Assembly (NCBI GenBank): GCA_020847395.1 | Contig: JADLCD010000072.1 | Span: 1-52,886 of the forward strand | From: Chitinophagaceae bacterium | Lineage (GTDB): Bacteria; Bacteroidota; Bacteroidia; Chitinophagales; Chitinophagaceae | DNA: 52,886 bases | Reading direction: 5' to 3' | Shown here: piece after piece, positions 1 through 52,886 of the stretch | How positions within the stretch are numbered: position 1 is the stretch's first letter | Layout: every line of letters begins with the position of its first letter | The notes under the pieces: model-generated | Databases searched by the model: none | What the model was told of the DNA's origin: nothing | What the model saw: only the letters and a program-made list of their open reading frames with translations | Position numbers and translations under genes: made by a program

Positions 1-81
1 ACAAATAGAAATGCTTTTATTTTTAGCATGGCATAAAGGTTAATTTCTTATTAGGCTGGCATAAAGATATTGAGTGTTGAA

Positions 82-1101
82 CTATGGAAGTTGATTTTTT
101 TTAAGCCACATACCCCAATCGTTAGCTACTTTATCCCAATTGTAAACATCGTAGTTTATTTCACCATTTTCTTTTAAGGGGAAAAAGTTATGTTCTACAC
201 CTATGTAATCTTTAAAAGTGAAGTTGGTTTTTGCAAGGCGAATCGTTTCTAATCTAAAGTAATCCACTGGCTGAATTAGTCCATAATCCTTTGTTCCATA
301 GGTTACCAAAACAGGTATCCTGAGTTTCATTAAATAGTTGATTGGTGGCGGATAAGAAAATTCAAATGTGCCCCTGTTGGTATCTCCATTTCCATCCATA
401 TTAGCTGGTGAAGCAATAATGTTTTTCCAATTTTGAAAAAGTAAATCTACTTGTTTTAAAGAATCGGTTTCGGTTGTTCTTGCCCGGGAAACTATGGTCA
501 TCATTCTTCCCAGAGGGTTTCCTCCGGAGTAAATTAATGCCGTAATTTTGGGGTAACTGTAAGCCATTTTTGCAGCAATAGTGCTACCCTCTGAATGTCC
601 TGCAACAACCAATTTACTTTTAGATACATACGGCAGCTTTCGCAGAAACTCTATAATTTTAATATTTCTATCGGTATAATAAGAAAGGAGGTTATGTGCA
701 ATATATTTTGGTGGAAAGTTTTTTGAACTGTCATTGTAAGTCATGTCATTGTTTAATAAATTTTCATCAACGATTAATGGAATATAAGGTTTGCCGATAA
801 TTACAAGATGGAAATCTATTAAAAGACTGTCTAAATTTGCAAATGGAAATACATTATAAATGGTAGTTTTATTATCCTTATAATAACGTATCATTAAAGG
901 GATGGGTAAACTTCCCTGGCAAAAGAAAAAAAGAGGTTTTTTAGTTTGTTCTTCACCTGCTCTTGATTTTATTAAAATATCCACAGGGTCGCCTTTATAA
1001 ACTATCTTCAAATGGCGAAATCCATATAACACAGAATCTGTCTTTTGACCAAATAATATAGTAGACAGCATTAAAAATGATGTTAGTATGGAAAGTTTCA
1101 T
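82..1101 (-). CDS. Secreted alpha/beta hydrolase
   Basis: This 339-residue protein begins with a short hydrophobic Sec-type signal (KLSILTSFLMLSTILFG) and so is probably periplasmic or lipid-exposed. The central VVAGHSEGSTIAAKMA segment is a nucleophile elbow of the GxSxG type (GHSEG), and a late GVEHNFFP segment can supply the catalytic histidine. These fit the alpha/beta hydrolase (dienelactone hydrolase/prolyl oligopeptidase-like) fold. The substrate cannot be told. It stands alone: the next gene upstream (on the same strand, from 3364) ends in its own hairpin terminator near 1186-1216. Only 81 bases of its downstream side are visible, and I see no terminator in them. Confidence 0.8.
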   Translation of the reverse strand: MKLSILTSFLMLSTILFGQKTDSVLYGFRHLKIVYKGDPVDILIKSRAGEEQTKKPLFFFCQGSLPIPLMIRYYKDNKTTIYNVFPFANLDSLLIDFHLVIIGKPYIPLIVDENLLNNDMTYNDSSKNFPPKYIAHNLLSYYTDRNIKIIEFLRKLPYVSKSKLVVAGHSEGSTIAAKMAYSYPKITALIYSGGNPLGRMMTIVSRARTTETDSLKQVDLLFQNWKNIIASPANMDGNGDTNRGTFEFSYPPPINYLMKLRIPVLVTYGTKDYGLIQPVDYFRLETIRLAKTNFTFKDYIGVEHNFFPLKENGEINYDVYNWDKVANDWGMWLKKNQLP

Positions 1102-1185
1102 TTTATAATGTCTTAAAAAAAGAATAGGAAATAATGTATAGCTAAGTTAATGGCAGATATTTTAAACAAAAGCGAAAGCCTGAAG

Positions 1186-1216
1186 AATAAAAAAAGGCTG
1201 CTTGTCAGCAGCCTTT
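1186..1216 (-). terminator. Rho-independent terminator of the T9SS cargo gene
   Basis: A perfect 10-bp inverted repeat (arms 1193-1202 and 1207-1216, AAAGGCTGCT and AGCAGCCTTT, 4-base loop) lies just past the stop codon at 1238. Read on the minus strand it is followed by a run of T residues, the classical layout of an intrinsic terminator. Confidence 0.8.
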
Positions 1217-1237
1217 CGCAGTTGGTTTTGGGGCTAT

Positions 1238-3364
1238 TTAATACTTAACAATTGGTACAATTGTGGATGAGCCCGCTTGTATTATTTTTATGTAATAAAC
1301 TCCATTCGCGAGATCGTGAATATCCACTATAGCAGTTGTTTGGTTTCTGGTTGTTAACCATTTGATAACGGAGCCGCTTATATGGACAAGTACTATTTCG
1401 GAAATGCTGCTTGATTTCGGAATTTTTATAAATATTTTTTCCCGCGCCGGGTTAGGATATACAATCAGGGTTGATTTACCCCTGAAATCTATGCTGGTAA
1501 TAGCGGAATAAATAGCCGTTCCATCCCATTTTACCAGCTTTAACCGGTATGTGTTTTTGCCTTCAGCAGGGTTACCATCAATAAATTTATATATTTGATT
1601 ATCAATAGTTTGAACAAAAATTAATGGGCTAACAGGGGTGAAAACACCTGACCCTGATGCTCTTTCCACCAGGTAATATTTATATGCTGTTTCATCGCTG
1701 ACCAACCAGTTCAAAAAAATATTTTCATTTTGAATGGAAGCACTAAAAATTATGGAATTATCAGGCAGCGGATTATTGGGATAGCCCAGCGCACCGGCAA
1801 GGGTAAAGCTTCCAAACACCAATACCGGGTTACTTGTTACAGAGCCATCGGCTCCGGGCGTTCCCAAATAGCTGTTTACTCCCTGGTCAACCCATTCTAA
1901 TCCATCAAATCTTGCAACCCGGAGTGCTGCCATATCTGTAACACCGCCGCTGTTGGGGTCAAAAAAACTCAATTCTATATTGGCAGAACCTGTGCCTGTA
2001 ATATTCCAGTATTCAAGATGACTGGTATGATGAATGCCTGCGCCCATAGTGCTGCCCAGGTCAAGATAGGGGTCGCCACGTACAAACTCAACTGTAAAGT
2101 CTCCTGTTGCATTCCTTACAGCAGCCGGCCTGAGCTTTCCATTTACTCCTACCGGAAAAACGAAATCACTTCCGGATAAACCCAATTTTTTAACCGGACC
2201 TTCCACATACGAGAGGTCGCAGCCAATATTAGTGTAAGACAGGTTAATATAGTTATGCGTACAACTTTGGATGGTAGCGGTAGCCGTAAGTGTAAGCAGT
2301 GAGCTACCAGTAGTTATTATTTTACCATTTTGGAGCGAGAGTGTTCCTGAAACAGCAACAGGTCTTGATAATGTTGAGCTCGCATTATTTACGGTGAGGT
2401 TATCAAAGGAGATGGAGCCTGAGCCGCCACCGCCACCAACAATCTGATTGGTACCCAACATTTGAACAGCACCGGGCATATAGTTACTACCTATATCAAT
2501 ATATGATGTGCCGGAAGCAAAAATATTTCCATAAATATTAAAATTGCCGTTATGTGTACCCAATGAATTGGGCTTGAAAGAAAAAAATCCTGATAAAACA
2601 TTCAGGTCATTTTGTATAATGCAATCTCTCGCTGAGCCAATACCCGCAAAATTTACATTCGATTCAATATATACATTGCCATAGGTTCTGCCTGCCAGCG
2701 AAGGTCCGGTGCCATTAACCTGGTGCCGGTAAATGCTGCCATTGCTAAATGTTGTTACAGCATTGGGTGCAGCAAGCCCAAAAGGGTTACCGCCATCTTT
2801 AAAAATATAGGTTGCCCCACTTTGAAAAATTACCGTGTTTTCATTAGCCGCAATATTGCCAAAAGCATTGCCTCCAAAACCTGCATCCGCAGTAAAAACA
2901 GCCCCGGTGGAAAATACAATTGCATTGGCTGTAGTAGCGGTTAACCGGTGTGCTGTGCCGCTGAAAATCAGGTTGCCATCAATTTGTGCAGAAAAGCCGG
3001 ACCCAATACTGAGCAAAATAGCATTAGCTCCCGAAATATTCAGTGAAGCACCGGCGGCAACAGCGAGGTGAGGCCCGGTAACAGATGCATTGCCGATGCT
3101 GATTGCACTGCCTGCAGATGCGCTGAAATTAACCGTGGCATTATTGTATATGCTTATTTTGCCAACCGTTTCAGATGCAGGTAAACCGGTAACAATTGCT
3201 GTGGCATTGAACTCAAGAATATCGTTTATGGCGGGAGCAGTTCTTTGCGGCGACCAGTTGCCGGCTACTGACCATGAGCCTGACGCTACAGCCCAGGTAT
3301 AAGTTTGTTGTGCAGAAAGAAATAAAGGTGCTGTAATTAGCAGTGTTAGTAGGTGCTTTTTCAT
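1238..3364 (-). CDS. T9SS type A sorting-domain protein, large secreted repeat-rich protein
   Basis: This is a 708-residue secreted protein of unknown role. It has a Sec signal (MKKHLLTLLITAPLFLSAQ) and then a long Gly/Ser/Asn/Ala-rich region of short beta-strand repeats resembling a parallel beta-helix, about residues 25-370. An Ig/Fn-like middle follows, and the last 75 residues form a type A C-terminal sorting domain (VYPNPAREKIFIKIP, then GVYYIKI near the end). That domain directs outer-membrane export by the type IX system and surface anchoring. Start: the frame also allows an ATG two codons upstream (3370). I chose 3364 because MKK followed by a hydrophobic stretch is a normal signal peptide. 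The terminator at 1186-1216 ends the transcript. It is divergent from gldF. It may be an adhesin or carbohydrate-binding surface protein, but no catalytic motif is seen. Confidence 0.85.
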   Translation of the reverse strand: MKKHLLTLLITAPLFLSAQQTYTWAVASGSWSVAGNWSPQRTAPAINDILEFNATAIVTGLPASETVGKISIYNNATVNFSASAGSAISIGNASVTGPHLAVAAGASLNISGANAILLSIGSGFSAQIDGNLIFSGTAHRLTATTANAIVFSTGAVFTADAGFGGNAFGNIAANENTVIFQSGATYIFKDGGNPFGLAAPNAVTTFSNGSIYRHQVNGTGPSLAGRTYGNVYIESNVNFAGIGSARDCIIQNDLNVLSGFFSFKPNSLGTHNGNFNIYGNIFASGTSYIDIGSNYMPGAVQMLGTNQIVGGGGGSGSISFDNLTVNNASSTLSRPVAVSGTLSLQNGKIITTGSSLLTLTATATIQSCTHNYINLSYTNIGCDLSYVEGPVKKLGLSGSDFVFPVGVNGKLRPAAVRNATGDFTVEFVRGDPYLDLGSTMGAGIHHTSHLEYWNITGTGSANIELSFFDPNSGGVTDMAALRVARFDGLEWVDQGVNSYLGTPGADGSVTSNPVLVFGSFTLAGALGYPNNPLPDNSIIFSASIQNENIFLNWLVSDETAYKYYLVERASGSGVFTPVSPLIFVQTIDNQIYKFIDGNPAEGKNTYRLKLVKWDGTAIYSAITSIDFRGKSTLIVYPNPAREKIFIKIPKSSSISEIVLVHISGSVIKWLTTRNQTTAIVDIHDLANGVYYIKIIQAGSSTIVPIVKY

Positions 3365-3492
3365 ATACATTCCGATTAGCTGGTTAAATAATATTGTGGC
3401 TCACAGGAATTGGCGTGTCGGTTAATTTTAGAAAGTTAAGTAAAAATTTATATGTAAATCCAATAATTTTTATGTGTTTGAATACACAATTG

Positions 3493-3500
3493 TATTTTTG
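3493..3500 (+). promoter_or_regulatory. Possible Bacteroidota -7 box upstream of gldF
   Basis: TATTTTTG matches the TAnnTTTG -7 consensus of Bacteroidota housekeeping promoters and lies 33 bases before the gldF start codon. No well-spaced -33 TTG element is obvious, so this is only a candidate. Confidence 0.35.
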
Positions 3501-3533
3501 AACGTTTCCGATAATCCAGAATAAACTATTGTA

Positions 3534-4253
3534 ATGGTCGCGATTTTTAAAAAAGAGCTCCGGCAGTTTTTCAGTAGCCTTACCGGCTATATGGCAATTG
3601 TGATTTTTTTGCTGCTCACAGGCTTGTTTCTTTTCATTTTTCCTGAAACCAATTTATTTGATTACGGTTATGCTACCCTCGACCAGTTTTTTGAAATGGC
3701 TCCCTGGGTATTGCTGCTATTAATACCTGCCATTACTATGCGCAGCTTTGCAGATGAGTTTAAAGGCGGCACTTATGAAATACTGTCAACAAGACCGCTG
3801 AGCAAATGGCAGATCATTACCGGTAAATACCTGGCAAGCCTTGTGGTAGTAATTATTGCCTTATTGCCCACGTTTATATATGTATTCACTATAAAACAAC
3901 TTTCAACAGGCGGTATAGATTCAGGCGGTATAGCAGGTTCTTATATCGGTTTGATTTTTTTAGCCGCTGCATTTACAGCTATCGGCATTTGTTGCAGCAG
4001 TTTTACACAAAACGCGGTGGTGGCTTTTTTGCTGAGCGCTTTTGCCTGTTTTATTTTATACAATGGGTTTAATGCCATCAGTAAAATTCCATCATTACAG
4101 GGAAGTGTTGATTATATTATTGGAATGATTGGCATCGATTTTCATTACCGTAGTTTAAGCCGTGGCGCTGTTGATAGCAGGGACATTATTTATTTTTTGA
4201 GTGTGGTGTTACTTTTTCTTTTCCTTACCTATAAAAAATTAGTGAATCGTTAG
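3534..4253 (+). CDS. gldF: Gliding motility-associated ABC transporter permease GldF
   Basis: This 239-residue polytopic inner-membrane protein has six predicted membrane segments, the ABC-2 permease layout. The N-terminus (MVAIFKKELRQFFSSLTGY) and the FADEFKGGTYEILSTRPLS segment are characteristic of GldF. With GldG and the ATPase GldA it forms an ABC transporter that supports gliding in some Bacteroidota. gldG follows after 3 bases, so the two are cotranscribed. No gldA is visible in this window; in the phylum it is often encoded elsewhere. Gliding by the T9SS route does not always need this transporter, so presence here does not prove motility. Confidence 0.93.
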   Translation: MVAIFKKELRQFFSSLTGYMAIVIFLLLTGLFLFIFPETNLFDYGYATLDQFFEMAPWVLLLLIPAITMRSFADEFKGGTYEILSTRPLSKWQIITGKYLASLVVVIIALLPTFIYVFTIKQLSTGGIDSGGIAGSYIGLIFLAAAFTAIGICCSSFTQNAVVAFLLSAFACFILYNGFNAISKIPSLQGSVDYIIGMIGIDFHYRSLSRGAVDSRDIIYFLSVVLLFLFLTYKKLVNR

Positions 4254-4256
4254 GCT

Positions 4257-5966
4257 ATGAAAAAATTGATTCAATCAAAATATAGTTGGCTTTTGGTGTT
4301 GGCGGCAATTGTGCTGGTTAACTACATTGCTTCGCATTTGCATGCCAGGCTCGACCTTACTTCTGAAAAAAGATATACCATTTCAAAAGCAACCCGCAGC
4401 CTGCTTAAATCCCTGGATGAGCCTGCTACTATTACCGTTTTGCTTGATGGTGACTTGCCGGCAGGGTTTAAAAAATTGCAGGGCAGTACAAGAGATATGC
4501 TGCAGGAGTTCAGGGAAATAGCCGGCAACAATATTCAATACTATTTTCGCAAACCGGGCGAAAATCTTAACGATAGCACTAAACTTATTTTGATTGATTC
4601 CTTACTGCGGATGGGCATTAATGCCACTAACGTTCGCGCCCAAACGAAAAAAGGCGAGGGCGAAGAACAGCGTTTAGTATACCCCGGAGTTATTGTTGAA
4701 TATAAAAACAGGGTTGTTGGCGTTGATTTATTAAAAGGGCAAAGTTCGGTTGATGGCATCAATTCTTTAAACAACGCAGAGGCATTACTGGAATATAAAC
4801 TGGCAGGCAGCCTTGATAAAGTGATGCAGGATTCTGTACCGGTGGTAGGGTATTTAACCGGCAATGGCGAACCACAGAATTATGAAGTGTATGATCTGAT
4901 AGAACATACCATAAAACCCAATTATGAGTTCGGTATACTACCCATAGATAGTGTGGCGGTTATTCCCGAAGTTTTTCATGCAATGCTTATTGTAAAACCA
5001 AAACTTGGTTTTACAGAAAGCCAGAAATTGAAGATTGACCAATACGTTATGCGCGGCGGAAAAGTATTCTGGTTGATTGATAAATTATTTGCAACCCAGG
5101 ATAGTTTAAGAAGAAGCGAAGGTTCGTTTATTGCATTTGATATGGGGTTGAATCTTGACGATATACTATTTAAATATGGAGCGCGTATAAATCCTGATAT
5201 AGTACAGGATTTAAATTGCACAGAAATACCACAGGTGGTAGGCATGATGGGCGACCGTCCGCAAATGCAGTTAATGCCCTGGGCATATTTTCCATTGCTA
5301 TCTGGCAGCAATAACAATCCTATTTCAAAAAATCTTGATTATATACTTTCGCAATTCCCACAATCCATCGACACGGTAAAAGCGCAGGGTATTAATAAAA
5401 CAATATTACTGGCAACATCTTCCAACGCACGTATTATAAGCACACCGGCAAAAGTTGAGTTAAACAGCGTAAAGAATGAGGAAGATCTCAAAACATTTAC
5501 CAGCGCTAATGTGCCCATAGCGGTTTTGCTGGAAGGGCAATTCAATTCTTTATATACCAACCGCATTTCAACTGCCACAAAAGATAGTTTGGCCAACTTA
5601 TACAAAGCGCCTTATGTGCCTGCTGCTACAGCAGCTAATAAAATGATTGTGGTGGCTGACGGAGATATTGTAACCAATGTTGTTTCGCAACAAAAAGGTC
5701 CGCTGCAAATGGGGCAGAATGAATATACCGGTTATGTATATGCCAACAAAGAGTTCTTTTTAAACTGCATGGAATACCTTATTGGCAACCCGGGTATATT
5801 AGAAACAAGGGGAAAAGATTATACGCTTCGTTTGTTAGATAAGAAAAAAGTTGAAGAAAGTAAATCCTTCTGGCAGATGATTAATCTTATATTGCCTTCT
5901 GCTTGCATTATTTTGTTTGCATTTATATATGGATATGTGAAAAAGAGAAAATACCATGGGGGATAA
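4257..5966 (+). CDS. gldG: Gliding motility-associated ABC transporter substrate-binding protein GldG
   Basis: This 569-residue protein has one N-terminal membrane helix (about residues 10-26) and one C-terminal helix (about 540-562) ending in a basic KKRKYHGG tail. Between them lies a large periplasmic ABC-type uncharacterised (Gld/IFT52-like) domain. The opening HLHARLDLTSEKRYTISKAT is the conserved GldG signature, and the length is normal for the family. It is the partner of GldF, encoded 3 bases upstream. A long hairpin followed by six T residues after the stop probably ends the operon. Confidence 0.93.
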   Translation: MKKLIQSKYSWLLVLAAIVLVNYIASHLHARLDLTSEKRYTISKATRSLLKSLDEPATITVLLDGDLPAGFKKLQGSTRDMLQEFREIAGNNIQYYFRKPGENLNDSTKLILIDSLLRMGINATNVRAQTKKGEGEEQRLVYPGVIVEYKNRVVGVDLLKGQSSVDGINSLNNAEALLEYKLAGSLDKVMQDSVPVVGYLTGNGEPQNYEVYDLIEHTIKPNYEFGILPIDSVAVIPEVFHAMLIVKPKLGFTESQKLKIDQYVMRGGKVFWLIDKLFATQDSLRRSEGSFIAFDMGLNLDDILFKYGARINPDIVQDLNCTEIPQVVGMMGDRPQMQLMPWAYFPLLSGSNNNPISKNLDYILSQFPQSIDTVKAQGINKTILLATSSNARIISTPAKVELNSVKNEEDLKTFTSANVPIAVLLEGQFNSLYTNRISTATKDSLANLYKAPYVPAATAANKMIVVADGDIVTNVVSQQKGPLQMGQNEYTGYVYANKEFFLNCMEYLIGNPGILETRGKDYTLRLLDKKKVEESKSFWQMINLILPSACIILFAFIYGYVKKRKYHGG

Positions 5967-5981
5967 GATATATGCTGGAGG

Positions 5982-6053
5982 TTTCATGCGGCGTTCGCAA
6001 CAAGTATTTCCCGGCGCAGTTTGCTCCGCTGCGCACGCCGCGTGAAATTTTTT
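5982..6053 (+). terminator. Long hairpin with T-tract after gldG
   Basis: An outer 13-bp stem (5982-5994 with 6035-6047, one G-U pair) encloses an inner GCGCAG/CTGCGC stem (6014-6019 with 6029-6034). It is followed by six T residues at 6048-6053. It lies between gldG and the convergent gene at 6055, so it probably terminates gldG. The nested shape and high GC content relative to its surroundings also fit a REP-like palindromic repeat acting as a terminator. Confidence 0.6.
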
Positions 6054-6054
6054 A

Positions 6055-6540
6055 TCAGAAAGAATATGCCAGCGCCAGTCCGTTTTTTGCAGGCTGAAGC
6101 CTAAGTCCATTTCCATATTGCTTCATTTTTCTGCTACCAATTGCCCACAGGGGAATGCCTCCGCCTTCCATACCAAGTCCGAATATAACACATACTATTC
6201 CGCCAACAATTTTGCGTTCACCAGGTGTCAATTCCGAGCTATAGTCATATCCATTATAGTCGTTAACTTCTTTTCCTCCGGAAGAAATCAGTACCACGCC
6301 GGTTGCTAGTAAACCTGCACCTACGCTGGTTAGTACAATCCCGGTATTCCGCATTCTTTTGAACCTGATATATTTCTTCTCGTTGTAGATAGATGATAGC
6401 GTTTCCTGAAACGAGTGATTGCTTACAGGCTGAGATAAAAATTTTTTAGTAAAGCTGTAAGATGATATTGGTTCCTGCGCCTGGGCAATGGTTATAAACA
6501 ACAGGCATATCATTACACAAAGGGGCTGACGTTTTTTCAT
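6055..6540 (-). CDS. Small exported membrane protein of unknown function
   Basis: This 161-residue protein has a Sec signal ending TIAQAQ. A hydrophilic part (residues 22-60) follows, then two hydrophobic helices (TGIVLTSVGAGLLATGVVLI at about 66-85 and IVGGIVCVIFGLGMEGGGIPLWAIG at about 111-135), and a short tail ending in Phe. Similar small two-helix proteins with Gly-rich membrane segments are common in Bacteroidota and carry no known function. It stands alone, converges with gldG and is divergent from the hexuronate operon. Confidence 0.7.
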   Translation of the reverse strand: MKKRQPLCVMICLLFITIAQAQEPISSYSFTKKFLSQPVSNHSFQETLSSIYNEKKYIRFKRMRNTGIVLTSVGAGLLATGVVLISSGGKEVNDYNGYDYSSELTPGERKIVGGIVCVIFGLGMEGGGIPLWAIGSRKMKQYGNGLRLQPAKNGLALAYSF

Positions 6541-6655
6541 AATTTAAAATTTAGTTAGTTTTTTACAGTTGTAATATATTACTTTAAAATATTATCAAAT
6601 TATTTAATTGAGCATATAACGTAAGCGCGGATATTTAAGTATATCAACAAAAAAG

Positions 6656-6702
6656 AAAATCAAACCGCATAACGCTCTTAAACACCGGTGAGGTTTGATT
6701 TT
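6656..6702. repeat. Inverted repeat in the hexuronate operon leader
   Basis: A perfect 11-bp inverted repeat (AAAATCAAACC at 6656-6666 and GGTTTGATTTT at 6692-6702) has a 25-base loop containing the palindrome CACCGGTG (6683-6690). It lies 30-80 bases upstream of the kdgK start codon, and a run of T follows the right arm. It could be a leader hairpin/attenuator or a regulator operator. No regulator gene is adjacent. Confidence 0.45.
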
Positions 6703-6733
6703 TACTTATATTCGGCACTCAGTAAAAGTGCTT

Positions 6734-7741
6734 ATGAATAAAAAAGTAGCTTTATTTGGCGAATATTTGCTCAGGCTCACTCCTCCATCGCAACAAAAAA
6801 TGGTGCAGGCAGATAGCCTGGAAATGCATTGGGCCGGTTCGGAAGCTAATATTGCTGTTTCATTATCCATATTCGGTAATCCGTCTGTTTATATCACTTC
6901 TATGCCAGGTAACGAACTGGCAAGAGCCGGGCTTTCTCAACTATATAAATATGGCGTTGAAACAGCAGCACTAACATCAACCCATAACCGAACAGGTATA
7001 TATTATTATGAAAGCGGGCAGGGTGCAAGGCCGGGAAGAATAATTTACGACCGTGAATATTCAGCTTTCAGCTTTTTAAAAAAAGGCGATATAGACTGGA
7101 AGAAAATATTTGAAACCGCAGACTGGTTTCATTGGAGCGGAATAACGCCTGCGCTTAACCAAAATCTTGTTGAAGTGTGTGAAGAGGCTTTATCAGCAGC
7201 CAAAGAAAAAGGGTTAACTGTTTCCGCCGATTTCAATTACAGGAATACACTGTGGAAATATGGTAAAAAGCCGGCTGAAGTAATGCCCGGGCTATTGAAA
7301 TACTGTGATGTTTTATTAGCAGATATAGATACCGCCAAATTGTATTTTGGTATTGAGCCTGATGAAAACAATCTTGTTGAAAACAGCTTTACATTGATAA
7401 AAGAAAAACTGCCACAGGTAAAATATATAGCCATGACCATGCGGGTGCAGGAAAGCGCCAGCGCAAACCAGTATATTGGTTATTTATGGCATGAGGGGCA
7501 GATACACCAATCAAAGCCATATTACATACAGCAAATCGCTGAACGCATAGGCGCAGGCGATGCTTTTATGGCTGGTATAATTCATGGCTTAAAAAATAAA
7601 TTATCATTGGGTGATACGATTGAATTTGCTACAGCATGCGGTGTAATTAAACACAGCATTACCGGCGATTTTAATATTGCTACACTCGATGAGGTAAATA
7701 CCGTAATTAAACAGGGAGGAAGCGGAAAAATAATTAGATAA
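6734..7741 (+). CDS. kdgK: 2-keto-3-deoxygluconate kinase (PfkB family)
   Basis: This 335-residue sugar kinase is of the ribokinase/PfkB fold. It shows an N-terminal KKVALFGEYLLRLTPP strand, the substrate-binding GSEANIAVSLSIFG segment, and the PfkB C-terminal signature ERIGAGDAFMAGII with the catalytic Asp in GAGD. KdgK phosphorylates 2-keto-3-deoxygluconate to KDPG, the product of hexuronate breakdown. The next gene is the KDPG aldolase, which supports this substrate. The open frame extends upstream to a TTG at 6695, but that start would lie inside the leader inverted repeat. The ATG at 6734 gives the usual family N-terminus and was chosen. It is probably the first gene of a four- or five-gene operon. 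Confidence 0.88.
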   Translation: MNKKVALFGEYLLRLTPPSQQKMVQADSLEMHWAGSEANIAVSLSIFGNPSVYITSMPGNELARAGLSQLYKYGVETAALTSTHNRTGIYYYESGQGARPGRIIYDREYSAFSFLKKGDIDWKKIFETADWFHWSGITPALNQNLVEVCEEALSAAKEKGLTVSADFNYRNTLWKYGKKPAEVMPGLLKYCDVLLADIDTAKLYFGIEPDENNLVENSFTLIKEKLPQVKYIAMTMRVQESASANQYIGYLWHEGQIHQSKPYYIQQIAERIGAGDAFMAGIIHGLKNKLSLGDTIEFATACGVIKHSITGDFNIATLDEVNTVIKQGGSGKIIR

Positions 7742-7796
7742 GGGGGGAAGTGAGAGGTTTATTGTTTTTGGTTTGTAGTTTACAGTTGTGGAAAAC

Positions 7797-7852
7797 CATA
7801 AACCTCAAATCATAAACCTCAAACCATAAACCTCAAACCATAAACCTCAAAC
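7797..7852. repeat. Tandem repeat, four 14-bp units
   Basis: Four contiguous copies of CATAAACCTCAAA(T/C) run at 7797-7810, 7811-7824, 7825-7838 and 7839-7852. A degenerate fifth piece (CATAAAC) lies just before the eda start codon. The sequence at about 7754-7775 (GAGGTTTATTG...) is the rough reverse complement, so the spacer can fold back on itself. The unit is too short and has no spacers, so it is not a CRISPR array. Confidence 0.9.
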
Positions 7853-7869
7853 CTGAAACAACCATAAAC

Positions 7870-8532
7870 ATGACTCAACAGGAAATTGCTGCTCTTGTAA
7901 AACAAACCGGCTTTATGCCTTTGTTTACCCATACTGATGTAACGGTATGCAAAAATGTATTGAAGGCCTCATACGATGCTGGCGTGAGATTATTTGAGTT
8001 TACCAACCGCAATGAAAATTCGTTTGATATTTTTATTGAGCTGCGCAAATATTGCAGCGGGTCTTTACCGGGCATGATACTCGGTATCGGCACCATTAAA
8101 AATGGTCAGCAGGCAGAACAGTTCATACATGCCGGCGCGGACTTTTTAATTTCACCGCTCATTAACCAGGAAATTCACGAAGTATCATCAAAGCATAAAA
8201 AACTATGGATGCCCGGTTGCGCCACGCCTTCTGAAATAGGTATGGCCGAAAACCTGGGGATCAATATCGTAAAAATTTTTCCTGCAAAACAATTGGGCGG
8301 CCCTTCATTTATAAAAGCGGTAAAAGCAGTTTTCCCTAATATACAGTTTATGACAACAGGCGGCGTAGAGCCTACGCAGGAAGATATTACCGCCTGGTTT
8401 AAAAGTGGCGCGGCGGCGGTGGGCATAGGTTCTCAGCTCTTCCCTGCCGATTGGCTGGATAGCGGGCAGTTTGATAAAGTAACAGCACATGTAAAAGGAA
8501 TTATTGAATATATTAATAAGGCAAGGCAATAG
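7870..8532 (+). CDS. eda: KDPG/KHG aldolase (2-dehydro-3-deoxy-phosphogluconate aldolase)
   Basis: This 220-residue cytoplasmic TIM-barrel class I aldolase cleaves KDPG to pyruvate and glyceraldehyde-3-phosphate. Visible family motifs are FEFTNRNENSF (Glu on strand 2), GIGTIKNGQQAEQFIHAGADF, NIVKIFPAKQLGG with the Schiff-base lysine region, and TTGGVEPTQEDITAWFKSGAAAVGIGSQLF with the phosphate-binding loop. The length is typical of the family. It lies 128 bases after kdgK with a repeat-filled spacer, and before uxaC, so it completes the lower part of the uronate route. The same fold is used for 4-hydroxy-2-oxoglutarate, which the sequence cannot exclude. Confidence 0.93.
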   Translation: MTQQEIAALVKQTGFMPLFTHTDVTVCKNVLKASYDAGVRLFEFTNRNENSFDIFIELRKYCSGSLPGMILGIGTIKNGQQAEQFIHAGADFLISPLINQEIHEVSSKHKKLWMPGCATPSEIGMAENLGINIVKIFPAKQLGGPSFIKAVKAVFPNIQFMTTGGVEPTQEDITAWFKSGAAAVGIGSQLFPADWLDSGQFDKVTAHVKGIIEYINKARQ

Positions 8533-8614
8533 TGAGGCGCCTGAGGTGAAGGGTGAAACCTGATCACGAGTTTAGCAGATTTTATTTTTTTTTACCATTT
8601 TTTAAAACGGCTAT

Positions 8615-10024
8615 ATGAAAAAATTTCTGGACGAGGATTTTTTATTACAGACTTCTACAGCTAAAAAACTCTACCACGATTATGCTGAAAAAATGCCGAT
8701 CATAGATTATCACAATCACTTACCGCCGGCAGAAATAGCATCAAACAAACAATTCAAAAACATTACCGAGATATGGTTAAAGGGTGATCATTATAAATGG
8801 AGAGCCATGCGCACCAACGGCGTTGACGAAAATAATATTACAGGTAACGCTGATGATTACACTAAGTTTGAACGCTGGGCGGCAACTGTTCCGTATACCA
8901 TGCGTAATCCGCTGTATCATTGGACGCACCTTGAGTTGCAACGCACTTTCGGCATTAAAAAAATACTGAACGAAAACACCTCGAAAGAAATTTACGCAGC
9001 GTGTAACGACAAACTAAAAAAGCTGCCCGTTCACGCTATAGCTAAAAAGTTTAAGGCAGAAATTTTATGCACCACAGATGACCCTGCAGATTCGCTGGAG
9101 CATCATATCAGCATAAAAAAAATAAAGGGCGCGCCAAAAGTATTTCCTGCCTTTCGCCCGGATAAAGCGATGGCGGTTGAAAATGCATCCACTTACAACA
9201 GCTATATCAAACTGCTGGAACAGGCCTCAAAAAAGACGATCAAAACTTATGAAGGCCTGCTTGAAGCGTTAAAACTCAGGCACGACTTTTTTCATGAAAC
9301 AGGTTGCCGCATTTCAGATCACGGGCTGGAAACAATGTACGCGGATGATTTTACGATGAAAGACCTGGAAAAAAGCTTCAGCACGATCAGAAAAGGAAAA
9401 GCCCTGGAAGAAAAAGAGATCAGCAGGTTCAAATCCGCCACATTGCATTTTATTTGCCAGTGGAACGCACAACGCGGATGGGTACAACAATTTCATATAG
9501 GCGCCTTGCGCAATAATAACAGCAGGCTGCTGAGTTTACTTGGCGCCGACGCAGGCGTTGACTCTATCGGCGACTGGCGGGTAGCGCAACCCATGTCGGC
9601 ATTTCTTAACCGCCTTGATAAAGAAAACCAATTAGCAAAAACGATTATCTACAACAACAATCCATCCTACAACGCGGTATATGCAACGATGGCTGGTAAT
9701 TTCCAGGATGGAAAAACACCGGGGAAAATTCAATTCGGCTCCGGCTGGTGGTTTCTTGATCAGAAGAATGGTATGGAAGAACAGATGAATATATTAAGCA
9801 ATATGGGTTTATTAAGCAGGTTTGTTGGAATGACTACCGATTCAAGAAGTTTTCTGTCATTTCCCCGACATGAATATTTCAGGAGAATACTCTGCAACCT
9901 AATTGGCACTGATGTAGAAAACGGAGAATTGCCCAAAGATATTCCCTGGCTGGGTAAAATGGTGCAGGATATCAGCTATAATAACGCGAAACAATATTTT
10001 AATTTGGGGGGAGGGAAAATGTGA
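8615..10024 (+). CDS. uxaC: Uronate (glucuronate/galacturonate) isomerase
   Basis: This 469-residue enzyme of the amidohydrolase superfamily interconverts D-glucuronate and D-fructuronate, or D-galacturonate and D-tagaturonate. The metal-binding MPIIDYHNHLPPAEIA motif (HxH) is near residue 30. The LKGDHYKWRAMRTNGV segment and the late GMTTDSRSFLSFPRHEYFRRILCN segment are UxaC hallmarks, and the length is normal. It is placed between the KDPG aldolase and a hexuronate-type MFS transporter. The following steps (uronate reductase UxaB/UxuB and altronate/mannonate dehydratase) are not in this window and must be encoded elsewhere for the route to work. Confidence 0.95.
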   Translation: MKKFLDEDFLLQTSTAKKLYHDYAEKMPIIDYHNHLPPAEIASNKQFKNITEIWLKGDHYKWRAMRTNGVDENNITGNADDYTKFERWAATVPYTMRNPLYHWTHLELQRTFGIKKILNENTSKEIYAACNDKLKKLPVHAIAKKFKAEILCTTDDPADSLEHHISIKKIKGAPKVFPAFRPDKAMAVENASTYNSYIKLLEQASKKTIKTYEGLLEALKLRHDFFHETGCRISDHGLETMYADDFTMKDLEKSFSTIRKGKALEEKEISRFKSATLHFICQWNAQRGWVQQFHIGALRNNNSRLLSLLGADAGVDSIGDWRVAQPMSAFLNRLDKENQLAKTIIYNNNPSYNAVYATMAGNFQDGKTPGKIQFGSGWWFLDQKNGMEEQMNILSNMGLLSRFVGMTTDSRSFLSFPRHEYFRRILCNLIGTDVENGELPKDIPWLGKMVQDISYNNAKQYFNLGGGKM

Positions 10025-10092
10025 GCATCTCACCTCTATCATCTCACTTCTCGCAACTACCACCCACGTACAAACGAATGTAAAACCATATC

Positions 10093-11505
10093 ATGTCAAC
10101 AAAACTTCCAGATTTACAGCAACCCATAACCGATATTACTAACCCGAAAGGCGTTGGTAATTATCGCTGGGTAATTTGCAGTTTACTTTTTTTTGCCACC
10201 ACAGTAAATTACCTCGACAGGCAGGTGTTGAGTTTGCTGAAACCATCGCTGGAAGAAACTTTTAAATGGACAAATACCGATTACGCCGATATTGCTGCGG
10301 CATTTCAATTCACATATGCCATCGGGCTGTTGTTTGCAGGACGCATTATTGACAGGTTAGGCACCAAAAAAGGATATGCCTGGGCAATTATTATATGGTC
10401 TGTCGGTGCTGTTATTCATGCAAAGTCTATACCGATAGGCGAAAGCATTCAATCAACACTGGGCTGGATTGGGCTTGCGGCCATACCGGCATCTGTACTG
10501 GGTTTTATGTTTGCCAGGGCGTTTTTAGCTATTGGAGAAGCGGGTAATTTTCCTGCTGCCATTAAAGCCACCGCTGAATATTTTCCTAAGAAAGAAAGGT
10601 CGTTTGCAGTAGGTATATTTAATTCAGGCACCACCATAGGTGCCATACTCGCGCCGCTTACTATACCCTGGATAGAAAAACAATGGGGCTGGCAGGCAGC
10701 ATTTATTATAATTGGATTGATTGGTTTTTTATGGTTGATTTTCTGGTATATCTATTATGATAAACCAGACCAACAGAAACGGCTAAGCGCAACAGAACAT
10801 GCATACATTCACAGCGATGCTGATGAAAAACAAATAGCCGAAGAAGTAGGCAAAGAAAAAAAAGTATCGTGGACAAAATTGTTGCAATACAGGCAAACCT
10901 GGGCATTTGCTGTCGGAAAATTTATGACAGATGGCGTGTGGTGGTTTTTCCTGTTTTGGTTGCCTGCTTATTTAAAAGACCAGTACCACATGCAGAATAC
11001 AGATATGGCCATACCGTTGGCAGTATTGTATAGTATGACAATGGTAGGCAGTATTGGCGGCGGTTGGTTTCCTGCACATTTTATAAGAAAGGGATATGCG
11101 GCTTATGATGGCCGTATGAAAGCCATGTTAATTATCGCATTTATTCCGTTGGTAGTACTGGCGGCACAACCTTTAGGCGGCATCAGCTTTTGGATGCCGG
11201 TATTATTGATTGGCATAGGCGCATCCGCGCACCAGGCATGGAGCGCTAATATATTCACCACGGTATCTGATATGTTTCCTAAAAAAGCCATCGGTTCTGT
11301 AATAGGCATTGGCGGTATGGCCGGTGGGCTTGGCGGCGTATTGGTTACAAAAATCGGCGGCGCATTATTCGACCATTATAAAGCACTCGGTCATATTGAA
11401 ACAGGCTATACCATCATGTTTACTTTCTGCGCTATCGCCTATTTAATTGCATGGTTTATTATGAAGAGCCTGGTGCCGAAGTATAAGTTGATTAGGGATT
11501 TGTAG
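10093..11505 (+). CDS. MFS transporter, hexuronate (ExuT)-like
   Basis: This 470-residue inner-membrane protein has about 12 hydrophobic helices split by a charged central loop (about residues 225-260). NYLDRQVLSLLKPSLEE in helix 1 and RAFLAIGEAGNFPAAIKATAEYFP are typical of the anion:cation symporter branch of the major facilitator superfamily, which includes ExuT. It sits directly after uxaC, so hexuronate/H+ symport is the best guess. Uptake of other sugar acids is possible. Confidence 0.88.
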   Translation: MSTKLPDLQQPITDITNPKGVGNYRWVICSLLFFATTVNYLDRQVLSLLKPSLEETFKWTNTDYADIAAAFQFTYAIGLLFAGRIIDRLGTKKGYAWAIIIWSVGAVIHAKSIPIGESIQSTLGWIGLAAIPASVLGFMFARAFLAIGEAGNFPAAIKATAEYFPKKERSFAVGIFNSGTTIGAILAPLTIPWIEKQWGWQAAFIIIGLIGFLWLIFWYIYYDKPDQQKRLSATEHAYIHSDADEKQIAEEVGKEKKVSWTKLLQYRQTWAFAVGKFMTDGVWWFFLFWLPAYLKDQYHMQNTDMAIPLAVLYSMTMVGSIGGGWFPAHFIRKGYAAYDGRMKAMLIIAFIPLVVLAAQPLGGISFWMPVLLIGIGASAHQAWSANIFTTVSDMFPKKAIGSVIGIGGMAGGLGGVLVTKIGGALFDHYKALGHIETGYTIMFTFCAIAYLIAWFIMKSLVPKYKLIRDL

Positions 11506-11666
11506 GGGGAAGGTAGTCTGCATATCCGTCTGCAGTCGTATCTACCGTTAAGATTGTTTCATTGCTGCACAATAATAACAATTGGGTCGGATAAACAGAA
11601 CCAGCTAAAAAACATTATCCTTCTTATCCGCAAGTATGTTTTATTTTGCAATATAAACACTAAAAC

Positions 11667-13697
11667 ATGCTACGCTTAACTGCTTTATTGCTGGCCACGG
11701 GTATATGCGCTGCTGCCATTGCACAAGACCCATGGAAAATCAATGCTTCCGCTATTGATCCTTCACATTATTACGGCATTACGGTTGCCAATGGAATGAT
11801 AGGTTTGGTAAGTTCGCCGGAACCACTGAAAATAAAAGATGTGGTACTTGCAGGTGCATATGATTTGTATGGACGCGGAAGGGTTAGTAATTTTTTGCGC
11901 AGTTTTAATCTGCTTAATGTAAATCTTGATATAGATGGCCGCCGCCTGTCTTCTGCAGATGTAACCAATATGAAGCAGGAACTGGATATGAAACACGCTG
12001 CGTTTACTACTTCCTTTACTTACGCAGATAAAGCTGAAGTTAAAGCTACCTATTATGCGCTCCGGCATTTGCCTTATACTGTTTTAATGGACATTACCGT
12101 AACCGCTAAAAAAGACATTACTATTGGCGGCGCCAGTGTAATGGAAGCGCCAGACGCATTAAAAGATGTACAGAACTATTATAACGAAATAGACCGCCCG
12201 CATGTGGTGATCAGCCTGCTCACATCCTCAGCTAAAAGCCCTACCGGTAAGCTGTTGATGTGTGCCTCCAATACGTTTTTATTTGATGAGCCCCATGGAA
12301 AAGAGCCCAGGGTAATTCATGAAATGTGGGACAATAATATGCACCTGATGAAATTCAGCAGGCAAATTAAAACAGGCGAATCGTACCGGTTTTCCATTGC
12401 AGGCTCTTCCATTACTTCTGCGCATCATGATGATCCGCTGAATGAGGCTGAACGATTAACCATATACGCCAGGCTGGAAGGAAGAGAGCGGTTATTGCAG
12501 TTTCACAATAAGGCGTGGGATGAATTGTGGAAGAGTGATATTGTGATTGATGGAGATGCGCAAAGCCAGCAGGATGTGCATAGCATGATATATCATTTGT
12601 ATTCTTTTGTAAGAGAGGGTACGGCTTTATCACCATCTCCCATGGGACTAAGCGGGCTGGGATATAACGGGCATGTGTTTTGGGATACCGAGCTATGGAT
12701 GTACCCGGCTTTGCTGGTGTTGCATCCTGAATTGGCCAAAAGCATAATGGAATACCGGTTTGAGCGATTACAGGCGGCGAAACGAAATGCTTTTTCCAAG
12801 GGGTTTAAAGGAGCGATGTATCCCTGGGAAAGTGCTGCAACTGGCGTAGAAGAAACACCGGTATGGGCATTGAGCGGCCCTTTTGAACATCATATTACGG
12901 CATGTGTAGGCATTGCCGCATGGAACTATTACTGTGTAACGCAGGATAAAACATGGTTGAAAGAAAAAGGTTGGCCGATATTATCTGCTACTGCAGATTT
13001 TTGGGCAAGCCGGGTGGAGCGCAACGGCCCTGGAAAATATGAAATAAAAAATGTGGTAGCGGCAGATGAATGGGCTGAGAACGTAGATAATAATGCTTTT
13101 ACCAATGCCGCAGCCAAAGCAGTATTGCAGCACGCCACAGAAGCGGCAAAGCTGCTGGGCATAGTGCCCGATCCTGATTGGATGAATGTATCCAATAATA
13201 TTCCTATACTCCGGTTAGAAAACGGGGTTACCAAAGAACATGCAGCTTACCAGGGAGAAGGCATTAAGCAGGCTGATGTAAATTTGCTTGCTTACCCGCT
13301 TAAAGAAATTACAGATGTAAATCAGATACGTAAAGATTTGAGCTATTACGAAACCCGTGTGCCCAATGAAGGTACTCCTGCCATGACGCAGGCTGTGTTT
13401 ACTACCCTCTATGCAAGGTTAGGTAACGGCGAAAAAGCATTTCATTTTTTTCAGGATGCTTATATTCCTAATCTTAACCCTCCATTCAGGGTTATTGCAG
13501 AAACCAAAGGAGGAACCAACCCATATTTTGCCACAGGTGCAGGCGGCATTGTACAGTCGGTATTAATGGGTTTTGGCGGATTGGAAATTACCTCAAAAGG
13601 CATTGTTCAAATTCCATCCGCACTGCCTCCGGGATGGAAAAGTATTACCCTTACCGGCATTGGCCGCGATAAAAAAACATTTGTGGTGAAGAAATGA
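11667..13697 (+). CDS. Periplasmic glycoside hydrolase family 65 protein
   Basis: This 676-residue protein has a Sec signal (MLRLTALLLATGICAAAIAQ) and the GH65 order of domains: an N-terminal beta-sandwich (about 25-270), an (alpha/alpha)6 barrel, and a short beta C-terminal domain. GHVFWDTELWMYPALLVLHP and AADEWAENVDNNAFTNAAAK are GH65 signatures, and Glu468 in the latter is at the position of the general acid. Cytoplasmic GH65 members are phosphorylases of alpha-glucosides. Exported Bacteroidota members are often hydrolases (for example kojibiose- or glucosylgalactose-type alpha-glucosidases). It lies 161 bases after the transporter and may be read from its own promoter. The substrate is unproven. 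Confidence 0.87.
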   Translation: MLRLTALLLATGICAAAIAQDPWKINASAIDPSHYYGITVANGMIGLVSSPEPLKIKDVVLAGAYDLYGRGRVSNFLRSFNLLNVNLDIDGRRLSSADVTNMKQELDMKHAAFTTSFTYADKAEVKATYYALRHLPYTVLMDITVTAKKDITIGGASVMEAPDALKDVQNYYNEIDRPHVVISLLTSSAKSPTGKLLMCASNTFLFDEPHGKEPRVIHEMWDNNMHLMKFSRQIKTGESYRFSIAGSSITSAHHDDPLNEAERLTIYARLEGRERLLQFHNKAWDELWKSDIVIDGDAQSQQDVHSMIYHLYSFVREGTALSPSPMGLSGLGYNGHVFWDTELWMYPALLVLHPELAKSIMEYRFERLQAAKRNAFSKGFKGAMYPWESAATGVEETPVWALSGPFEHHITACVGIAAWNYYCVTQDKTWLKEKGWPILSATADFWASRVERNGPGKYEIKNVVAADEWAENVDNNAFTNAAAKAVLQHATEAAKLLGIVPDPDWMNVSNNIPILRLENGVTKEHAAYQGEGIKQADVNLLAYPLKEITDVNQIRKDLSYYETRVPNEGTPAMTQAVFTTLYARLGNGEKAFHFFQDAYIPNLNPPFRVIAETKGGTNPYFATGAGGIVQSVLMGFGGLEITSKGIVQIPSALPPGWKSITLTGIGRDKKTFVVKK

Positions 13698-13705
13698 TGA
13701 TGCCT

Positions 13706-13734
13706 GGTTCCGAACCTTTGGAAGGTTCGGAACC
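13706..13734. repeat. Perfect 13-bp palindromic hairpin between convergent genes
   Basis: GGTTCCGAACCTT (13706-13718) and AAGGTTCGGAACC (13722-13734) form a perfect stem with a 3-base loop. There is no T-tract on either side. It lies between the GH65 gene and batA, which converge. It may act as a bidirectional transcription block, or be a dispersed REP-like palindrome. Confidence 0.75.
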
Positions 13735-13782
13735 CTATAAGCAAACGCGCCCTGCTGTTACTTGTATAAAGCTGCATAAAGA

Positions 13783-14790
13783 TTAAGGAAACTGCCTGAA
13801 CACGGTAAGTCTTAACAGCATTTCTATAAAAAGGAAAGCTATAGCCATTAATACCAGCGGATGAAACCTTTCTGTATATTTTCTGCTGGTGGTGATATTG
13901 ATCTTTGTTTTTTCAAGCTGATCTATTTCGCTGTAAATATCGGATAAGCTTTGGTCGCCTTTTGCACGGAAATATTTACCACCCGTTTCAGCAGCAATCT
14001 GCTTTAAAAGATTTTCATCAATATTTACTTTTTCCTGCTGCATTGTAACTCTGCCGTCTGGGCCGGGCACCGGCGTTGTGGCATAACCATCAGAGCCGAT
14101 ACCGATAGTATATACTTTAATGCCCAATGATTTTGCAATTTCCTTTGCCGTAACCGGGTCTATCAATCCGCCATTATTTTCACCATCCGTAAGCAGTATG
14201 ATTACTTTACTTTTTGATTCACTATTCTTCAACCTGTCTGCGCTTGTTGCAAGCCCGGAGCCGATTGCTGTTCCATCAACTAAAAAACTTCCGTCAACCT
14301 GTATGATCTGTTGCTCCAGCACAGCATGATCACTGGTAACAGGGCATTGTGTAAAACTTTCTCCTGCAAAAATCACCAGCCCTATTCGATCCGTCGGGCG
14401 TTGCTGAACAAATTCTCCCGCCACCCGTTTTGCAGCTTCCAGCCTGTTGGGATGAAAATCCTGCGCCAGCATACTGCCGCTCACATCTATGCATAATACA
14501 ATATCAATACCTTCGCCTTCCACATTCTTTTCCTCATTATGTGTTTGCGGGCGGGCAAGCGCAGTTATAATTCCTGCAAGTGCCAGCATTCTGAGCACAA
14601 AAGGTATATGCCGCAATTTACTTTTGAAAGAATTGGTATTGCGGAAACTCCTGAGTGAAGAAACCTTCATTGCTCCACGCGATCTTCCGGAATAGCTGAT
14701 ATACCAGCCCGCAAGTATGGGGATAAGCAATAACAGGTATAACACCCGTGGATAAGCGAACTCAATATGGTCTAAATATTCCTTCAGCAC
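13783..14790 (-). CDS. batA: Aerotolerance-type VWA protein BatA
   Basis: This 335-residue inner-membrane protein has two N-terminal helices (about 16-32 and 62-79), a von Willebrand factor A domain and a C-terminal helix (about 310-330). The MIDAS motif is complete: IDVSGS with Asp102, Ser104 and Ser106, plus later Thr and Asp residues (VDGTAIG, LLTDGENN). It is the last gene of a minus-strand set of MoxR, DUF58, BatD-like and BatA. The Bacteroides operon normally continues with batB, batC, batD and batE. Here the next gene is a convergent GH65 gene, so those are missing at this site. MoxR-VWA systems are thought to act as chaperone-like assembly or stress-response machines in the envelope. 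Confidence 0.88.
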   Translation of the reverse strand: MLKEYLDHIEFAYPRVLYLLLLIPILAGWYISYSGRSRGAMKVSSLRSFRNTNSFKSKLRHIPFVLRMLALAGIITALARPQTHNEEKNVEGEGIDIVLCIDVSGSMLAQDFHPNRLEAAKRVAGEFVQQRPTDRIGLVIFAGESFTQCPVTSDHAVLEQQIIQVDGSFLVDGTAIGSGLATSADRLKNSESKSKVIILLTDGENNGGLIDPVTAKEIAKSLGIKVYTIGIGSDGYATTPVPGPDGRVTMQQEKVNIDENLLKQIAAETGGKYFRAKGDQSLSDIYSEIDQLEKTKINITTSRKYTERFHPLVLMAIAFLFIEMLLRLTVFRQFP

Positions 14791-14850
14791 GATAATATAC
14801 TTGTTTTGTGAGAAGTAAGAGGAGAAATGTGAGATGCTTACGTTTATCCG

Positions 14851-15765
14851 CTACTTCATACTATCCAATTGTTTCACATTCTTCTCTACAACATCAATAT
14901 CAATTGTTGATCTCGTTACATCCGGCTGATACTTTGCGAATTTTACAGCATCTGCAATCCTCAGTGTTTCCGCAAGTTCACTTAATACATCTTTCGACAG
15001 CCGTTGATTAACCAACATTAATAATTCATCCGTTGTTCTTTGTAAACTGCCATCATGAAACTTTCCTTCATTATATGTTTTAAAAATGTCTGTCAGTTCC
15101 GTATAATATTTTTTCCATTCACCCTTAGCAGGAAAATCCTGCGCTTTTAATTTGCTTAGCCGCTGTAAAGCTTCTTCCAGCAATGGCAGTGCGGATCTGT
15201 TGACAGGAGCAACAGCAGGTTTTTGCTTTCTTTGTTTCCACCACAGCCACGCAAGTACACCCAGCAGAATAACCGACAATATAGCCAATACCCAATACCA
15301 CCATGGTGTTTTTTCCTGGGGCACTTCAATAATATCCCGTATATCATGATAGGTGCTGTCGCGGAGCGTAGCCGGAACAATCGTTAGCTCCAATGGCGCA
15401 GAACCTGCCTGTATATTTCCTGCGTGAACCACCAATGGCGGTACTACCCATACGCCTGAATCAAAACCTGTAACAGTAAATGACTGGTTATATATTTTAG
15501 TATTTCCTTCTAAGGATGAATCAACCGGCGAACGGCCTATTATTTCTATATGATTGAAAGTATCGGGTAAATTAAACCATTGTGTGATGGGCTTATCTAT
15601 GGTTGTTTTGGTTTGAACAACCAATTGCGTTTGATCGCCCATCAGCAATTGCGGTTGTTTTAATGTGGCATTAATAGTAACGCCGGGTTGCGCAAATAAA
15701 CATGTAGTACAAAAGCTGCATACCAGTATTACAAGTATCGTCTTTATGTTTGCTCCTTTCTTCAT
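14851..15765 (-). CDS. BatD-like membrane protein of the Bat cluster
   Basis: This 304-residue protein has a signal peptide ending CLFAQ. An immunoglobulin-like periplasmic domain (about 25-150) resembles the N-terminal repeat of BatD. One membrane helix (about 160-180, WYWVLAILSVILLGVLAWLWW) and a cytoplasmic helical domain (about 200-304, rich in Lys/Leu, e.g. LQRLSKLKAQDFPAKGEWKKYYTEL) follow. This matches the unnamed protein that usually lies between the DUF58 gene and batA in Bacteroidota. It probably links the periplasm to the cytosolic DUF58/MoxR parts. The gene is 60 bases upstream of batA and 21 bases after the DUF58 gene. Confidence 0.78.
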   Translation of the reverse strand: MKKGANIKTILVILVCSFCTTCLFAQPGVTINATLKQPQLLMGDQTQLVVQTKTTIDKPITQWFNLPDTFNHIEIIGRSPVDSSLEGNTKIYNQSFTVTGFDSGVWVVPPLVVHAGNIQAGSAPLELTIVPATLRDSTYHDIRDIIEVPQEKTPWWYWVLAILSVILLGVLAWLWWKQRKQKPAVAPVNRSALPLLEEALQRLSKLKAQDFPAKGEWKKYYTELTDIFKTYNEGKFHDGSLQRTTDELLMLVNQRLSKDVLSELAETLRIADAVKFAKYQPDVTRSTIDIDVVEKNVKQLDSMK

Positions 15766-15786
15766 ATTTATATCAGCAACAGTATA

Positions 15787-16707
15787 TTATTTTACGGGTT
15801 TCATGCGGCTGAGGAAAAACTTCTGCAGTACTTTTACATAATCTTCATCTGTTCTTAAATACAAAAGATCTGCGCCCGATTTGCGAAATGAAATTTTACA
15901 GGCTTCTTCATTCTTAACAAACTGCTGGTGATAATTATACTGAACCATTTTATCATTAGTGTCTATCCATTGTCTTTCGCCGGTTTCAAAATCTTCAATC
16001 TGCATCAAGCCTACCTCAGGCAAATCCATATCCATCTTATCATATACTTTAATGCCTATCACATCATGACGGCTACCTGCAACACGCAAAGGATCATCAT
16101 ATTGTTCTACCATAAAATCACTTAGTATAAACGCAATGCTTTTCTGTTTTACCGCATTATTGAAAAAACGCACGGCTTCGTTAAGATTGGTTCCTTTGCC
16201 TTTTGGTTTAACCGTAAGCAATTCGCGAACAATATACAATACATGCTCTCTTCCTTTTTTTGGCGGAATATAGAACTCAATTTTATCGCTGAAAAATATT
16301 ACACCAACCTTATCATTATTGTTCACGGCAGAAAAAGCAAGTACGGCGCAAACTTCGGTTATCAAATCTTTTTTACGCTGATGAATGGTACCGAATAAAG
16401 AGCTTGCGCTGATATCAACCAGCAGCAGCATCGTCAGTTCTCTTTCTTCTTCAAACATTTTGCTGAAAGGCTGATTCATCCTCGCAGAAACGTTCCAGTC
16501 AATAAAACGTACATCATCACCCGCGCTATATTCTCTCACTTCTTTAAACGACATACCCTTTCCCTTAAATGCAGTATGATATTCACCGGTAAAAAGATTG
16601 GCTGTAAGTTTTTTACTTTTTATCTCCAGCTCTTTTACCTTCTTCAATATCTCGGCTACACTTAAAGTGTCCTCGTCTTTGCTGTTGGTATGTGTTCGTT
16701 TTTTCAA
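15787..16707 (-). CDS. DUF58 domain protein of the MoxR/Bat cluster
   Basis: This 306-residue soluble protein has the DUF58 core motif GKGMSFKEVREYSAGDDVRF followed by IDWNVSARM (about residues 50-78), and then a VWA-like half with LLLVDISASSLFG. It has no membrane segment. In this conserved gene order it works with the MoxR ATPase encoded upstream and the membrane VWA protein downstream. It is cotranscribed with the BatD-like gene, with a 21-base gap. Its spacer from moxR (155 bases) is filled with low-complexity repeats. Confidence 0.9.
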   Translation of the reverse strand: MKKRTHTNSKDEDTLSVAEILKKVKELEIKSKKLTANLFTGEYHTAFKGKGMSFKEVREYSAGDDVRFIDWNVSARMNQPFSKMFEEERELTMLLLVDISASSLFGTIHQRKKDLITEVCAVLAFSAVNNNDKVGVIFFSDKIEFYIPPKKGREHVLYIVRELLTVKPKGKGTNLNEAVRFFNNAVKQKSIAFILSDFMVEQYDDPLRVAGSRHDVIGIKVYDKMDMDLPEVGLMQIEDFETGERQWIDTNDKMVQYNYHQQFVKNEEACKISFRKSGADLLYLRTDEDYVKVLQKFFLSRMKPVK

Positions 16708-16728
16708 AAAATTAATTGGTATGTGAAA

Positions 16729-16860
16729 AGAAAGGTTACAAGTTGCAGGTTACTGGTTTCAGGTTCAGGCGTTTCAGGGAAATATCTATCGTCTCACATT
16801 TCACGCCTCACTAATTCACTATTGCCTATTCACCTACCTATACCCTACACCTTCCACCTT
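16729..16860. repeat. Degenerate pyrimidine-rich repeat spacer, includes shared 18-mer
   Basis: The spacer downstream of moxR is made of imperfect short repeats: GGTTAC/GGTTTCAGGTTCAGG at its left, then TCTCACATTTCACGCCTCACTAATTCAC..., ending in CCCTACACCTTCCACCTT at 16843-16860, two bases from the moxR stop codon. The reverse complement of that exact 18-mer lies at 39089-39106, and its last 16 bases match 27931-27946. I see no open frame or terminator in it. Confidence 0.75.
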
Positions 16861-16862
16861 TA

Positions 16863-17864
16863 CTACGGTACATTCACGGCTCTCAGCACTTCATCCACCA
16901 CATTTTCTGCATTAATATTTTCTGCTTCTGCTTCATACGTTAAACCAATGCGGTGGCGCATAACATCTTTTGCTATACTCCGCACATCTTCAGGAATAAC
17001 ATACCCGCGTTTATTGATAAATGCATGCGCTTTTGAAGCTAATGCAAGATTTATGGAAGCCCTGGGCGACCCGCCGTAAGCAATTAAAGGTTTTAATTTT
17101 TCAAGCCTGAATTGCTCGGGTTGCCTTGTTGCAAAAACAATATCAAGAATATAGTTTTCAATTTTTTCATCCATATAAATCTGGCGAACCAAATCACGCG
17201 CCTGCAAAATTTCTATACCGCTTACAACAGGTTTTACTTCAGGGAGCTTTACGCCCGATAAATTTTGCCTTATTATAAGTTGCTCCTCCTGCCGGCTTGG
17301 ATAATTAATCAATACTTTCAGCATAAACCTGTCAACCTGTGCTTCAGGCAGTGGGTAAGTTCCTTCCTGGTCAATTGGGTTTTGTGTAGCCAGCACAAGA
17401 AAAGGCTCATCTAATTTGTATGTATTCTCGCCAATGGTTACCTGCCGTTCCTGCATGGCTTCCAGCAGGGCGCTTTGCACTTTTGCGGGTGCGCGGTTAA
17501 TTTCATCAGCCAAAATAAAATTGGCGAAGATTGGTCCTTTGCGAACTACAAATTCATGTTGCTGCTGGTTGTATATCATAGTGCCCACTACATCAGCCGG
17601 CAAAAGATCAGGGGTGAACTGTATACGACTGAATTTTGCATTAATGGCCTGCGATAATGATTTTATAGAGAGCGTTTTTGCAAGCCCGGGCACGCCTTCC
17701 AGCAGCACATGACCATTGCTCAGCAACCCGATCAGGAGGCGGCTCACCATATAGTGCTGCCCAACAATCACTTTCGCTATTTCACTTTCAAGCCTGTCAA
17801 CAAATGATGATGCTACCTGTATTCTTTCGTTCAGCGCTTTTATATCTTCTGCCGTTTGTAACAT
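16863..17864 (-). CDS. MoxR-family AAA+ ATPase
   Basis: This 333-residue cytoplasmic ATPase has Walker A GVPGLAKT (about 57-64) and Walker B FILADEINRAP (about 117-126). The sensor ATQNPIDQEGTYPLPEAQVDRF and the C-terminal lid (AAA_lid_2) containing GGSPRASINLALASKAHAF are both visible. It is the ATPase of the DUF58-BatA set encoded immediately downstream, probably a chaperone acting on VWA proteins. The gene ends right beside the repeat block 16729-16860. Confidence 0.93.
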   Translation of the reverse strand: MLQTAEDIKALNERIQVASSFVDRLESEIAKVIVGQHYMVSRLLIGLLSNGHVLLEGVPGLAKTLSIKSLSQAINAKFSRIQFTPDLLPADVVGTMIYNQQQHEFVVRKGPIFANFILADEINRAPAKVQSALLEAMQERQVTIGENTYKLDEPFLVLATQNPIDQEGTYPLPEAQVDRFMLKVLINYPSRQEEQLIIRQNLSGVKLPEVKPVVSGIEILQARDLVRQIYMDEKIENYILDIVFATRQPEQFRLEKLKPLIAYGGSPRASINLALASKAHAFINKRGYVIPEDVRSIAKDVMRHRIGLTYEAEAENINAENVVDEVLRAVNVP

Positions 17865-17945
17865 GTTATATAATGATTGTTTATAAAGCTAAATTATGTG
17901 ATTGACACTTCTGTTTTGCAAAGCCTTTGCCAAAATTCTGCTATA

Positions 17946-18398
17946 TCACGCTTTATTTTTTGTATCAAGGATTATAGTGACCGGCCCGTCATTCAAAAGC
18001 AACACTTTCATATCTGCGCCGAAAATGCCGGTTTGTATTTTTTTACCCAGCTCTTTTTCCAGTTGCGCTATCATTTTTTCATATAAAGGAATGGCAAAAT
18101 CCGGTTTGCTTGCCCGTATATATGAGGGGCGGTTACCCTTTTTTGTAGACGCATGTAAAGTGAACTGGCTTATCAATAATATATTTCCTCCTGTATCTTT
18201 TACCGATACATTCATCACACCGTCCTCATCATTAAAAATGCGCATATTCACTATTTTGCTGCTCAGCCATTCTATGTCTTCCGTGGTATCTGCATCTTCA
18301 ATGCCAACCAATACCAGCAAACCATTTTGTATAGCGCCGGTAGTATTCCCGTTCACCACTACCGATGCATGTGAAACACGTTGTAAAACTGCTCTCAT
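17946..18398 (-). CDS. dtd: D-aminoacyl-tRNA deacylase
   Basis: This 150-residue enzyme hydrolyses D-aminoacyl-tRNAs (and Gly-tRNAAla), keeping D-amino acids out of protein. It shows the start MRAVLQRVSHASVVVNG, the active-site segment ILLISQFTLHASTKKGNRPS and a C-terminal NDGPVTIILDT that carries the GP (cis-Gly-Pro) motif. The length is normal. It is probably transcribed alone or with the upstream S51 peptidase gene, 75 bases away. Confidence 0.95.
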   Translation of the reverse strand: MRAVLQRVSHASVVVNGNTTGAIQNGLLVLVGIEDADTTEDIEWLSSKIVNMRIFNDEDGVMNVSVKDTGGNILLISQFTLHASTKKGNRPSYIRASKPDFAIPLYEKMIAQLEKELGKKIQTGIFGADMKVLLLNDGPVTIILDTKNKA

Positions 18399-18473
18399 AC
18401 CTTACATAATTTCCTTTTTATAATAGCTGCCACGAATACGCGAATAAGACTTGTGCATTCCTGGCTATGTACT

Positions 18474-19493
18474 CTACTTCATTTCTTTCTTAAACAATCT
18501 GCCTTCATTCACCCACCACCAATACCATTTACCTCCGCTTGCTTTATGCATATCAAAGTCTGCTACAGAAAAACTTCCGCTGCCTGCAGCGGTTGCCTGT
18601 ATTTCGTATACCTGCAAAGCCTTTTCTTTTCGCTTCCATTTTAGCGGTTTTCCAGGCTCGCATATTTCAGGTGTTTTTGATTTATCTGTTATAATAAAAT
18701 ACGCTTTGCTTTCACCAATAACAGTAGCTATGCCATTTTCATCAATACAAACCGCGGTGCGCTCGTCGGGCGCAATGCCTTTGGCATACAGGTTAAAATC
18801 TTTAATAATCCGCGCAAGAAAACTAACATGCCTGCCCTCCCGCTTGCGGGCAAGATAATGCTGATCGCTGATTACCTGCTGCAAAAAAGGCGCATGCAAA
18901 AAATCATTATTGTATAGCGTAATCCTGTTGTTATACGGATTGAGCATTGACGAATCTGAAACTGCGCTTCCATTTTCTCCGCTATAATATAACCCGGTGA
19001 GTATAGCGCAACCTGCACTGGTGCCGCCCACCGGAACTTTTTTTTCATTCATCAAATAATTAATTGCCGCGTTCAATTTTGTGCTGCGCCAGTTATTCAT
19101 ATACCGCGACTGGTCGCCGCCTGCAATAAAAAGCATTTCGGCGTTTCTAACAGTCATGGCTACCGTATCATTATCTGCAAGCTCTCTTGAAGTTATATTA
19201 AGTGTTTCAACAGAATTTACGCCTCCAAGTGCATATATATCTTTATTATAACCATCATTACCGGAGGCAGTTAATACCACTGCATCTCCTCCACCGCTTT
19301 TAGCTATCATCCATTTAAAAGCGCCGGGCACATTACCTCCGCCTCCAATTAGCGCAGCGCCTGCGGTAGTTGTGGTTATTATATCAGCACTATTGCCCAC
19401 CCGGCCCAATGAACCTGGTTTAACCTGCGCCATGGAAAGGCTGAAAAACAGGCTGCCGGAGATTAAAAGGCTTATTCGTCTAAAATGCTTCAC
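18474..19493 (-). CDS. Exported cyanophycinase-like S51 peptidase (GTG start)
   Basis: This 339-residue protein is of the class I glutamine amidotransferase-like fold. GGTSAGCAILTG carries the Ser nucleophile (Ser159 in GTSAGC), and LFIAGGDQSRYM is the upstream cyanophycinase-like motif. The frame is open to 19730, but that would overlap arfB on the other strand and give a poor N-terminus. The GTG at 19493 instead gives a clean Sec signal (MKHFRRISLLISGSLFFSLSMAQ), so I chose it. Export fits a periplasmic cyanophycinase that cleaves beta-aspartyl-arginine polymers or other isopeptides. The substrate is inferred from the family only. Confidence 0.85.
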   Translation of the reverse strand: MKHFRRISLLISGSLFFSLSMAQVKPGSLGRVGNSADIITTTTAGAALIGGGGNVPGAFKWMIAKSGGGDAVVLTASGNDGYNKDIYALGGVNSVETLNITSRELADNDTVAMTVRNAEMLFIAGGDQSRYMNNWRSTKLNAAINYLMNEKKVPVGGTSAGCAILTGLYYSGENGSAVSDSSMLNPYNNRITLYNNDFLHAPFLQQVISDQHYLARKREGRHVSFLARIIKDFNLYAKGIAPDERTAVCIDENGIATVIGESKAYFIITDKSKTPEICEPGKPLKWKRKEKALQVYEIQATAAGSGSFSVADFDMHKASGGKWYWWWVNEGRLFKKEMK

Positions 19494-19650
19494 AATTTTG
19501 ATGTTAATATGCAGATGATATGGTTGAAAAAAGGTAAATTTCCTGTGCAATATACTTCTGATATACACAGCATTATAATTGATCAGTAGTTTTGCAGAAA
19601 ATTGTTTAAGCCAGGGCATTGTGCAACCGGCAAAAGGTAATAGTAGTAGT

Positions 19651-20061
19651 ATGAGTAAGACAGATATACAGAAGGAGATTATTTTTAAAACAGCGAGAAG
19701 CGGCGGTAAGGGAGGGCAGAATGTGAACAAGGTGGAAACAATGGTAGAAGGATATTTTCATGTTGCTGATTCTAAAATATTAAATGAAGCACAAAAAGAA
19801 ATACTTCTTCAAAAATTAAGCAACCGGATAACGGCAGAAGGATATTTATTAGTAAAATCACAGGCAGAACGTACACAACTGGGCAACAAACAGCTTGTAA
19901 TAAAAAAGATGCATGAACTAGTTAATCAATCCTTAATAAAGCCACGCAAACGCATAGCAAGCACACCCTCTAAAGCAGCTAAGGAAAAAAGAATAGGGCA
20001 GAAAAAATTAAAGTCGCAGGTAAAAGAAGGGAGAAAAAAAGTAACTATCAGTAACGACTAA
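19651..20061 (+). CDS. arfB: Peptidyl-tRNA hydrolase ArfB-type ribosome rescue factor
   Basis: This 136-residue protein has the class I release-factor GGQ motif (GGKGGQNVNKVET, GGQ at 21-23) but no codon-recognition domain. A highly basic tail follows (KAAKEKRIGQKKLKSQVKEGRKK), which in ArfB/YaeJ enters the empty mRNA channel. It frees peptides from ribosomes stalled without a stop codon. The frame is open from 19579, but the ATG at 19651 gives the family start (MSKTDIQKEIIFKTARSGG) and avoids an unlikely 24-residue extension. The MbnP-like gene follows 27 bases later on the same strand. Confidence 0.93.
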   Translation: MSKTDIQKEIIFKTARSGGKGGQNVNKVETMVEGYFHVADSKILNEAQKEILLQKLSNRITAEGYLLVKSQAERTQLGNKQLVIKKMHELVNQSLIKPRKRIASTPSKAAKEKRIGQKKLKSQVKEGRKKVTISND

Positions 20062-20087
20062 AACCACCTGCGCCAAATGTGATTATT

Positions 20088-20849
20088 ATGAAGAAGGTTT
20101 CTTTATACGGCATATTTTTTTGTGTGTTGATTTTTTCTGCCTGCCAGAAAGAGCTTACCGGCAATGTGAATACAGCGCGTCAATATACTGTCAGGATAAC
20201 TTTTCAACCTGCCGTAAACAGCCAGGCTTTGGCTATTGGCGAAACCTATCAAAATGATTTGGGAGAAGACTATACTGTAACTGCTTTCCGGTTTTATGCA
20301 GCATATCCATCTTTAAAAAATAATAATGCTGCATTAAATGTAACCAACGAAAAAAAATACAGGCTTGTTGATGCAGGTATAAGCAGCAGCGTGTCGTTTA
20401 CTATTACTACGGCTGATAGTGTATTCAACGGCTTATCCTTCCAGGTTGGCGTGGATAGTATTGACAATGTGAGCGGCGCTCAGTCAGGCGATCTTGATCC
20501 TGGTAAAGGAATGTTCTGGACGTGGAACAGTGGTTATGTAATGGCAAAGCTGGAGGGCACATCTTCTTTTTCAAGTATGCCGGCAAATGAATTTACGTAT
20601 CATGTTGGCGGATTTTCAGGAGTGAATAATAGTATCAGAATTATTGCCCTTTCAACGCAGCAGGTAAAATTAAATACCGGCCATACAACGGATATAATCG
20701 TGCAGGCTGACATCAACAAATGGTTTAGCGGCGTGCATGCCTTAAAAATCAGCGACAATGCTTTTGTGCATAGCCCCGGAGCGCTTGCAAAACAATATGC
20801 AGATAATTATGCAACAATGTTCAGTATTGCGGAAATAGTGAGTGAATAA
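20088..20849 (+). CDS. MbnP-type copper-binding lipoprotein
   Basis: This 253-residue protein has a lipoprotein signal (LIFSACQKE, lipid Cys19). It matches the MbnP family: an N-terminal VRITFQPAVNSQAL strand, DLGEDYTVTAFRFYAAYPSL, and DLDPGKGMFWTWNSGYVMAKLEG with two Trp residues (144, 146). In the studied family a Trp in this protein is oxidised to kynurenine by the diheme partner MbnH, which builds a copper site. The partner follows with a one-base stop/start overlap (TAATG), so the two are translationally coupled. The frame also opens at a GTG at 20079; ATG at 20088 is preferred for its MKK start. No methanobactin peptide genes are visible nearby. Confidence 0.82.
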   Translation: MKKVSLYGIFFCVLIFSACQKELTGNVNTARQYTVRITFQPAVNSQALAIGETYQNDLGEDYTVTAFRFYAAYPSLKNNNAALNVTNEKKYRLVDAGISSSVSFTITTADSVFNGLSFQVGVDSIDNVSGAQSGDLDPGKGMFWTWNSGYVMAKLEGTSSFSSMPANEFTYHVGGFSGVNNSIRIIALSTQQVKLNTGHTTDIIVQADINKWFSGVHALKISDNAFVHSPGALAKQYADNYATMFSIAEIVSE

Positions 20850-21889
20850 TGAAAAGATCGATTTTATATATTTTAAGTTTACTTTTTGCGGGCTTGTTTG
20901 CAGTTGAAAGTTGCAAAAAGCAGGATGGAGGCTCAGGCGCACCTACCCCGCTTACATTTACCGTGCCGGATGGATTTCCTGCTCCTGTATATACATTTGA
21001 AAACAATACGCCAACAGAACAGGGTTTTCAATTAGGTAAAAAATTATTTTATGACGGGCGGCTTTCAAAGGATGGAAATTTTCCGTGCGCTTCCTGCCAC
21101 CAGCAGTTTGCTGCTTTTGCTACGCTTGATCACCCGTTGAGTCATGGTTTTGATAACCAGTTTACCACCCGCAATGCGCCCGGCTTGTTTAATATAGCAT
21201 GGATGAAAACACTTCATTGGGATGGAGGAATTAATCACATAGAAGTGCAGCCGCTTGCCCCCTTAGAAGCTACCAATGAGATGGCTGAAACCATTGATAA
21301 TGTAATTGCCAAATTAAAGGCAGATGCTACTTACCGGCAAATGTTTAAAGCCGCATTTGGAGAGGGAGAAATAGATTCGCAACGCATGCTGAAAGCGCTG
21401 GCGCAATTTGTTGCGATGATTGTTTCAAACGACTCCAAATATGATCGTGTAAAAAAAGGGCAGGCAACATTTACCATTGCTGAAGAAAGCGGCTACAAAA
21501 TTTTCCAGGCAAAATGCGCTTCATGCCATACAGAGCCGTTGTTTACGGATGATTCTTTCCGCAATACCGGACTTGCGTTAGATGATGTTTTAAAAGACTA
21601 CGGCAGAATGCGTATTACCGGCGACCCCGCAGATTCTTTAAAATTTAAAGTGCCGAGCTTAAGAAATGTATTTGCTACTTTTCCCTATGGGCATGATGGA
21701 AGATTTTATTCTGTTGGCGCGGTTATAGATCATTACCGTAGCAGTGTTATAAACAGTGCAACTACAGATCCGCTGGTTAAAAACAAAATCCCCATAAGTG
21801 ATTACGAAAAATTAGACCTGCTGTCTTTTCTTGAAACACTTACAGATTCTACATTAATCAACAATACACGTTTTGCCGCAAACGAGTAA
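20849..21889 (+). CDS. MbnH/MauG-like diheme cytochrome c peroxidase family enzyme
   Basis: This 346-residue exported protein (signal ending near VESCKK, possibly a lipoprotein) has two c-type heme sites, CASCH at 80-84 and CASCH at 223-227. The bacterial cytochrome c peroxidase/MauG fold is further supported by KLFYDGRLSKDGNFPCASCH and by LKFKVPSLRNVFATFPYGHDG. The overlap with the MbnP gene points to the Trp-modifying MbnH group rather than a detoxifying peroxidase. The reaction is inferred from the family and neighbour, and oxidation of the adjacent protein is not shown by sequence. Confidence 0.85.
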   Translation: MKRSILYILSLLFAGLFAVESCKKQDGGSGAPTPLTFTVPDGFPAPVYTFENNTPTEQGFQLGKKLFYDGRLSKDGNFPCASCHQQFAAFATLDHPLSHGFDNQFTTRNAPGLFNIAWMKTLHWDGGINHIEVQPLAPLEATNEMAETIDNVIAKLKADATYRQMFKAAFGEGEIDSQRMLKALAQFVAMIVSNDSKYDRVKKGQATFTIAEESGYKIFQAKCASCHTEPLFTDDSFRNTGLALDDVLKDYGRMRITGDPADSLKFKVPSLRNVFATFPYGHDGRFYSVGAVIDHYRSSVINSATTDPLVKNKIPISDYEKLDLLSFLETLTDSTLINNTRFAANE

Positions 21890-21903
21890 GTATAAAATGA
21901 TAA

Positions 21904-21926
21904 TGCTCCTGCAAACCACAGGAGCA
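21904..21926. terminator. Short hairpin between mbnH-like and HNH genes
   Basis: TGCTCCTG (21904-21911) and CAGGAGCA (21919-21926) form a perfect 8-bp stem with a 7-base loop, lying 15 bases past the stop codon of the diheme gene and 30 bases from the convergent HNH gene stop. There is no clean T-tract, so termination is only likely from position. Confidence 0.5.
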
Positions 21927-21955
21927 CTATACTATGGCTGGTTAATCGGTTGCGA

Positions 21956-22534
21956 TTATATCTTTACGTGAGCCCAGTTTTCCTTGGTTTTTATACGATG
22001 TATCTGCATGTCAGATACATTAAACTTCTTGGCAATTGCTTTCAGTGTTTTCTTTTCTTTAAGCAACTGTTTTATCACCTTCACTTTTTTAATATCAAGT
22101 TTAGCTCCCTTAACTGTTGGATTATCTTTTCTGTATTTTATAGCTGCTTTTACACGTGGGTTCTTCCTGTTATGTGCGGATACTTCATCTTGCGTAGCCC
22201 ACTTTAAATTTGTGTACTTGTTGTTTTCATAGTTATGGTCAAGATGAATAATAAAAAGCTGTTTTGCTTTTGGTTTAGGTAAAAAATGTTTTGCAACAAG
22301 TCGGTGCACTAATGCAGTAAAGTACTTCCCATCAAGCTTTTTTCGCCATATAGGATAATTAGCCTGGCGGCTTAACTTCAGAATAAAGCCATCTGACAAG
22401 CGTTTATTGTACTTAATTATTCTGCCATGATTTGATATGGCATACTTATACCATACAGCGCCTTTGGTTTCATGTTCGGGCAGATCTTTCCAGATTTCGT
22501 TGGGGAGCATTTTTACAGATTCCCTGATAGCCAT
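21956..22534 (-). CDS. Free-standing NUMOD4-HNH endonuclease with C-terminal HTH
   Basis: This 192-residue basic protein has three parts. An N-terminal NUMOD4-like segment (EIWKDLPEHE...WYKYAISNHGRIIKYN, about 13-44) is followed by an HNH-like core with LVHRLVAKHFLPKP and IHLDHNYENNKYTNLKWAT (about 78-122). A C-terminal helix-turn-helix (LKAIAKKFNVSDMQIHRI, about 165-182) completes it. This is the layout of phage- and intron-type homing endonucleases. No intron or interrupted gene is seen around it, so it may be a solitary homing or domesticated nuclease. The first His and later Asn ligands appear kept. Confidence 0.75.
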   Translation of the reverse strand: MAIRESVKMLPNEIWKDLPEHETKGAVWYKYAISNHGRIIKYNKRLSDGFILKLSRQANYPIWRKKLDGKYFTALVHRLVAKHFLPKPKAKQLFIIHLDHNYENNKYTNLKWATQDEVSAHNRKNPRVKAAIKYRKDNPTVKGAKLDIKKVKVIKQLLKEKKTLKAIAKKFNVSDMQIHRIKTKENWAHVKI

Positions 22535-22733
22535 GGTTTTTATTTTTTTGGATTAAGAAGGGGTTAAACAAATAATAAAATCACAGTTTAAAATAGGATA
22601 TAATGTTCTTCAAGATCATGCCTGCGGGAATTTCATCAACTTCACTTTCGCGCTGCACAGCAATTTTTGGTGAGCTTATATAAACAACTATTTTCCGAAG
22701 TTACAACAACATCTGATATAAAGAAACAAATAA

Positions 22734-23324
22734 TTAAATTTTCAGTCCATCTACCAAAATGACAATCATATTATCTTCTAACTGTTCTGCGGAAATCTTC
22801 TCCAATGAACGATGCCATGATTCAATGCCGCTTACTGCATGAAGCATTATGATTACCGCAGTGGGGGGATCAATGGGTTTAACCTGCTTTTTTTGAATTC
22901 CTTCAATAATAATATTTGCCAGCCGTTGCCGGTAAGCCCGGCGTTGCACTTTGAAATTGGAGAGATAGGGCTCTGTAAGATGTCGCCACTCCCTGTCGGC
23001 AACCTGCACCTCTTCATAATTGTTTACCATCTGCCGAATATGAAATCGAAGAATGGTCTTAATTTTTTCAATAGCAGAAACCTGGCTGTTTTCTATATTC
23101 TCAAGATTTTGGGTGAGCAGGTTGGCGGTACGAAAGCATATATCCTGTAAAATTTCTGCTTTCGATTGTATATGATTGTACAGGCTTGCAGCTTCCACGC
23201 CCACTTCTTCTGCAAGATCTCTCATAGAAGTTGCTGCAAAACCTTTCTCTCTGAACAGCTTAGCTGCTTTTCCTATAACAAACTGCCTTTTGGAGCTGTT
23301 TCGTTGTGTTTTAATAACAGGCAT
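22734..23324 (-). CDS. TetR/AcrR family transcriptional regulator
   Basis: This 196-residue protein begins with a basic TetR helix-turn-helix (VIGKAAKLFREKGFAATSMRDLAEEV...AASLYNHIQSKAEIL, about 17-62). An all-helical ligand domain (about 75-196) follows, resembling regulators that sense CoA esters or lipids. It probably represses its own gene and a distant target. Its downstream side is the HNH gene and no clear target operon is adjacent; cysS lies upstream on the same strand. The ligand is unknown. Confidence 0.88.
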   Translation of the reverse strand: MPVIKTQRNSSKRQFVIGKAAKLFREKGFAATSMRDLAEEVGVEAASLYNHIQSKAEILQDICFRTANLLTQNLENIENSQVSAIEKIKTILRFHIRQMVNNYEEVQVADREWRHLTEPYLSNFKVQRRAYRQRLANIIIEGIQKKQVKPIDPPTAVIIMLHAVSGIESWHRSLEKISAEQLEDNMIVILVDGLKI

Positions 23325-23393
23325 GGGTATTCATTATTTTCGCCACCAACTCGTTATTTATATAAGCAAATATTATGAAAATGATACTCAATC

Positions 23394-24890
23394 TTAATCA
23401 ATAGCCCAGCTTACACTTCCATTTTTTTCATCTTTTAAAGTTATGCCCTGCTGCTGTAGCTTATTTCTTATCTTGTCAGATGTGGTAAAATCTTTTTTTT
23501 CCCTTGCTTCTTTCCGTATCTGAATAAGTAATTGCAATACGCCATCAAGCAAGGCGCTATCGTTTTCCTTCTCATTTTTTAAGCCAAAAATATCGAAAAG
23601 ATAGGCGCTAAATTTGTTTTGGAGCAACTCCAGCGTTTGCTTACTAATGCTTGCCAAAAGCACCTGGCCATGTTTTAAAGAGTTGATTACAGGCGCCAGT
23701 TCAAACATGTTTGCCAATACTTTAGCGGTATTAAAGTCGTCGTTCATTGATTCATCAAACCCATTTACCAGGTTTATACAACGCTTTTCGAGTTCATTAT
23801 CCAATTGAGCGTTATCAATATCCTGGTACACTAAAGAGCTAAGGTTTTCATATGCTTCCCATAGTCTTTTTAAACCTTTCTCGGCAGCCTGCAATGCTTC
23901 ATTGCTAAAGTCGAGCGTGCTGCGGTAATGGGTTTGCAGCATAAAAAACCTTACCGTCATAGGCGCATATGCCTTATCGAGCAATGGGTGATCGCCGGTA
24001 AATAACTGGTGAGGTAAAAAGCCATTACCTGCTGTTTTACTCATTCTAGCACCGTTAACCGTAAGCATATTGGTATGCAGCCAATAGTTTACCGGGCTGG
24101 TATGGTAACAAGCCTGCGATTGCGCTATTTCGTTAGTATGATGTGTTGCAGCCAGGTCCATACCCCCGCCATGTATATCAAACTGTTTTCCCAGGTATTT
24201 TCCACTCATGGCAGAACATTCAATATGCCATCCGGGAAAACCCATTCCCCAGGGTGAAGGCCATTGCATTAAATGTTCGGGCTTTGCCTTTATCCATAGC
24301 GCAAAATCAAGGCGGCCTTTTTTCTCATCCTGGCCGCCTAACGCTCTTGTACCTTCCAGCAAATCCTCCAGTTTTCTGTTGGTAAGAATGCCGTAAGGTT
24401 TTTCCTTATTGTATTTTTCTACGTCAAAGTAAACTGTTCCATCAACTATATAAGCATACCCATTGGCAATGATTTGTTTTACCATTTCAATTTGTTCAGA
24501 TATATGCCCGGTGGCAGTTGGCTCAATAGTAGGAGGAAGATTGTTGAAAAGTTCCATTACTTTATGAAAACCAAGTGTATACTTCTGCACTATTTCCATG
24601 GGCTCTAATTGCTCAAGCCTTGCTTTCTTTGAAAATTTATCATCACCTTCATCCCTGTCACCTTCAAGATGGCCCGCGTCAGTAATATTTCTTACATAGC
24701 GTACTTTATATCCCAGGTATTTCAGGTATCGGTATATAATATCAAAAGAAATAAAAGTGCGACAATTGCCAAGATGCACATCGCTGTATACTGTTGGCCC
24801 ACAAACATACATACCAACATAACCAGGTGTAACAGGCGTAAATACTTCCTTTGTTCTTGTAAGCGAATTATAAACTTTTAGTTCAGACAT
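23394..24890 (-). CDS. cysS: Cysteine--tRNA ligase
   Basis: This 498-residue class I synthetase activates Cys and charges tRNACys. The family marks are the start MSELKVYNSLTRTKEVFTP, Cys30 in YVCGPTVYSDVHLGNCRTF (HLGN replaces HIGH), the zinc site with ECSAMSGKY and THHTNE, and ARMSKTAGNGF as the KMSKS variant. The open frame runs 11 codons further (to 24923); the ATG at 24890 matches family N-termini. A possible TATATTTG promoter box lies on its strand at 24921-24928. Confidence 0.96.
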   Translation of the reverse strand: MSELKVYNSLTRTKEVFTPVTPGYVGMYVCGPTVYSDVHLGNCRTFISFDIIYRYLKYLGYKVRYVRNITDAGHLEGDRDEGDDKFSKKARLEQLEPMEIVQKYTLGFHKVMELFNNLPPTIEPTATGHISEQIEMVKQIIANGYAYIVDGTVYFDVEKYNKEKPYGILTNRKLEDLLEGTRALGGQDEKKGRLDFALWIKAKPEHLMQWPSPWGMGFPGWHIECSAMSGKYLGKQFDIHGGGMDLAATHHTNEIAQSQACYHTSPVNYWLHTNMLTVNGARMSKTAGNGFLPHQLFTGDHPLLDKAYAPMTVRFFMLQTHYRSTLDFSNEALQAAEKGLKRLWEAYENLSSLVYQDIDNAQLDNELEKRCINLVNGFDESMNDDFNTAKVLANMFELAPVINSLKHGQVLLASISKQTLELLQNKFSAYLFDIFGLKNEKENDSALLDGVLQLLIQIRKEAREKKDFTTSDKIRNKLQQQGITLKDEKNGSVSWAID

Positions 24891-24920
24891 AATGTAATAG
24901 ACGTTATAGGCAGATGTATG

Positions 24921-24928
24921 CAAATATA
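24921..24928 (-). promoter_or_regulatory. Possible -7 box for cysS
   Basis: On the minus strand this reads TATATTTG, matching TAnnTTTG, 31 bases upstream of the chosen cysS ATG. A -33 element is not clear. If real, it would place the transcript start inside the extra upstream frame, which supports the shorter start. Confidence 0.4.
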
Positions 24929-24974
24929 AATGGAATAAATTGAGGTAGATAAACCCTGAAGCTATCTAAACCTA

Positions 24975-26123
24975 TTATTTCTGCAGTTGCACATCTGCAA
25001 CTACCGGAAGGTGATCGGAAAAAACTTTGGGGATACGATCGCATTGCAATATATTAAACCTGGGATCTGCAAAAATATAATCAATACGCAGGGTTGGTAA
25101 CTCCCGCATAAAGCCTGAAGCGAAACTATAGTACGTTTGGCCGAAGCCAAAATTGCTGGCAATAAAGGCATCTCTTTTATCTCCCTTTACGGAAAAATAG
25201 GTATAGGAATTAGGAACATCATTTAAGTCGCCGCAGAACACTTCGGGGTACCTGCTTGAGTCAAGCTTATTCCGCATAAATTCCGCCTGTTCTCCTCTTC
25301 TTTTAAATGCATATCTCATTTTTCTGAAAATATTCTTTGAAGCATCAAGGCGTTCGGATGGATCATTCTTTATTTTAGATATATCCTCATATTCTCTTTC
25401 TTTAAATCCAAAAGATTGCAAATGCCCTGTATACACACGTATGGTATCTCCTCTAAAAAGAATATCTGCCGATAAAAGGCTTTCTGTAACATCTTCTTTT
25501 GCCAGAGATAATGAAGACTTTAAGGTGTCGATGATCGGGTATTTGGAAAATATGATAGTGCCGGAATAATGGTGGCGATAACTATTTTGATCTTTTGAGA
25601 AATAATAATATGGATATCCCATATCCTTTGTAAAATGCCATACAGTATTGAAATATTTACCTGAATCTACTGTAAAAAACTCCTGCATCGTTAATACATC
25701 CGGGTTATACGCCTTAATTAAATCATGCATTTTCATCTGGTGAATACTTAAGCCCGGCTTTCTAAACTTTTCATCACCGCTGGTAAAGCTTCGCACATTC
25801 CATGTCATTATTCTTAAAGCATTTTCCTCCTTTTTTTCTTTGTTAAAAGAGCCGCCTATATGAAAAGCAAATACAGCTAATATACTTTTCCAGCCAACAA
25901 TAAAACATATAACTGCTATTATACTCCATTTGGGTTTAACAAAAAGCCAGAAAAAGAAAAAAGCAGTAAGGACAATAAGAATATATGGAAACATAAGCCC
26001 TATAAATCCAAACAGCCACCATCTGAAAGGATTAAAAAATGGAGACAAACAACCTACAAGAAAGGAAATACAGATACAAACATATATCAGGACCAGTAAG
26101 CGTTTTGCTAATTTTCGAATCAT
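24975..26123 (-). CDS. Membrane-anchored endonuclease/exonuclease/phosphatase-fold protein
   Basis: This 382-residue protein has three N-terminal hydrophobic helices (about 8-27, 33-62, 65-85) anchoring a C-terminal EEP domain. ALRIMTWNVRSF, VLTMQEFFTVDSG, VFCGDLNDVPNSY and FSDHLPVVADVQL are the metal and catalytic motifs of the EEP (DNase I/phosphodiesterase) superfamily; the Asn, Glu, Asp and His ligands appear kept. It follows two rhomboid genes with a 9-base gap from the second, in a gene order I believe recurs in Bacteroidota. The substrate (nucleic acid or phospholipid) cannot be told. Confidence 0.88.
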   Translation of the reverse strand: MIRKLAKRLLVLIYVCICISFLVGCLSPFFNPFRWWLFGFIGLMFPYILIVLTAFFFFWLFVKPKWSIIAVICFIVGWKSILAVFAFHIGGSFNKEKKEENALRIMTWNVRSFTSGDEKFRKPGLSIHQMKMHDLIKAYNPDVLTMQEFFTVDSGKYFNTVWHFTKDMGYPYYYFSKDQNSYRHHYSGTIIFSKYPIIDTLKSSLSLAKEDVTESLLSADILFRGDTIRVYTGHLQSFGFKEREYEDISKIKNDPSERLDASKNIFRKMRYAFKRRGEQAEFMRNKLDSSRYPEVFCGDLNDVPNSYTYFSVKGDKRDAFIASNFGFGQTYYSFASGFMRELPTLRIDYIFADPRFNILQCDRIPKVFSDHLPVVADVQLQK

Positions 26124-26132
26124 TTATTACAA

Positions 26133-27056
26133 TTATAAATCCTCTTCTGAAGCCCGGCGAAGCAGATCTTTTTCTTCGGCAGTAAGGTTATTGTAACCTT
26201 TTTGATTGATTTTATCCAGTATTTCGTCAATTCGTTCCTGGTTTAAATTAGGCCACCTGTTAAAAGGTTCACGCCCCTGGGTATTATAAAACACCTTTGA
26301 TTTTTCTATATAATGAGATGGTTGCTTATCCGGATTAAATAAATCAAACACCCAATTATACAGTTTGCTCATCCAGGCTCCCGTATCATAGCCTTTATTT
26401 AGAAGTTGTATAAACAAAAAGCCTGTTGCCGCCGCCGCCAGTTGAGCGCCATATGCCGCAGGGTTGTTGAAAGATGTACCCGCAAAATTAATAACAGCAT
26501 AAACAACAGTTAACAACCATAAGGGAATGCCGCCGTTCAGCAGTGGAAATATGCGATAATTGGGCGCCGTAAATGTTGCTGCTATTGCAATTGACATAAC
26601 GGAACAGTTGGCGCCGGCCAACATCATCTGGGGTGCGTTTGCTGCAAAAGTGGGTATTAAATTACTTGCTGCTAAATATACCAGAGCGCCTATAATGCCG
26701 CCGTAAATATAGATGGGTACTAATTTCTTTCCGCCTAATAAAGATTCTATAATAAAACCAAAAGCCCAAAGCCAGAGCATATTGGCAACAAGGCTCCAGA
26801 TATCTACATGCGAAAACATGAAGCTAAGTAAAGTCCAGGGGCGGGATAAGAACTTGGCCGCGCCGGCAGGTAAAACAACCCAATCTGTTATTTGTGTTTT
26901 AAAAAACGATTCTTCAATACCCGTAATCTGGTATACAGAGCGAATAAAGAAAAGTATGGTTGTTACAAGTACATTAATGATAATAACCTTCACCAACGCA
27001 TCATTATCTGCCCCGAAAAAAACCCTGCGTGTTTTTGTTTGTTGAAGCACTCCCAT
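26133..27056 (-). CDS. Rhomboid-fold membrane protein, catalytically inactive (pseudoprotease)
   Basis: This 307-residue protein has six or more hydrophobic helices and the rhomboid layout, including FSHVDIWSLVANMLWLWAFG with the conserved His83 and Asn92. The catalytic sites are changed. At the Ser position the motif is LAGANCSVMSI (Asn150 instead of Ser). At the His position NPAAYGAQLAAAATGF has Gln205 instead of His. The partner encoded just upstream keeps both. A cytosolic tail (about 225-307) ends in an acidic helical segment (EILDKINQKGYNNLTAEEKDLL) seen in some Bacteroidota rhomboids. It is therefore predicted to be an iRhom-like pseudoprotease that may bind or regulate clients. Confidence 0.87.
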   Translation of the reverse strand: MGVLQQTKTRRVFFGADNDALVKVIIINVLVTTILFFIRSVYQITGIEESFFKTQITDWVVLPAGAAKFLSRPWTLLSFMFSHVDIWSLVANMLWLWAFGFIIESLLGGKKLVPIYIYGGIIGALVYLAASNLIPTFAANAPQMMLAGANCSVMSIAIAATFTAPNYRIFPLLNGGIPLWLLTVVYAVINFAGTSFNNPAAYGAQLAAAATGFLFIQLLNKGYDTGAWMSKLYNWVFDLFNPDKQPSHYIEKSKVFYNTQGREPFNRWPNLNQERIDEILDKINQKGYNNLTAEEKDLLRRASEEDL

Positions 27057-27092
27057 TCCTTACATTTTACAGCCTATAATAACATAAATTTA

Positions 27093-27797
27093 CTAATAAA
27101 ATTTTCTGCGGTTGGTTTTATTCCAATATAACACCAGTAAAAAGCCAATTAAAGCCCCACCCAGGTGAGCCCAGTGCGCCACATTATCGCCTGCGGAATT
27201 CTGAATACCCAAAAACAACTCCATTGCACCATATAAAATAACAAACCATTTGGCTTTGATTGGAATAAATAAGTATAAATAAATCAAGCTGTTAGGAAAT
27301 AAATAACCAAATGCAGCAAGACAGCCAAATACGGCGCCTGATGCTCCGAGGGTAGCCGTATTAATTTTATACAAAGGGGAGTATAATAAGTCCTTTTGTT
27401 GATCAGGGGGCAGGTTCTCAAAAACTTTTATAATAGGAAGATTTTCATAATATAAAACGCCCAGGTGAAGCAACCCGGCACCAATTCCGCAAGCCAAATA
27501 AAAAATAATAAATCTTTTCGGACCCCAGTAACTTTCTAATACACTGCCAAACATCCACAAAGCAAACATGTTAAAAAAAACATGCCCTAAACTACCATGC
27601 AAAAACATGTACGAAACTAATTGGTGGGGGCGGAAGAAAACAGAATGAACATCGTGTAATGCAAAGAGATTTTCTATGGAAACACCTATTGACTGTTCAA
27701 AAACCTTCTGTGCTAAAAAAACCAATGCATTAATTATAAGCAGATTCTTTATAATTAATGGTAATACCTGGAAACCGCCCGGACGAAATTCTGTCAT
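27093..27797 (-). CDS. Rhomboid family intramembrane serine protease
   Basis: This 234-residue six-helix membrane protease is active by sequence. It has the oxyanion-forming HGSLGHVFFNMFALWMFG loop (His67, Asn76), the nucleophile Ser153 in LGASGAVFGC and His211 in AHWAHLGGALIGF. Rhomboids cut single-span membrane proteins within or near the membrane. It is first in a three-gene minus-strand run with the inactive rhomboid (36-base gap) and the EEP protein. Confidence 0.93.
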   Translation of the reverse strand: MTEFRPGGFQVLPLIIKNLLIINALVFLAQKVFEQSIGVSIENLFALHDVHSVFFRPHQLVSYMFLHGSLGHVFFNMFALWMFGSVLESYWGPKRFIIFYLACGIGAGLLHLGVLYYENLPIIKVFENLPPDQQKDLLYSPLYKINTATLGASGAVFGCLAAFGYLFPNSLIYLYLFIPIKAKWFVILYGAMELFLGIQNSAGDNVAHWAHLGGALIGFLLVLYWNKTNRRKFY

Positions 27798-27930
27798 AAT
27801 CTTTCCAAAATTAGATGCGAATTTAAACCAAGAGGCAGAATTATCAACCCCATATATACTAAATCTTACCCAATAGCCTGTTTACTATAATCAGCCGCCA
27901 AATTTGATAAAACAGGGAATGCCCTACTTC

Positions 27931-27966
27931 CTACACCTTCCACCTTACACCTTATACCTTCGCCTT
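27931..27966. repeat. Pyrimidine-rich short repeat at the rlmD 3' end
   Basis: CTACACCTTCCACCTT is followed by ACACCTTATACCTTCGCCTT, imperfect repeats of a roughly 7-base CACCTTA-like unit. They lie four bases from the rlmD stop codon. The first 16 bases equal the last 16 of the 18-mer at 16843-16860 and are present in reverse complement at 39089-39104. On the rlmD-coding strand this is a purine-rich (AAGGTGGAAGGTGTAG) 3' tail. Confidence 0.75.
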
Positions 27967-27970
27967 CTTC

Positions 27971-29392
27971 CTATCTCAGCCTAAGCTGCGCTACATTCTC
28001 AATATGATGGGTATGAGGAAACATATCTACCGGCTGTACCCGCGTAACTTCATAATAATTATCCAATAACTGCAAATCCCTGGCTTGAGTAGCAGTATTG
28101 CAACTTACATACACAATCTTCGGGGCTTTTATTTCAATAAGCTTTTGCACCAGTTTTTCATGCATGCCTGCACGCGGAGGGTCTGTAATCAACACATCAG
28201 GCTTGCCATGCACGGCAAAAAAGGCGTCATCACAAATATCAATAACATCGCCGGCAAAAAATTCCGCATGATGCACTTTGTTTAAACGGGCGTTTTCTTT
28301 CGCGTCTTCAATGGCTTCAGCAATTACTTCTACTCCTATAATTTTTTTTGCCTGCGCACTCACAAATATACCGATGCTTCCGGTGCCGCAATACAGGTCA
28401 TAAACCACTTCACTGCCGGTTAATTCAGCAAAATCTCTTGTAACCTTATACAACCGCTCACCCTGCCTGCTATTGGTTTGAAAAAATGATTTCGGTCCTA
28501 TTTTGAAGATATAGTTTTCCAGTTGCTCGTTTATAAACCCATTTCCATAGTATGCCACAGGTTCAAGGTCATATATACTATCATTTTTTTTAGGGTTGAT
28601 GGTATACAGCAAAGTCGTAATAGATGGAACTGTTTTCAGCAGGTGGTCAAATAAGATTTTCTGTTCTTCTTTGTCTTCATAGGCAAGGCAAATGTTTACC
28701 ATCACCTCACCTGTTGTGCATACCCTTATAACCAGGGTGCGCAGCCAGCCTGTATGGTTCCTGATATCATAAAAAGGATATCCTCTTTCAATTGCAAAAG
28801 TTCTTATGGTATTTTTTATGAGATTGGTGGGCTCGTTCATCAGGTGGCAGGTATGTATATCTATTACCTTATCAAACAACCTTGGCACATGAAAACCAAG
28901 CGCCGGGTTTTCTTCCTTTTTTTCGCCAGATGCATCAATCGCCCTTAATTCTTCCCAGGTTTTATAGCGTTTATTGCTGAAGGTAAATTCCAGCTTATTC
29001 CGGTACCGCACATTGCTGTCGCAGCCAAGTATAGGAGATATTTCAGGCAGGGCAATTCTGCCAAGTCTTTTCAGGTTTTGTACCGCTTCGTTTTGTTTAT
29101 ACTGTAATTGCTTTGCGTAAGGCAACATTTGCCATTTGCAGCCGCCACATGTTCCAAAATGTTCGCAAAAAGGGTCAACCCGGTCGGGTGAATATGATTG
29201 AAAATGAATGGCTTTGCCCTCTGCCCAGTCTTTTTTGCTTTTGGAAAGGCGTATATCTACAATATCTCCCGGCACTGCTCCTTCAATAAAAATAACTTTT
29301 CCGTCTACCCGGGCTAAAGATCTGCCTTCGGCGGCATAATCTTCCACTGTAACCTGCTGCAAAACCTGGTCATTATTTCTACGTCTGCTCAT
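27971..29392 (-). CDS. rlmD: 23S rRNA (uracil-5-)-methyltransferase RlmD
   Basis: This 473-residue SAM-dependent enzyme methylates U1939 of 23S rRNA. It has an N-terminal TRAM domain (about 10-65), a [4Fe-4S] site with Cys76, Cys82 and Cys85 in FCEHFGTCGGCKWQ plus Cys182 (DIHTCHL), and a C-terminal methyltransferase with DLYCGTGSIGIF and TDPPRAGMHEKLV. The catalytic Cys lies in IVYVSCNTATQARDL. All needed residues are present. The ATG at 29392 is preceded by an open 460-base spacer shared with the divergent gene at 29854. Confidence 0.94.
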   Translation of the reverse strand: MSRRRNNDQVLQQVTVEDYAAEGRSLARVDGKVIFIEGAVPGDIVDIRLSKSKKDWAEGKAIHFQSYSPDRVDPFCEHFGTCGGCKWQMLPYAKQLQYKQNEAVQNLKRLGRIALPEISPILGCDSNVRYRNKLEFTFSNKRYKTWEELRAIDASGEKKEENPALGFHVPRLFDKVIDIHTCHLMNEPTNLIKNTIRTFAIERGYPFYDIRNHTGWLRTLVIRVCTTGEVMVNICLAYEDKEEQKILFDHLLKTVPSITTLLYTINPKKNDSIYDLEPVAYYGNGFINEQLENYIFKIGPKSFFQTNSRQGERLYKVTRDFAELTGSEVVYDLYCGTGSIGIFVSAQAKKIIGVEVIAEAIEDAKENARLNKVHHAEFFAGDVIDICDDAFFAVHGKPDVLITDPPRAGMHEKLVQKLIEIKAPKIVYVSCNTATQARDLQLLDNYYEVTRVQPVDMFPHTHHIENVAQLRLR

Positions 29393-29853
29393 TGTGGCAA
29401 AAATAGCGTTAGTTATAGGAGAAATTATTAGAAATACACAAAAAATAAGGGTTTGATCAGTGCAGTTTTTGCAGGATTCTTAAAAAGAGAGAAAAAAATT
29501 AAGGAAAAGTTAATGCTTTAAGAAAACATGGTTATATTTGACAATTCTACAAAGAAAAAAGGTCTTCTGTAGAAACAGATGACCTCTAACGATTGCTTGC
29601 CATATGAAAATTCTTAATAAGTCTTTTTTCTGTAAATGATTGCAACTGTTTGCTATCATTTGGATGCCTCTAACTCACTTGCCATTTTCTTTCTCACGAT
29701 TTGCTTGCCTTTTTCTCTTTTTCCGTTTGACAATGTAAAAGTAATACGCGTTTTTATGCTGTGCAAAACAACTTGTTCGTAATTTTATCATGCCAAAAGG
29801 GTTGTAAAACCTATGAAACCCTTACTGGTATTGAGTTTTAGGAAAAAAACATT
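29393..29853. other. 461-bp divergent intergenic region with hairpin and repeats
   Basis: This AT-rich spacer lies between rlmD and the large gene at 29854. It contains a plus-strand TATATTTG (29533-29540, possible -7 box, which would give a leader of about 300 bases). A 10-bp stem with one mismatch and loop AGAA follows (29561-29584). A partial duplication is also seen: CCTCTAAC...CTTGCCAT at 29583-29603 and again at 29667-29685. I find no convincing open frame, tRNA or known riboswitch. Confidence 0.55.
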
Positions 29854-31440
29854 ATGACGTCCAACAGTTTTACAGATGCTTTATTTCAGCTTGTTCGTTC
29901 TTTAGAAAAGTCGGAAAAAAGGCATTTTAAGTTATATATAAAGAGGAGTTCCGGTAAAGAGGATCTTAAAATCATTCAATTATTCGATGCTTTAGATAAG
30001 CTTCCCGAGTATGATGAGAAAATATTATTAAAAAAGCTGAAAGGAGTTACCAAACCCCAGTTGGCTAATTTAAAAACACATCTTTATAAACAGCTTTTAG
30101 CCAGCCTCCGCTTACTTAAAACAACAGAAAATACTGACCTCCAATTGAGCGAACACCTGGATCACGCCCGTTTGTTATATAACAAAGGGCTTAAAATTCA
30201 GAGCATGAAAATATTGGAGAAAGCCAAGGAGTTAGCAAAAGCCAATCAAAAATTTAATTTTCTTGCCCAGGTAATTTCGTTGGAAAAGAAAATTGAAACA
30301 CTGCACATAACAAGAAGTACGCTCGAAAAAACAGAGCAACTGTCTGAAGAAGCACTGGAAATAAGCAGTCATATAGATCGTGTTACCAGGCTTTCCAACC
30401 TTGCGTTGCTTTTATATCGCTGGTATGTAAAATTCGGGCATGCACGTAATGAGAGTGATGAAAAAGATATAAAGGCATTTTTCAAAAGTTATCTTCCTGA
30501 AGATGTAACTGCCATTAATGGATTTTATGAAAAACTTTACCTGTTCCAGAGTTATTGCTGGTATGCGTTTATACGCCAGGATTTTTTAATGTACTATCGT
30601 TACAGTGAAAAGTGGATTGAGCTATTTGACGAACATCCTACCATGATAACAGTTGAAACCGGGCATTATATAAAAGGATTGCATAATTTATTGAATGCGC
30701 ATTTTGATCTGCGTAATTTCAGAAAGTTTCAGGGCACTATCCGCAAGTTTGAAAACTTTGCTAAAACACCAGCAGCTACACACCACGATAATTTCCGAGT
30801 GCATACCTCCATATACATCAACGTTGCTAAATTAAACTGGCATTTGATGGTTGGTACATTTAAAGAAGGGCTCGCTCTTATACCTGAAATAGAAGCCAAC
30901 CTTAAAGAGTATGCGCTGTTTGTTGACAGGCACAGGATCCTTGTATTTAATTATAAGATAGCCACCTTGTATTTTGGCGCAGAACGCTACGAAGACTCTA
31001 TTGATTATTTGCAGAAAATTATTCATGGCTCACAGGATCTGCGTCATGATTTACAATGTTATGCAAGAGTGCTGCATTTGATGGCACATTATGAATTGGG
31101 AAACTATGAGATTATAGAATCGCTTATAAAATCTGTATACCGATTTATGGCGAAGATGAAGAACCTGACCGTAGTTGAAGAAGAAATGTTTCGCTTTTTA
31201 AGGCGCTCATTCAATGTTTCTCTACGCCAGTTAAAGCCAGAGCTGGAAAAATTTCTCGAAAAGATAAAACACCTTGAAAAGAATCGTTTTGAAACACGTG
31301 CCTTTGCTTACCTGGATGTTATTTCGTGGGTAGAAAGTAAAGTGTATAGTAAATCGCTTGCTGCTATTATTCATGAAAAACATATGCGCAGTACAAGAAG
31401 CGCCCGTCCCGCAAAAAGAGTATTGAATAAAGCATCGTGA
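29854..31440 (+). CDS. Large helical cytoplasmic protein of unknown function
   Basis: This 528-residue protein has no signal or membrane segment and is almost wholly helical. Repeating short helices from about residue 80 to 480 resemble a TPR/superhelical scaffold. The opening segment (TDALFQLVRSLEKSEKRHFKLYIKRSS, about 6-32) and KPQLANLKTHLYKQLLASLRLL look like a conserved N-terminal module seen in Bacteroidota proteins of no known role. It is single, with a long leader, and its stop codon lies 4 bases from the convergent DUF6526 gene. No catalytic motif is seen; a protein-protein scaffold is the most cautious reading. Confidence 0.75.
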   Translation: MTSNSFTDALFQLVRSLEKSEKRHFKLYIKRSSGKEDLKIIQLFDALDKLPEYDEKILLKKLKGVTKPQLANLKTHLYKQLLASLRLLKTTENTDLQLSEHLDHARLLYNKGLKIQSMKILEKAKELAKANQKFNFLAQVISLEKKIETLHITRSTLEKTEQLSEEALEISSHIDRVTRLSNLALLLYRWYVKFGHARNESDEKDIKAFFKSYLPEDVTAINGFYEKLYLFQSYCWYAFIRQDFLMYYRYSEKWIELFDEHPTMITVETGHYIKGLHNLLNAHFDLRNFRKFQGTIRKFENFAKTPAATHHDNFRVHTSIYINVAKLNWHLMVGTFKEGLALIPEIEANLKEYALFVDRHRILVFNYKIATLYFGAERYEDSIDYLQKIIHGSQDLRHDLQCYARVLHLMAHYELGNYEIIESLIKSVYRFMAKMKNLTVVEEEMFRFLRRSFNVSLRQLKPELEKFLEKIKHLEKNRFETRAFAYLDVISWVESKVYSKSLAAIIHEKHMRSTRSARPAKRVLNKAS

Positions 31441-31444
31441 TATT

Positions 31445-31882
31445 TTACACCCGCATTAAATCAGGCATCCATTTTTTTATACTTTCTTTTATTTGGGTTG
31501 GGGAAAGATTTTCCGAAAGTGTGCGTTGCACTAAAGATTCCAGCTCTTCATTTGATGCAAACCGCAATGCAGCAAGTTGCCCAAAGCTTATTCTTTCTTC
31601 AATATCTTCTAATCGTTTTCCGGTGAGCTGAAAATATCTCAACCGCATTTCAAGCCTTACCATCCTGTTTTGCAATATGAGCGCATAATGTTGCCGCATC
31701 ATAAAACTTAACCATCCTGCTAATACAACCAGCAAAGCAATCATTAACCAGAGGGCTTTGTTTACATCATCTGTAAAATACTTATAGAGTGCTATGCCCA
31801 GCAATATGGCAATAACAGGATAAAAAATAAAATGATGAGGCGCATAATAGCGGACATGATTTTTATACTCCTGATGCTGCAT
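31445..31882 (-). CDS. DUF6526-type small membrane protein
   Basis: This 145-residue protein has the opening MQHQEYKNHVRYYAPHHF, two membrane helices (about 19-35 and 44-62), and a cytosolic tail of amphipathic helices (RLEDIEERISFGQLAALRFASNEELESLVQR). I recognise this layout from the Bacteroidota DUF6526 family, whose function is unknown. It stands alone and ends 4 bases from the convergent gene. Confidence 0.75.
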   Translation of the reverse strand: MQHQEYKNHVRYYAPHHFIFYPVIAILLGIALYKYFTDDVNKALWLMIALLVVLAGWLSFMMRQHYALILQNRMVRLEMRLRYFQLTGKRLEDIEERISFGQLAALRFASNEELESLVQRTLSENLSPTQIKESIKKWMPDLMRV

Positions 31883-31969
31883 AGTAAGTTTTAAAAGCTG
31901 TATTGCAATATACCAACTATATTGGGTAACTTCCTATAACAATATTTATAGCCGAATTAAAATTGTTAT

Positions 31970-33079
31970 ATGAATACACGTCGTGATTTTCTGCAAAAAA
32001 TATCTATGGGATTTGGTGCGGCCGCTTTGTCGCCATTAATGAGCCGTGCATCCCTGCTATCAACCCATACAATTTCCGGCCGGAAATTAAATGTTGCGTT
32101 AATGGGTTTAGGCGGTTATGCAGGAATAGTGGCAAGAGCAATGAAAGAATGCCAGATGGCGACTTTAACCGGCATAATAACCGGCACACCTTCTAAAATA
32201 GAAAAATGGAAAAAGGATTATAACATAGCAGATAAGAATATATACAATTATGACAACCTGCAGCAGATTGCTAAAAACCCGGATATACATGTGGTGTATA
32301 TCACTACGCCAAACTCCCTGCACCACAAACATGTATTACAGGTTGCCACTACCGGCAAACATGTTATTTGCGAAAAACCGTTGGCAGATACTGCGCAACA
32401 GGCAAGAGAAATGATTGATGCCTGTAAAAAAGCCGGCGTTAAATTTTATGTAGGCTACAGGCTGCACTTTCAGCCGCATACCCGCGAAATAATAAGGATG
32501 AGGCAAGCCGGTGAATTTGGTAAAATAATGCATGTAAATAATTATATGGGATTTAAAATTGGCGACCCAACGCAATGGCGATTGAGAAAAGCGCTGGCAG
32601 GTGGTGGTGCAATGATGGATGTGGGCGTATACGCACTTAATGGCGCCCGCTATGCAACCGGTGAAGAGCCTGTTTGGGTTACCGCACAGGAATCGAAAAC
32701 CGACCCGGTAAAGTTTGCAGAGGTTGATGAGACCATTACCTTTCAACTGGGTTTTCCCGGCGGGGCAATTGCCGAGTGTGGTACCTCATATAACTTCAAC
32801 AACTTTGAAAGACTATACATGATTGGGGAGAAGGGCTTTGCCGAACTAAACCCGGCCTTTGGCTATGGCCCTATAAAAGGAAGAACGCATTTGGGCGAAT
32901 TACAAATTCAGGATGTAACACACCAGGCGGCGCAAATGGACGGGCTTGCGGATTGTATATTGAATGGTAAACCCGACCCCAATATGACTGGTGAAGAAGG
33001 TTTGAAAGATATGATTGTAATTGACGCGGTATATGAATCCATAAGAAAGAACGGGCAGAGGATTCTGATTAATCAATAA
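31970..33079 (+). CDS. Tat-exported Gfo/Idh/MocA-family oxidoreductase
   Basis: This 369-residue protein has a twin-arginine leader (NTRRDFLQKISMGFGAAAL). An NAD(P)-binding Rossmann domain (KLNVALMGLGGYAGIVAR) follows, with the family motif CEKPLADT, and a substrate domain with GGGAMMDVGVYALNGARYATG. This is the glucose-fructose oxidoreductase branch, which carries its cofactor bound and is often sent out by Tat. It stands alone; its downstream neighbours are small proteins. It may act on periplasmic sugars, as in the 3-keto-glycoside cluster at 36.7-44 kb, but that link is only suggestive. Confidence 0.88.
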   Translation: MNTRRDFLQKISMGFGAAALSPLMSRASLLSTHTISGRKLNVALMGLGGYAGIVARAMKECQMATLTGIITGTPSKIEKWKKDYNIADKNIYNYDNLQQIAKNPDIHVVYITTPNSLHHKHVLQVATTGKHVICEKPLADTAQQAREMIDACKKAGVKFYVGYRLHFQPHTREIIRMRQAGEFGKIMHVNNYMGFKIGDPTQWRLRKALAGGGAMMDVGVYALNGARYATGEEPVWVTAQESKTDPVKFAEVDETITFQLGFPGGAIAECGTSYNFNNFERLYMIGEKGFAELNPAFGYGPIKGRTHLGELQIQDVTHQAAQMDGLADCILNGKPDPNMTGEEGLKDMIVIDAVYESIRKNGQRILINQ

Positions 33080-33216
33080 TGTTTTATAGCGCTCGTTAAA
33101 TAAGTTCCGCTATTGCGAATAGCACGTTCGTGCATGCGGCTCTCGTAAAACTAATACTGTTACTTCCGCAAAAGCATGGTATAATAGTTGAATTATCTCA
33201 ATACAAATTTGAGTAT

Positions 33217-33381
33217 ATGAAAGCATTTATATCATTATTGCTTATGTTTTGTGTTAGCTTTTTAAGCAGTTGTACTGCTGTTGAAACAATTTTTAAGGCA
33301 GGAATGTGGTGGGCGTTCTTTCTTGTAGGGCTTGTGGTAATCCTCATTTTGTGGATTGTATTCAAATCAAGAAAGGAGTAG
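33217..33381 (+). CDS. Small membrane lipoprotein-like peptide
   Basis: This 54-residue protein is MKAFISLLLMFCVSFLSSC (a lipobox-like signal, Cys19), followed by TAVETIFKAGMWW, one membrane helix and a short KSRKE tail. Such peptides are frequent in Bacteroidota and are sometimes misnamed as phosphatidate cytidylyltransferase. The frame is open from 33130, but the ATG at 33217 gives a proper signal. A 16-bp hairpin at 33417-33452 follows the stop. Confidence 0.65.
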   Translation: MKAFISLLLMFCVSFLSSCTAVETIFKAGMWWAFFLVGLVVILILWIVFKSRKE

Positions 33382-33416
33382 CCGAAAGAATTCACAATAC
33401 GGGGTATCTATTTCCC

Positions 33417-33452
33417 TTCAATAGCCGTGCCCTTAAGGGCGCGGCTATTGAA
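33417..33452 (+). terminator. Strong 16-bp hairpin after the small lipoprotein gene
   Basis: Arms at 33417-33432 and 33437-33452 pair over 16 positions with a single G-U and a TTAA loop. It lies 36 bases after the stop codon at 33381. No long T-run follows, so it may be a weak terminator or an RNA-stabilising hairpin; it also sits just ahead of the 33474 start. Confidence 0.6.
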
Positions 33453-33473
33453 GCAATCATTAAATTATACAAA

Positions 33474-33797
33474 ATGAAAAAGAATAAATCACCTGAAAAG
33501 GGTGGCAAAGCTGATTTTCCGGATGTGAAAAAAATAGAAAAGAAAATACAAACCGAAAATCAAAACAAAATAATTGAAGTGCCGGATAATGATACAGGCG
33601 ACAAACCAAATACGCCAGCACCAACAGAAATACCTGAAAGAAAAGAAGAGGATGAAGTTGATCCCCCGCCCGCATCAGCATTTGAGTTGAAACGAAGATT
33701 CGGCGGGAGAAGCAATCTCCCAGGGCTCAAAAGTACTAATACTCAACATTTGCACTACAGCCCAACAGATTCCTCCCCAGCCGCAACATACATTTAG
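33474..33797 (+). CDS. Hypothetical hydrophilic, Pro/Lys/Glu-rich small protein
   Basis: This is a 107-residue frame with a start MKKNKSPEKGGKADF, then long acidic/basic, proline-rich stretches (KPNTPAPTEIPERKEEDEVDPPP). It has no signal or membrane helix and is probably disordered. The frame is open from 33306 but the upstream part crosses the hairpin, so the ATG at 33474 is favoured. It matches no family I recognise. Coding status is uncertain; the last 30 residues lack Lys/Glu and could be read-through into non-coding DNA. Confidence 0.45.
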   Translation: MKKNKSPEKGGKADFPDVKKIEKKIQTENQNKIIEVPDNDTGDKPNTPAPTEIPERKEEDEVDPPPASAFELKRRFGGRSNLPGLKSTNTQHLHYSPTDSSPAATYI

Positions 33798-33837
33798 TTC
33801 AAAGCAACATTCTGGCGGGTCGGAATAACTCCACTTT

Positions 33838-34434
33838 CTATTGAAAATGAAATTGCAACCCGAGGCCGGTAATGAATAGGCTGTTCTTGAATTTTTTTGT
33901 ATCAGCCCAGGAAGCTGTAAACGAGCTAATAAGGTCAAGATGCGGGGCAATAGCATAGCCAATAGAAGGAGCAATAGCTGGCGCCCATGTTCTTGAATAA
34001 TGTATGTACGAAACACCTGCATTTGCCTCAATAAACCAACCACCAACTTCATCAGTAAAATGGTGAATCATGTAGCGCGGCACTCCAAAATTAAACCGAT
34101 AACCCCCTGTTAATAAAATAGTACTAATATTATTATAATGATTTTTATCAAACCCTCTAAAAAAACCTCCATCTGTGGCAGGACTATGTAACGCTTTGAA
34201 AGCAATTACATATTCATTAAAAGTATCGTGATTTTTCTGTGCTTTTATCATAATTTTTGCAGCACCGCTAACACCGTATCTGGCGGGGTATTCCGCTGCA
34301 TTAAAATTCCCTTCTGCAGTTAAACCATAGCGGATTGACTTGAGGGGATAAGTAATTTTTTGATTAATTTGAGCAGATGCAAGGTTAATGCTCAAAAACA
34401 GGCACAATCCGGCAAAAAAAACACTTTTCTTCAT
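33838..34434 (-). CDS. Outer-membrane beta-barrel-like protein
   Basis: This 198-residue protein has a Sec signal (KKSVFFAGLCLFLSINLASAQ). Alternating aromatic/Gly strands follow (e.g. ILLTGGYRFNF, AGVSYIHYSRTWAPAIAPSIGYAI) and the last residues are GLQFHFQ. The pattern fits a small outer-membrane barrel, the most common kind of hypothetical in Bacteroidota. It is isolated, converges with the 33474 frame and has no upstream partner on its strand within 600 bases. Confidence 0.75.
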   Translation of the reverse strand: MKKSVFFAGLCLFLSINLASAQINQKITYPLKSIRYGLTAEGNFNAAEYPARYGVSGAAKIMIKAQKNHDTFNEYVIAFKALHSPATDGGFFRGFDKNHYNNISTILLTGGYRFNFGVPRYMIHHFTDEVGGWFIEANAGVSYIHYSRTWAPAIAPSIGYAIAPHLDLISSFTASWADTKKFKNSLFITGLGLQFHFQ

Positions 34435-35043
34435 TATTAAGAGGTTTGAAGTTGAAACAATTGTATAGAAATTAAATTAGACGATGTTTTTAAACAATTG
34501 GTTTCAGGAAAGGATAGAAAACTTAGATGTGCTTACAATGGATAGTGAACTCGTTGGAGATAACCGGCTAAAACGGTTTAAAAGAATAGATTTATACAAC
34601 TGCCATCAGAACCGATAAAGCGGTAATGCAAATGTATATTTTATTGCATAAATTTCTAAGAATTTATGCTTATGGCTACCAATAATTAATTTATGATAAC
34701 AAACAGGCTTTTTCATATAAGTTTAATGATGCGCCACAAGCCTGTATCCACTTTTTTGAGCTCTGCTTTTATAGTTGCCTGTTCATTAATTTCAGCCGAT
34801 TTACATACCTCTTTACTGATAAGAGCCTTTAGATTGCAATCCTCTTTTTCATTAAATAAAAATGGTTCGTCCTTTTTGGGAGAAGCATTTTTAACATTTA
34901 ACGATAATACGTTAAAATCACTTTGCCTGCTATAGGCTTCAGTATGTGTTACAATTGCCACAACAATCGCGCTGTTGGGTCTTATTGAGGGCATAAGCCA
35001 ACTATTTTTGAATAATACAATTAATCAATTCTTATTGTAAAGT
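34435..35043. other. 609-bp intergenic region with only weak frames
   Basis: Both strands show short open frames (34693-34935 plus, 34713-34994 minus) that overlap each other and have no recognisable family, so I do not call either. A 44-residue frame at 34484-34618 (start MFLNNWFQERIENLD) is the most protein-like short one. Two small hairpins, AACCG/CGGTT around 34562-34578 and ACCG/CGGT around 34611-34624, are visible. No RNA gene is recognised. Confidence 0.4.
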
Positions 35044-36498
35044 TTACTTCTTTATTTGCTTTGTTTTTTTGGTAGTGGCGGCTCCTGATTTTACGTAAAG
35101 ATCAGCAGTAACTTTTCCACCGGAAAGTTTAATATTTTTAATGGACACCTTAGTATCTAATGCGCCATAACTTTTACTATTTGGCTTTGAAGAGCGGCTG
35201 AATGTTTTCTTTTTTGATGTACCGGGCCAAACATCACCTGCATCACCACCATTTGTACCTTTTTCCAGTTGCTGTTTACCATCTGCCTGTAAAAGCGCTA
35301 CTTTATAATGTTGTTCATTGCTGTTATCTTCTACTGAATCATCTATATGATATATAAGCAAACCTTCCGCAGGAATATATTTATCATAATTTTTTTTCAT
35401 TCTATGCTCTGCAAGAAAATATTCATTGCCTGGTCCTCCATCTTTCCATAGCCTGTATACTTTTTTTCCTTTCTTAACATCATCTATAACCACAGCTTTA
35501 CTATTTGAGCCCTGGTTAATAGTGGTTACCCAGTTTTGCTGCACCTTGCACCATGCGCAGGGATGCGCAGGTGTAAGCCCGTTATTATTCCAGCTTCCTC
35601 CTGCCATAAGGCACCAGTTTCCAACACCCTCACTGGTGTAATCAATATCATATAAATCGGGGAAGCCAAAAAGCAGGTGACCAAGTTCATGTGCACATAC
35701 GCCCAGTTCACAATCTTCCGGCACGGTAAGGTACGCATATATATGAGTGCCGTCAGCATTGTATACATCGGGCAATACCCATTTATGACTCCAGATATCA
35801 TTAGCGCTACCTGTAACTTCGGCTCCGGGGCCGGCATGTATCACAACAAATGCATCCACATATCCATCGTTATCATTATCATACGTGCTAAAATTTATTT
35901 TGGAATTTGCGGCTTTAGCTGCATCCTGTGCCAGCGTGCGGGCATTTGGTGTAGCGTTGCCTGTGCCGCTATCGCCGTGTGCATATTCACTTAATTTCTT
36001 TGGCATTCTGTAAGGCCCAACTACCTGCCCGGTAATAGATACCAGTCCGTTGGTAACTTCTTTATAATATTCTTTTACACTGCCGGTTGCTATTACACCT
36101 TCACTAAAAAACAAATCTTCAAACCGCTTCTTAGTTTGCGTCATAGGCTTATCGCTGAAGTCAACCAGTATCACTGCAACTTTAAGTGTGCCTTGTAAAG
36201 GTGCCCTGGAAGCAGAGCGTGTGCGAATGGTATTTGCCGATGTACCTAAAGCAAACACGCTTCCGGGTTTTAATAAACCATCATTAAAGCCTAATCTTGA
36301 TTTGGCTAATGGCTTAATGAGATTGCTGAGCACTGAAGTTCCCAGGCTTCTTTTCACCTGCTTTAAGTCTGCCTTTAATTTCTTTTTTAACTCTGGGCTT
36401 GGTGCTATCATACACCGTTCTCCATCATTGCTTTGTGCAGCCGCATTAATAATGTTGATGTAGTTGCTTAATAATTCCGGCATTTGTTGCTTTTTCAT
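35044..36498 (-). CDS. M6-family metalloprotease without a visible signal peptide
   Basis: This 484-residue protein has the zinc site CAHELGHLLFGFPDLYD (HExxH at 270-274) and the M6 signature LKVAVILVDFSDKP (about 105-118). A probable Ca-binding DNDNDGYVDAF (208-218) and a C-terminal beta-rich part (about 420-475) complete it. M6 enzymes (immune inhibitor A type) are normally secreted. Here the N-terminus (MKKQQMPELLSNYINIINAA) has no hydrophobic stretch, and no T9SS sorting domain is seen at the C-terminus. It may be cytosolic, exported by another route, or have an unrecognised start. It is a single gene with both flanks open. Confidence 0.85.
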   Translation of the reverse strand: MKKQQMPELLSNYINIINAAAQSNDGERCMIAPSPELKKKLKADLKQVKRSLGTSVLSNLIKPLAKSRLGFNDGLLKPGSVFALGTSANTIRTRSASRAPLQGTLKVAVILVDFSDKPMTQTKKRFEDLFFSEGVIATGSVKEYYKEVTNGLVSITGQVVGPYRMPKKLSEYAHGDSGTGNATPNARTLAQDAAKAANSKINFSTYDNDNDGYVDAFVVIHAGPGAEVTGSANDIWSHKWVLPDVYNADGTHIYAYLTVPEDCELGVCAHELGHLLFGFPDLYDIDYTSEGVGNWCLMAGGSWNNNGLTPAHPCAWCKVQQNWVTTINQGSNSKAVVIDDVKKGKKVYRLWKDGGPGNEYFLAEHRMKKNYDKYIPAEGLLIYHIDDSVEDNSNEQHYKVALLQADGKQQLEKGTNGGDAGDVWPGTSKKKTFSRSSKPNSKSYGALDTKVSIKNIKLSGGKVTADLYVKSGAATTKKTKQIKK

Positions 36499-36716
36499 TC
36501 TGTATTATTTTAATAACTAACAATCAGGTTAAGGAATTGAGGGGAAGATTAAGTTACAAAGTGTACAGATGGTCAGGATAAATACGAGTGCTTTCAGAAT
36601 AATTAAATGTACTGTTTATAAGTGGTTATCGCAATACCCATTTAGTGTGACAGGCAAAACATTTTTCTTTTTAACTATTGTATAACCAAAGAGAGGATTT
36701 TGTAGTTAAAAAAGAA

Positions 36717-36737
36717 AAGGCTGCCTTCGGCAGCCCT
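36717..36737 (-). terminator. Intrinsic terminator of the DUF1080 operon
   Basis: GGCTGCC (36719-36725) and GGCAGCC (36729-36735) form a 7-bp stem with a 3-base loop. On the minus strand it is followed by TTTTCTTTTTT. It lies about 30 bases after the stop at 36764 and ends the minus-strand run that starts at 40339. Confidence 0.78.
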
Positions 36738-36763
36738 TCCATATTATTAGAAAACTATTTTGG

Positions 36764-37480
36764 TTACAGCTTCCTGATCTTAATATTTTTATACCATACT
36801 TCATTACCATGATCCTGCAGCACAATATGTCCCTGCTTTGCTTTTGCAAAGGCAGCCATATTTTTAAACTTGCTGCCCGCTACTAATGTATTCCATGCTT
36901 CATCTCCTATTGTAGTTGACACCACGTTAGCCCCATTCTGCCATAATTCCAGCTTGCCATTTTTAAGTTTAATGGTAATGCTGTTCCACTCACCGGCAGG
37001 TTTTACATTTTCGGGCTTGCTTGTAATAAGGTCATACAAATCGCCGGCACGGTGCTTAATAATTTTAGCATCGGGATGCCCGTTATTATCCAATACCTGC
37101 ATTTCAGGTCCTGTTAAATAAGAGCGTTCATATTCAGGGGATTCATTTACCAGGAAGATAACACCGCTATTGCCGTTTGGTGATATTTTCCAATCAAGTT
37201 TTAATTCAAAATCGCCGTATTCATCGGCGGTTGTTGCATCACCTCCGGCTTCTTCACCTTCGTGTTGCCCCAGGTGCAATGTGCCATCCTGAACATTCCA
37301 TGCTTCTCCTAATGCTGTTTTACCATAAGAGTGCCAGCCATTGGTGGTGGCGCCATCAAAAAGTAATTTCCATCCGGCTTTTTTTTCTGTGGCACTCAAT
37401 TCGTTGTCTTTTGTTTGAGCATTTACATTGCTTAATGCTAACACACTAAGTGCAAAACCGCTCAATATTATTTTTTTCAT
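36764..37480 (-). CDS. DUF1080 protein, probable 3-keto-glycoside hydrolase
   Basis: This 238-residue protein has a Sec signal (ILSGFALSVLALSNVNAQ) and a single concanavalin/LamG-like beta-sandwich. WKLLFDGATTNGWHSYGK, WNVQDGTLHL, DWKISPNGNSGVIFLVNESP and GPEMQVLDNNGHPDAK are DUF1080 marks. Studied members cleave 3-keto-disaccharides by elimination after the C3 hydroxyl is oxidised. The setting supports this: cytochrome c, a TIM-barrel protein and Gfo/Idh/MocA upstream, and the GMC dehydrogenase pair in the divergent arm. It is the last gene of its operon, ended by the hairpin at 36717-36737. Confidence 0.9.
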   Translation of the reverse strand: MKKIILSGFALSVLALSNVNAQTKDNELSATEKKAGWKLLFDGATTNGWHSYGKTALGEAWNVQDGTLHLGQHEGEEAGGDATTADEYGDFELKLDWKISPNGNSGVIFLVNESPEYERSYLTGPEMQVLDNNGHPDAKIIKHRAGDLYDLITSKPENVKPAGEWNSITIKLKNGKLELWQNGANVVSTTIGDEAWNTLVAGSKFKNMAAFAKAKQGHIVLQDHGNEVWYKNIKIRKL

Positions 37481-37486
37481 GCTGTT

Positions 37487-37924
37487 TTATTTGATTGTAA
37501 GAATATATTTTACCATTGCTTCGCAATCTTCCTCAGATAAAGCCGGGTGAGGTGCCATTGGTATTTCTCCCCAAACACCAGATCCGCCATCCTTTATTTT
37601 TTTTGCAAGCTTTGGGATGTCTTTTTCCTTATATTTTTTTGCAACTTCTGCATATGCCGGCCCAACCAGTTTTGTTTTTTCCTGGTGGCATGCAAGGCAA
37701 TCAGCGCCCGCAATTAACGCTTTACCATCTTTTACAGGAGGTGGTGGCGGGGTAGCTACAGTTACTGCGCCGGTTGCTGTATCAACCACAAAAGCTTTTT
37801 TAGCTTTAGCTGCGCCAATCTGCGGGTTAACGCTTTCACTTATAGGTTTCTTAGGTTCTGAAGGATTACTTCCACATGCATAACATAATGCTGCTAAAAT
37901 CAAGGCCGATGAAATTTTCTTCAT
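37487..37924 (-). CDS. Mono-heme c-type cytochrome lipoprotein
   Basis: This 145-residue protein has a lipoprotein signal ending LCYAC (Cys17), a Pro-rich linker (about 55-65), and one heme site CLACH (76-80) with Met123 in GEIPMAPHPALS as the sixth ligand. It is a class I cytochrome. It overlaps none of its neighbours and sits 6 bases upstream of the DUF1080 gene. In this cluster it is the natural electron acceptor for the GMC dehydrogenase encoded on the other arm, as cytochromes are for gluconate and glucoside-3 dehydrogenases. Confidence 0.9.
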   Translation of the reverse strand: MKKISSALILAALCYACGSNPSEPKKPISESVNPQIGAAKAKKAFVVDTATGAVTVATPPPPPVKDGKALIAGADCLACHQEKTKLVGPAYAEVAKKYKEKDIPKLAKKIKDGGSGVWGEIPMAPHPALSEEDCEAMVKYILTIK

Positions 37925-37989
37925 TACTTACTTTATTTAAATTTGTCATACTAATGTCAAAAAAACGGCCATAAATATCCGAAGAAAAA

Positions 37990-39045
37990 CTACTCAAGTC
38001 CCAAAACCTTGCGATTAAATTTTTCATCGCTGCCGGTTCCGGCAAAATCATCAAAGGCATGTTCTGTAACCCGGATGATATGATTTTTAATAAATGGCGC
38101 TCCTTCTGCCGCTCCCTGTTCCGGATGTTTAATGGCACACTCCCATTCCAGCACAGCCCATCCTTTATAATCATATGCTGCCAGTTTACTGAAAATAGAT
38201 TTGAAGTCAACCTGCCCATCGCCCAATGAACGGAAACGACCTGCACGTTCTACCCAACCCTGGTAACCGCCATATACGCCTTGTTTACCGGTTGGGTTAA
38301 ACTCCGCGTCTTTTACATGAAACATGCGGATGCGCTCATGATAGTTGTCAATATAATCAAGATAGTTTAAGCATTGCAATACAAAATGGCTTGGATCATA
38401 TAACAGGCATGCCCGTGGATGATTATTCACTTTCTCCAAAAACATTTCATAGGTAATACCATCATGCAAATCTTCGCCGGGATGTATTTCGTAGCAGAGG
38501 TCAATACCCTGTGCATCAAATTCATTTAATATAGGTAACCAGCGTTTTGCCAATTCTGTAAAACCTGTTTCAACCAAGCCCGCAGGGCGTTGCGGCCAGG
38601 GATATACCGTATGCCATAATAATGCACCACTGAATGTGGCATGCGCATTCAAGCCAAGATTTTTAGATGCTTTGGCCGCATTTTTTAAATGCTGCACAGC
38701 CCATTCCGTACGCGCTTTGGGGTTATTATGATATTGAGCGGGAGCAAACCCATCAAACAATGCATCATAAGCCGGGTGAACCGCCACCAACTGGCCGATA
38801 ATATGAGAAGCAAGTTCTGTTATTTGTAATCCCGCTTCATTTACCACGCCCTTTATTTCATCGGCGTATGTTTTGCTTTCAGCAGCCTTATCTATATCAA
38901 TAATATTGGTAGCCCATGTAGGAATCTGCACACCCACATAACCCAAGCCTGCAGCCCATTCGCAAATAGATTTTAAACTATTAAAAGGTGCTTTATCACC
39001 TAAAAACTGGGCGAGGAAAATTCCAGGACCCTGGACATTTGTCAT
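37990..39045 (-). CDS. Sugar phosphate isomerase/epimerase-like TIM-barrel protein
   Basis: This 351-residue cytosolic protein is of the xylose isomerase-like TIM barrel family (AP endonuclease 2 type). CYEIHPGEDLHDG, CLLYDPSHFVLQ, RIRMFHVKDAEF and AVLEWECAIKHP carry the metal-binding Glu, Asp, His and Glu residues. Members act on keto-sugars as isomerases, epimerases or dehydratases. It lies between the Gfo/Idh/MocA gene and the cytochrome gene, and could act on 3-keto-glycosides or their products. No signal is seen, unlike the TIM-barrel protein at 40579. Confidence 0.88.
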   Translation of the reverse strand: MTNVQGPGIFLAQFLGDKAPFNSLKSICEWAAGLGYVGVQIPTWATNIIDIDKAAESKTYADEIKGVVNEAGLQITELASHIIGQLVAVHPAYDALFDGFAPAQYHNNPKARTEWAVQHLKNAAKASKNLGLNAHATFSGALLWHTVYPWPQRPAGLVETGFTELAKRWLPILNEFDAQGIDLCYEIHPGEDLHDGITYEMFLEKVNNHPRACLLYDPSHFVLQCLNYLDYIDNYHERIRMFHVKDAEFNPTGKQGVYGGYQGWVERAGRFRSLGDGQVDFKSIFSKLAAYDYKGWAVLEWECAIKHPEQGAAEGAPFIKNHIIRVTEHAFDDFAGTGSDEKFNRKVLGLE

Positions 39046-39088
39046 GACTATAAGATTTAAAGAAGATTATTAATGAGGTAGAGGGTTT

Positions 39089-39188
39089 AAGGTGGAAGGT
39101 GTAGGGGTTAAGAAATACAAATAAATTTCTTATTTGGTAGAGACGATGCATGCATCGTCTCTACACCCTACGCCTTATACCTTACACC
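39089..39188. repeat. Palindrome flanked by inverted AAGGTGGAAGGTGTAGGG arms
   Basis: The spacer between the two minus-strand genes contains a perfect 28-bp palindrome at 39137-39164 (GTAGAGACGATGCA and its complement). Left of it, 39089-39106 is the exact reverse complement of the 18-mer at 16843-16860. Right of it, 39165-39188 (ACCCTACGCCTTATACC...) is an imperfect complement of the left arm, about 19 of 23 matching. The whole spacer could therefore fold as one long cruciform or hairpin, and its right arm covers the stop codon of the Gfo/Idh/MocA gene. Confidence 0.85.
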
Positions 39189-40339
39189 GTAAATTCTGTC
39201 CATTTTTCATTGCTGGCACCGCTCTTTACTACATTATCAATAAACGCCATGCCTCTTATACCATCTGCCGCTGTTGGAAAATCCAGCATTTCAATGGTAG
39301 GCGTTGTGCCGTCTAATTTAGCAGAAAGCGTGAGCGCGAAATTGCGATAGATATTACCAAACGCTTCAAGATATCCCTCCGGGTGACCTGCCGGAACGCG
39401 GGTATTATGTTTAGCAAAATTGCCAAGATAACCGCTGCCTGTTCTGTATATCTCTGTTGGTTTATCAAGCCATTTCAGCAATAATGTATTGGGTTCCTGC
39501 TGCGCCCAGTCTAACCCACCTTTATCTCCATAAATTCTTATTCTGAGGGCATTTTCTTCTCCTGCTGCAATTTGTGAAGCGATAAGTACACCGGCGGCGC
39601 CGTTGTCAAATTTCAATAATACGTTTCCGTCATCATCCAGTGCACGACCAGGAACCATAATATTCAAATCGGCGCAGAGCTTTGTTATGCGTGAACCTGT
39701 AATATATTCTGCAAGATGTGCGGCATGTGTACCAATATCTCCCATGCAACCAGACTTACCTGATTTTGAAGGGTCTGTTCTCCATGCAGCCTGTGCATTA
39801 CCTTCTCTTTCGGTCATGCGGGTTAACCACCCCTGCGGATATTCCACGATTACTTTTTTTATTTTACCCAGCGCGCCGTCTTTCACCATTTGTCTTGCCT
39901 GCTTCACCATCGGGTAGCCGGAATAGGTGTGCGTTAATGCAAGAATAAGTCCTGTTTCTTCTACTTTTTTCTGTAGTTTTTTTGCTTCATCCAAAGTAAA
40001 AGTAATAGGCTTTTCCACTACCACATTAAAGCCATTGTCGAGCGCCATATATGCCGGATCAAAATGTACAAAGTTTGGCGTAACAATGGTTAAAAAATCC
40101 ATCCGCTCACCTTCAGGAAGCTTTGCCTCTGCTTTTATCATTTCCTGGTAAGTAGTATAGGTCCTGCTTTCCGGAAGAAATAATGATTTTGCAGAGTCTA
40201 TCGCGATATCCTTGTTGTGGCTCAACGCACCACAAGCTAATTCAATCAGGCCATCCATGTTGGCAGCAATACGATGAACGGCACCAATGAAGGCATCTTT
40301 ACCTCCACCTACCATTCCCATTTTTAATTTTCTGTTCAT
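39182..40339 (-). CDS. Cytosolic Gfo/Idh/MocA-family oxidoreductase
   Basis: This 385-residue protein has an N-terminal Rossmann domain (KLKMGMVGGGKDAFIGAVHR), the VVEKPITFTLDEA motif and the GKSGCMGDIGTHAAHLAEYITG substrate segment. It has no signal. It is a dehydrogenase/reductase of sugars or inositols that uses NAD(P). As the first gene of the minus arm it likely interconverts 3-keto and hydroxyl sugars after uptake. Its terminal stop overlaps the cruciform repeat at 39165-39188. A 239-base region separates it from the divergent arm. Confidence 0.92.
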   Translation of the reverse strand: MNRKLKMGMVGGGKDAFIGAVHRIAANMDGLIELACGALSHNKDIAIDSAKSLFLPESRTYTTYQEMIKAEAKLPEGERMDFLTIVTPNFVHFDPAYMALDNGFNVVVEKPITFTLDEAKKLQKKVEETGLILALTHTYSGYPMVKQARQMVKDGALGKIKKVIVEYPQGWLTRMTEREGNAQAAWRTDPSKSGKSGCMGDIGTHAAHLAEYITGSRITKLCADLNIMVPGRALDDDGNVLLKFDNGAAGVLIASQIAAGEENALRIRIYGDKGGLDWAQQEPNTLLLKWLDKPTEIYRTGSGYLGNFAKHNTRVPAGHPEGYLEAFGNIYRNFALTLSAKLDGTTPTIEMLDFPTAADGIRGMAFIDNVVKSGASNEKWTEFTV

Positions 40340-40578
40340 GAAAAAAATATTAACGTGATGAAAAATCAGAGAGGGATTAAAAATAAAACATTTACGTTTT
40401 ACAGCAATTTCTTTTATGTGAAATAATTTTTGTTTATATACACCATAAAATATTTTATAGATGAAAAATACTTTTATAACCTTATATTTTCATCTTAGCT
40501 AAAAAAATGTCTTTCTAACAATTAAAAAGAATTTTATTTATAAAACATTTCCTACCTTAACTGCCTGTTTATAAGATT

Positions 40579-41484
40579 ATGTCCACTTCATCATCTAATC
40601 CACGCAGGCGTGCCATAAAAAATATTATTGCCGGGTCTCTTGCCATAGGCGCCGCACCGGCATTTGCCGGTTCCATATCTTCCAAACGTGGGGAAGAAAG
40701 TAATTATAATATGAAAGGAAATATCAATCACTCCGTATGCCGCTGGTGTTATGGTAGCATACCGTTGGAAGAATTTTGCGCATCCGTAAAAAAAACAGGC
40801 ATCAATGCCATTGACCTTGTTGGGCCAAAAGATTGGCCTGTTTTGCAGAAGTATGGCATCTATTCTTCTATGTGCAATGGCGCTGAAATAAACCTGGAAG
40901 ATGGCTGGAATCATACGGAATTTCATCCGCAGTTAATAAAAAACTATAGTGAGATGATTCCGCTTGTTGCCAAAGCAGGTTACAAGCAGCTCATTTGCTT
41001 CAGCGGCAGCAGGCGGCAGCTTGATAATGAAACAGGTTGGAAAAATTGTGTGGATGGATTAAAACAGGTAATAGGTATTGCTGAAAAGCATAAAGTAACG
41101 CTTGTGATGGAGCTGCTCAACAGCAAAATTGATCATAAGGATTACCAATGCGACAGAACAGCATGGGGCGTGGAATTAGTCAAACGTTTAGGATCAGAAA
41201 ACTTTAAATTACTCTACGATATATATCACATGCAGATTGATGAAGGTGATGTGATAAGAACAATTAAAGAATATCATCCTTATATTTCTCACTATCATAC
41301 CGGCGGAGTTCCGGGCAGAAGAGAGATCAACGAAACACAGGAATTATATTATCCTGCCATAATGAAAGCAATAGTTGATCTTGGCTTTAAAGGATATGTA
41401 GCGCAGGAATTTATCCCTACACCTAAAGATGCTAAAGGACAGATTGCATCTTTAGCTGCAGCCGTAAAAATTTGTGATGTGTAA
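40579..41484 (+). CDS. Tat-exported hydroxypyruvate isomerase-like TIM-barrel protein
   Basis: This 301-residue protein has a twin-arginine-like leader (NPRRRAIKNIIAGSLAIGAAPAFA) and then the hydroxypyruvate isomerase-like TIM barrel: HSVCRWCYGSIPLEEFCASVKKTGINAIDLVGPKDW, VMELLNSKIDHKDYQCD, LLYDIYHMQIDEGDV and YHTGGVPGRREINE with metal-binding Glu, Asp and His. Secreted Tat-borne members of this group are not hydroxypyruvate enzymes in all likelihood; a role in keto-sugar isomerisation in the periplasm is suggested by its partners. It is the first gene of the plus arm, 60 bases ahead of the GMC gene. Confidence 0.85.
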   Translation: MSTSSSNPRRRAIKNIIAGSLAIGAAPAFAGSISSKRGEESNYNMKGNINHSVCRWCYGSIPLEEFCASVKKTGINAIDLVGPKDWPVLQKYGIYSSMCNGAEINLEDGWNHTEFHPQLIKNYSEMIPLVAKAGYKQLICFSGSRRQLDNETGWKNCVDGLKQVIGIAEKHKVTLVMELLNSKIDHKDYQCDRTAWGVELVKRLGSENFKLLYDIYHMQIDEGDVIRTIKEYHPYISHYHTGGVPGRREINETQELYYPAIMKAIVDLGFKGYVAQEFIPTPKDAKGQIASLAAAVKICDV

Positions 41485-41544
41485 AATTTTCTCAAAACCA
41501 TTTTTATTCATATAACCGGATTGCTAATTTGTAAACTATAATGT

Positions 41545-43320
41545 ATGCCAGATAACGTTTATGATGCCATTGTAATTGGATCAGGGATTAGTGGTGGTTG
41601 GGCCGCAAAAGAGCTGACCGAAAAAGGGTTAAAGGTGATAATGCTTGAGCGTGGCAGAAATATTGAGCACGTAAAAGATTATGTAAATGCCAATAAAGAC
41701 CCCTGGGATTTTCCTCACCGCGGCGGACGAACGGAGCAAATGATAAAGGACTATCCCGTATTGAAAAGAGATTACCCTCTTAACGAAACCAATCTCGATT
41801 ACTGGTGTAGCGATAAGGATAGCCCTTACACAGAAATCAAACGATTCGACTGGTTCCGCGGATATCATGTAGGCGGCCGTTCATTAATGTGGGGCAGGCA
41901 AAGCTATCGCTTAAGTGATTTGGATTTAGAAGCAAACGCAAAAGAAGGTATCGCCATTGATTGGCCGGTTCGCTATAAAGAAATTGCTCCATGGTATGAT
42001 CATGTTGAAAGATTTGCAGGCATCAGCGGATCAAAAGAAGGCTTACCGGAACTACCAGACGGTCAGTTTCTGCCACCAATGGAAATGACTTGTGTTGAAA
42101 AAGATGTTGCCGCCCGTATAAAAGAAAAGTTCGGCGGCAAAAGAAAAATGATTATCGGTCGCACGGCTAATATTACCGTTCCTTTTACCGACCAGGGCAG
42201 GCAAAATTGCCAGTTTCGTAATAAATGCTGGCTGGGCTGCCCGTATGGCGCATATTTCAGCACACAATCTTCCACATTGCCTGCTGCAATGAAAACGGGA
42301 AAGCTTACTGTTCGCCCGTGGAGCATTGTTACAAAAATTCTATACGATAAAGATAAAAAAAGGGCCACTGGAGTGGAAATACTCGATGGTGAAAACAATA
42401 AAACATATACATACACTGCAAAAATTATTTTCCTCAATGCATCTGCGCTTAACAGTGCATGGGTATTGATGAATTCTGCAACGGATATATGGCCTGACGG
42501 GCTTGGCAGCAGCAGTGGTGAATTAGGCCATAATGTTATGGACCATCACCTCGGCGTGGGCGCCAATGGAATGGTGGAAGGCTATGAAGATAAATATTAT
42601 TTTGGTCGCCGCGCCAATGGCATATACATTCCACGTTACAGGAATTTCTTTAGCGACAAGAGGGATTATCTCCGTGGCTTTGGCTACCAGGGCGGTGGAA
42701 GAAGGGGTAGTTACAACCGGAGTGCCGAAGAAATATCCATAGGTGCAGATTTGAAAAATGCGTTAGTTGAGCCAGGTGCATGGACAATGGATATAGGAGG
42801 ATTTGGCGAAACATTGCCTTATCACGAAAACAGGGTATATATAGATAAAAATACTTACGGTGATAAAATGGAGCAATTTAATGATCCCATTACAGGTAAG
42901 GATTTGGGTATGCGCCCTGTGCCGGATAAAAATGGTAAACAGCGCGTAGATAAGTGGGGATTACCTGTACTTGCCATGGATGTGGAGTATAAAGAAAATG
43001 AAAAGAAAATGCGCAAGGATATGTTGAATGACGCGATTGAAATGCTGGAAGCTGCAGGTGTAAAAAACGTGCAGGGCCGCGATGGTGATGGCACTTTAGG
43101 AAGGGGCATTCATGAAATGGGAACGGCACGCATGGGTCATGATCCTAAAACATCTGTACTGAATAAATTTAACCAGGTGTGGGATGCGCCAAATGTATTT
43201 GTAACAGACGGGGCATTCATGACTTCAGCAAGTTGTGTAAACCCATCACTTACCTATATGGCGTTTACGGCAAGAGCTGCAGACCATGCGGTGAGTGAGC
43301 TGAAAAAAGGTAATCTTTAA
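41545..43320 (+). CDS. GMC-family FAD oxidoreductase (glucoside/gluconate dehydrogenase type)
   Basis: This 591-residue flavoprotein has the FAD-binding start YDAIVIGSGISGGWAAKEL...VIMLERG (about 5-32) and the segments RSLMWGRQSYRLSDLD and NQCRNKCWLGCPYGAYFST-like cysteine-rich loop near residue 230. GMC C-terminal motifs are HEMGTARMGHDPKTS and ASCVNPSLTYMAFTARAADH. It matches the large subunit of membrane-bound gluconate, glucoside-3 and fructose dehydrogenases. It has no signal of its own; the next gene carries a Tat leader, so the pair may be exported together. It probably oxidises C3 of glycosides and hands electrons to the cytochrome encoded at 37487-37924. Confidence 0.93.
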   Translation: MPDNVYDAIVIGSGISGGWAAKELTEKGLKVIMLERGRNIEHVKDYVNANKDPWDFPHRGGRTEQMIKDYPVLKRDYPLNETNLDYWCSDKDSPYTEIKRFDWFRGYHVGGRSLMWGRQSYRLSDLDLEANAKEGIAIDWPVRYKEIAPWYDHVERFAGISGSKEGLPELPDGQFLPPMEMTCVEKDVAARIKEKFGGKRKMIIGRTANITVPFTDQGRQNCQFRNKCWLGCPYGAYFSTQSSTLPAAMKTGKLTVRPWSIVTKILYDKDKKRATGVEILDGENNKTYTYTAKIIFLNASALNSAWVLMNSATDIWPDGLGSSSGELGHNVMDHHLGVGANGMVEGYEDKYYFGRRANGIYIPRYRNFFSDKRDYLRGFGYQGGGRRGSYNRSAEEISIGADLKNALVEPGAWTMDIGGFGETLPYHENRVYIDKNTYGDKMEQFNDPITGKDLGMRPVPDKNGKQRVDKWGLPVLAMDVEYKENEKKMRKDMLNDAIEMLEAAGVKNVQGRDGDGTLGRGIHEMGTARMGHDPKTSVLNKFNQVWDAPNVFVTDGAFMTSASCVNPSLTYMAFTARAADHAVSELKKGNL

Positions 43321-43363
43321 TCCAGTATATAAATATTATTGACAATTCTAAAATTTGAATTAT

Positions 43364-43957
43364 ATGAACAGACGTGATGCCTTGTCGAGAGTAGCACTGA
43401 TACTTGGAGGAACAGTTGTAGGGGCCAACGCTTTTTTAGAAGGTTGCAAACCGGCTGATAAAAAAACCGGAGACGAAGCTAAAGACGGCAAACCCGTTGC
43501 TTTATTTGCAGCTACAGATTCGGCTTACCTTGATGAAATAGCTGAAACTATTATTCCTGCCACAGATACGCCCGGCGCCAAAGCTGCCAAGGTTGGTGCT
43601 TTTATGACGGTGATGGTAACAGACTGTTATCCTGAAGCGGATCAAAAAGTATTTACAGAAGGAATGAAAAAGCTGGACGAAGCCAGTAAGAAAAAGAGTG
43701 GCAAATTATTTATGGAAAGCAGCCCTGAAGAGCGCAAAGCTTTGCTGATAGAAATTGATAAAGAAGCCAAAGATTATATGGCTGCCAAAAAGAAAGATGA
43801 CCCGAAACACTATTTCAGAATGATGAAAGAGCTTACCCTGCTGGGTTATTTCACTTCTGAACCAGGAGCAACACAAGCATTGCGCTATGTTGCTGTTCCC
43901 GGCAAATATGAAGGCTGTATAGCTTACAAAAAAGGCGATAGAGCCTGGGCTACTTAG
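43364..43957 (+). CDS. Gluconate 2-dehydrogenase subunit 3-like Tat protein
   Basis: This 197-residue protein has a twin-arginine leader with a lipobox-like end (MNRRDALSRVALILGGTVV...EGCKP). A helical subunit-3 domain follows (AYLDEIAETIIPATDTPGAKAAKVG, YFRMMKELTLLGYFTSEPGATQALRYVAVPGKYEG). In characterised dehydrogenases this small subunit stabilises the GMC large subunit and lends it a Tat signal. The open frame begins at a TTG (43355); the ATG at 43364 is preferred. The gene is 43 bases after the GMC gene and the perfect terminator at 43989-44024 ends the arm. Confidence 0.93.
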   Translation: MNRRDALSRVALILGGTVVGANAFLEGCKPADKKTGDEAKDGKPVALFAATDSAYLDEIAETIIPATDTPGAKAAKVGAFMTVMVTDCYPEADQKVFTEGMKKLDEASKKKSGKLFMESSPEERKALLIEIDKEAKDYMAAKKKDDPKHYFRMMKELTLLGYFTSEPGATQALRYVAVPGKYEGCIAYKKGDRAWAT

Positions 43958-43988
43958 TAAATATTATTTGGAGCAGAAACTATTGTTG

Positions 43989-44024
43989 AAAAGTTTAGAT
44001 GGCAAATGCATCTAAACTTTTTTT
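43989..44024 (+). terminator. Intrinsic terminator of the GMC operon
   Basis: Arms at 43989-44001 and 44009-44021 form a perfect 13-bp stem with a 7-base loop, followed by T residues to 44024. It lies 32 bases past the stop of the subunit-3 gene. Confidence 0.92.
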
Positions 44025-44168
44025 ATGCGTATACCAATGTTAACTGAAAGATTTTTCTTGCAGGTTAACGGTACAATAAATACATTGCTTATAATTACAA
44101 GCATAAAACAAAATATTAATCACTTCATTATTGCATAATCACACCAGTTATTTCAGCAAATAAATTTT

Positions 44169-44618
44169 ATGAGCCATCACCTGCTATTAATTATACATCT
44201 TATTTGTGCCAGTATATGGGTAGGTGGTCATTTATTTATTGCTATACGGATTCTTCCAAAAGCTTTAAAGCAAAAGAATCCTGATATTATTCTTCATTTT
44301 GAAAAAGAATATGAACCTATTGGCATAGCGGCATTACTACTATTGGTAATAACAGGCATTTGGATGACTTTACAATTTGGCATAGCAGTAAACAGGTGGT
44401 TTACATTTTCATCGCCGATAGAACGCGTTACTTCAACTAAATTATTATTGCTTTTGGGTACTGTTATATTTGCTGTGAGCGCTCAAACCAGGGTACTACC
44501 ACAACTCAAAAAATCTTCCGGAAAAATACCTGAAATGGCAGCACATATTATAGCTGTAACCGCGATTGGGGTAGCCATGCTTGTGTTAGGTTCTTTTGCC
44601 AGGTATGGCGGTATATAA
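44169..44618 (+). CDS. CopD-like small membrane protein
   Basis: This 149-residue protein has four membrane helices (about 4-27, 51-70, 91-108 and 122-145). IIHLICASIWVGGHLFIA with His9 and His20 is the CopD-type (copper resistance D / YhhN-like) opening, and later RVLPQLKKSSGKIPE is a cytosolic loop. CopD proteins are tied to copper or heme-type electron handling in the membrane. It begins about 145 bases beyond the GMC terminator, so it is a separate transcript. A copper role would match the MbnP pair at 20-22 kb but is not shown. Confidence 0.75.
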   Translation: MSHHLLLIIHLICASIWVGGHLFIAIRILPKALKQKNPDIILHFEKEYEPIGIAALLLLVITGIWMTLQFGIAVNRWFTFSSPIERVTSTKLLLLLGTVIFAVSAQTRVLPQLKKSSGKIPEMAAHIIAVTAIGVAMLVLGSFARYGGI

Positions 44619-44699
44619 TCATATTACTTTATAAACGAATAATATTTGTATAGTCCATCACGTTATACATTTTCTTTAAACAAAAAAAATCATCAAATT

Positions 44700-45110
44700 A
44701 TGGGATTAATAGAAAAAAGAGCTACCAAAGCCTTCCAGGATAACGCATATGCCAGCCTCACCAACGAAATAAATACAATTGCAGGATTTCCTGTTGAGTT
44801 TGATGTTAAGTGGGATACTCTTGCGGTATCTGATTATTCCCATTTATACGAAGAAGCATTTACCAAAGTATATTTTACACCGGTTATTAATGCGTTTAAA
44901 GAAATAACGATTGATGACCTGGGAAAAGAAGCACTTAAAGAAACGGTTAAAAAAATCGTTATTAAAAATGAAGGTGGTTTTTATTATGGCGAGAGCGCTT
45001 ATTCTTACAGCAATGGCACTTTAACAATAGACCATCAGCCGGTTACCAATGTTGATGACATAGATAGTCGTACAAACTATCTCATTAAATTATTATCATC
45101 TAAAATGTAA
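44700..45110 (+). CDS. Hypothetical protein, first of a two-gene set
   Basis: This 136-residue protein has no signal or membrane helix and a mixed alpha/beta pattern: an N-terminal helix (IEKRATKAFQDNAYASLTNEIN) and beta segments (GFPVEFDVKWDTLAV, GTLTIDHQPV). It matches no named family I know. The open frame starts at a TTG (44646), but ATG at 44700 fits better. The next gene starts 8 bases after its stop, so they are cotranscribed. Confidence 0.65.
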   Translation: MGLIEKRATKAFQDNAYASLTNEINTIAGFPVEFDVKWDTLAVSDYSHLYEEAFTKVYFTPVINAFKEITIDDLGKEALKETVKKIVIKNEGGFYYGESAYSYSNGTLTIDHQPVTNVDDIDSRTNYLIKLLSSKM

Positions 45111-45118
45111 TAACGTAC

Positions 45119-45802
45119 ATGAATGCTGTTTATAAAAAACTTAAAAAAGTTCCGGTTGTAAGCAAGCAGGAGCTTTTAGTTTTTCTGTCGCAACAGGAAA
45201 CTGAAACACCTGTCAAGCTTACTACTTCATCAGGCTATTCATACATAGCGTTTATAATAAATTGTGCCGTTACACGAGAAGATGGATATATTATTACTGC
45301 AGAATTGTTGGATGACAGGGGGCGGCCGATGGAAAATTATCTACACCTGTCAATACATCATATTCTGTCTATAGAAATTTTCGGTACAGATAATGCCGTT
45401 AAAGTTTTATCGTTGGGCAGGGTGCAATCAGGACAGGTATATGAAGTTTCAGGCAAGTTAGATGTGAATCGAGCCTTCAAAACTTTTAGCGAAAAAATAA
45501 AGGAAGAAACACAGGTAGATACAGGCGCTCCTGAAATGGAATTACCCGCCGACGGACAATCATTAAACAGGATTGTGAAATTAACGGGCATCATTCAGCA
45601 AACATTGTCTGATGTTTTAAAAAGTGAGGATGCGCGTGAAAGCTGGCAGGAAAAATATAATAAAATCGCTTTTATAAACAGCACTCATTTTGACATTATC
45701 AATCAGGGAAAAACACTGCAAATACATTTTCCATTTGCAGATACAGAAGCTCCCGAAATACAGCAGGTAACCCTTGCTGATAAAATAATGTCTGTATTAT
45801 AA
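45119..45802 (+). CDS. Hypothetical protein, second of a two-gene set
   Basis: This 227-residue soluble protein begins MNAVYKKLKKVPVVSKQELL. The first two thirds are beta-rich (SYIAFIINCAVTREDGYIITAELLDD) and the tail is helical (NRIVKLTGIIQQTLSDVLKSEDARESW). Function unknown. A hairpin with T-run at 45830-45867 ends the pair. Confidence 0.65.
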   Translation: MNAVYKKLKKVPVVSKQELLVFLSQQETETPVKLTTSSGYSYIAFIINCAVTREDGYIITAELLDDRGRPMENYLHLSIHHILSIEIFGTDNAVKVLSLGRVQSGQVYEVSGKLDVNRAFKTFSEKIKEETQVDTGAPEMELPADGQSLNRIVKLTGIIQQTLSDVLKSEDARESWQEKYNKIAFINSTHFDIINQGKTLQIHFPFADTEAPEIQQVTLADKIMSVL

Positions 45803-45829
45803 GATAAGCGCTATTCAATGTATTAAAAC

Positions 45830-45867
45830 AGCCGCGGGTTAACATTGCGTTATCTGCGGCTTTTTTA
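45830..45867 (+). terminator. Terminator of the two hypothetical genes
   Basis: AGCCGC (45830-45835) pairs with GCGGCT (45856-45861), with a partly paired loop, and is followed by a run of six T residues. It lies 28 bases past the stop at 45802. Confidence 0.7.
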
Positions 45868-46106
45868 ATTTATATATCTTGAAAATTGCAAACCAATTAA
45901 AAATAATTGAACATTTATCCTAACGCCGAACAACGTCTTGCCGCTTTGTATTCTATGCACGAGGGGTTTATGCGTTAAGCAGCATGAGGACAAACTATAT
46001 AGCAAGCGAAAATTTGGGACGCACCCTGCAATAGTACGTTCATCCTGATTTTTGTACCTTCCTTTAATAATTATAAAGAATATTATCCCTATTTTAAATA
46101 GCAACT
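45868..46106. other. Non-coding remainder of the spacer before cls
   Basis: After the terminator at 45830-45867 the rest of the 304-base spacer shows no convincing open frame, repeat or RNA gene. It probably holds the promoter of the cardiolipin synthase gene, but I see no clear TAnnTTTG box. Confidence 0.4.
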
Positions 46107-47558
46107 ATGAACTGGCTGTTACTTCTTGAAATAGCATATGGCATTATAGCTTTTCTTGTTTGTCTTCGTATTATTTATGATACACAGAATAACATAAAAA
46201 CACTGGCATACCTGCTGCTGGTTGTTTTTATTCCGGTAGTTGGGGCTATTATATATTTTTCATTCGGCATCAATTATAGAAAACGCAGAATGTATGATAA
46301 AAAGCTGGTTGCCGATGATGTGCTTGCAGAAAAAATAAGAAATCAAACTATACAGGCTTCAGAAAAAACATACAGGGATAATAAAGAACTGCTTGAAAGT
46401 AATCGCGAACTGGCGTATATGCTGGTAAACGACAGCCTGAGTACGCTGACGGGCGATAATGACGTTAAGCTGTTAATTAATGGAGAATCAAAGTTTCCGG
46501 ATGTTATTGCGGCATTAGAAAAAGCAAAACATCATATTCATATTGAATACTACATTTTTGAAGATGATGAAATAGGAAAAAAAATTGAAGAAGTTCTTAT
46601 CCGCAAAGCCAGAGAAGGTGTTGAAGTTAGATTTATTTATGATGATTTTGGCAGCCGCTCTATCAGAAGCACATTAGCCAGGCGCTTAAAAAGCAACGGA
46701 ATACAAATCTTTCCGTTTCATAAAGTAATTTTTATAGCCTTTGCCAACCGGCTTAATTACAGAAATCACAGAAAAATAATTGTAATAGACGGAACTACCG
46801 GGTTTATTGGCGGCATTAATGTTAGTGACAGGTATATTAACACAAAAGAAAACAAGCTTTTCTGGCGGGATACACATCTTTATATACAGGGTTCCGGTGT
46901 AAAATACCTGCAATATCTTTTTATGTGCGACTGGAATTTTTGCGCTAAAGAAAGCTTAAGGCCAAATGATATTTTCTTCCCGAATTATACTTCTGCGCAA
47001 ACACCAGGCAATAAGATAGTTCAGATATCTGCAAGCGGTCCTGATTCAGAAGTGCCTGTTATTTTATATTCCATATTACAGGCAATCAACTTAGCAACCA
47101 AAGAAATATTAATTACTACACCATATTTTATACCGGGCGAAAGCGTTATTGATGCATTGTTAGTATCAGCATTAGGTGGCGTTAAAGTAAAAATTTTAGT
47201 GCCTGATAAATCGGATTCAGTGATTGTAAATGCCGCAGCAAGATCTTATTATGGCGACCTGGCAAGAGCCGGTATAGAAATCTATTTATACAAAAAAGGG
47301 TTTGTTCATGCCAAAACACTTGTTGCCGATAGAAAGTTAACGGTAGTGGGTACTGCCAATATGGACTACAGAAGTTTTGATTTAAATTTTGAAGTGAATG
47401 CCATTGTTTATGATAAAGATATTGCAAACCAACTGGCCGAAACTTTTTTTGATGACATTACAAATGCTGAACTGATAAATATTGAAGCGTGGGATAAACG
47501 ACCGCTTTATAAGGAAATGATAGAAAAAACAGCAAGACTAATCTCCCCGTTATTGTAA
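46107..47558 (+). CDS. cls: Cardiolipin synthase (phospholipase D family)
   Basis: This 483-residue membrane enzyme joins two phosphatidylglycerol molecules (or PE plus PG) into cardiolipin. Two N-terminal helices form the PLDc_N anchor (about 3-22 and 33-53). Two HKD motifs follow: HRKIIVIDGTTGFIGGINV (His221, Lys223) and HAKTLVADRKLTVVGTANMD (His401, Lys403, Asp408). The length is typical of ClsA-type enzymes. It stands as a single gene, convergent with the small membrane gene at 47588. Confidence 0.94.
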   Translation: MNWLLLLEIAYGIIAFLVCLRIIYDTQNNIKTLAYLLLVVFIPVVGAIIYFSFGINYRKRRMYDKKLVADDVLAEKIRNQTIQASEKTYRDNKELLESNRELAYMLVNDSLSTLTGDNDVKLLINGESKFPDVIAALEKAKHHIHIEYYIFEDDEIGKKIEEVLIRKAREGVEVRFIYDDFGSRSIRSTLARRLKSNGIQIFPFHKVIFIAFANRLNYRNHRKIIVIDGTTGFIGGINVSDRYINTKENKLFWRDTHLYIQGSGVKYLQYLFMCDWNFCAKESLRPNDIFFPNYTSAQTPGNKIVQISASGPDSEVPVILYSILQAINLATKEILITTPYFIPGESVIDALLVSALGGVKVKILVPDKSDSVIVNAAARSYYGDLARAGIEIYLYKKGFVHAKTLVADRKLTVVGTANMDYRSFDLNFEVNAIVYDKDIANQLAETFFDDITNAELINIEAWDKRPLYKEMIEKTARLISPLL

Positions 47559-47587
47559 TACAATATACAACTTACTTAAACTACGGT

Positions 47588-47830
47588 TTATGTTATTTCA
47601 GGCATTGCCATTATCTTCTTTTTACGCTTTCGTATGGATTTAATCCATGCCATCAACCCTACAATTATTCCCCCGGTTCCGGATAATAAAATAAAAATGG
47701 CAAGTATTTCACTGCCACTACAAATTAAAGAACAGGATAATACAGCTATCGTTATACCTAAAACAACAGCAACCGCAATAGCTAATACCATTTCAAGAAT
47801 AAGCCAGGCGTGCTTTTTAAATAATTCCAA
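47588..47830 (-). CDS. Small two-helix membrane protein
   Basis: This is an 80-residue frame with two strong hydrophobic helices (about 9-36 and 42-61) and a basic tail (RKRKKKIMAMPEIT). It has no family I recognise. It lies 81 bases downstream of the HAD phosphatase gene on the same strand and ends 29 bases from the convergent cls stop. The hydrophobicity pattern supports a real protein. Confidence 0.5.
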   Translation of the reverse strand: MELFKKHAWLILEMVLAIAVAVVLGITIAVLSCSLICSGSEILAIFILLSGTGGIIVGLMAWIKSIRKRKKKIMAMPEIT

Positions 47831-47911
47831 ATCCTGGGGCGTATCCCAAATCCTGCAATTGGTATAAAGCGCTACAAAATGAGTCTTTTTGCAGGGCCGG
47901 TGCTATCAGTT

Positions 47912-48526
47912 TTATAATGCTATATCTAATATTGTTGTTCCGGGGGTAATATGTACACTTTGTAATCCTGCAGCTTTTGCGCCCTCAATATTCAAAGCAG
48001 AATCATCAATAAAAAGTGTTCGCGATGCATTTAACCCCTGTTCGCCAATAATATATTTATATGATTCAACATCTGGTTTGCGCATTCCTAATACCTGTGA
48101 ATAGTATGCCTTTTCAAAATGATCATCAAAGTTGGCATTATTAAAACTATCTGAATATATTTTGTAGAATTTATCGCGATGAATAGCGTTGGTATTACTG
48201 AATAAGAATAAGCGGTATTTCGATTTTAGTTTATGCAGTAAATCAATTCTTTCTTTTGGAAATACACCCAGCATGGCATTCCATGCATCTGTCAACTCAT
48301 CATCAGAGAGCGGCAGCCCTGACAGGGCTCTTAATGAATTAAGAAAAGCAGCATTATCAATAGCGCCAACTTCATAATCTTTAAAAAAAGAAGAAACATT
48401 GCCGCTGCGAAATAATTCATTATAATTTTTTACACCCAATGCCATAAATTTTTGCTCTGCTGCCGGCATATTTAGTGTAAGAAGTACACCACCAAGATCG
48501 AATATGATATTATCTACGTTTTGCAT
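47912..48526 (-). CDS. HAD-superfamily hydrolase (class IA, phosphatase-like)
   Basis: This 204-residue soluble protein has the HAD motif I variant NIIFDLGGVLLTLN, motif II FLFSNTNAIH, and motif III/IV YSQVLGMRKPDVESYKYI plus LFIDDSALNIEGAKAAG. The helical cap between motif I and II (about 16-95) makes it subclass IA, like YihX-type sugar-phosphate phosphatases. The first Asp is kept but the second is Gly (DLGG rather than DxD), as in many YihX-type members. It shares its strand with the small membrane gene at 47588. Confidence 0.88.
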   Translation of the reverse strand: MQNVDNIIFDLGGVLLTLNMPAAEQKFMALGVKNYNELFRSGNVSSFFKDYEVGAIDNAAFLNSLRALSGLPLSDDELTDAWNAMLGVFPKERIDLLHKLKSKYRLFLFSNTNAIHRDKFYKIYSDSFNNANFDDHFEKAYYSQVLGMRKPDVESYKYIIGEQGLNASRTLFIDDSALNIEGAKAAGLQSVHITPGTTILDIAL

Positions 48527-48555
48527 AGCGTAAAAATAAGGAGGATTTTAGTAAT

Positions 48556-48674
48556 GTGCCAGAGGCGACAAGACGGGAGTGCGTGGCGAACCTGCCTGAC
48601 GGCAGTCAGGGAGGCCGCATACAGCATTCGCTATATTGTTATATTCGCTGAGATATGTTGTTGCCCCTGGTGAC
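48556..48674. repeat. Structured ~119-nt intergenic element with nested hairpins
   Basis: The spacer between the HAD gene and bglX holds an outer stem (48556-48571 with 48658-48674, about 14 pairs, three G-U). A mid stem (48579-48586 with 48615-48622) encloses an apical CCTGAC-GGCA-GTCAGG hairpin (48595-48610) extended by CCT/AGG. The centre GC content is well above the neighbourhood. It carries no open frame. It may be a mobile palindromic (REP/MITE-like) repeat or a structured RNA. Confidence 0.6.
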
Positions 48675-48680
48675 TGCTTC

Positions 48681-50960
48681 CTATAATAATTTAAAGCCTG
48701 CCTCCTTCACATCCCTGCTGTTGGTGCCAATAAATAATTTAAAATCACCAGGCTCTGCTACAAATTTTAAATCACTGTTATAAAATTTCAGATCTTCCAC
48801 AGTAATAGCAAAGGAAACCGTTTTTGATTCTCCTGCTTTCAACTCAATTTTCTGAAATCCTTTTAATTCTTTCACCGGCCGGGTAATACTGCCAACCAAA
48901 TCGCGAATATATAATTGCACAACTTCCTTTCCTGTTATGTTTCCGGTATTCGTAACCGTTACAGAGGCAGTAATTTTCTCACCGGGTTTAAATGCATTTT
49001 TACTCAGTGTAATATCACTGTAACTGAAAGTGGTATAGCTTAATCCAAATCCAAACGGGTATAAAGGATCATTGGATACATCTAAATAATTAGAGCGAAA
49101 CTTTTGAAACCATTGCCCATCTGCTAAAGGCCGGCCTGTATTTTTATGATTATAGTATAAAGGTATTTGCCCAACGTTCTGCGGAAAAGTAGCAGACAAT
49201 TTACCGGAAGGATTTACATCGCCAAACAATACATCCGCAATAGAAGTGCCTGCTTCAGAACCCGGAAACCAAACATTTAGTATAGCAGGAACATTTTGCT
49301 GCTCCCAAACCAATGTCATAGGTCTGCCGGCAAATAATACCAACACTACAGGTTTACCGGTTTTTAATAACGCTTTTAATAATGTATGTTGCACATCAGG
49401 AATACCAATATCTGTTCTGCTGGCACTCTCACCCGTCATCTCCGCAGCTTCACCCAATGCAGCTACTATTACATCTGCCTGTGCAGCTATATCTAATGCT
49501 TCTTTTAATAATGCTTCATCGCTGCGATTATCTCTTCCTAAAGTTTTACCAAACATGGTAGATCTTTGCTCGAGTAAACTATCTTCAGTAAGATTAGAAC
49601 CTTTTGCGTATACTATTTTTGCATTGCTGCCTGCCACCTGTTTCAATCCTTCAAGTACAGATATCGGTTTTGTAAAATCAGCGGATACGCTCCAGGTGCC
49701 CGGCATATTAGAACGATTATCTGCTAATGGCCCAATCAAAGCAATTGTTCCTGCTTTTTTTATGGGCAGCGTGTTGTTAGCATTTTTAAGTAATACAAAA
49801 CTCTCTGCCGAAATTGCTCTTGCTTCTTTGCGATTGGCTTCGTTGTATGTTTCTTTTACTGCACGTTCTTCATTACAATAACGGTAAGGGTCATCAAACA
49901 AACCAAGCTTATACTTTTTTTCCAAAACCCTTCTGCATGCTTCATCAATTTCTTTTTGCGTAACCTTTCCCTCATGCAGCGATTTTTTTAAAGTGGTAAG
50001 AAATCCTTCTCCCACCATATCCATATCTACGCCAGCTCTTAATGCAAGCGCAGATACCTGCTGCAAATCGCCCATGCCATGATCTATCATTTCATTAACA
50101 GCGGTATAATCTGTAACCACCATTCCTTTAAAGCCCCATTGCTTACGCAGTAAATCTGTAAACAACCATTTATTGGCTGTAGCGGGTATACCATCAATCT
50201 CGTTGAATGAAGTCATTACTGTACCAACACCTGCATCTACGGCTGCTTTGTACGGAGGCAGGTATTCATTGTACATTCTTACCCGGCTCATGTCTGTAGT
50301 ATTATAATCGCGACCCGCTTCACCTGCGCCATATAATGCAAAATGTTTTACACAGGCCATAATGGTATTATTCTTTGAAAGATCATCGCCCTGGTAACCT
50401 TTCACCATTGCTTTTGCAATTTGTGAACCGAGATATGGGTCTTCACCATTACCCTCTGATATACGCCCCCAGCGCGGGTCGCGGGCTATATCAACCATTG
50501 GCGAAAACGTCCAGTTTAATCCATCAGCGCTTGCTTCTGTTGCGGCAATTCTTGCAGAGCGCTCAATCAGGTTCATGTTCCATGTACACGAAAGCCCTAA
50601 GGGAATGGGGAACATTGTTTTGTAACCATGTATCACATCCATTCCAAAAATGACAGGTATTTTTAAACGCGTTTGCCTAACCGCTATTTCCTGCGCCTTG
50701 CGTATACGCGCAGGCGAAGACATACTGAATATACCGCCTACCTGCCCGTTTTTAATTTTAGATTCTACTCCTGAACTTACTACAGAGCCAGTTGTTGCCT
50801 CACCGCCGGTGAGTAAATTCAACTGTCCTATCTTTTCATCAATCGTCATCTTCTGCATCAGCCCATTAATAAAAGCATTCATTTTAGCATCTGATGCCTT
50901 TTGCGCAGTAACAGGCACAACAATATATAGCAATAACAAAATGGATAATATACTTTTCAT
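48681..50960 (-). CDS. bglX: Periplasmic beta-glucosidase, glycoside hydrolase family 3
   Basis: This 759-residue protein has a Sec signal (ILSILLLLYIVVPVTAQ), the GH3 N-terminal TIM barrel, an alpha/beta sandwich and a fibronectin-like C-terminal domain (about 650-759). FGMDVIHGYKTMFPIPLGLSCTWN matches BglX, VVTDYTAVNEMIDHG carries the nucleophile Asp284, and NGEDPYLGSQIAKAMVKGYQG is another family mark. It releases glucose (or xylose) from the non-reducing ends of beta-linked oligosaccharides. The SGNH hydrolase gene 27 bases upstream on the same strand is probably cotranscribed. Confidence 0.95.
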   Translation of the reverse strand: MKSILSILLLLYIVVPVTAQKASDAKMNAFINGLMQKMTIDEKIGQLNLLTGGEATTGSVVSSGVESKIKNGQVGGIFSMSSPARIRKAQEIAVRQTRLKIPVIFGMDVIHGYKTMFPIPLGLSCTWNMNLIERSARIAATEASADGLNWTFSPMVDIARDPRWGRISEGNGEDPYLGSQIAKAMVKGYQGDDLSKNNTIMACVKHFALYGAGEAGRDYNTTDMSRVRMYNEYLPPYKAAVDAGVGTVMTSFNEIDGIPATANKWLFTDLLRKQWGFKGMVVTDYTAVNEMIDHGMGDLQQVSALALRAGVDMDMVGEGFLTTLKKSLHEGKVTQKEIDEACRRVLEKKYKLGLFDDPYRYCNEERAVKETYNEANRKEARAISAESFVLLKNANNTLPIKKAGTIALIGPLADNRSNMPGTWSVSADFTKPISVLEGLKQVAGSNAKIVYAKGSNLTEDSLLEQRSTMFGKTLGRDNRSDEALLKEALDIAAQADVIVAALGEAAEMTGESASRTDIGIPDVQHTLLKALLKTGKPVVLVLFAGRPMTLVWEQQNVPAILNVWFPGSEAGTSIADVLFGDVNPSGKLSATFPQNVGQIPLYYNHKNTGRPLADGQWFQKFRSNYLDVSNDPLYPFGFGLSYTTFSYSDITLSKNAFKPGEKITASVTVTNTGNITGKEVVQLYIRDLVGSITRPVKELKGFQKIELKAGESKTVSFAITVEDLKFYNSDLKFVAEPGDFKLFIGTNSRDVKEAGFKLL

Positions 50961-50987
50961 ATAGCAACCTGATTTAGTATGGTTAAT

Positions 50988-51647
50988 TTATTTTTTTAGG
51001 TAAGGTAATATAGCATATTGCCAGATGGCGTAACCGCTCTTATTCATGTGCAGCATATCCTCCACAAACAAGGCTTTTCTCGGGTGACCATCTTCATGCA
51101 TCATATAAGGGTAAACGTCAATATAGGCTGCTCTTTTTTGCGTAGCTATGTAATCTTTGATCTGTTGATTGGCAGATTGCAACTTCGGCAGGAATCGCTC
51201 CCTGCTGGGACTTGGCTTCATAGATATAAAGTCTACCTGCACTTTCGGGTATACTTTCCTGATAGTTTCAAACAATGTAACAAATCTTTGTGCAACTGTT
51301 TCCGCAGTTATTGTATCAGATGAAGCTATATCATTTTCGCCACAGTATATCACAACCTGTTTAGGCTTATATGGCACAACAATATCATCAACATAGCGTA
51401 TAAGGTCGGATAAGGTTGAGCCGCCAAACCCGCGATTCAATATTGGATAGCCGGGAAAATAGCCCTTCACATCTGTCCATTTTGTGAACGATGAACTGCC
51501 GATAAATAAAATAGACTTTTTTGCCGGAGAATTCAGGCTATCCTGTTGTTTAAATTTTTGGATATCGTTATAGAACGGAGGGTTTCCATCCTGCGCAAAT
51601 AATACAGCCTTCAGAAAAGTAAAAACAATTAAAAAAAGCTTTCTCAT
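50988..51647 (-). CDS. Secreted SGNH/GDSL hydrolase
   Basis: This 219-residue protein has a Sec signal (RKLFLIVFTFLKAVLFAQ). All four SGNH blocks are present: FIGSSSFTKW (Ser52 by position), NRGFGGSTLSD (Gly), VVIYCGENDIAS (Asn) and DMLHMNKSGYAIW (Asp-x-x-His). Members deacetylate glycans or cleave esters. Next to a GH3 beta-glucosidase and a GH43 enzyme it is most likely a carbohydrate esterase acting on acylated plant polysaccharide. Confidence 0.9.
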   Translation of the reverse strand: MRKLFLIVFTFLKAVLFAQDGNPPFYNDIQKFKQQDSLNSPAKKSILFIGSSSFTKWTDVKGYFPGYPILNRGFGGSTLSDLIRYVDDIVVPYKPKQVVIYCGENDIASSDTITAETVAQRFVTLFETIRKVYPKVQVDFISMKPSPSRERFLPKLQSANQQIKDYIATQKRAAYIDVYPYMMHEDGHPRKALFVEDMLHMNKSGYAIWQYAILPYLKK

Positions 51648-51811
51648 ACATACAATTTAATCTTTTTAATAAAAGATTCTTATAAATTATTTGTTTGTAC
51701 CGGTTTAAACCTGTTCAGGTTATCGGATGAAATCAAACAGTAATTAATATTCAACCGAACCCATCTAATAAACAACTTCACTATGTTGTAAAAGTTACCC
51801 AATCTTTTTTG

Positions 51812-52886
51812 CTATTCTACTTTCATTACCGGCAGTTTTTCTGAAACGCCATTTTCATTAATTGCTTCAATAGTATAGTAGTAAATCTTCTGGCTATCCA
51901 TTCCTTTAAACCAGTACTCATTAAAATCATGCACCATTATACAGTTATATAATTTTTCCGGATGAGTGCCGTAATAAATGTTGTAAGCATAGGCATTATT
52001 AACAGGACTCCATTTTATATATGCGCTTCGTTTGTCTTTCTCCGTGCGTAACACAATAAATTGTTTTACTTTATCCGGTTTGGCTCCGCCGCCATTGCCA
52101 AATATTCTTAACCCGCTTATTGCAAACTTACCTGTAGGCATGTGTATGTTTTCCATTTTAATATAGCGGGCCTGCACCGGTTGTGTAAGTTCCACATAGT
52201 CGTGGGGTACGTCTGTTTTATTATTGCTTTTATCCGTTAATACCTTCCATTTTTTTCCATCAGGTGAATAATATAATTTGTACTGGTGAAACTGGTCGGT
52301 TCTTTTACCCAGGCGATCATCATCCACATCCTGGTCGGCATAATTAATTTGTATAGCATTTATGGTGGAGATATTGCCTAAATCTGTTTGTATCCACTCG
52401 CCTTTAGTGCCGGTAGCTGCACTCCAGTATGTTTTTATCAGTTCATCTACCGCGTTGTTGGCATGGTAACTGCCAAGGGTAGACGAAACCTGCACAGGTG
52501 TTTTATAATTCAGCAACATCCATCCTGTAAAACCACCTGCACTATCCGTGCCGGGTAAATATGTTGGATAATCGCCGAATGCAGTATTGCACCACATAAC
52601 GTCATCCTTATCAAAACCTGTTGGCCATATTCCCAGCCGCCGTTCAAAATTGTTTTTAACAGAAAGCACTACCGTGCTTACATGCCAGAATTTTTTATCG
52701 TTATCCTGAAAAGTTGCCCCATGCCCGGCGCCTCTTACAAAGCCTCCTAATTTAAAACTTAACGGATCAGATTGCGGCGTAAACGGTCCAAGCGGATGCT
52801 CTCCAACTATTACGCCATCTGCATAACCGCTGAACTCTGTGCCGGGCGCCCCATACTGCAGGTAGTATTTACCGTTATACTTCGTC
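51812..52886 (-). CDS. Partial GH43-type glycosidase with discoidin and Fn3-like domains (5' end beyond window)
   Basis: The frame runs without a stop from the right edge of the window (52886) to 51812, so only the C-terminal ~357 residues are visible. Translation above the first in-frame GTG (52669) gives GAPGTEFSGYADGV, GGFVRGAGHGATFQ and WHVSTVV, a GH43 five-bladed propeller. An F5/8-type-C (discoidin) domain follows, about 90-215 residues from the C-terminus, with WIQTDLGNISTINAIQINYADQD and ARYIKMENIHMP. The last part is a Fn3-like domain (KRSAYIKWSPVNNAYAYNIYYGTHPEKLYNC). The Glu in GTEFSGYADG may be catalytic. The likely substrate is an arabinan or xylan side chain. It lies 164 bases upstream of the SGNH gene on the same strand. 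Confidence 0.9.
   Translation of the reverse strand, partial: TKYNGKYYLQYGAPGTEFSGYADGVIVGEHPLGPFTPQSDPLSFKLGGFVRGAGHGATFQDNDKKFWHVSTVVLSVKNNFERRLGIWPTGFDKDDVMWCNTAFGDYPTYLPGTDSAGGFTGWMLLNYKTPVQVSSTLGSYHANNAVDELIKTYWSAATGTKGEWIQTDLGNISTINAIQINYADQDVDDDRLGKRTDQFHQYKLYYSPDGKKWKVLTDKSNNKTDVPHDYVELTQPVQARYIKMENIHMPTGKFAISGLRIFGNGGGAKPDKVKQFIVLRTEKDKRSAYIKWSPVNNAYAYNIYYGTHPEKLYNCIMVHDFNEYWFKGMDSQKIYYYTIEAINENGVSEKLPVMKVE

Follow-up and report, generated by a model that had tools for sequence, protein, structure and literature searches.

The window, a stretch of 52,886 nucleotides from a Chitinophagaceae bacterium, contains seven open reading frames in two arms that diverge around 40340-40578 (Table 1). 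The minus arm encodes a DUF1080 protein, a lipoprotein cytochrome c, a TIM barrel and a Gfo/Idh/MocA oxidoreductase. The plus arm encodes a Tat-exported TIM barrel, a GMC flavoprotein and a Tat-bearing subunit 3. This divergent layout and all seven gene kinds had been proposed in a sequence-only reading, and both are borne out by the reading frames at their expected coordinates, Pfam matches and signals. No signal was read on the GMC protein, the minus-arm TIM barrel or Gfo.

Table 1. Features of the divergent cluster, in window coordinates
Feature	Coordinates	Strand	Basis
Terminator-like stem-loop 3′ of the minus arm	36714..36740	-	12-pair stem and T run
DUF1080 / 3-keto-disaccharide hydrolase family protein, N-terminal signal peptide	36764..37480	-	PF06439, phmmer, signal
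Single-haem lipoprotein cytochrome c	37487..37924	-	PF00034, one CxxCH
Cytoplasmic TIM barrel, probable 2-hydroxy-3-keto-glucal hydratase orthologue	37990..39045	-	phmmer to 8ro4
Cytoplasmic Gfo/Idh/MocA oxidoreductase, proposed 3-keto-glucose reductase	39182..40339	-	PF01408/PF22725
Divergent intergenic region, 21% GC	40340..40578	.	Two copies of ATAAAACATTT
Tat-exported TIM barrel, ketose 3-epimerase / hydroxypyruvate isomerase fold	40579..41484	+	PF01261, RR
GMC flavoprotein, glycoside 3-dehydrogenase (GlycDH/FAD-GO) subfamily, without own signal	41545..43320	+	GMC_oxred_N and C
Gluconate_2-dh3 subunit, Tat signal and lipobox-like cysteine	43355..43957, likely start 43364	+	PF13618

The closest PDB entries to the GMC protein are fructose and glucose dehydrogenases. 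Over aligned residues, it is 69.0%, 70.4% and 68.0% identical to GMC proteins in contigs of Agrobacterium (L160), Stenotrophomonas (L146) and Sphingobacterium (L162), which are relatives of tested enzymes from other strains. Enzymes of the same subfamily from Rhizobium GIN611, A. tumefaciens C58, S. maltophilia and S. multivorum are reported to oxidise the 3-hydroxyl of glycosides (PMC4650693). H523 aligns with the catalytic His493 position of all three relatives. C222, C228 and C232 match, via alignment to a related fructose dehydrogenase, the cysteines of the FAD-GDH 3Fe-4S cluster (Cys212/218/222; PMC6719666). These cysteines are invariant across 11 aligned GMC relatives, and a 30-residue insertion in the window protein is absent from the other 10. 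We place the protein in the FAD-GO/GlycDH glycoside 3-dehydrogenase subfamily and predict oxidation at C3.

The gene adjoining GMC encodes the Tat-bearing small subunit (Gluconate_2-dh3, E 1.8e-39), for which a PDB search found no solved relative. Homologues begin MNRRDAL or similarly, which makes the ATG at 43364 a likelier start for this subunit than the TTG at 43355. The twin arginine was present in 52 of 54 homologues and the lipobox-like cysteine in 40 of 54. This subunit is proposed to be the carrier for GMC export. The proposed electron acceptor is the cytochrome c (Cytochrom_C, E 4e-10), which has a lipobox-like cysteine and a single CxxCH in 145 residues, kept in 43 of 44 homologues.

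The minus-arm TIM barrel (PF01261, E 6.5e-36) aligned by phmmer over residues 2-350 with PDB entry 8ro4, named 2-hydroxy-3-keto-glucal hydratase, at 68.1% identity (E 1.5e-172, 577 bits). The 8ro4 protein is itself 94.5% identical to one encoded in L160, an A. tumefaciens contig in which a neighbouring gene encodes AtOGE (8bvk, E 9.8e-159). PMC10628242 gives the name AtHYD to the second isomerase, which it regards as a putative hydratase, and treats Gfo as the reductase. The minus-arm protein is a probable orthologue of the hydratase rather than the isomerase first suggested; the identity of 68% therefore means that the earlier scheme missed a hydration step. This family is wider than the cluster, with matches in 314 plasmid records against 61 with GMC (E 1e-40). 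The plasmid record annotations that were inspected gave only GMC oxidoreductase, sugar phosphate isomerase, TIM barrel and DUF1080 protein. Gfo is proposed as a 3-keto-glucose reductase, presumably acting in the reducing direction; the solved proteins nearest to it carry only the name 'Oxidoreductase'.

The DUF1080 protein (3keto-disac_hyd, E 4.3e-50) carries a Sec-like signal and matched 14 distinct PDB sequences, including 8rr2 and 8tda. We propose that it cleaves 3-keto-glycosides, probably by elimination, a mechanism suggested solely by the presence of the hydratase. According to PMC9007349, a DUF1080 gene close to lacABC plays an important part in lactose utilisation by Caulobacter, and 0 of 10 DUF1080 genes had a lactose phenotype in Pedobacter, for which the authors suggest possible redundancy.

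The exported TIM barrel scored above the broad Pfam cut-off (E 1.7e-21) and below the NCBIfam cut-offs for hydroxypyruvate isomerase (92.5 versus 353 bits) and psicose epimerase (64 versus 300). Its twin arginine is present in all 54 complete homologues and invariant in the 44 aligned. By profile and fold, the named proteins nearest to it include psicose and tagatose 3-epimerases as well as 3-keto-glucoside 4-epimerase; its top PDB neighbour, 3ngf, carries the deposited name AP endonuclease family 2. This common fold is shared by 474 chains at E ≤0.001. Across 198 genomes of the phylum, the two TIM barrels occurred in 48 and 43 and together in 36 (Fisher P 3e-22, uncorrected for kinship). The exported TIM barrel is also encoded apart from the cluster genes: among the 30 best phylum loci, 10 had GMC within 1.5 kb and five more had a transporter, DUF1080 or cytochrome alongside. 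GMC was equally near in 1 of 20 loci chosen as unlinked or without the hydratase.

Linkage of the seven genes was surveyed in the family. GMC matches were found in 100 genomes, one of them the window's own, and the best GMC place was taken in 60 of the 99 others. These 60 are mostly the more similar loci; the 39 left out include many on short contigs, so that linkage is less well known in more distant relatives. Presence meant a tblastn match anywhere in the locus, with identity minima of 40% for DUF1080 and GMC, 30% for the cytochrome, 55% for the hydratase, 45% for Gfo and the Tat TIM barrel, and 35% for subunit 3. Of the 54 full-length loci, 36 had all seven genes, as did 38 of the 60 overall. 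Displaced control regions, 20 in number and taken from 20 of these genomes, never held all seven (single matches: DUF1080 1, Gfo 1, Tat-Gfo 1), and neither did any of the five other GMC or DUF1080 loci in the window genome. The sequence-only reading had proposed co-occurrence across Chitinophagaceae as a check of its scheme, and these counts bear the scheme out on that point.

A scan of genome contigs for GMC relatives covered 80 of 472 matches, none titled Caulobacter among those listed. In the set of 80 named loci, 16 had all seven genes and 28 had the five core genes; for the 54 with full flanks, the counts were 12 and 22, with divergent DUF1080 proteins falling under the threshold. The set is complete in Indibacter. 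Most of the genes are also present in Hymenobacter, Xanthomonas and Paracoccus, where the DUF1080 proteins are distant, just 22-26% identical to that of the window. In 40 of the 54 full family loci the two arms flank a transporter gene; no such gene separates the arms in the window or in its two genus mates, L040 and L042. The window genome encodes relatives of the two transporter types (41% and 51% identical); no cluster gene was found beside them, the one match there being Gfo-like at 22%.

The cluster is a further example of a kind of system already described in PMC9007349 and PMC10628242, and is less novel than first implied. The A. tumefaciens GlycDH operon (GlycDH, Tat subunit, AtOGE, AtHYD, Gfo; PMC10628242) has the gene content of L160. 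Identities between the window and L160 are 65.5% for GMC, 67.7% for the hydratase, 47.6% for Gfo and 36.5% for subunit 3, and the proposed four-step logic is the same. However, the window has DUF1080 instead of AtOGE as the putative cleaving enzyme, adds the Tat-exported TIM barrel and the lipoprotein cytochrome, and has no LacI gene among the seven. It was not classed as a GlycDH/OGE operon, as neither TIM barrel is an OGE: one is the probable hydratase and the other had no significant match.

We take LacABC to correspond to the GMC, subunit 3 and cytochrome subunit types. The 2022 report of LacABC and DUF1080 clusters in Caulobacter, Pedobacter and Indibacter describes LacABC as three components and counts proteins at least 40% identical to LacA as LacA-like (PMC9007349). 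Those clusters and the window share dehydrogenase subunits, DUF1080, two sugar epimerase-like proteins and a reductase; in the window, GMC, subunit 3, cytochrome and DUF1080 all lie within the cluster, with the other three nearby. Locus L141 of Indibacter alkaliphilus LW1 carries the full seven, arranged as in the window; its GMC is 71.2% identical to the window's over aligned residues, a comparison with this protein and not with LacA itself. At least six further GMC matches occur in Indibacter, and the published cluster may not be L141. A linked transporter, which we treat as common rather than defining, is reported for the Caulobacter cluster, whereas the window's cluster is without one.

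Two other systems share parts of this design. The Bacteroides BT2157/BT2158 type pairs a DUF1080 protein (BT2157) with a Gfo-superfamily glycoside 3-dehydrogenase (BT2158), families also found in the window. BT2158 is a periplasmic dehydrogenase, whereas oxidation in the window is assigned to GMC; the window Gfo was rejected as an exported 3-dehydrogenase of the BT2158/BT2159 type, having no signal and scoring 30.7 against the 750-bit cut-off of BT_2158_fam. The FAD-GDH complex with its hitchhiker subunit (PDB 6a2u, PMC6719666), like the window, combines a signal-less GMC protein having 3Fe-4S cysteines with a Tat-bearing partner. It differs in that the window's subunit 3 has a lipobox-like cysteine, its cytochrome is single-haem, and oxidation is expected at C3 rather than at the first hydroxyl.

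From the gene identities, signals, conserved residues and linkage, we infer the reactions, step order, import and substrate range of a periplasm-to-cytoplasm glycoside pathway, which we consider about 80% probable. GMC, exported folded via the Tat signal of subunit 3, would oxidise the C3 hydroxyl of a glycosidic sugar, with electrons passing from FAD through the 3Fe-4S cluster to the lipoprotein cytochrome c. Exported DUF1080 would then cleave the 3-keto-glycoside, probably by elimination, into the aglycone and a 2-hydroxy-3-keto-glycal. The keto product would enter the cytoplasm, in most relatives through a cluster-encoded MFS or nucleoside-permease-like protein, by an ABC system in Paracoccus, and through an unlinked transporter in the window genome. 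There, the TIM barrel would hydrate the glycal to 3-keto-glucose, which Gfo would reduce to glucose. Homology to tested enzymes upholds the earlier outline of periplasmic oxidation by GMC, subunit 3 and cytochrome, DUF1080 cleavage and cytoplasmic processing; what that outline lacked was hydration.

Cleavage could instead be hydrolytic. DUF1080 would then release the 3-keto-sugar in free form, and the cytoplasmic TIM barrel would be an isomerase, or a dehydratase resembling IolE, with that sugar or an inosose as its substrate. Pfam does call DUF1080 a hydrolase, and the TIM barrel matches IolE weakly, at 63 bits where the cut-off is 290. However, its match to the solved hydratase of an elimination product lies far above that score, and its 68% identity makes oxidation, cleavage, hydration and reduction the likely route; hydrolysis appears quite unlikely. 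Less probable still is a gluconate or other polyol dehydrogenase complex beside unrelated neighbours, even though the Pfam name of subunit 3 is gluconate 2-dehydrogenase subunit 3 and the PDB entries nearest GMC act on fructose and glucose. Identity of 65-70% to relatives of tested glycoside 3-dehydrogenases and the kept linkage to DUF1080, hydratase and Gfo argue against a gluconate dehydrogenase. So does the cytochrome, whose one CxxCH contrasts with the three haems of the cytochrome (beta) subunit in gluconate 2-dehydrogenase and FAD-GDH complexes.

The exported TIM barrel would most likely act as an epimerase or isomerase on a periplasmic keto-sugar or keto-glycoside; the 3-keto-sugar isomerase suggested in the sequence-only reading is one possible form of this role. 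More specifically, and only tentatively, it may be a 3-keto-glycoside epimerase working between oxidation and cleavage, for example converting 3-keto-galactosides into 3-keto-glucosides. A single hydratase and a single reductase could then serve many different glycosides, and the fate of 3-ketogalactose during lactose use, stated as unknown in PMC9007349, would be explained. In relatives with tandem arrays, one Tat subunit would export as many as five or six different GMC dehydrogenases, broadening glycoside intake further. We think it unlikely that this protein is a second glycoside eliminase like AtOGE. Both are exported TIM barrels in GMC clusters, and the pathway requires a cleaving enzyme. 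However, BLAST against the L160 AtOGE relative gave only E 0.035 over 30 residues, and orthology to AtOGE was rejected. Furthermore, Xanthomonas and Paracoccus loci encode the exported TIM barrel alongside both an AtOGE-like protein (53-56%) and DUF1080, and a search of the Agrobacterium genome that carries L160 gave no match to the exported TIM barrel at E 1e-10. The 3- and 4-epimerases among its named neighbours also speak against an eliminase, although with so common a fold they are not decisive.

The proposed scheme assigns particular genes of a widespread cluster to individual steps. It would link LacABC/DUF1080-like clusters to the elimination, hydration and reduction chemistry worked out in Agrobacterium, and the hydratase and exported TIM barrel make the fate of 3-ketogalactose testable.

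Non-coding signals were also scanned. Sigma-70 promoter predictions were uninformative (20 sites versus 21.8 expected). Terminator predictions numbered 8 against 7.1 in shuffles, and the stem-loop 3′ of the minus arm is a pattern match only. Between the arms, an inverted repeat of 9 bases contains GATGAAAA, which is absent from the same region of L040 and L042, and we make no claim for this repeat. The window's two ATAAAACATTT copies have a counterpart in these genus mates, where AAAACATTT is likewise present twice.

Sequence comparison supports well the reading of this divergent cluster as an oxidative 3-keto-glycoside system, a kind already in print. The sequence-only reading had proposed as much, and its seven genes were all found again by ORF and Pfam analysis at the same coordinates and in the same families. 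One assignment needs correction: the minus-arm TIM barrel, called an isomerase, is better read as a hydratase, with 68.1% identity to PDB 8ro4 over residues 2-350 (E 1.5e-172), an entry named 2-hydroxy-3-keto-glucal hydratase. Signal peptides, read from the sequence, are absent from this protein, GMC and Gfo.

Genes of the cluster and the adjoining terminator-like stem
Feature	Position	Place	Basis
Gfo	39182-40339	minus arm, first gene	Pfam family and coordinates checked
TIM barrel (hydratase-like)	37990-39045	minus arm, second gene	Pfam family and coordinates checked
cytochrome c	37487-37924	minus arm, third gene	lipobox-like cysteine, read from sequence
DUF1080	36764-37480	minus arm, last gene	Sec-like signal peptide, read from sequence
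terminator-like stem	36740-36714	3' of minus arm	pattern match only
Tat TIM barrel	40579-41484	plus arm, first gene	Pfam family and coordinates checked
GMC	41545-43320	plus arm, second gene	Pfam family and coordinates checked
subunit 3	43355-43957, likely start 43364	plus arm, last gene	RR and lipobox-like cysteine

The solved relatives of the window GMC in the PDB are the large subunits of fructose and glucose dehydrogenases, and its close relatives, judged by homology, are glycoside 3-dehydrogenases. For example, the Rhizobium GIN611 enzyme FAD-GO acts on glycosides by oxidising their 3-OH and loses activity as H493F or H493A, and cloned enzymes from A. tumefaciens C58, S. maltophilia and S. 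multivorum also deglycosylate by oxidation (PMC4650693). Over aligned residues, the window GMC is 69.0%, 70.4% and 68.0% identical to relatives from these tested genera (loci L160, an A. tumefaciens contig, L146, Stenotrophomonas, and L162, Sphingobacterium), and its H523 aligns with position 493 in all three. Alignment also reveals counterparts of the three 3Fe-4S cysteines of glucose dehydrogenase (cysteines from PMC6719666). Twin arginines occur in 52/54 subunit 3 proteins versus 1/120 GMC proteins, which fits export of GMC on the Tat signal of its partner subunit 3; the Rhizobium Tat partner of FAD-GO may be a chaperone for such enzymes (PMC4650693). Four to six GMC genes stand in tandem at 11 of 60 Chitinophagaceae loci (L041, L044, L051, L054, L055, L058, L060, L061, L062, L067 and L088). 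Exactly one subunit 3 gene accompanies nine of these arrays and none lies within the stretch in two; one Tat partner may serve several GMC dehydrogenases. The window has a single GMC and no array. Its GMC carries a 30-residue insertion at about residues 438-468, absent from 10 other aligned GMC proteins. Among the matches listed, full-length unbroken ones to the window GMC occur only in genomes G028, G122, G123 and G112.

The later steps can be compared with published systems. The A. tumefaciens contig carries, in order, LacI, hydratase, Gfo, TIM barrel, GMC and subunit 3. It corresponds to the published GlycDH operon, as shown by this gene row, a hydratase 94.5% identical to 8ro4, and a TIM barrel beside GMC that matches 8bvk (E 9.8e-159), the Agrobacterium eliminase AtOGE (PMC10628242). 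Section 7 of that paper gives the operon's route as oxidation, elimination, hydration and reduction, with hydration resting on preliminary evidence (PMC10628242). GlycDH, its Tat partner, the hydratase and Gfo all have relatives in the window, which carries DUF1080 where the operon has AtOGE. The presence of a glycal hydratase in the cluster suggests that the window DUF1080 acts by elimination. In Caulobacter, a DUF1080 gene located close to lacABC plays an important part in lactose use, and Indibacter alkaliphilus is among the organisms named as carrying similar clusters; for Pedobacter, the same source reports a phenotype for the dehydrogenase and, on lactose, for 0 of 10 DUF1080 genes (PMC9007349). 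The I. alkaliphilus LW1 locus has the entire window set in identical layout, together with a transporter and one more TIM barrel. The hydratase family reaches wider than the cluster, with matches in 314 plasmid records versus 61 for GMC (E 1e-40).

GMC matches at E 1e-80 or better occur in 100 of 147 family genomes, the window's own among them. One locus per genome was fetched from 60 of the other 99, and 54 of these loci have full-length flanks. The check proposed with the sequence-only reading, whether the seven genes stay together across Chitinophagaceae, comes out in its favour: the complete set is found in 38/60 loci (36/54 full-length ones), and the five genes left when DUF1080 and the cytochrome are set aside occur together in 45/60 (43/54), versus 0/20 for either set in control regions elsewhere in 20 of the same genomes. 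The controls yielded only isolated matches, one each to DUF1080, Gfo and Tat-Gfo. Five further loci with GMC or DUF1080 in the window's genome also lack the set; that genome holds 23 DUF1080 matches (21 above cut-off) and four subunit 3 matches. One second locus there (G000:C158) carries DUF1080 (35%), GMC (47%) and subunit 3 (32%), with no hydratase or Gfo match within its stretch. Among 80 named loci, 16 hold all seven genes and 28 the five. Much of the set is present in Hymenobacter, Mucilaginibacter, Pedobacter, Indibacter, Cecembia, Lysobacter, Stenotrophomonas and Alteromonas; other named loci have GMC with subunit 3, or GMC by itself. Annotated plasmid records with the cluster come from Hymenobacter, Xanthomonas sacchari and Paracoccus, their DUF1080 proteins being only 22-26% identical to the window's, and the Paracoccus stretch has no annotated cytochrome.

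The Tat TIM barrel falls under every NCBIfam cut-off in the profile search, so no family-based function is assigned. Its twin arginine is invariant (44/44 aligned, 54/54 homologues in all), as are Glu178, Asp214, His240 and Glu277 among the 44 aligned sequences, residues consistent with the metal-binding site of ketose 3-epimerases. Among its profile matches are 3ngf (an entry deposited under AP endonuclease family 2), chains of psicose and of tagatose 3-epimerases, and 6wn6, a 3-keto-D-glucoside 4-epimerase (E 1.3e-6). The last is YcjR, an epimerase between gulosides and glucosides according to a reference title in PMC11543891. A predicted model (mean pLDDT 85.3) retrieved 474 chains with E no higher than 0.001, led by 3ngf (TM 0.71 by query), with 6wn6 at rank 14 (TM 0.67, 16% identity). 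An AtOGE identity was ruled out by comparison with the AtOGE-like protein of the A. tumefaciens contig. The Tat TIM barrel also lives outside the cluster, and its neighbourhood counts tell against close linkage. Among 198 genomes of the phylum, 48 have it and 43 the hydratase, with both present in 36, counts that take no account of kinship; match tables place the two within 20 kb in 16 of the 36. Among the best 30 of the Tat TIM barrel's 49 places, window included, 10 have GMC no more than 1.5 kb away, and a transporter, DUF1080 or cytochrome adjoins in five more. GMC and subunit 3 were found at just one of 20 loci chosen because they were unlinked or lacked the hydratase. The gene is single copy in the window's genome, the next matches showing 29% identity. 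Another exported TIM barrel, with a distant resemblance to AtOGE (24%), lies at L096:7387-8259; its type occurs near subunit 3 in 28/60 family loci at the threshold used and is not one of the window cluster genes.

A transporter gene (MFS, nucleoside-permease-like, or both, by Pfam) lies between Tat TIM barrel and Gfo in 40/54 full family loci, some with other genes there too and one (L079) with the pair not divergent; the Paracoccus plasmid has ABC transporter genes in this place. In 8/54, including both genus mates (L040, L042), and likewise in the window, Tat TIM barrel and Gfo are divergent neighbours and none of the queried genes separates them. The transporter gene is missing at this place from all three genus members seen (40340-40578 in the window). 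Transporter relatives in the window's own genome (41% and 51% identity) have no cluster genes beside them in the stretches fetched. A direct repeat, ATAAAACATTT, lies near both ends of the window's intergenic region (40383-40393 and 40540-40550); both genus mates retain AAAACATTT at the two corresponding places. The repeat is a possible regulatory element.

Just past the minus arm, an M6-type peptidase-like gene (35044-36498, Pfam) also adjoins the cluster in L040 (77%), with no match in the other 59 family loci, and is probably outside the cluster proper. About 4 kb from the cluster, a Tat-bearing Gfo/Idh/MocA protein (31970-33079) matches D-xylose dehydrogenase Gfo6 with 197 bits, against a cut-off of 350. 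A CopD-like membrane protein (44169-44618, Pfam) lies 3' of the plus arm.
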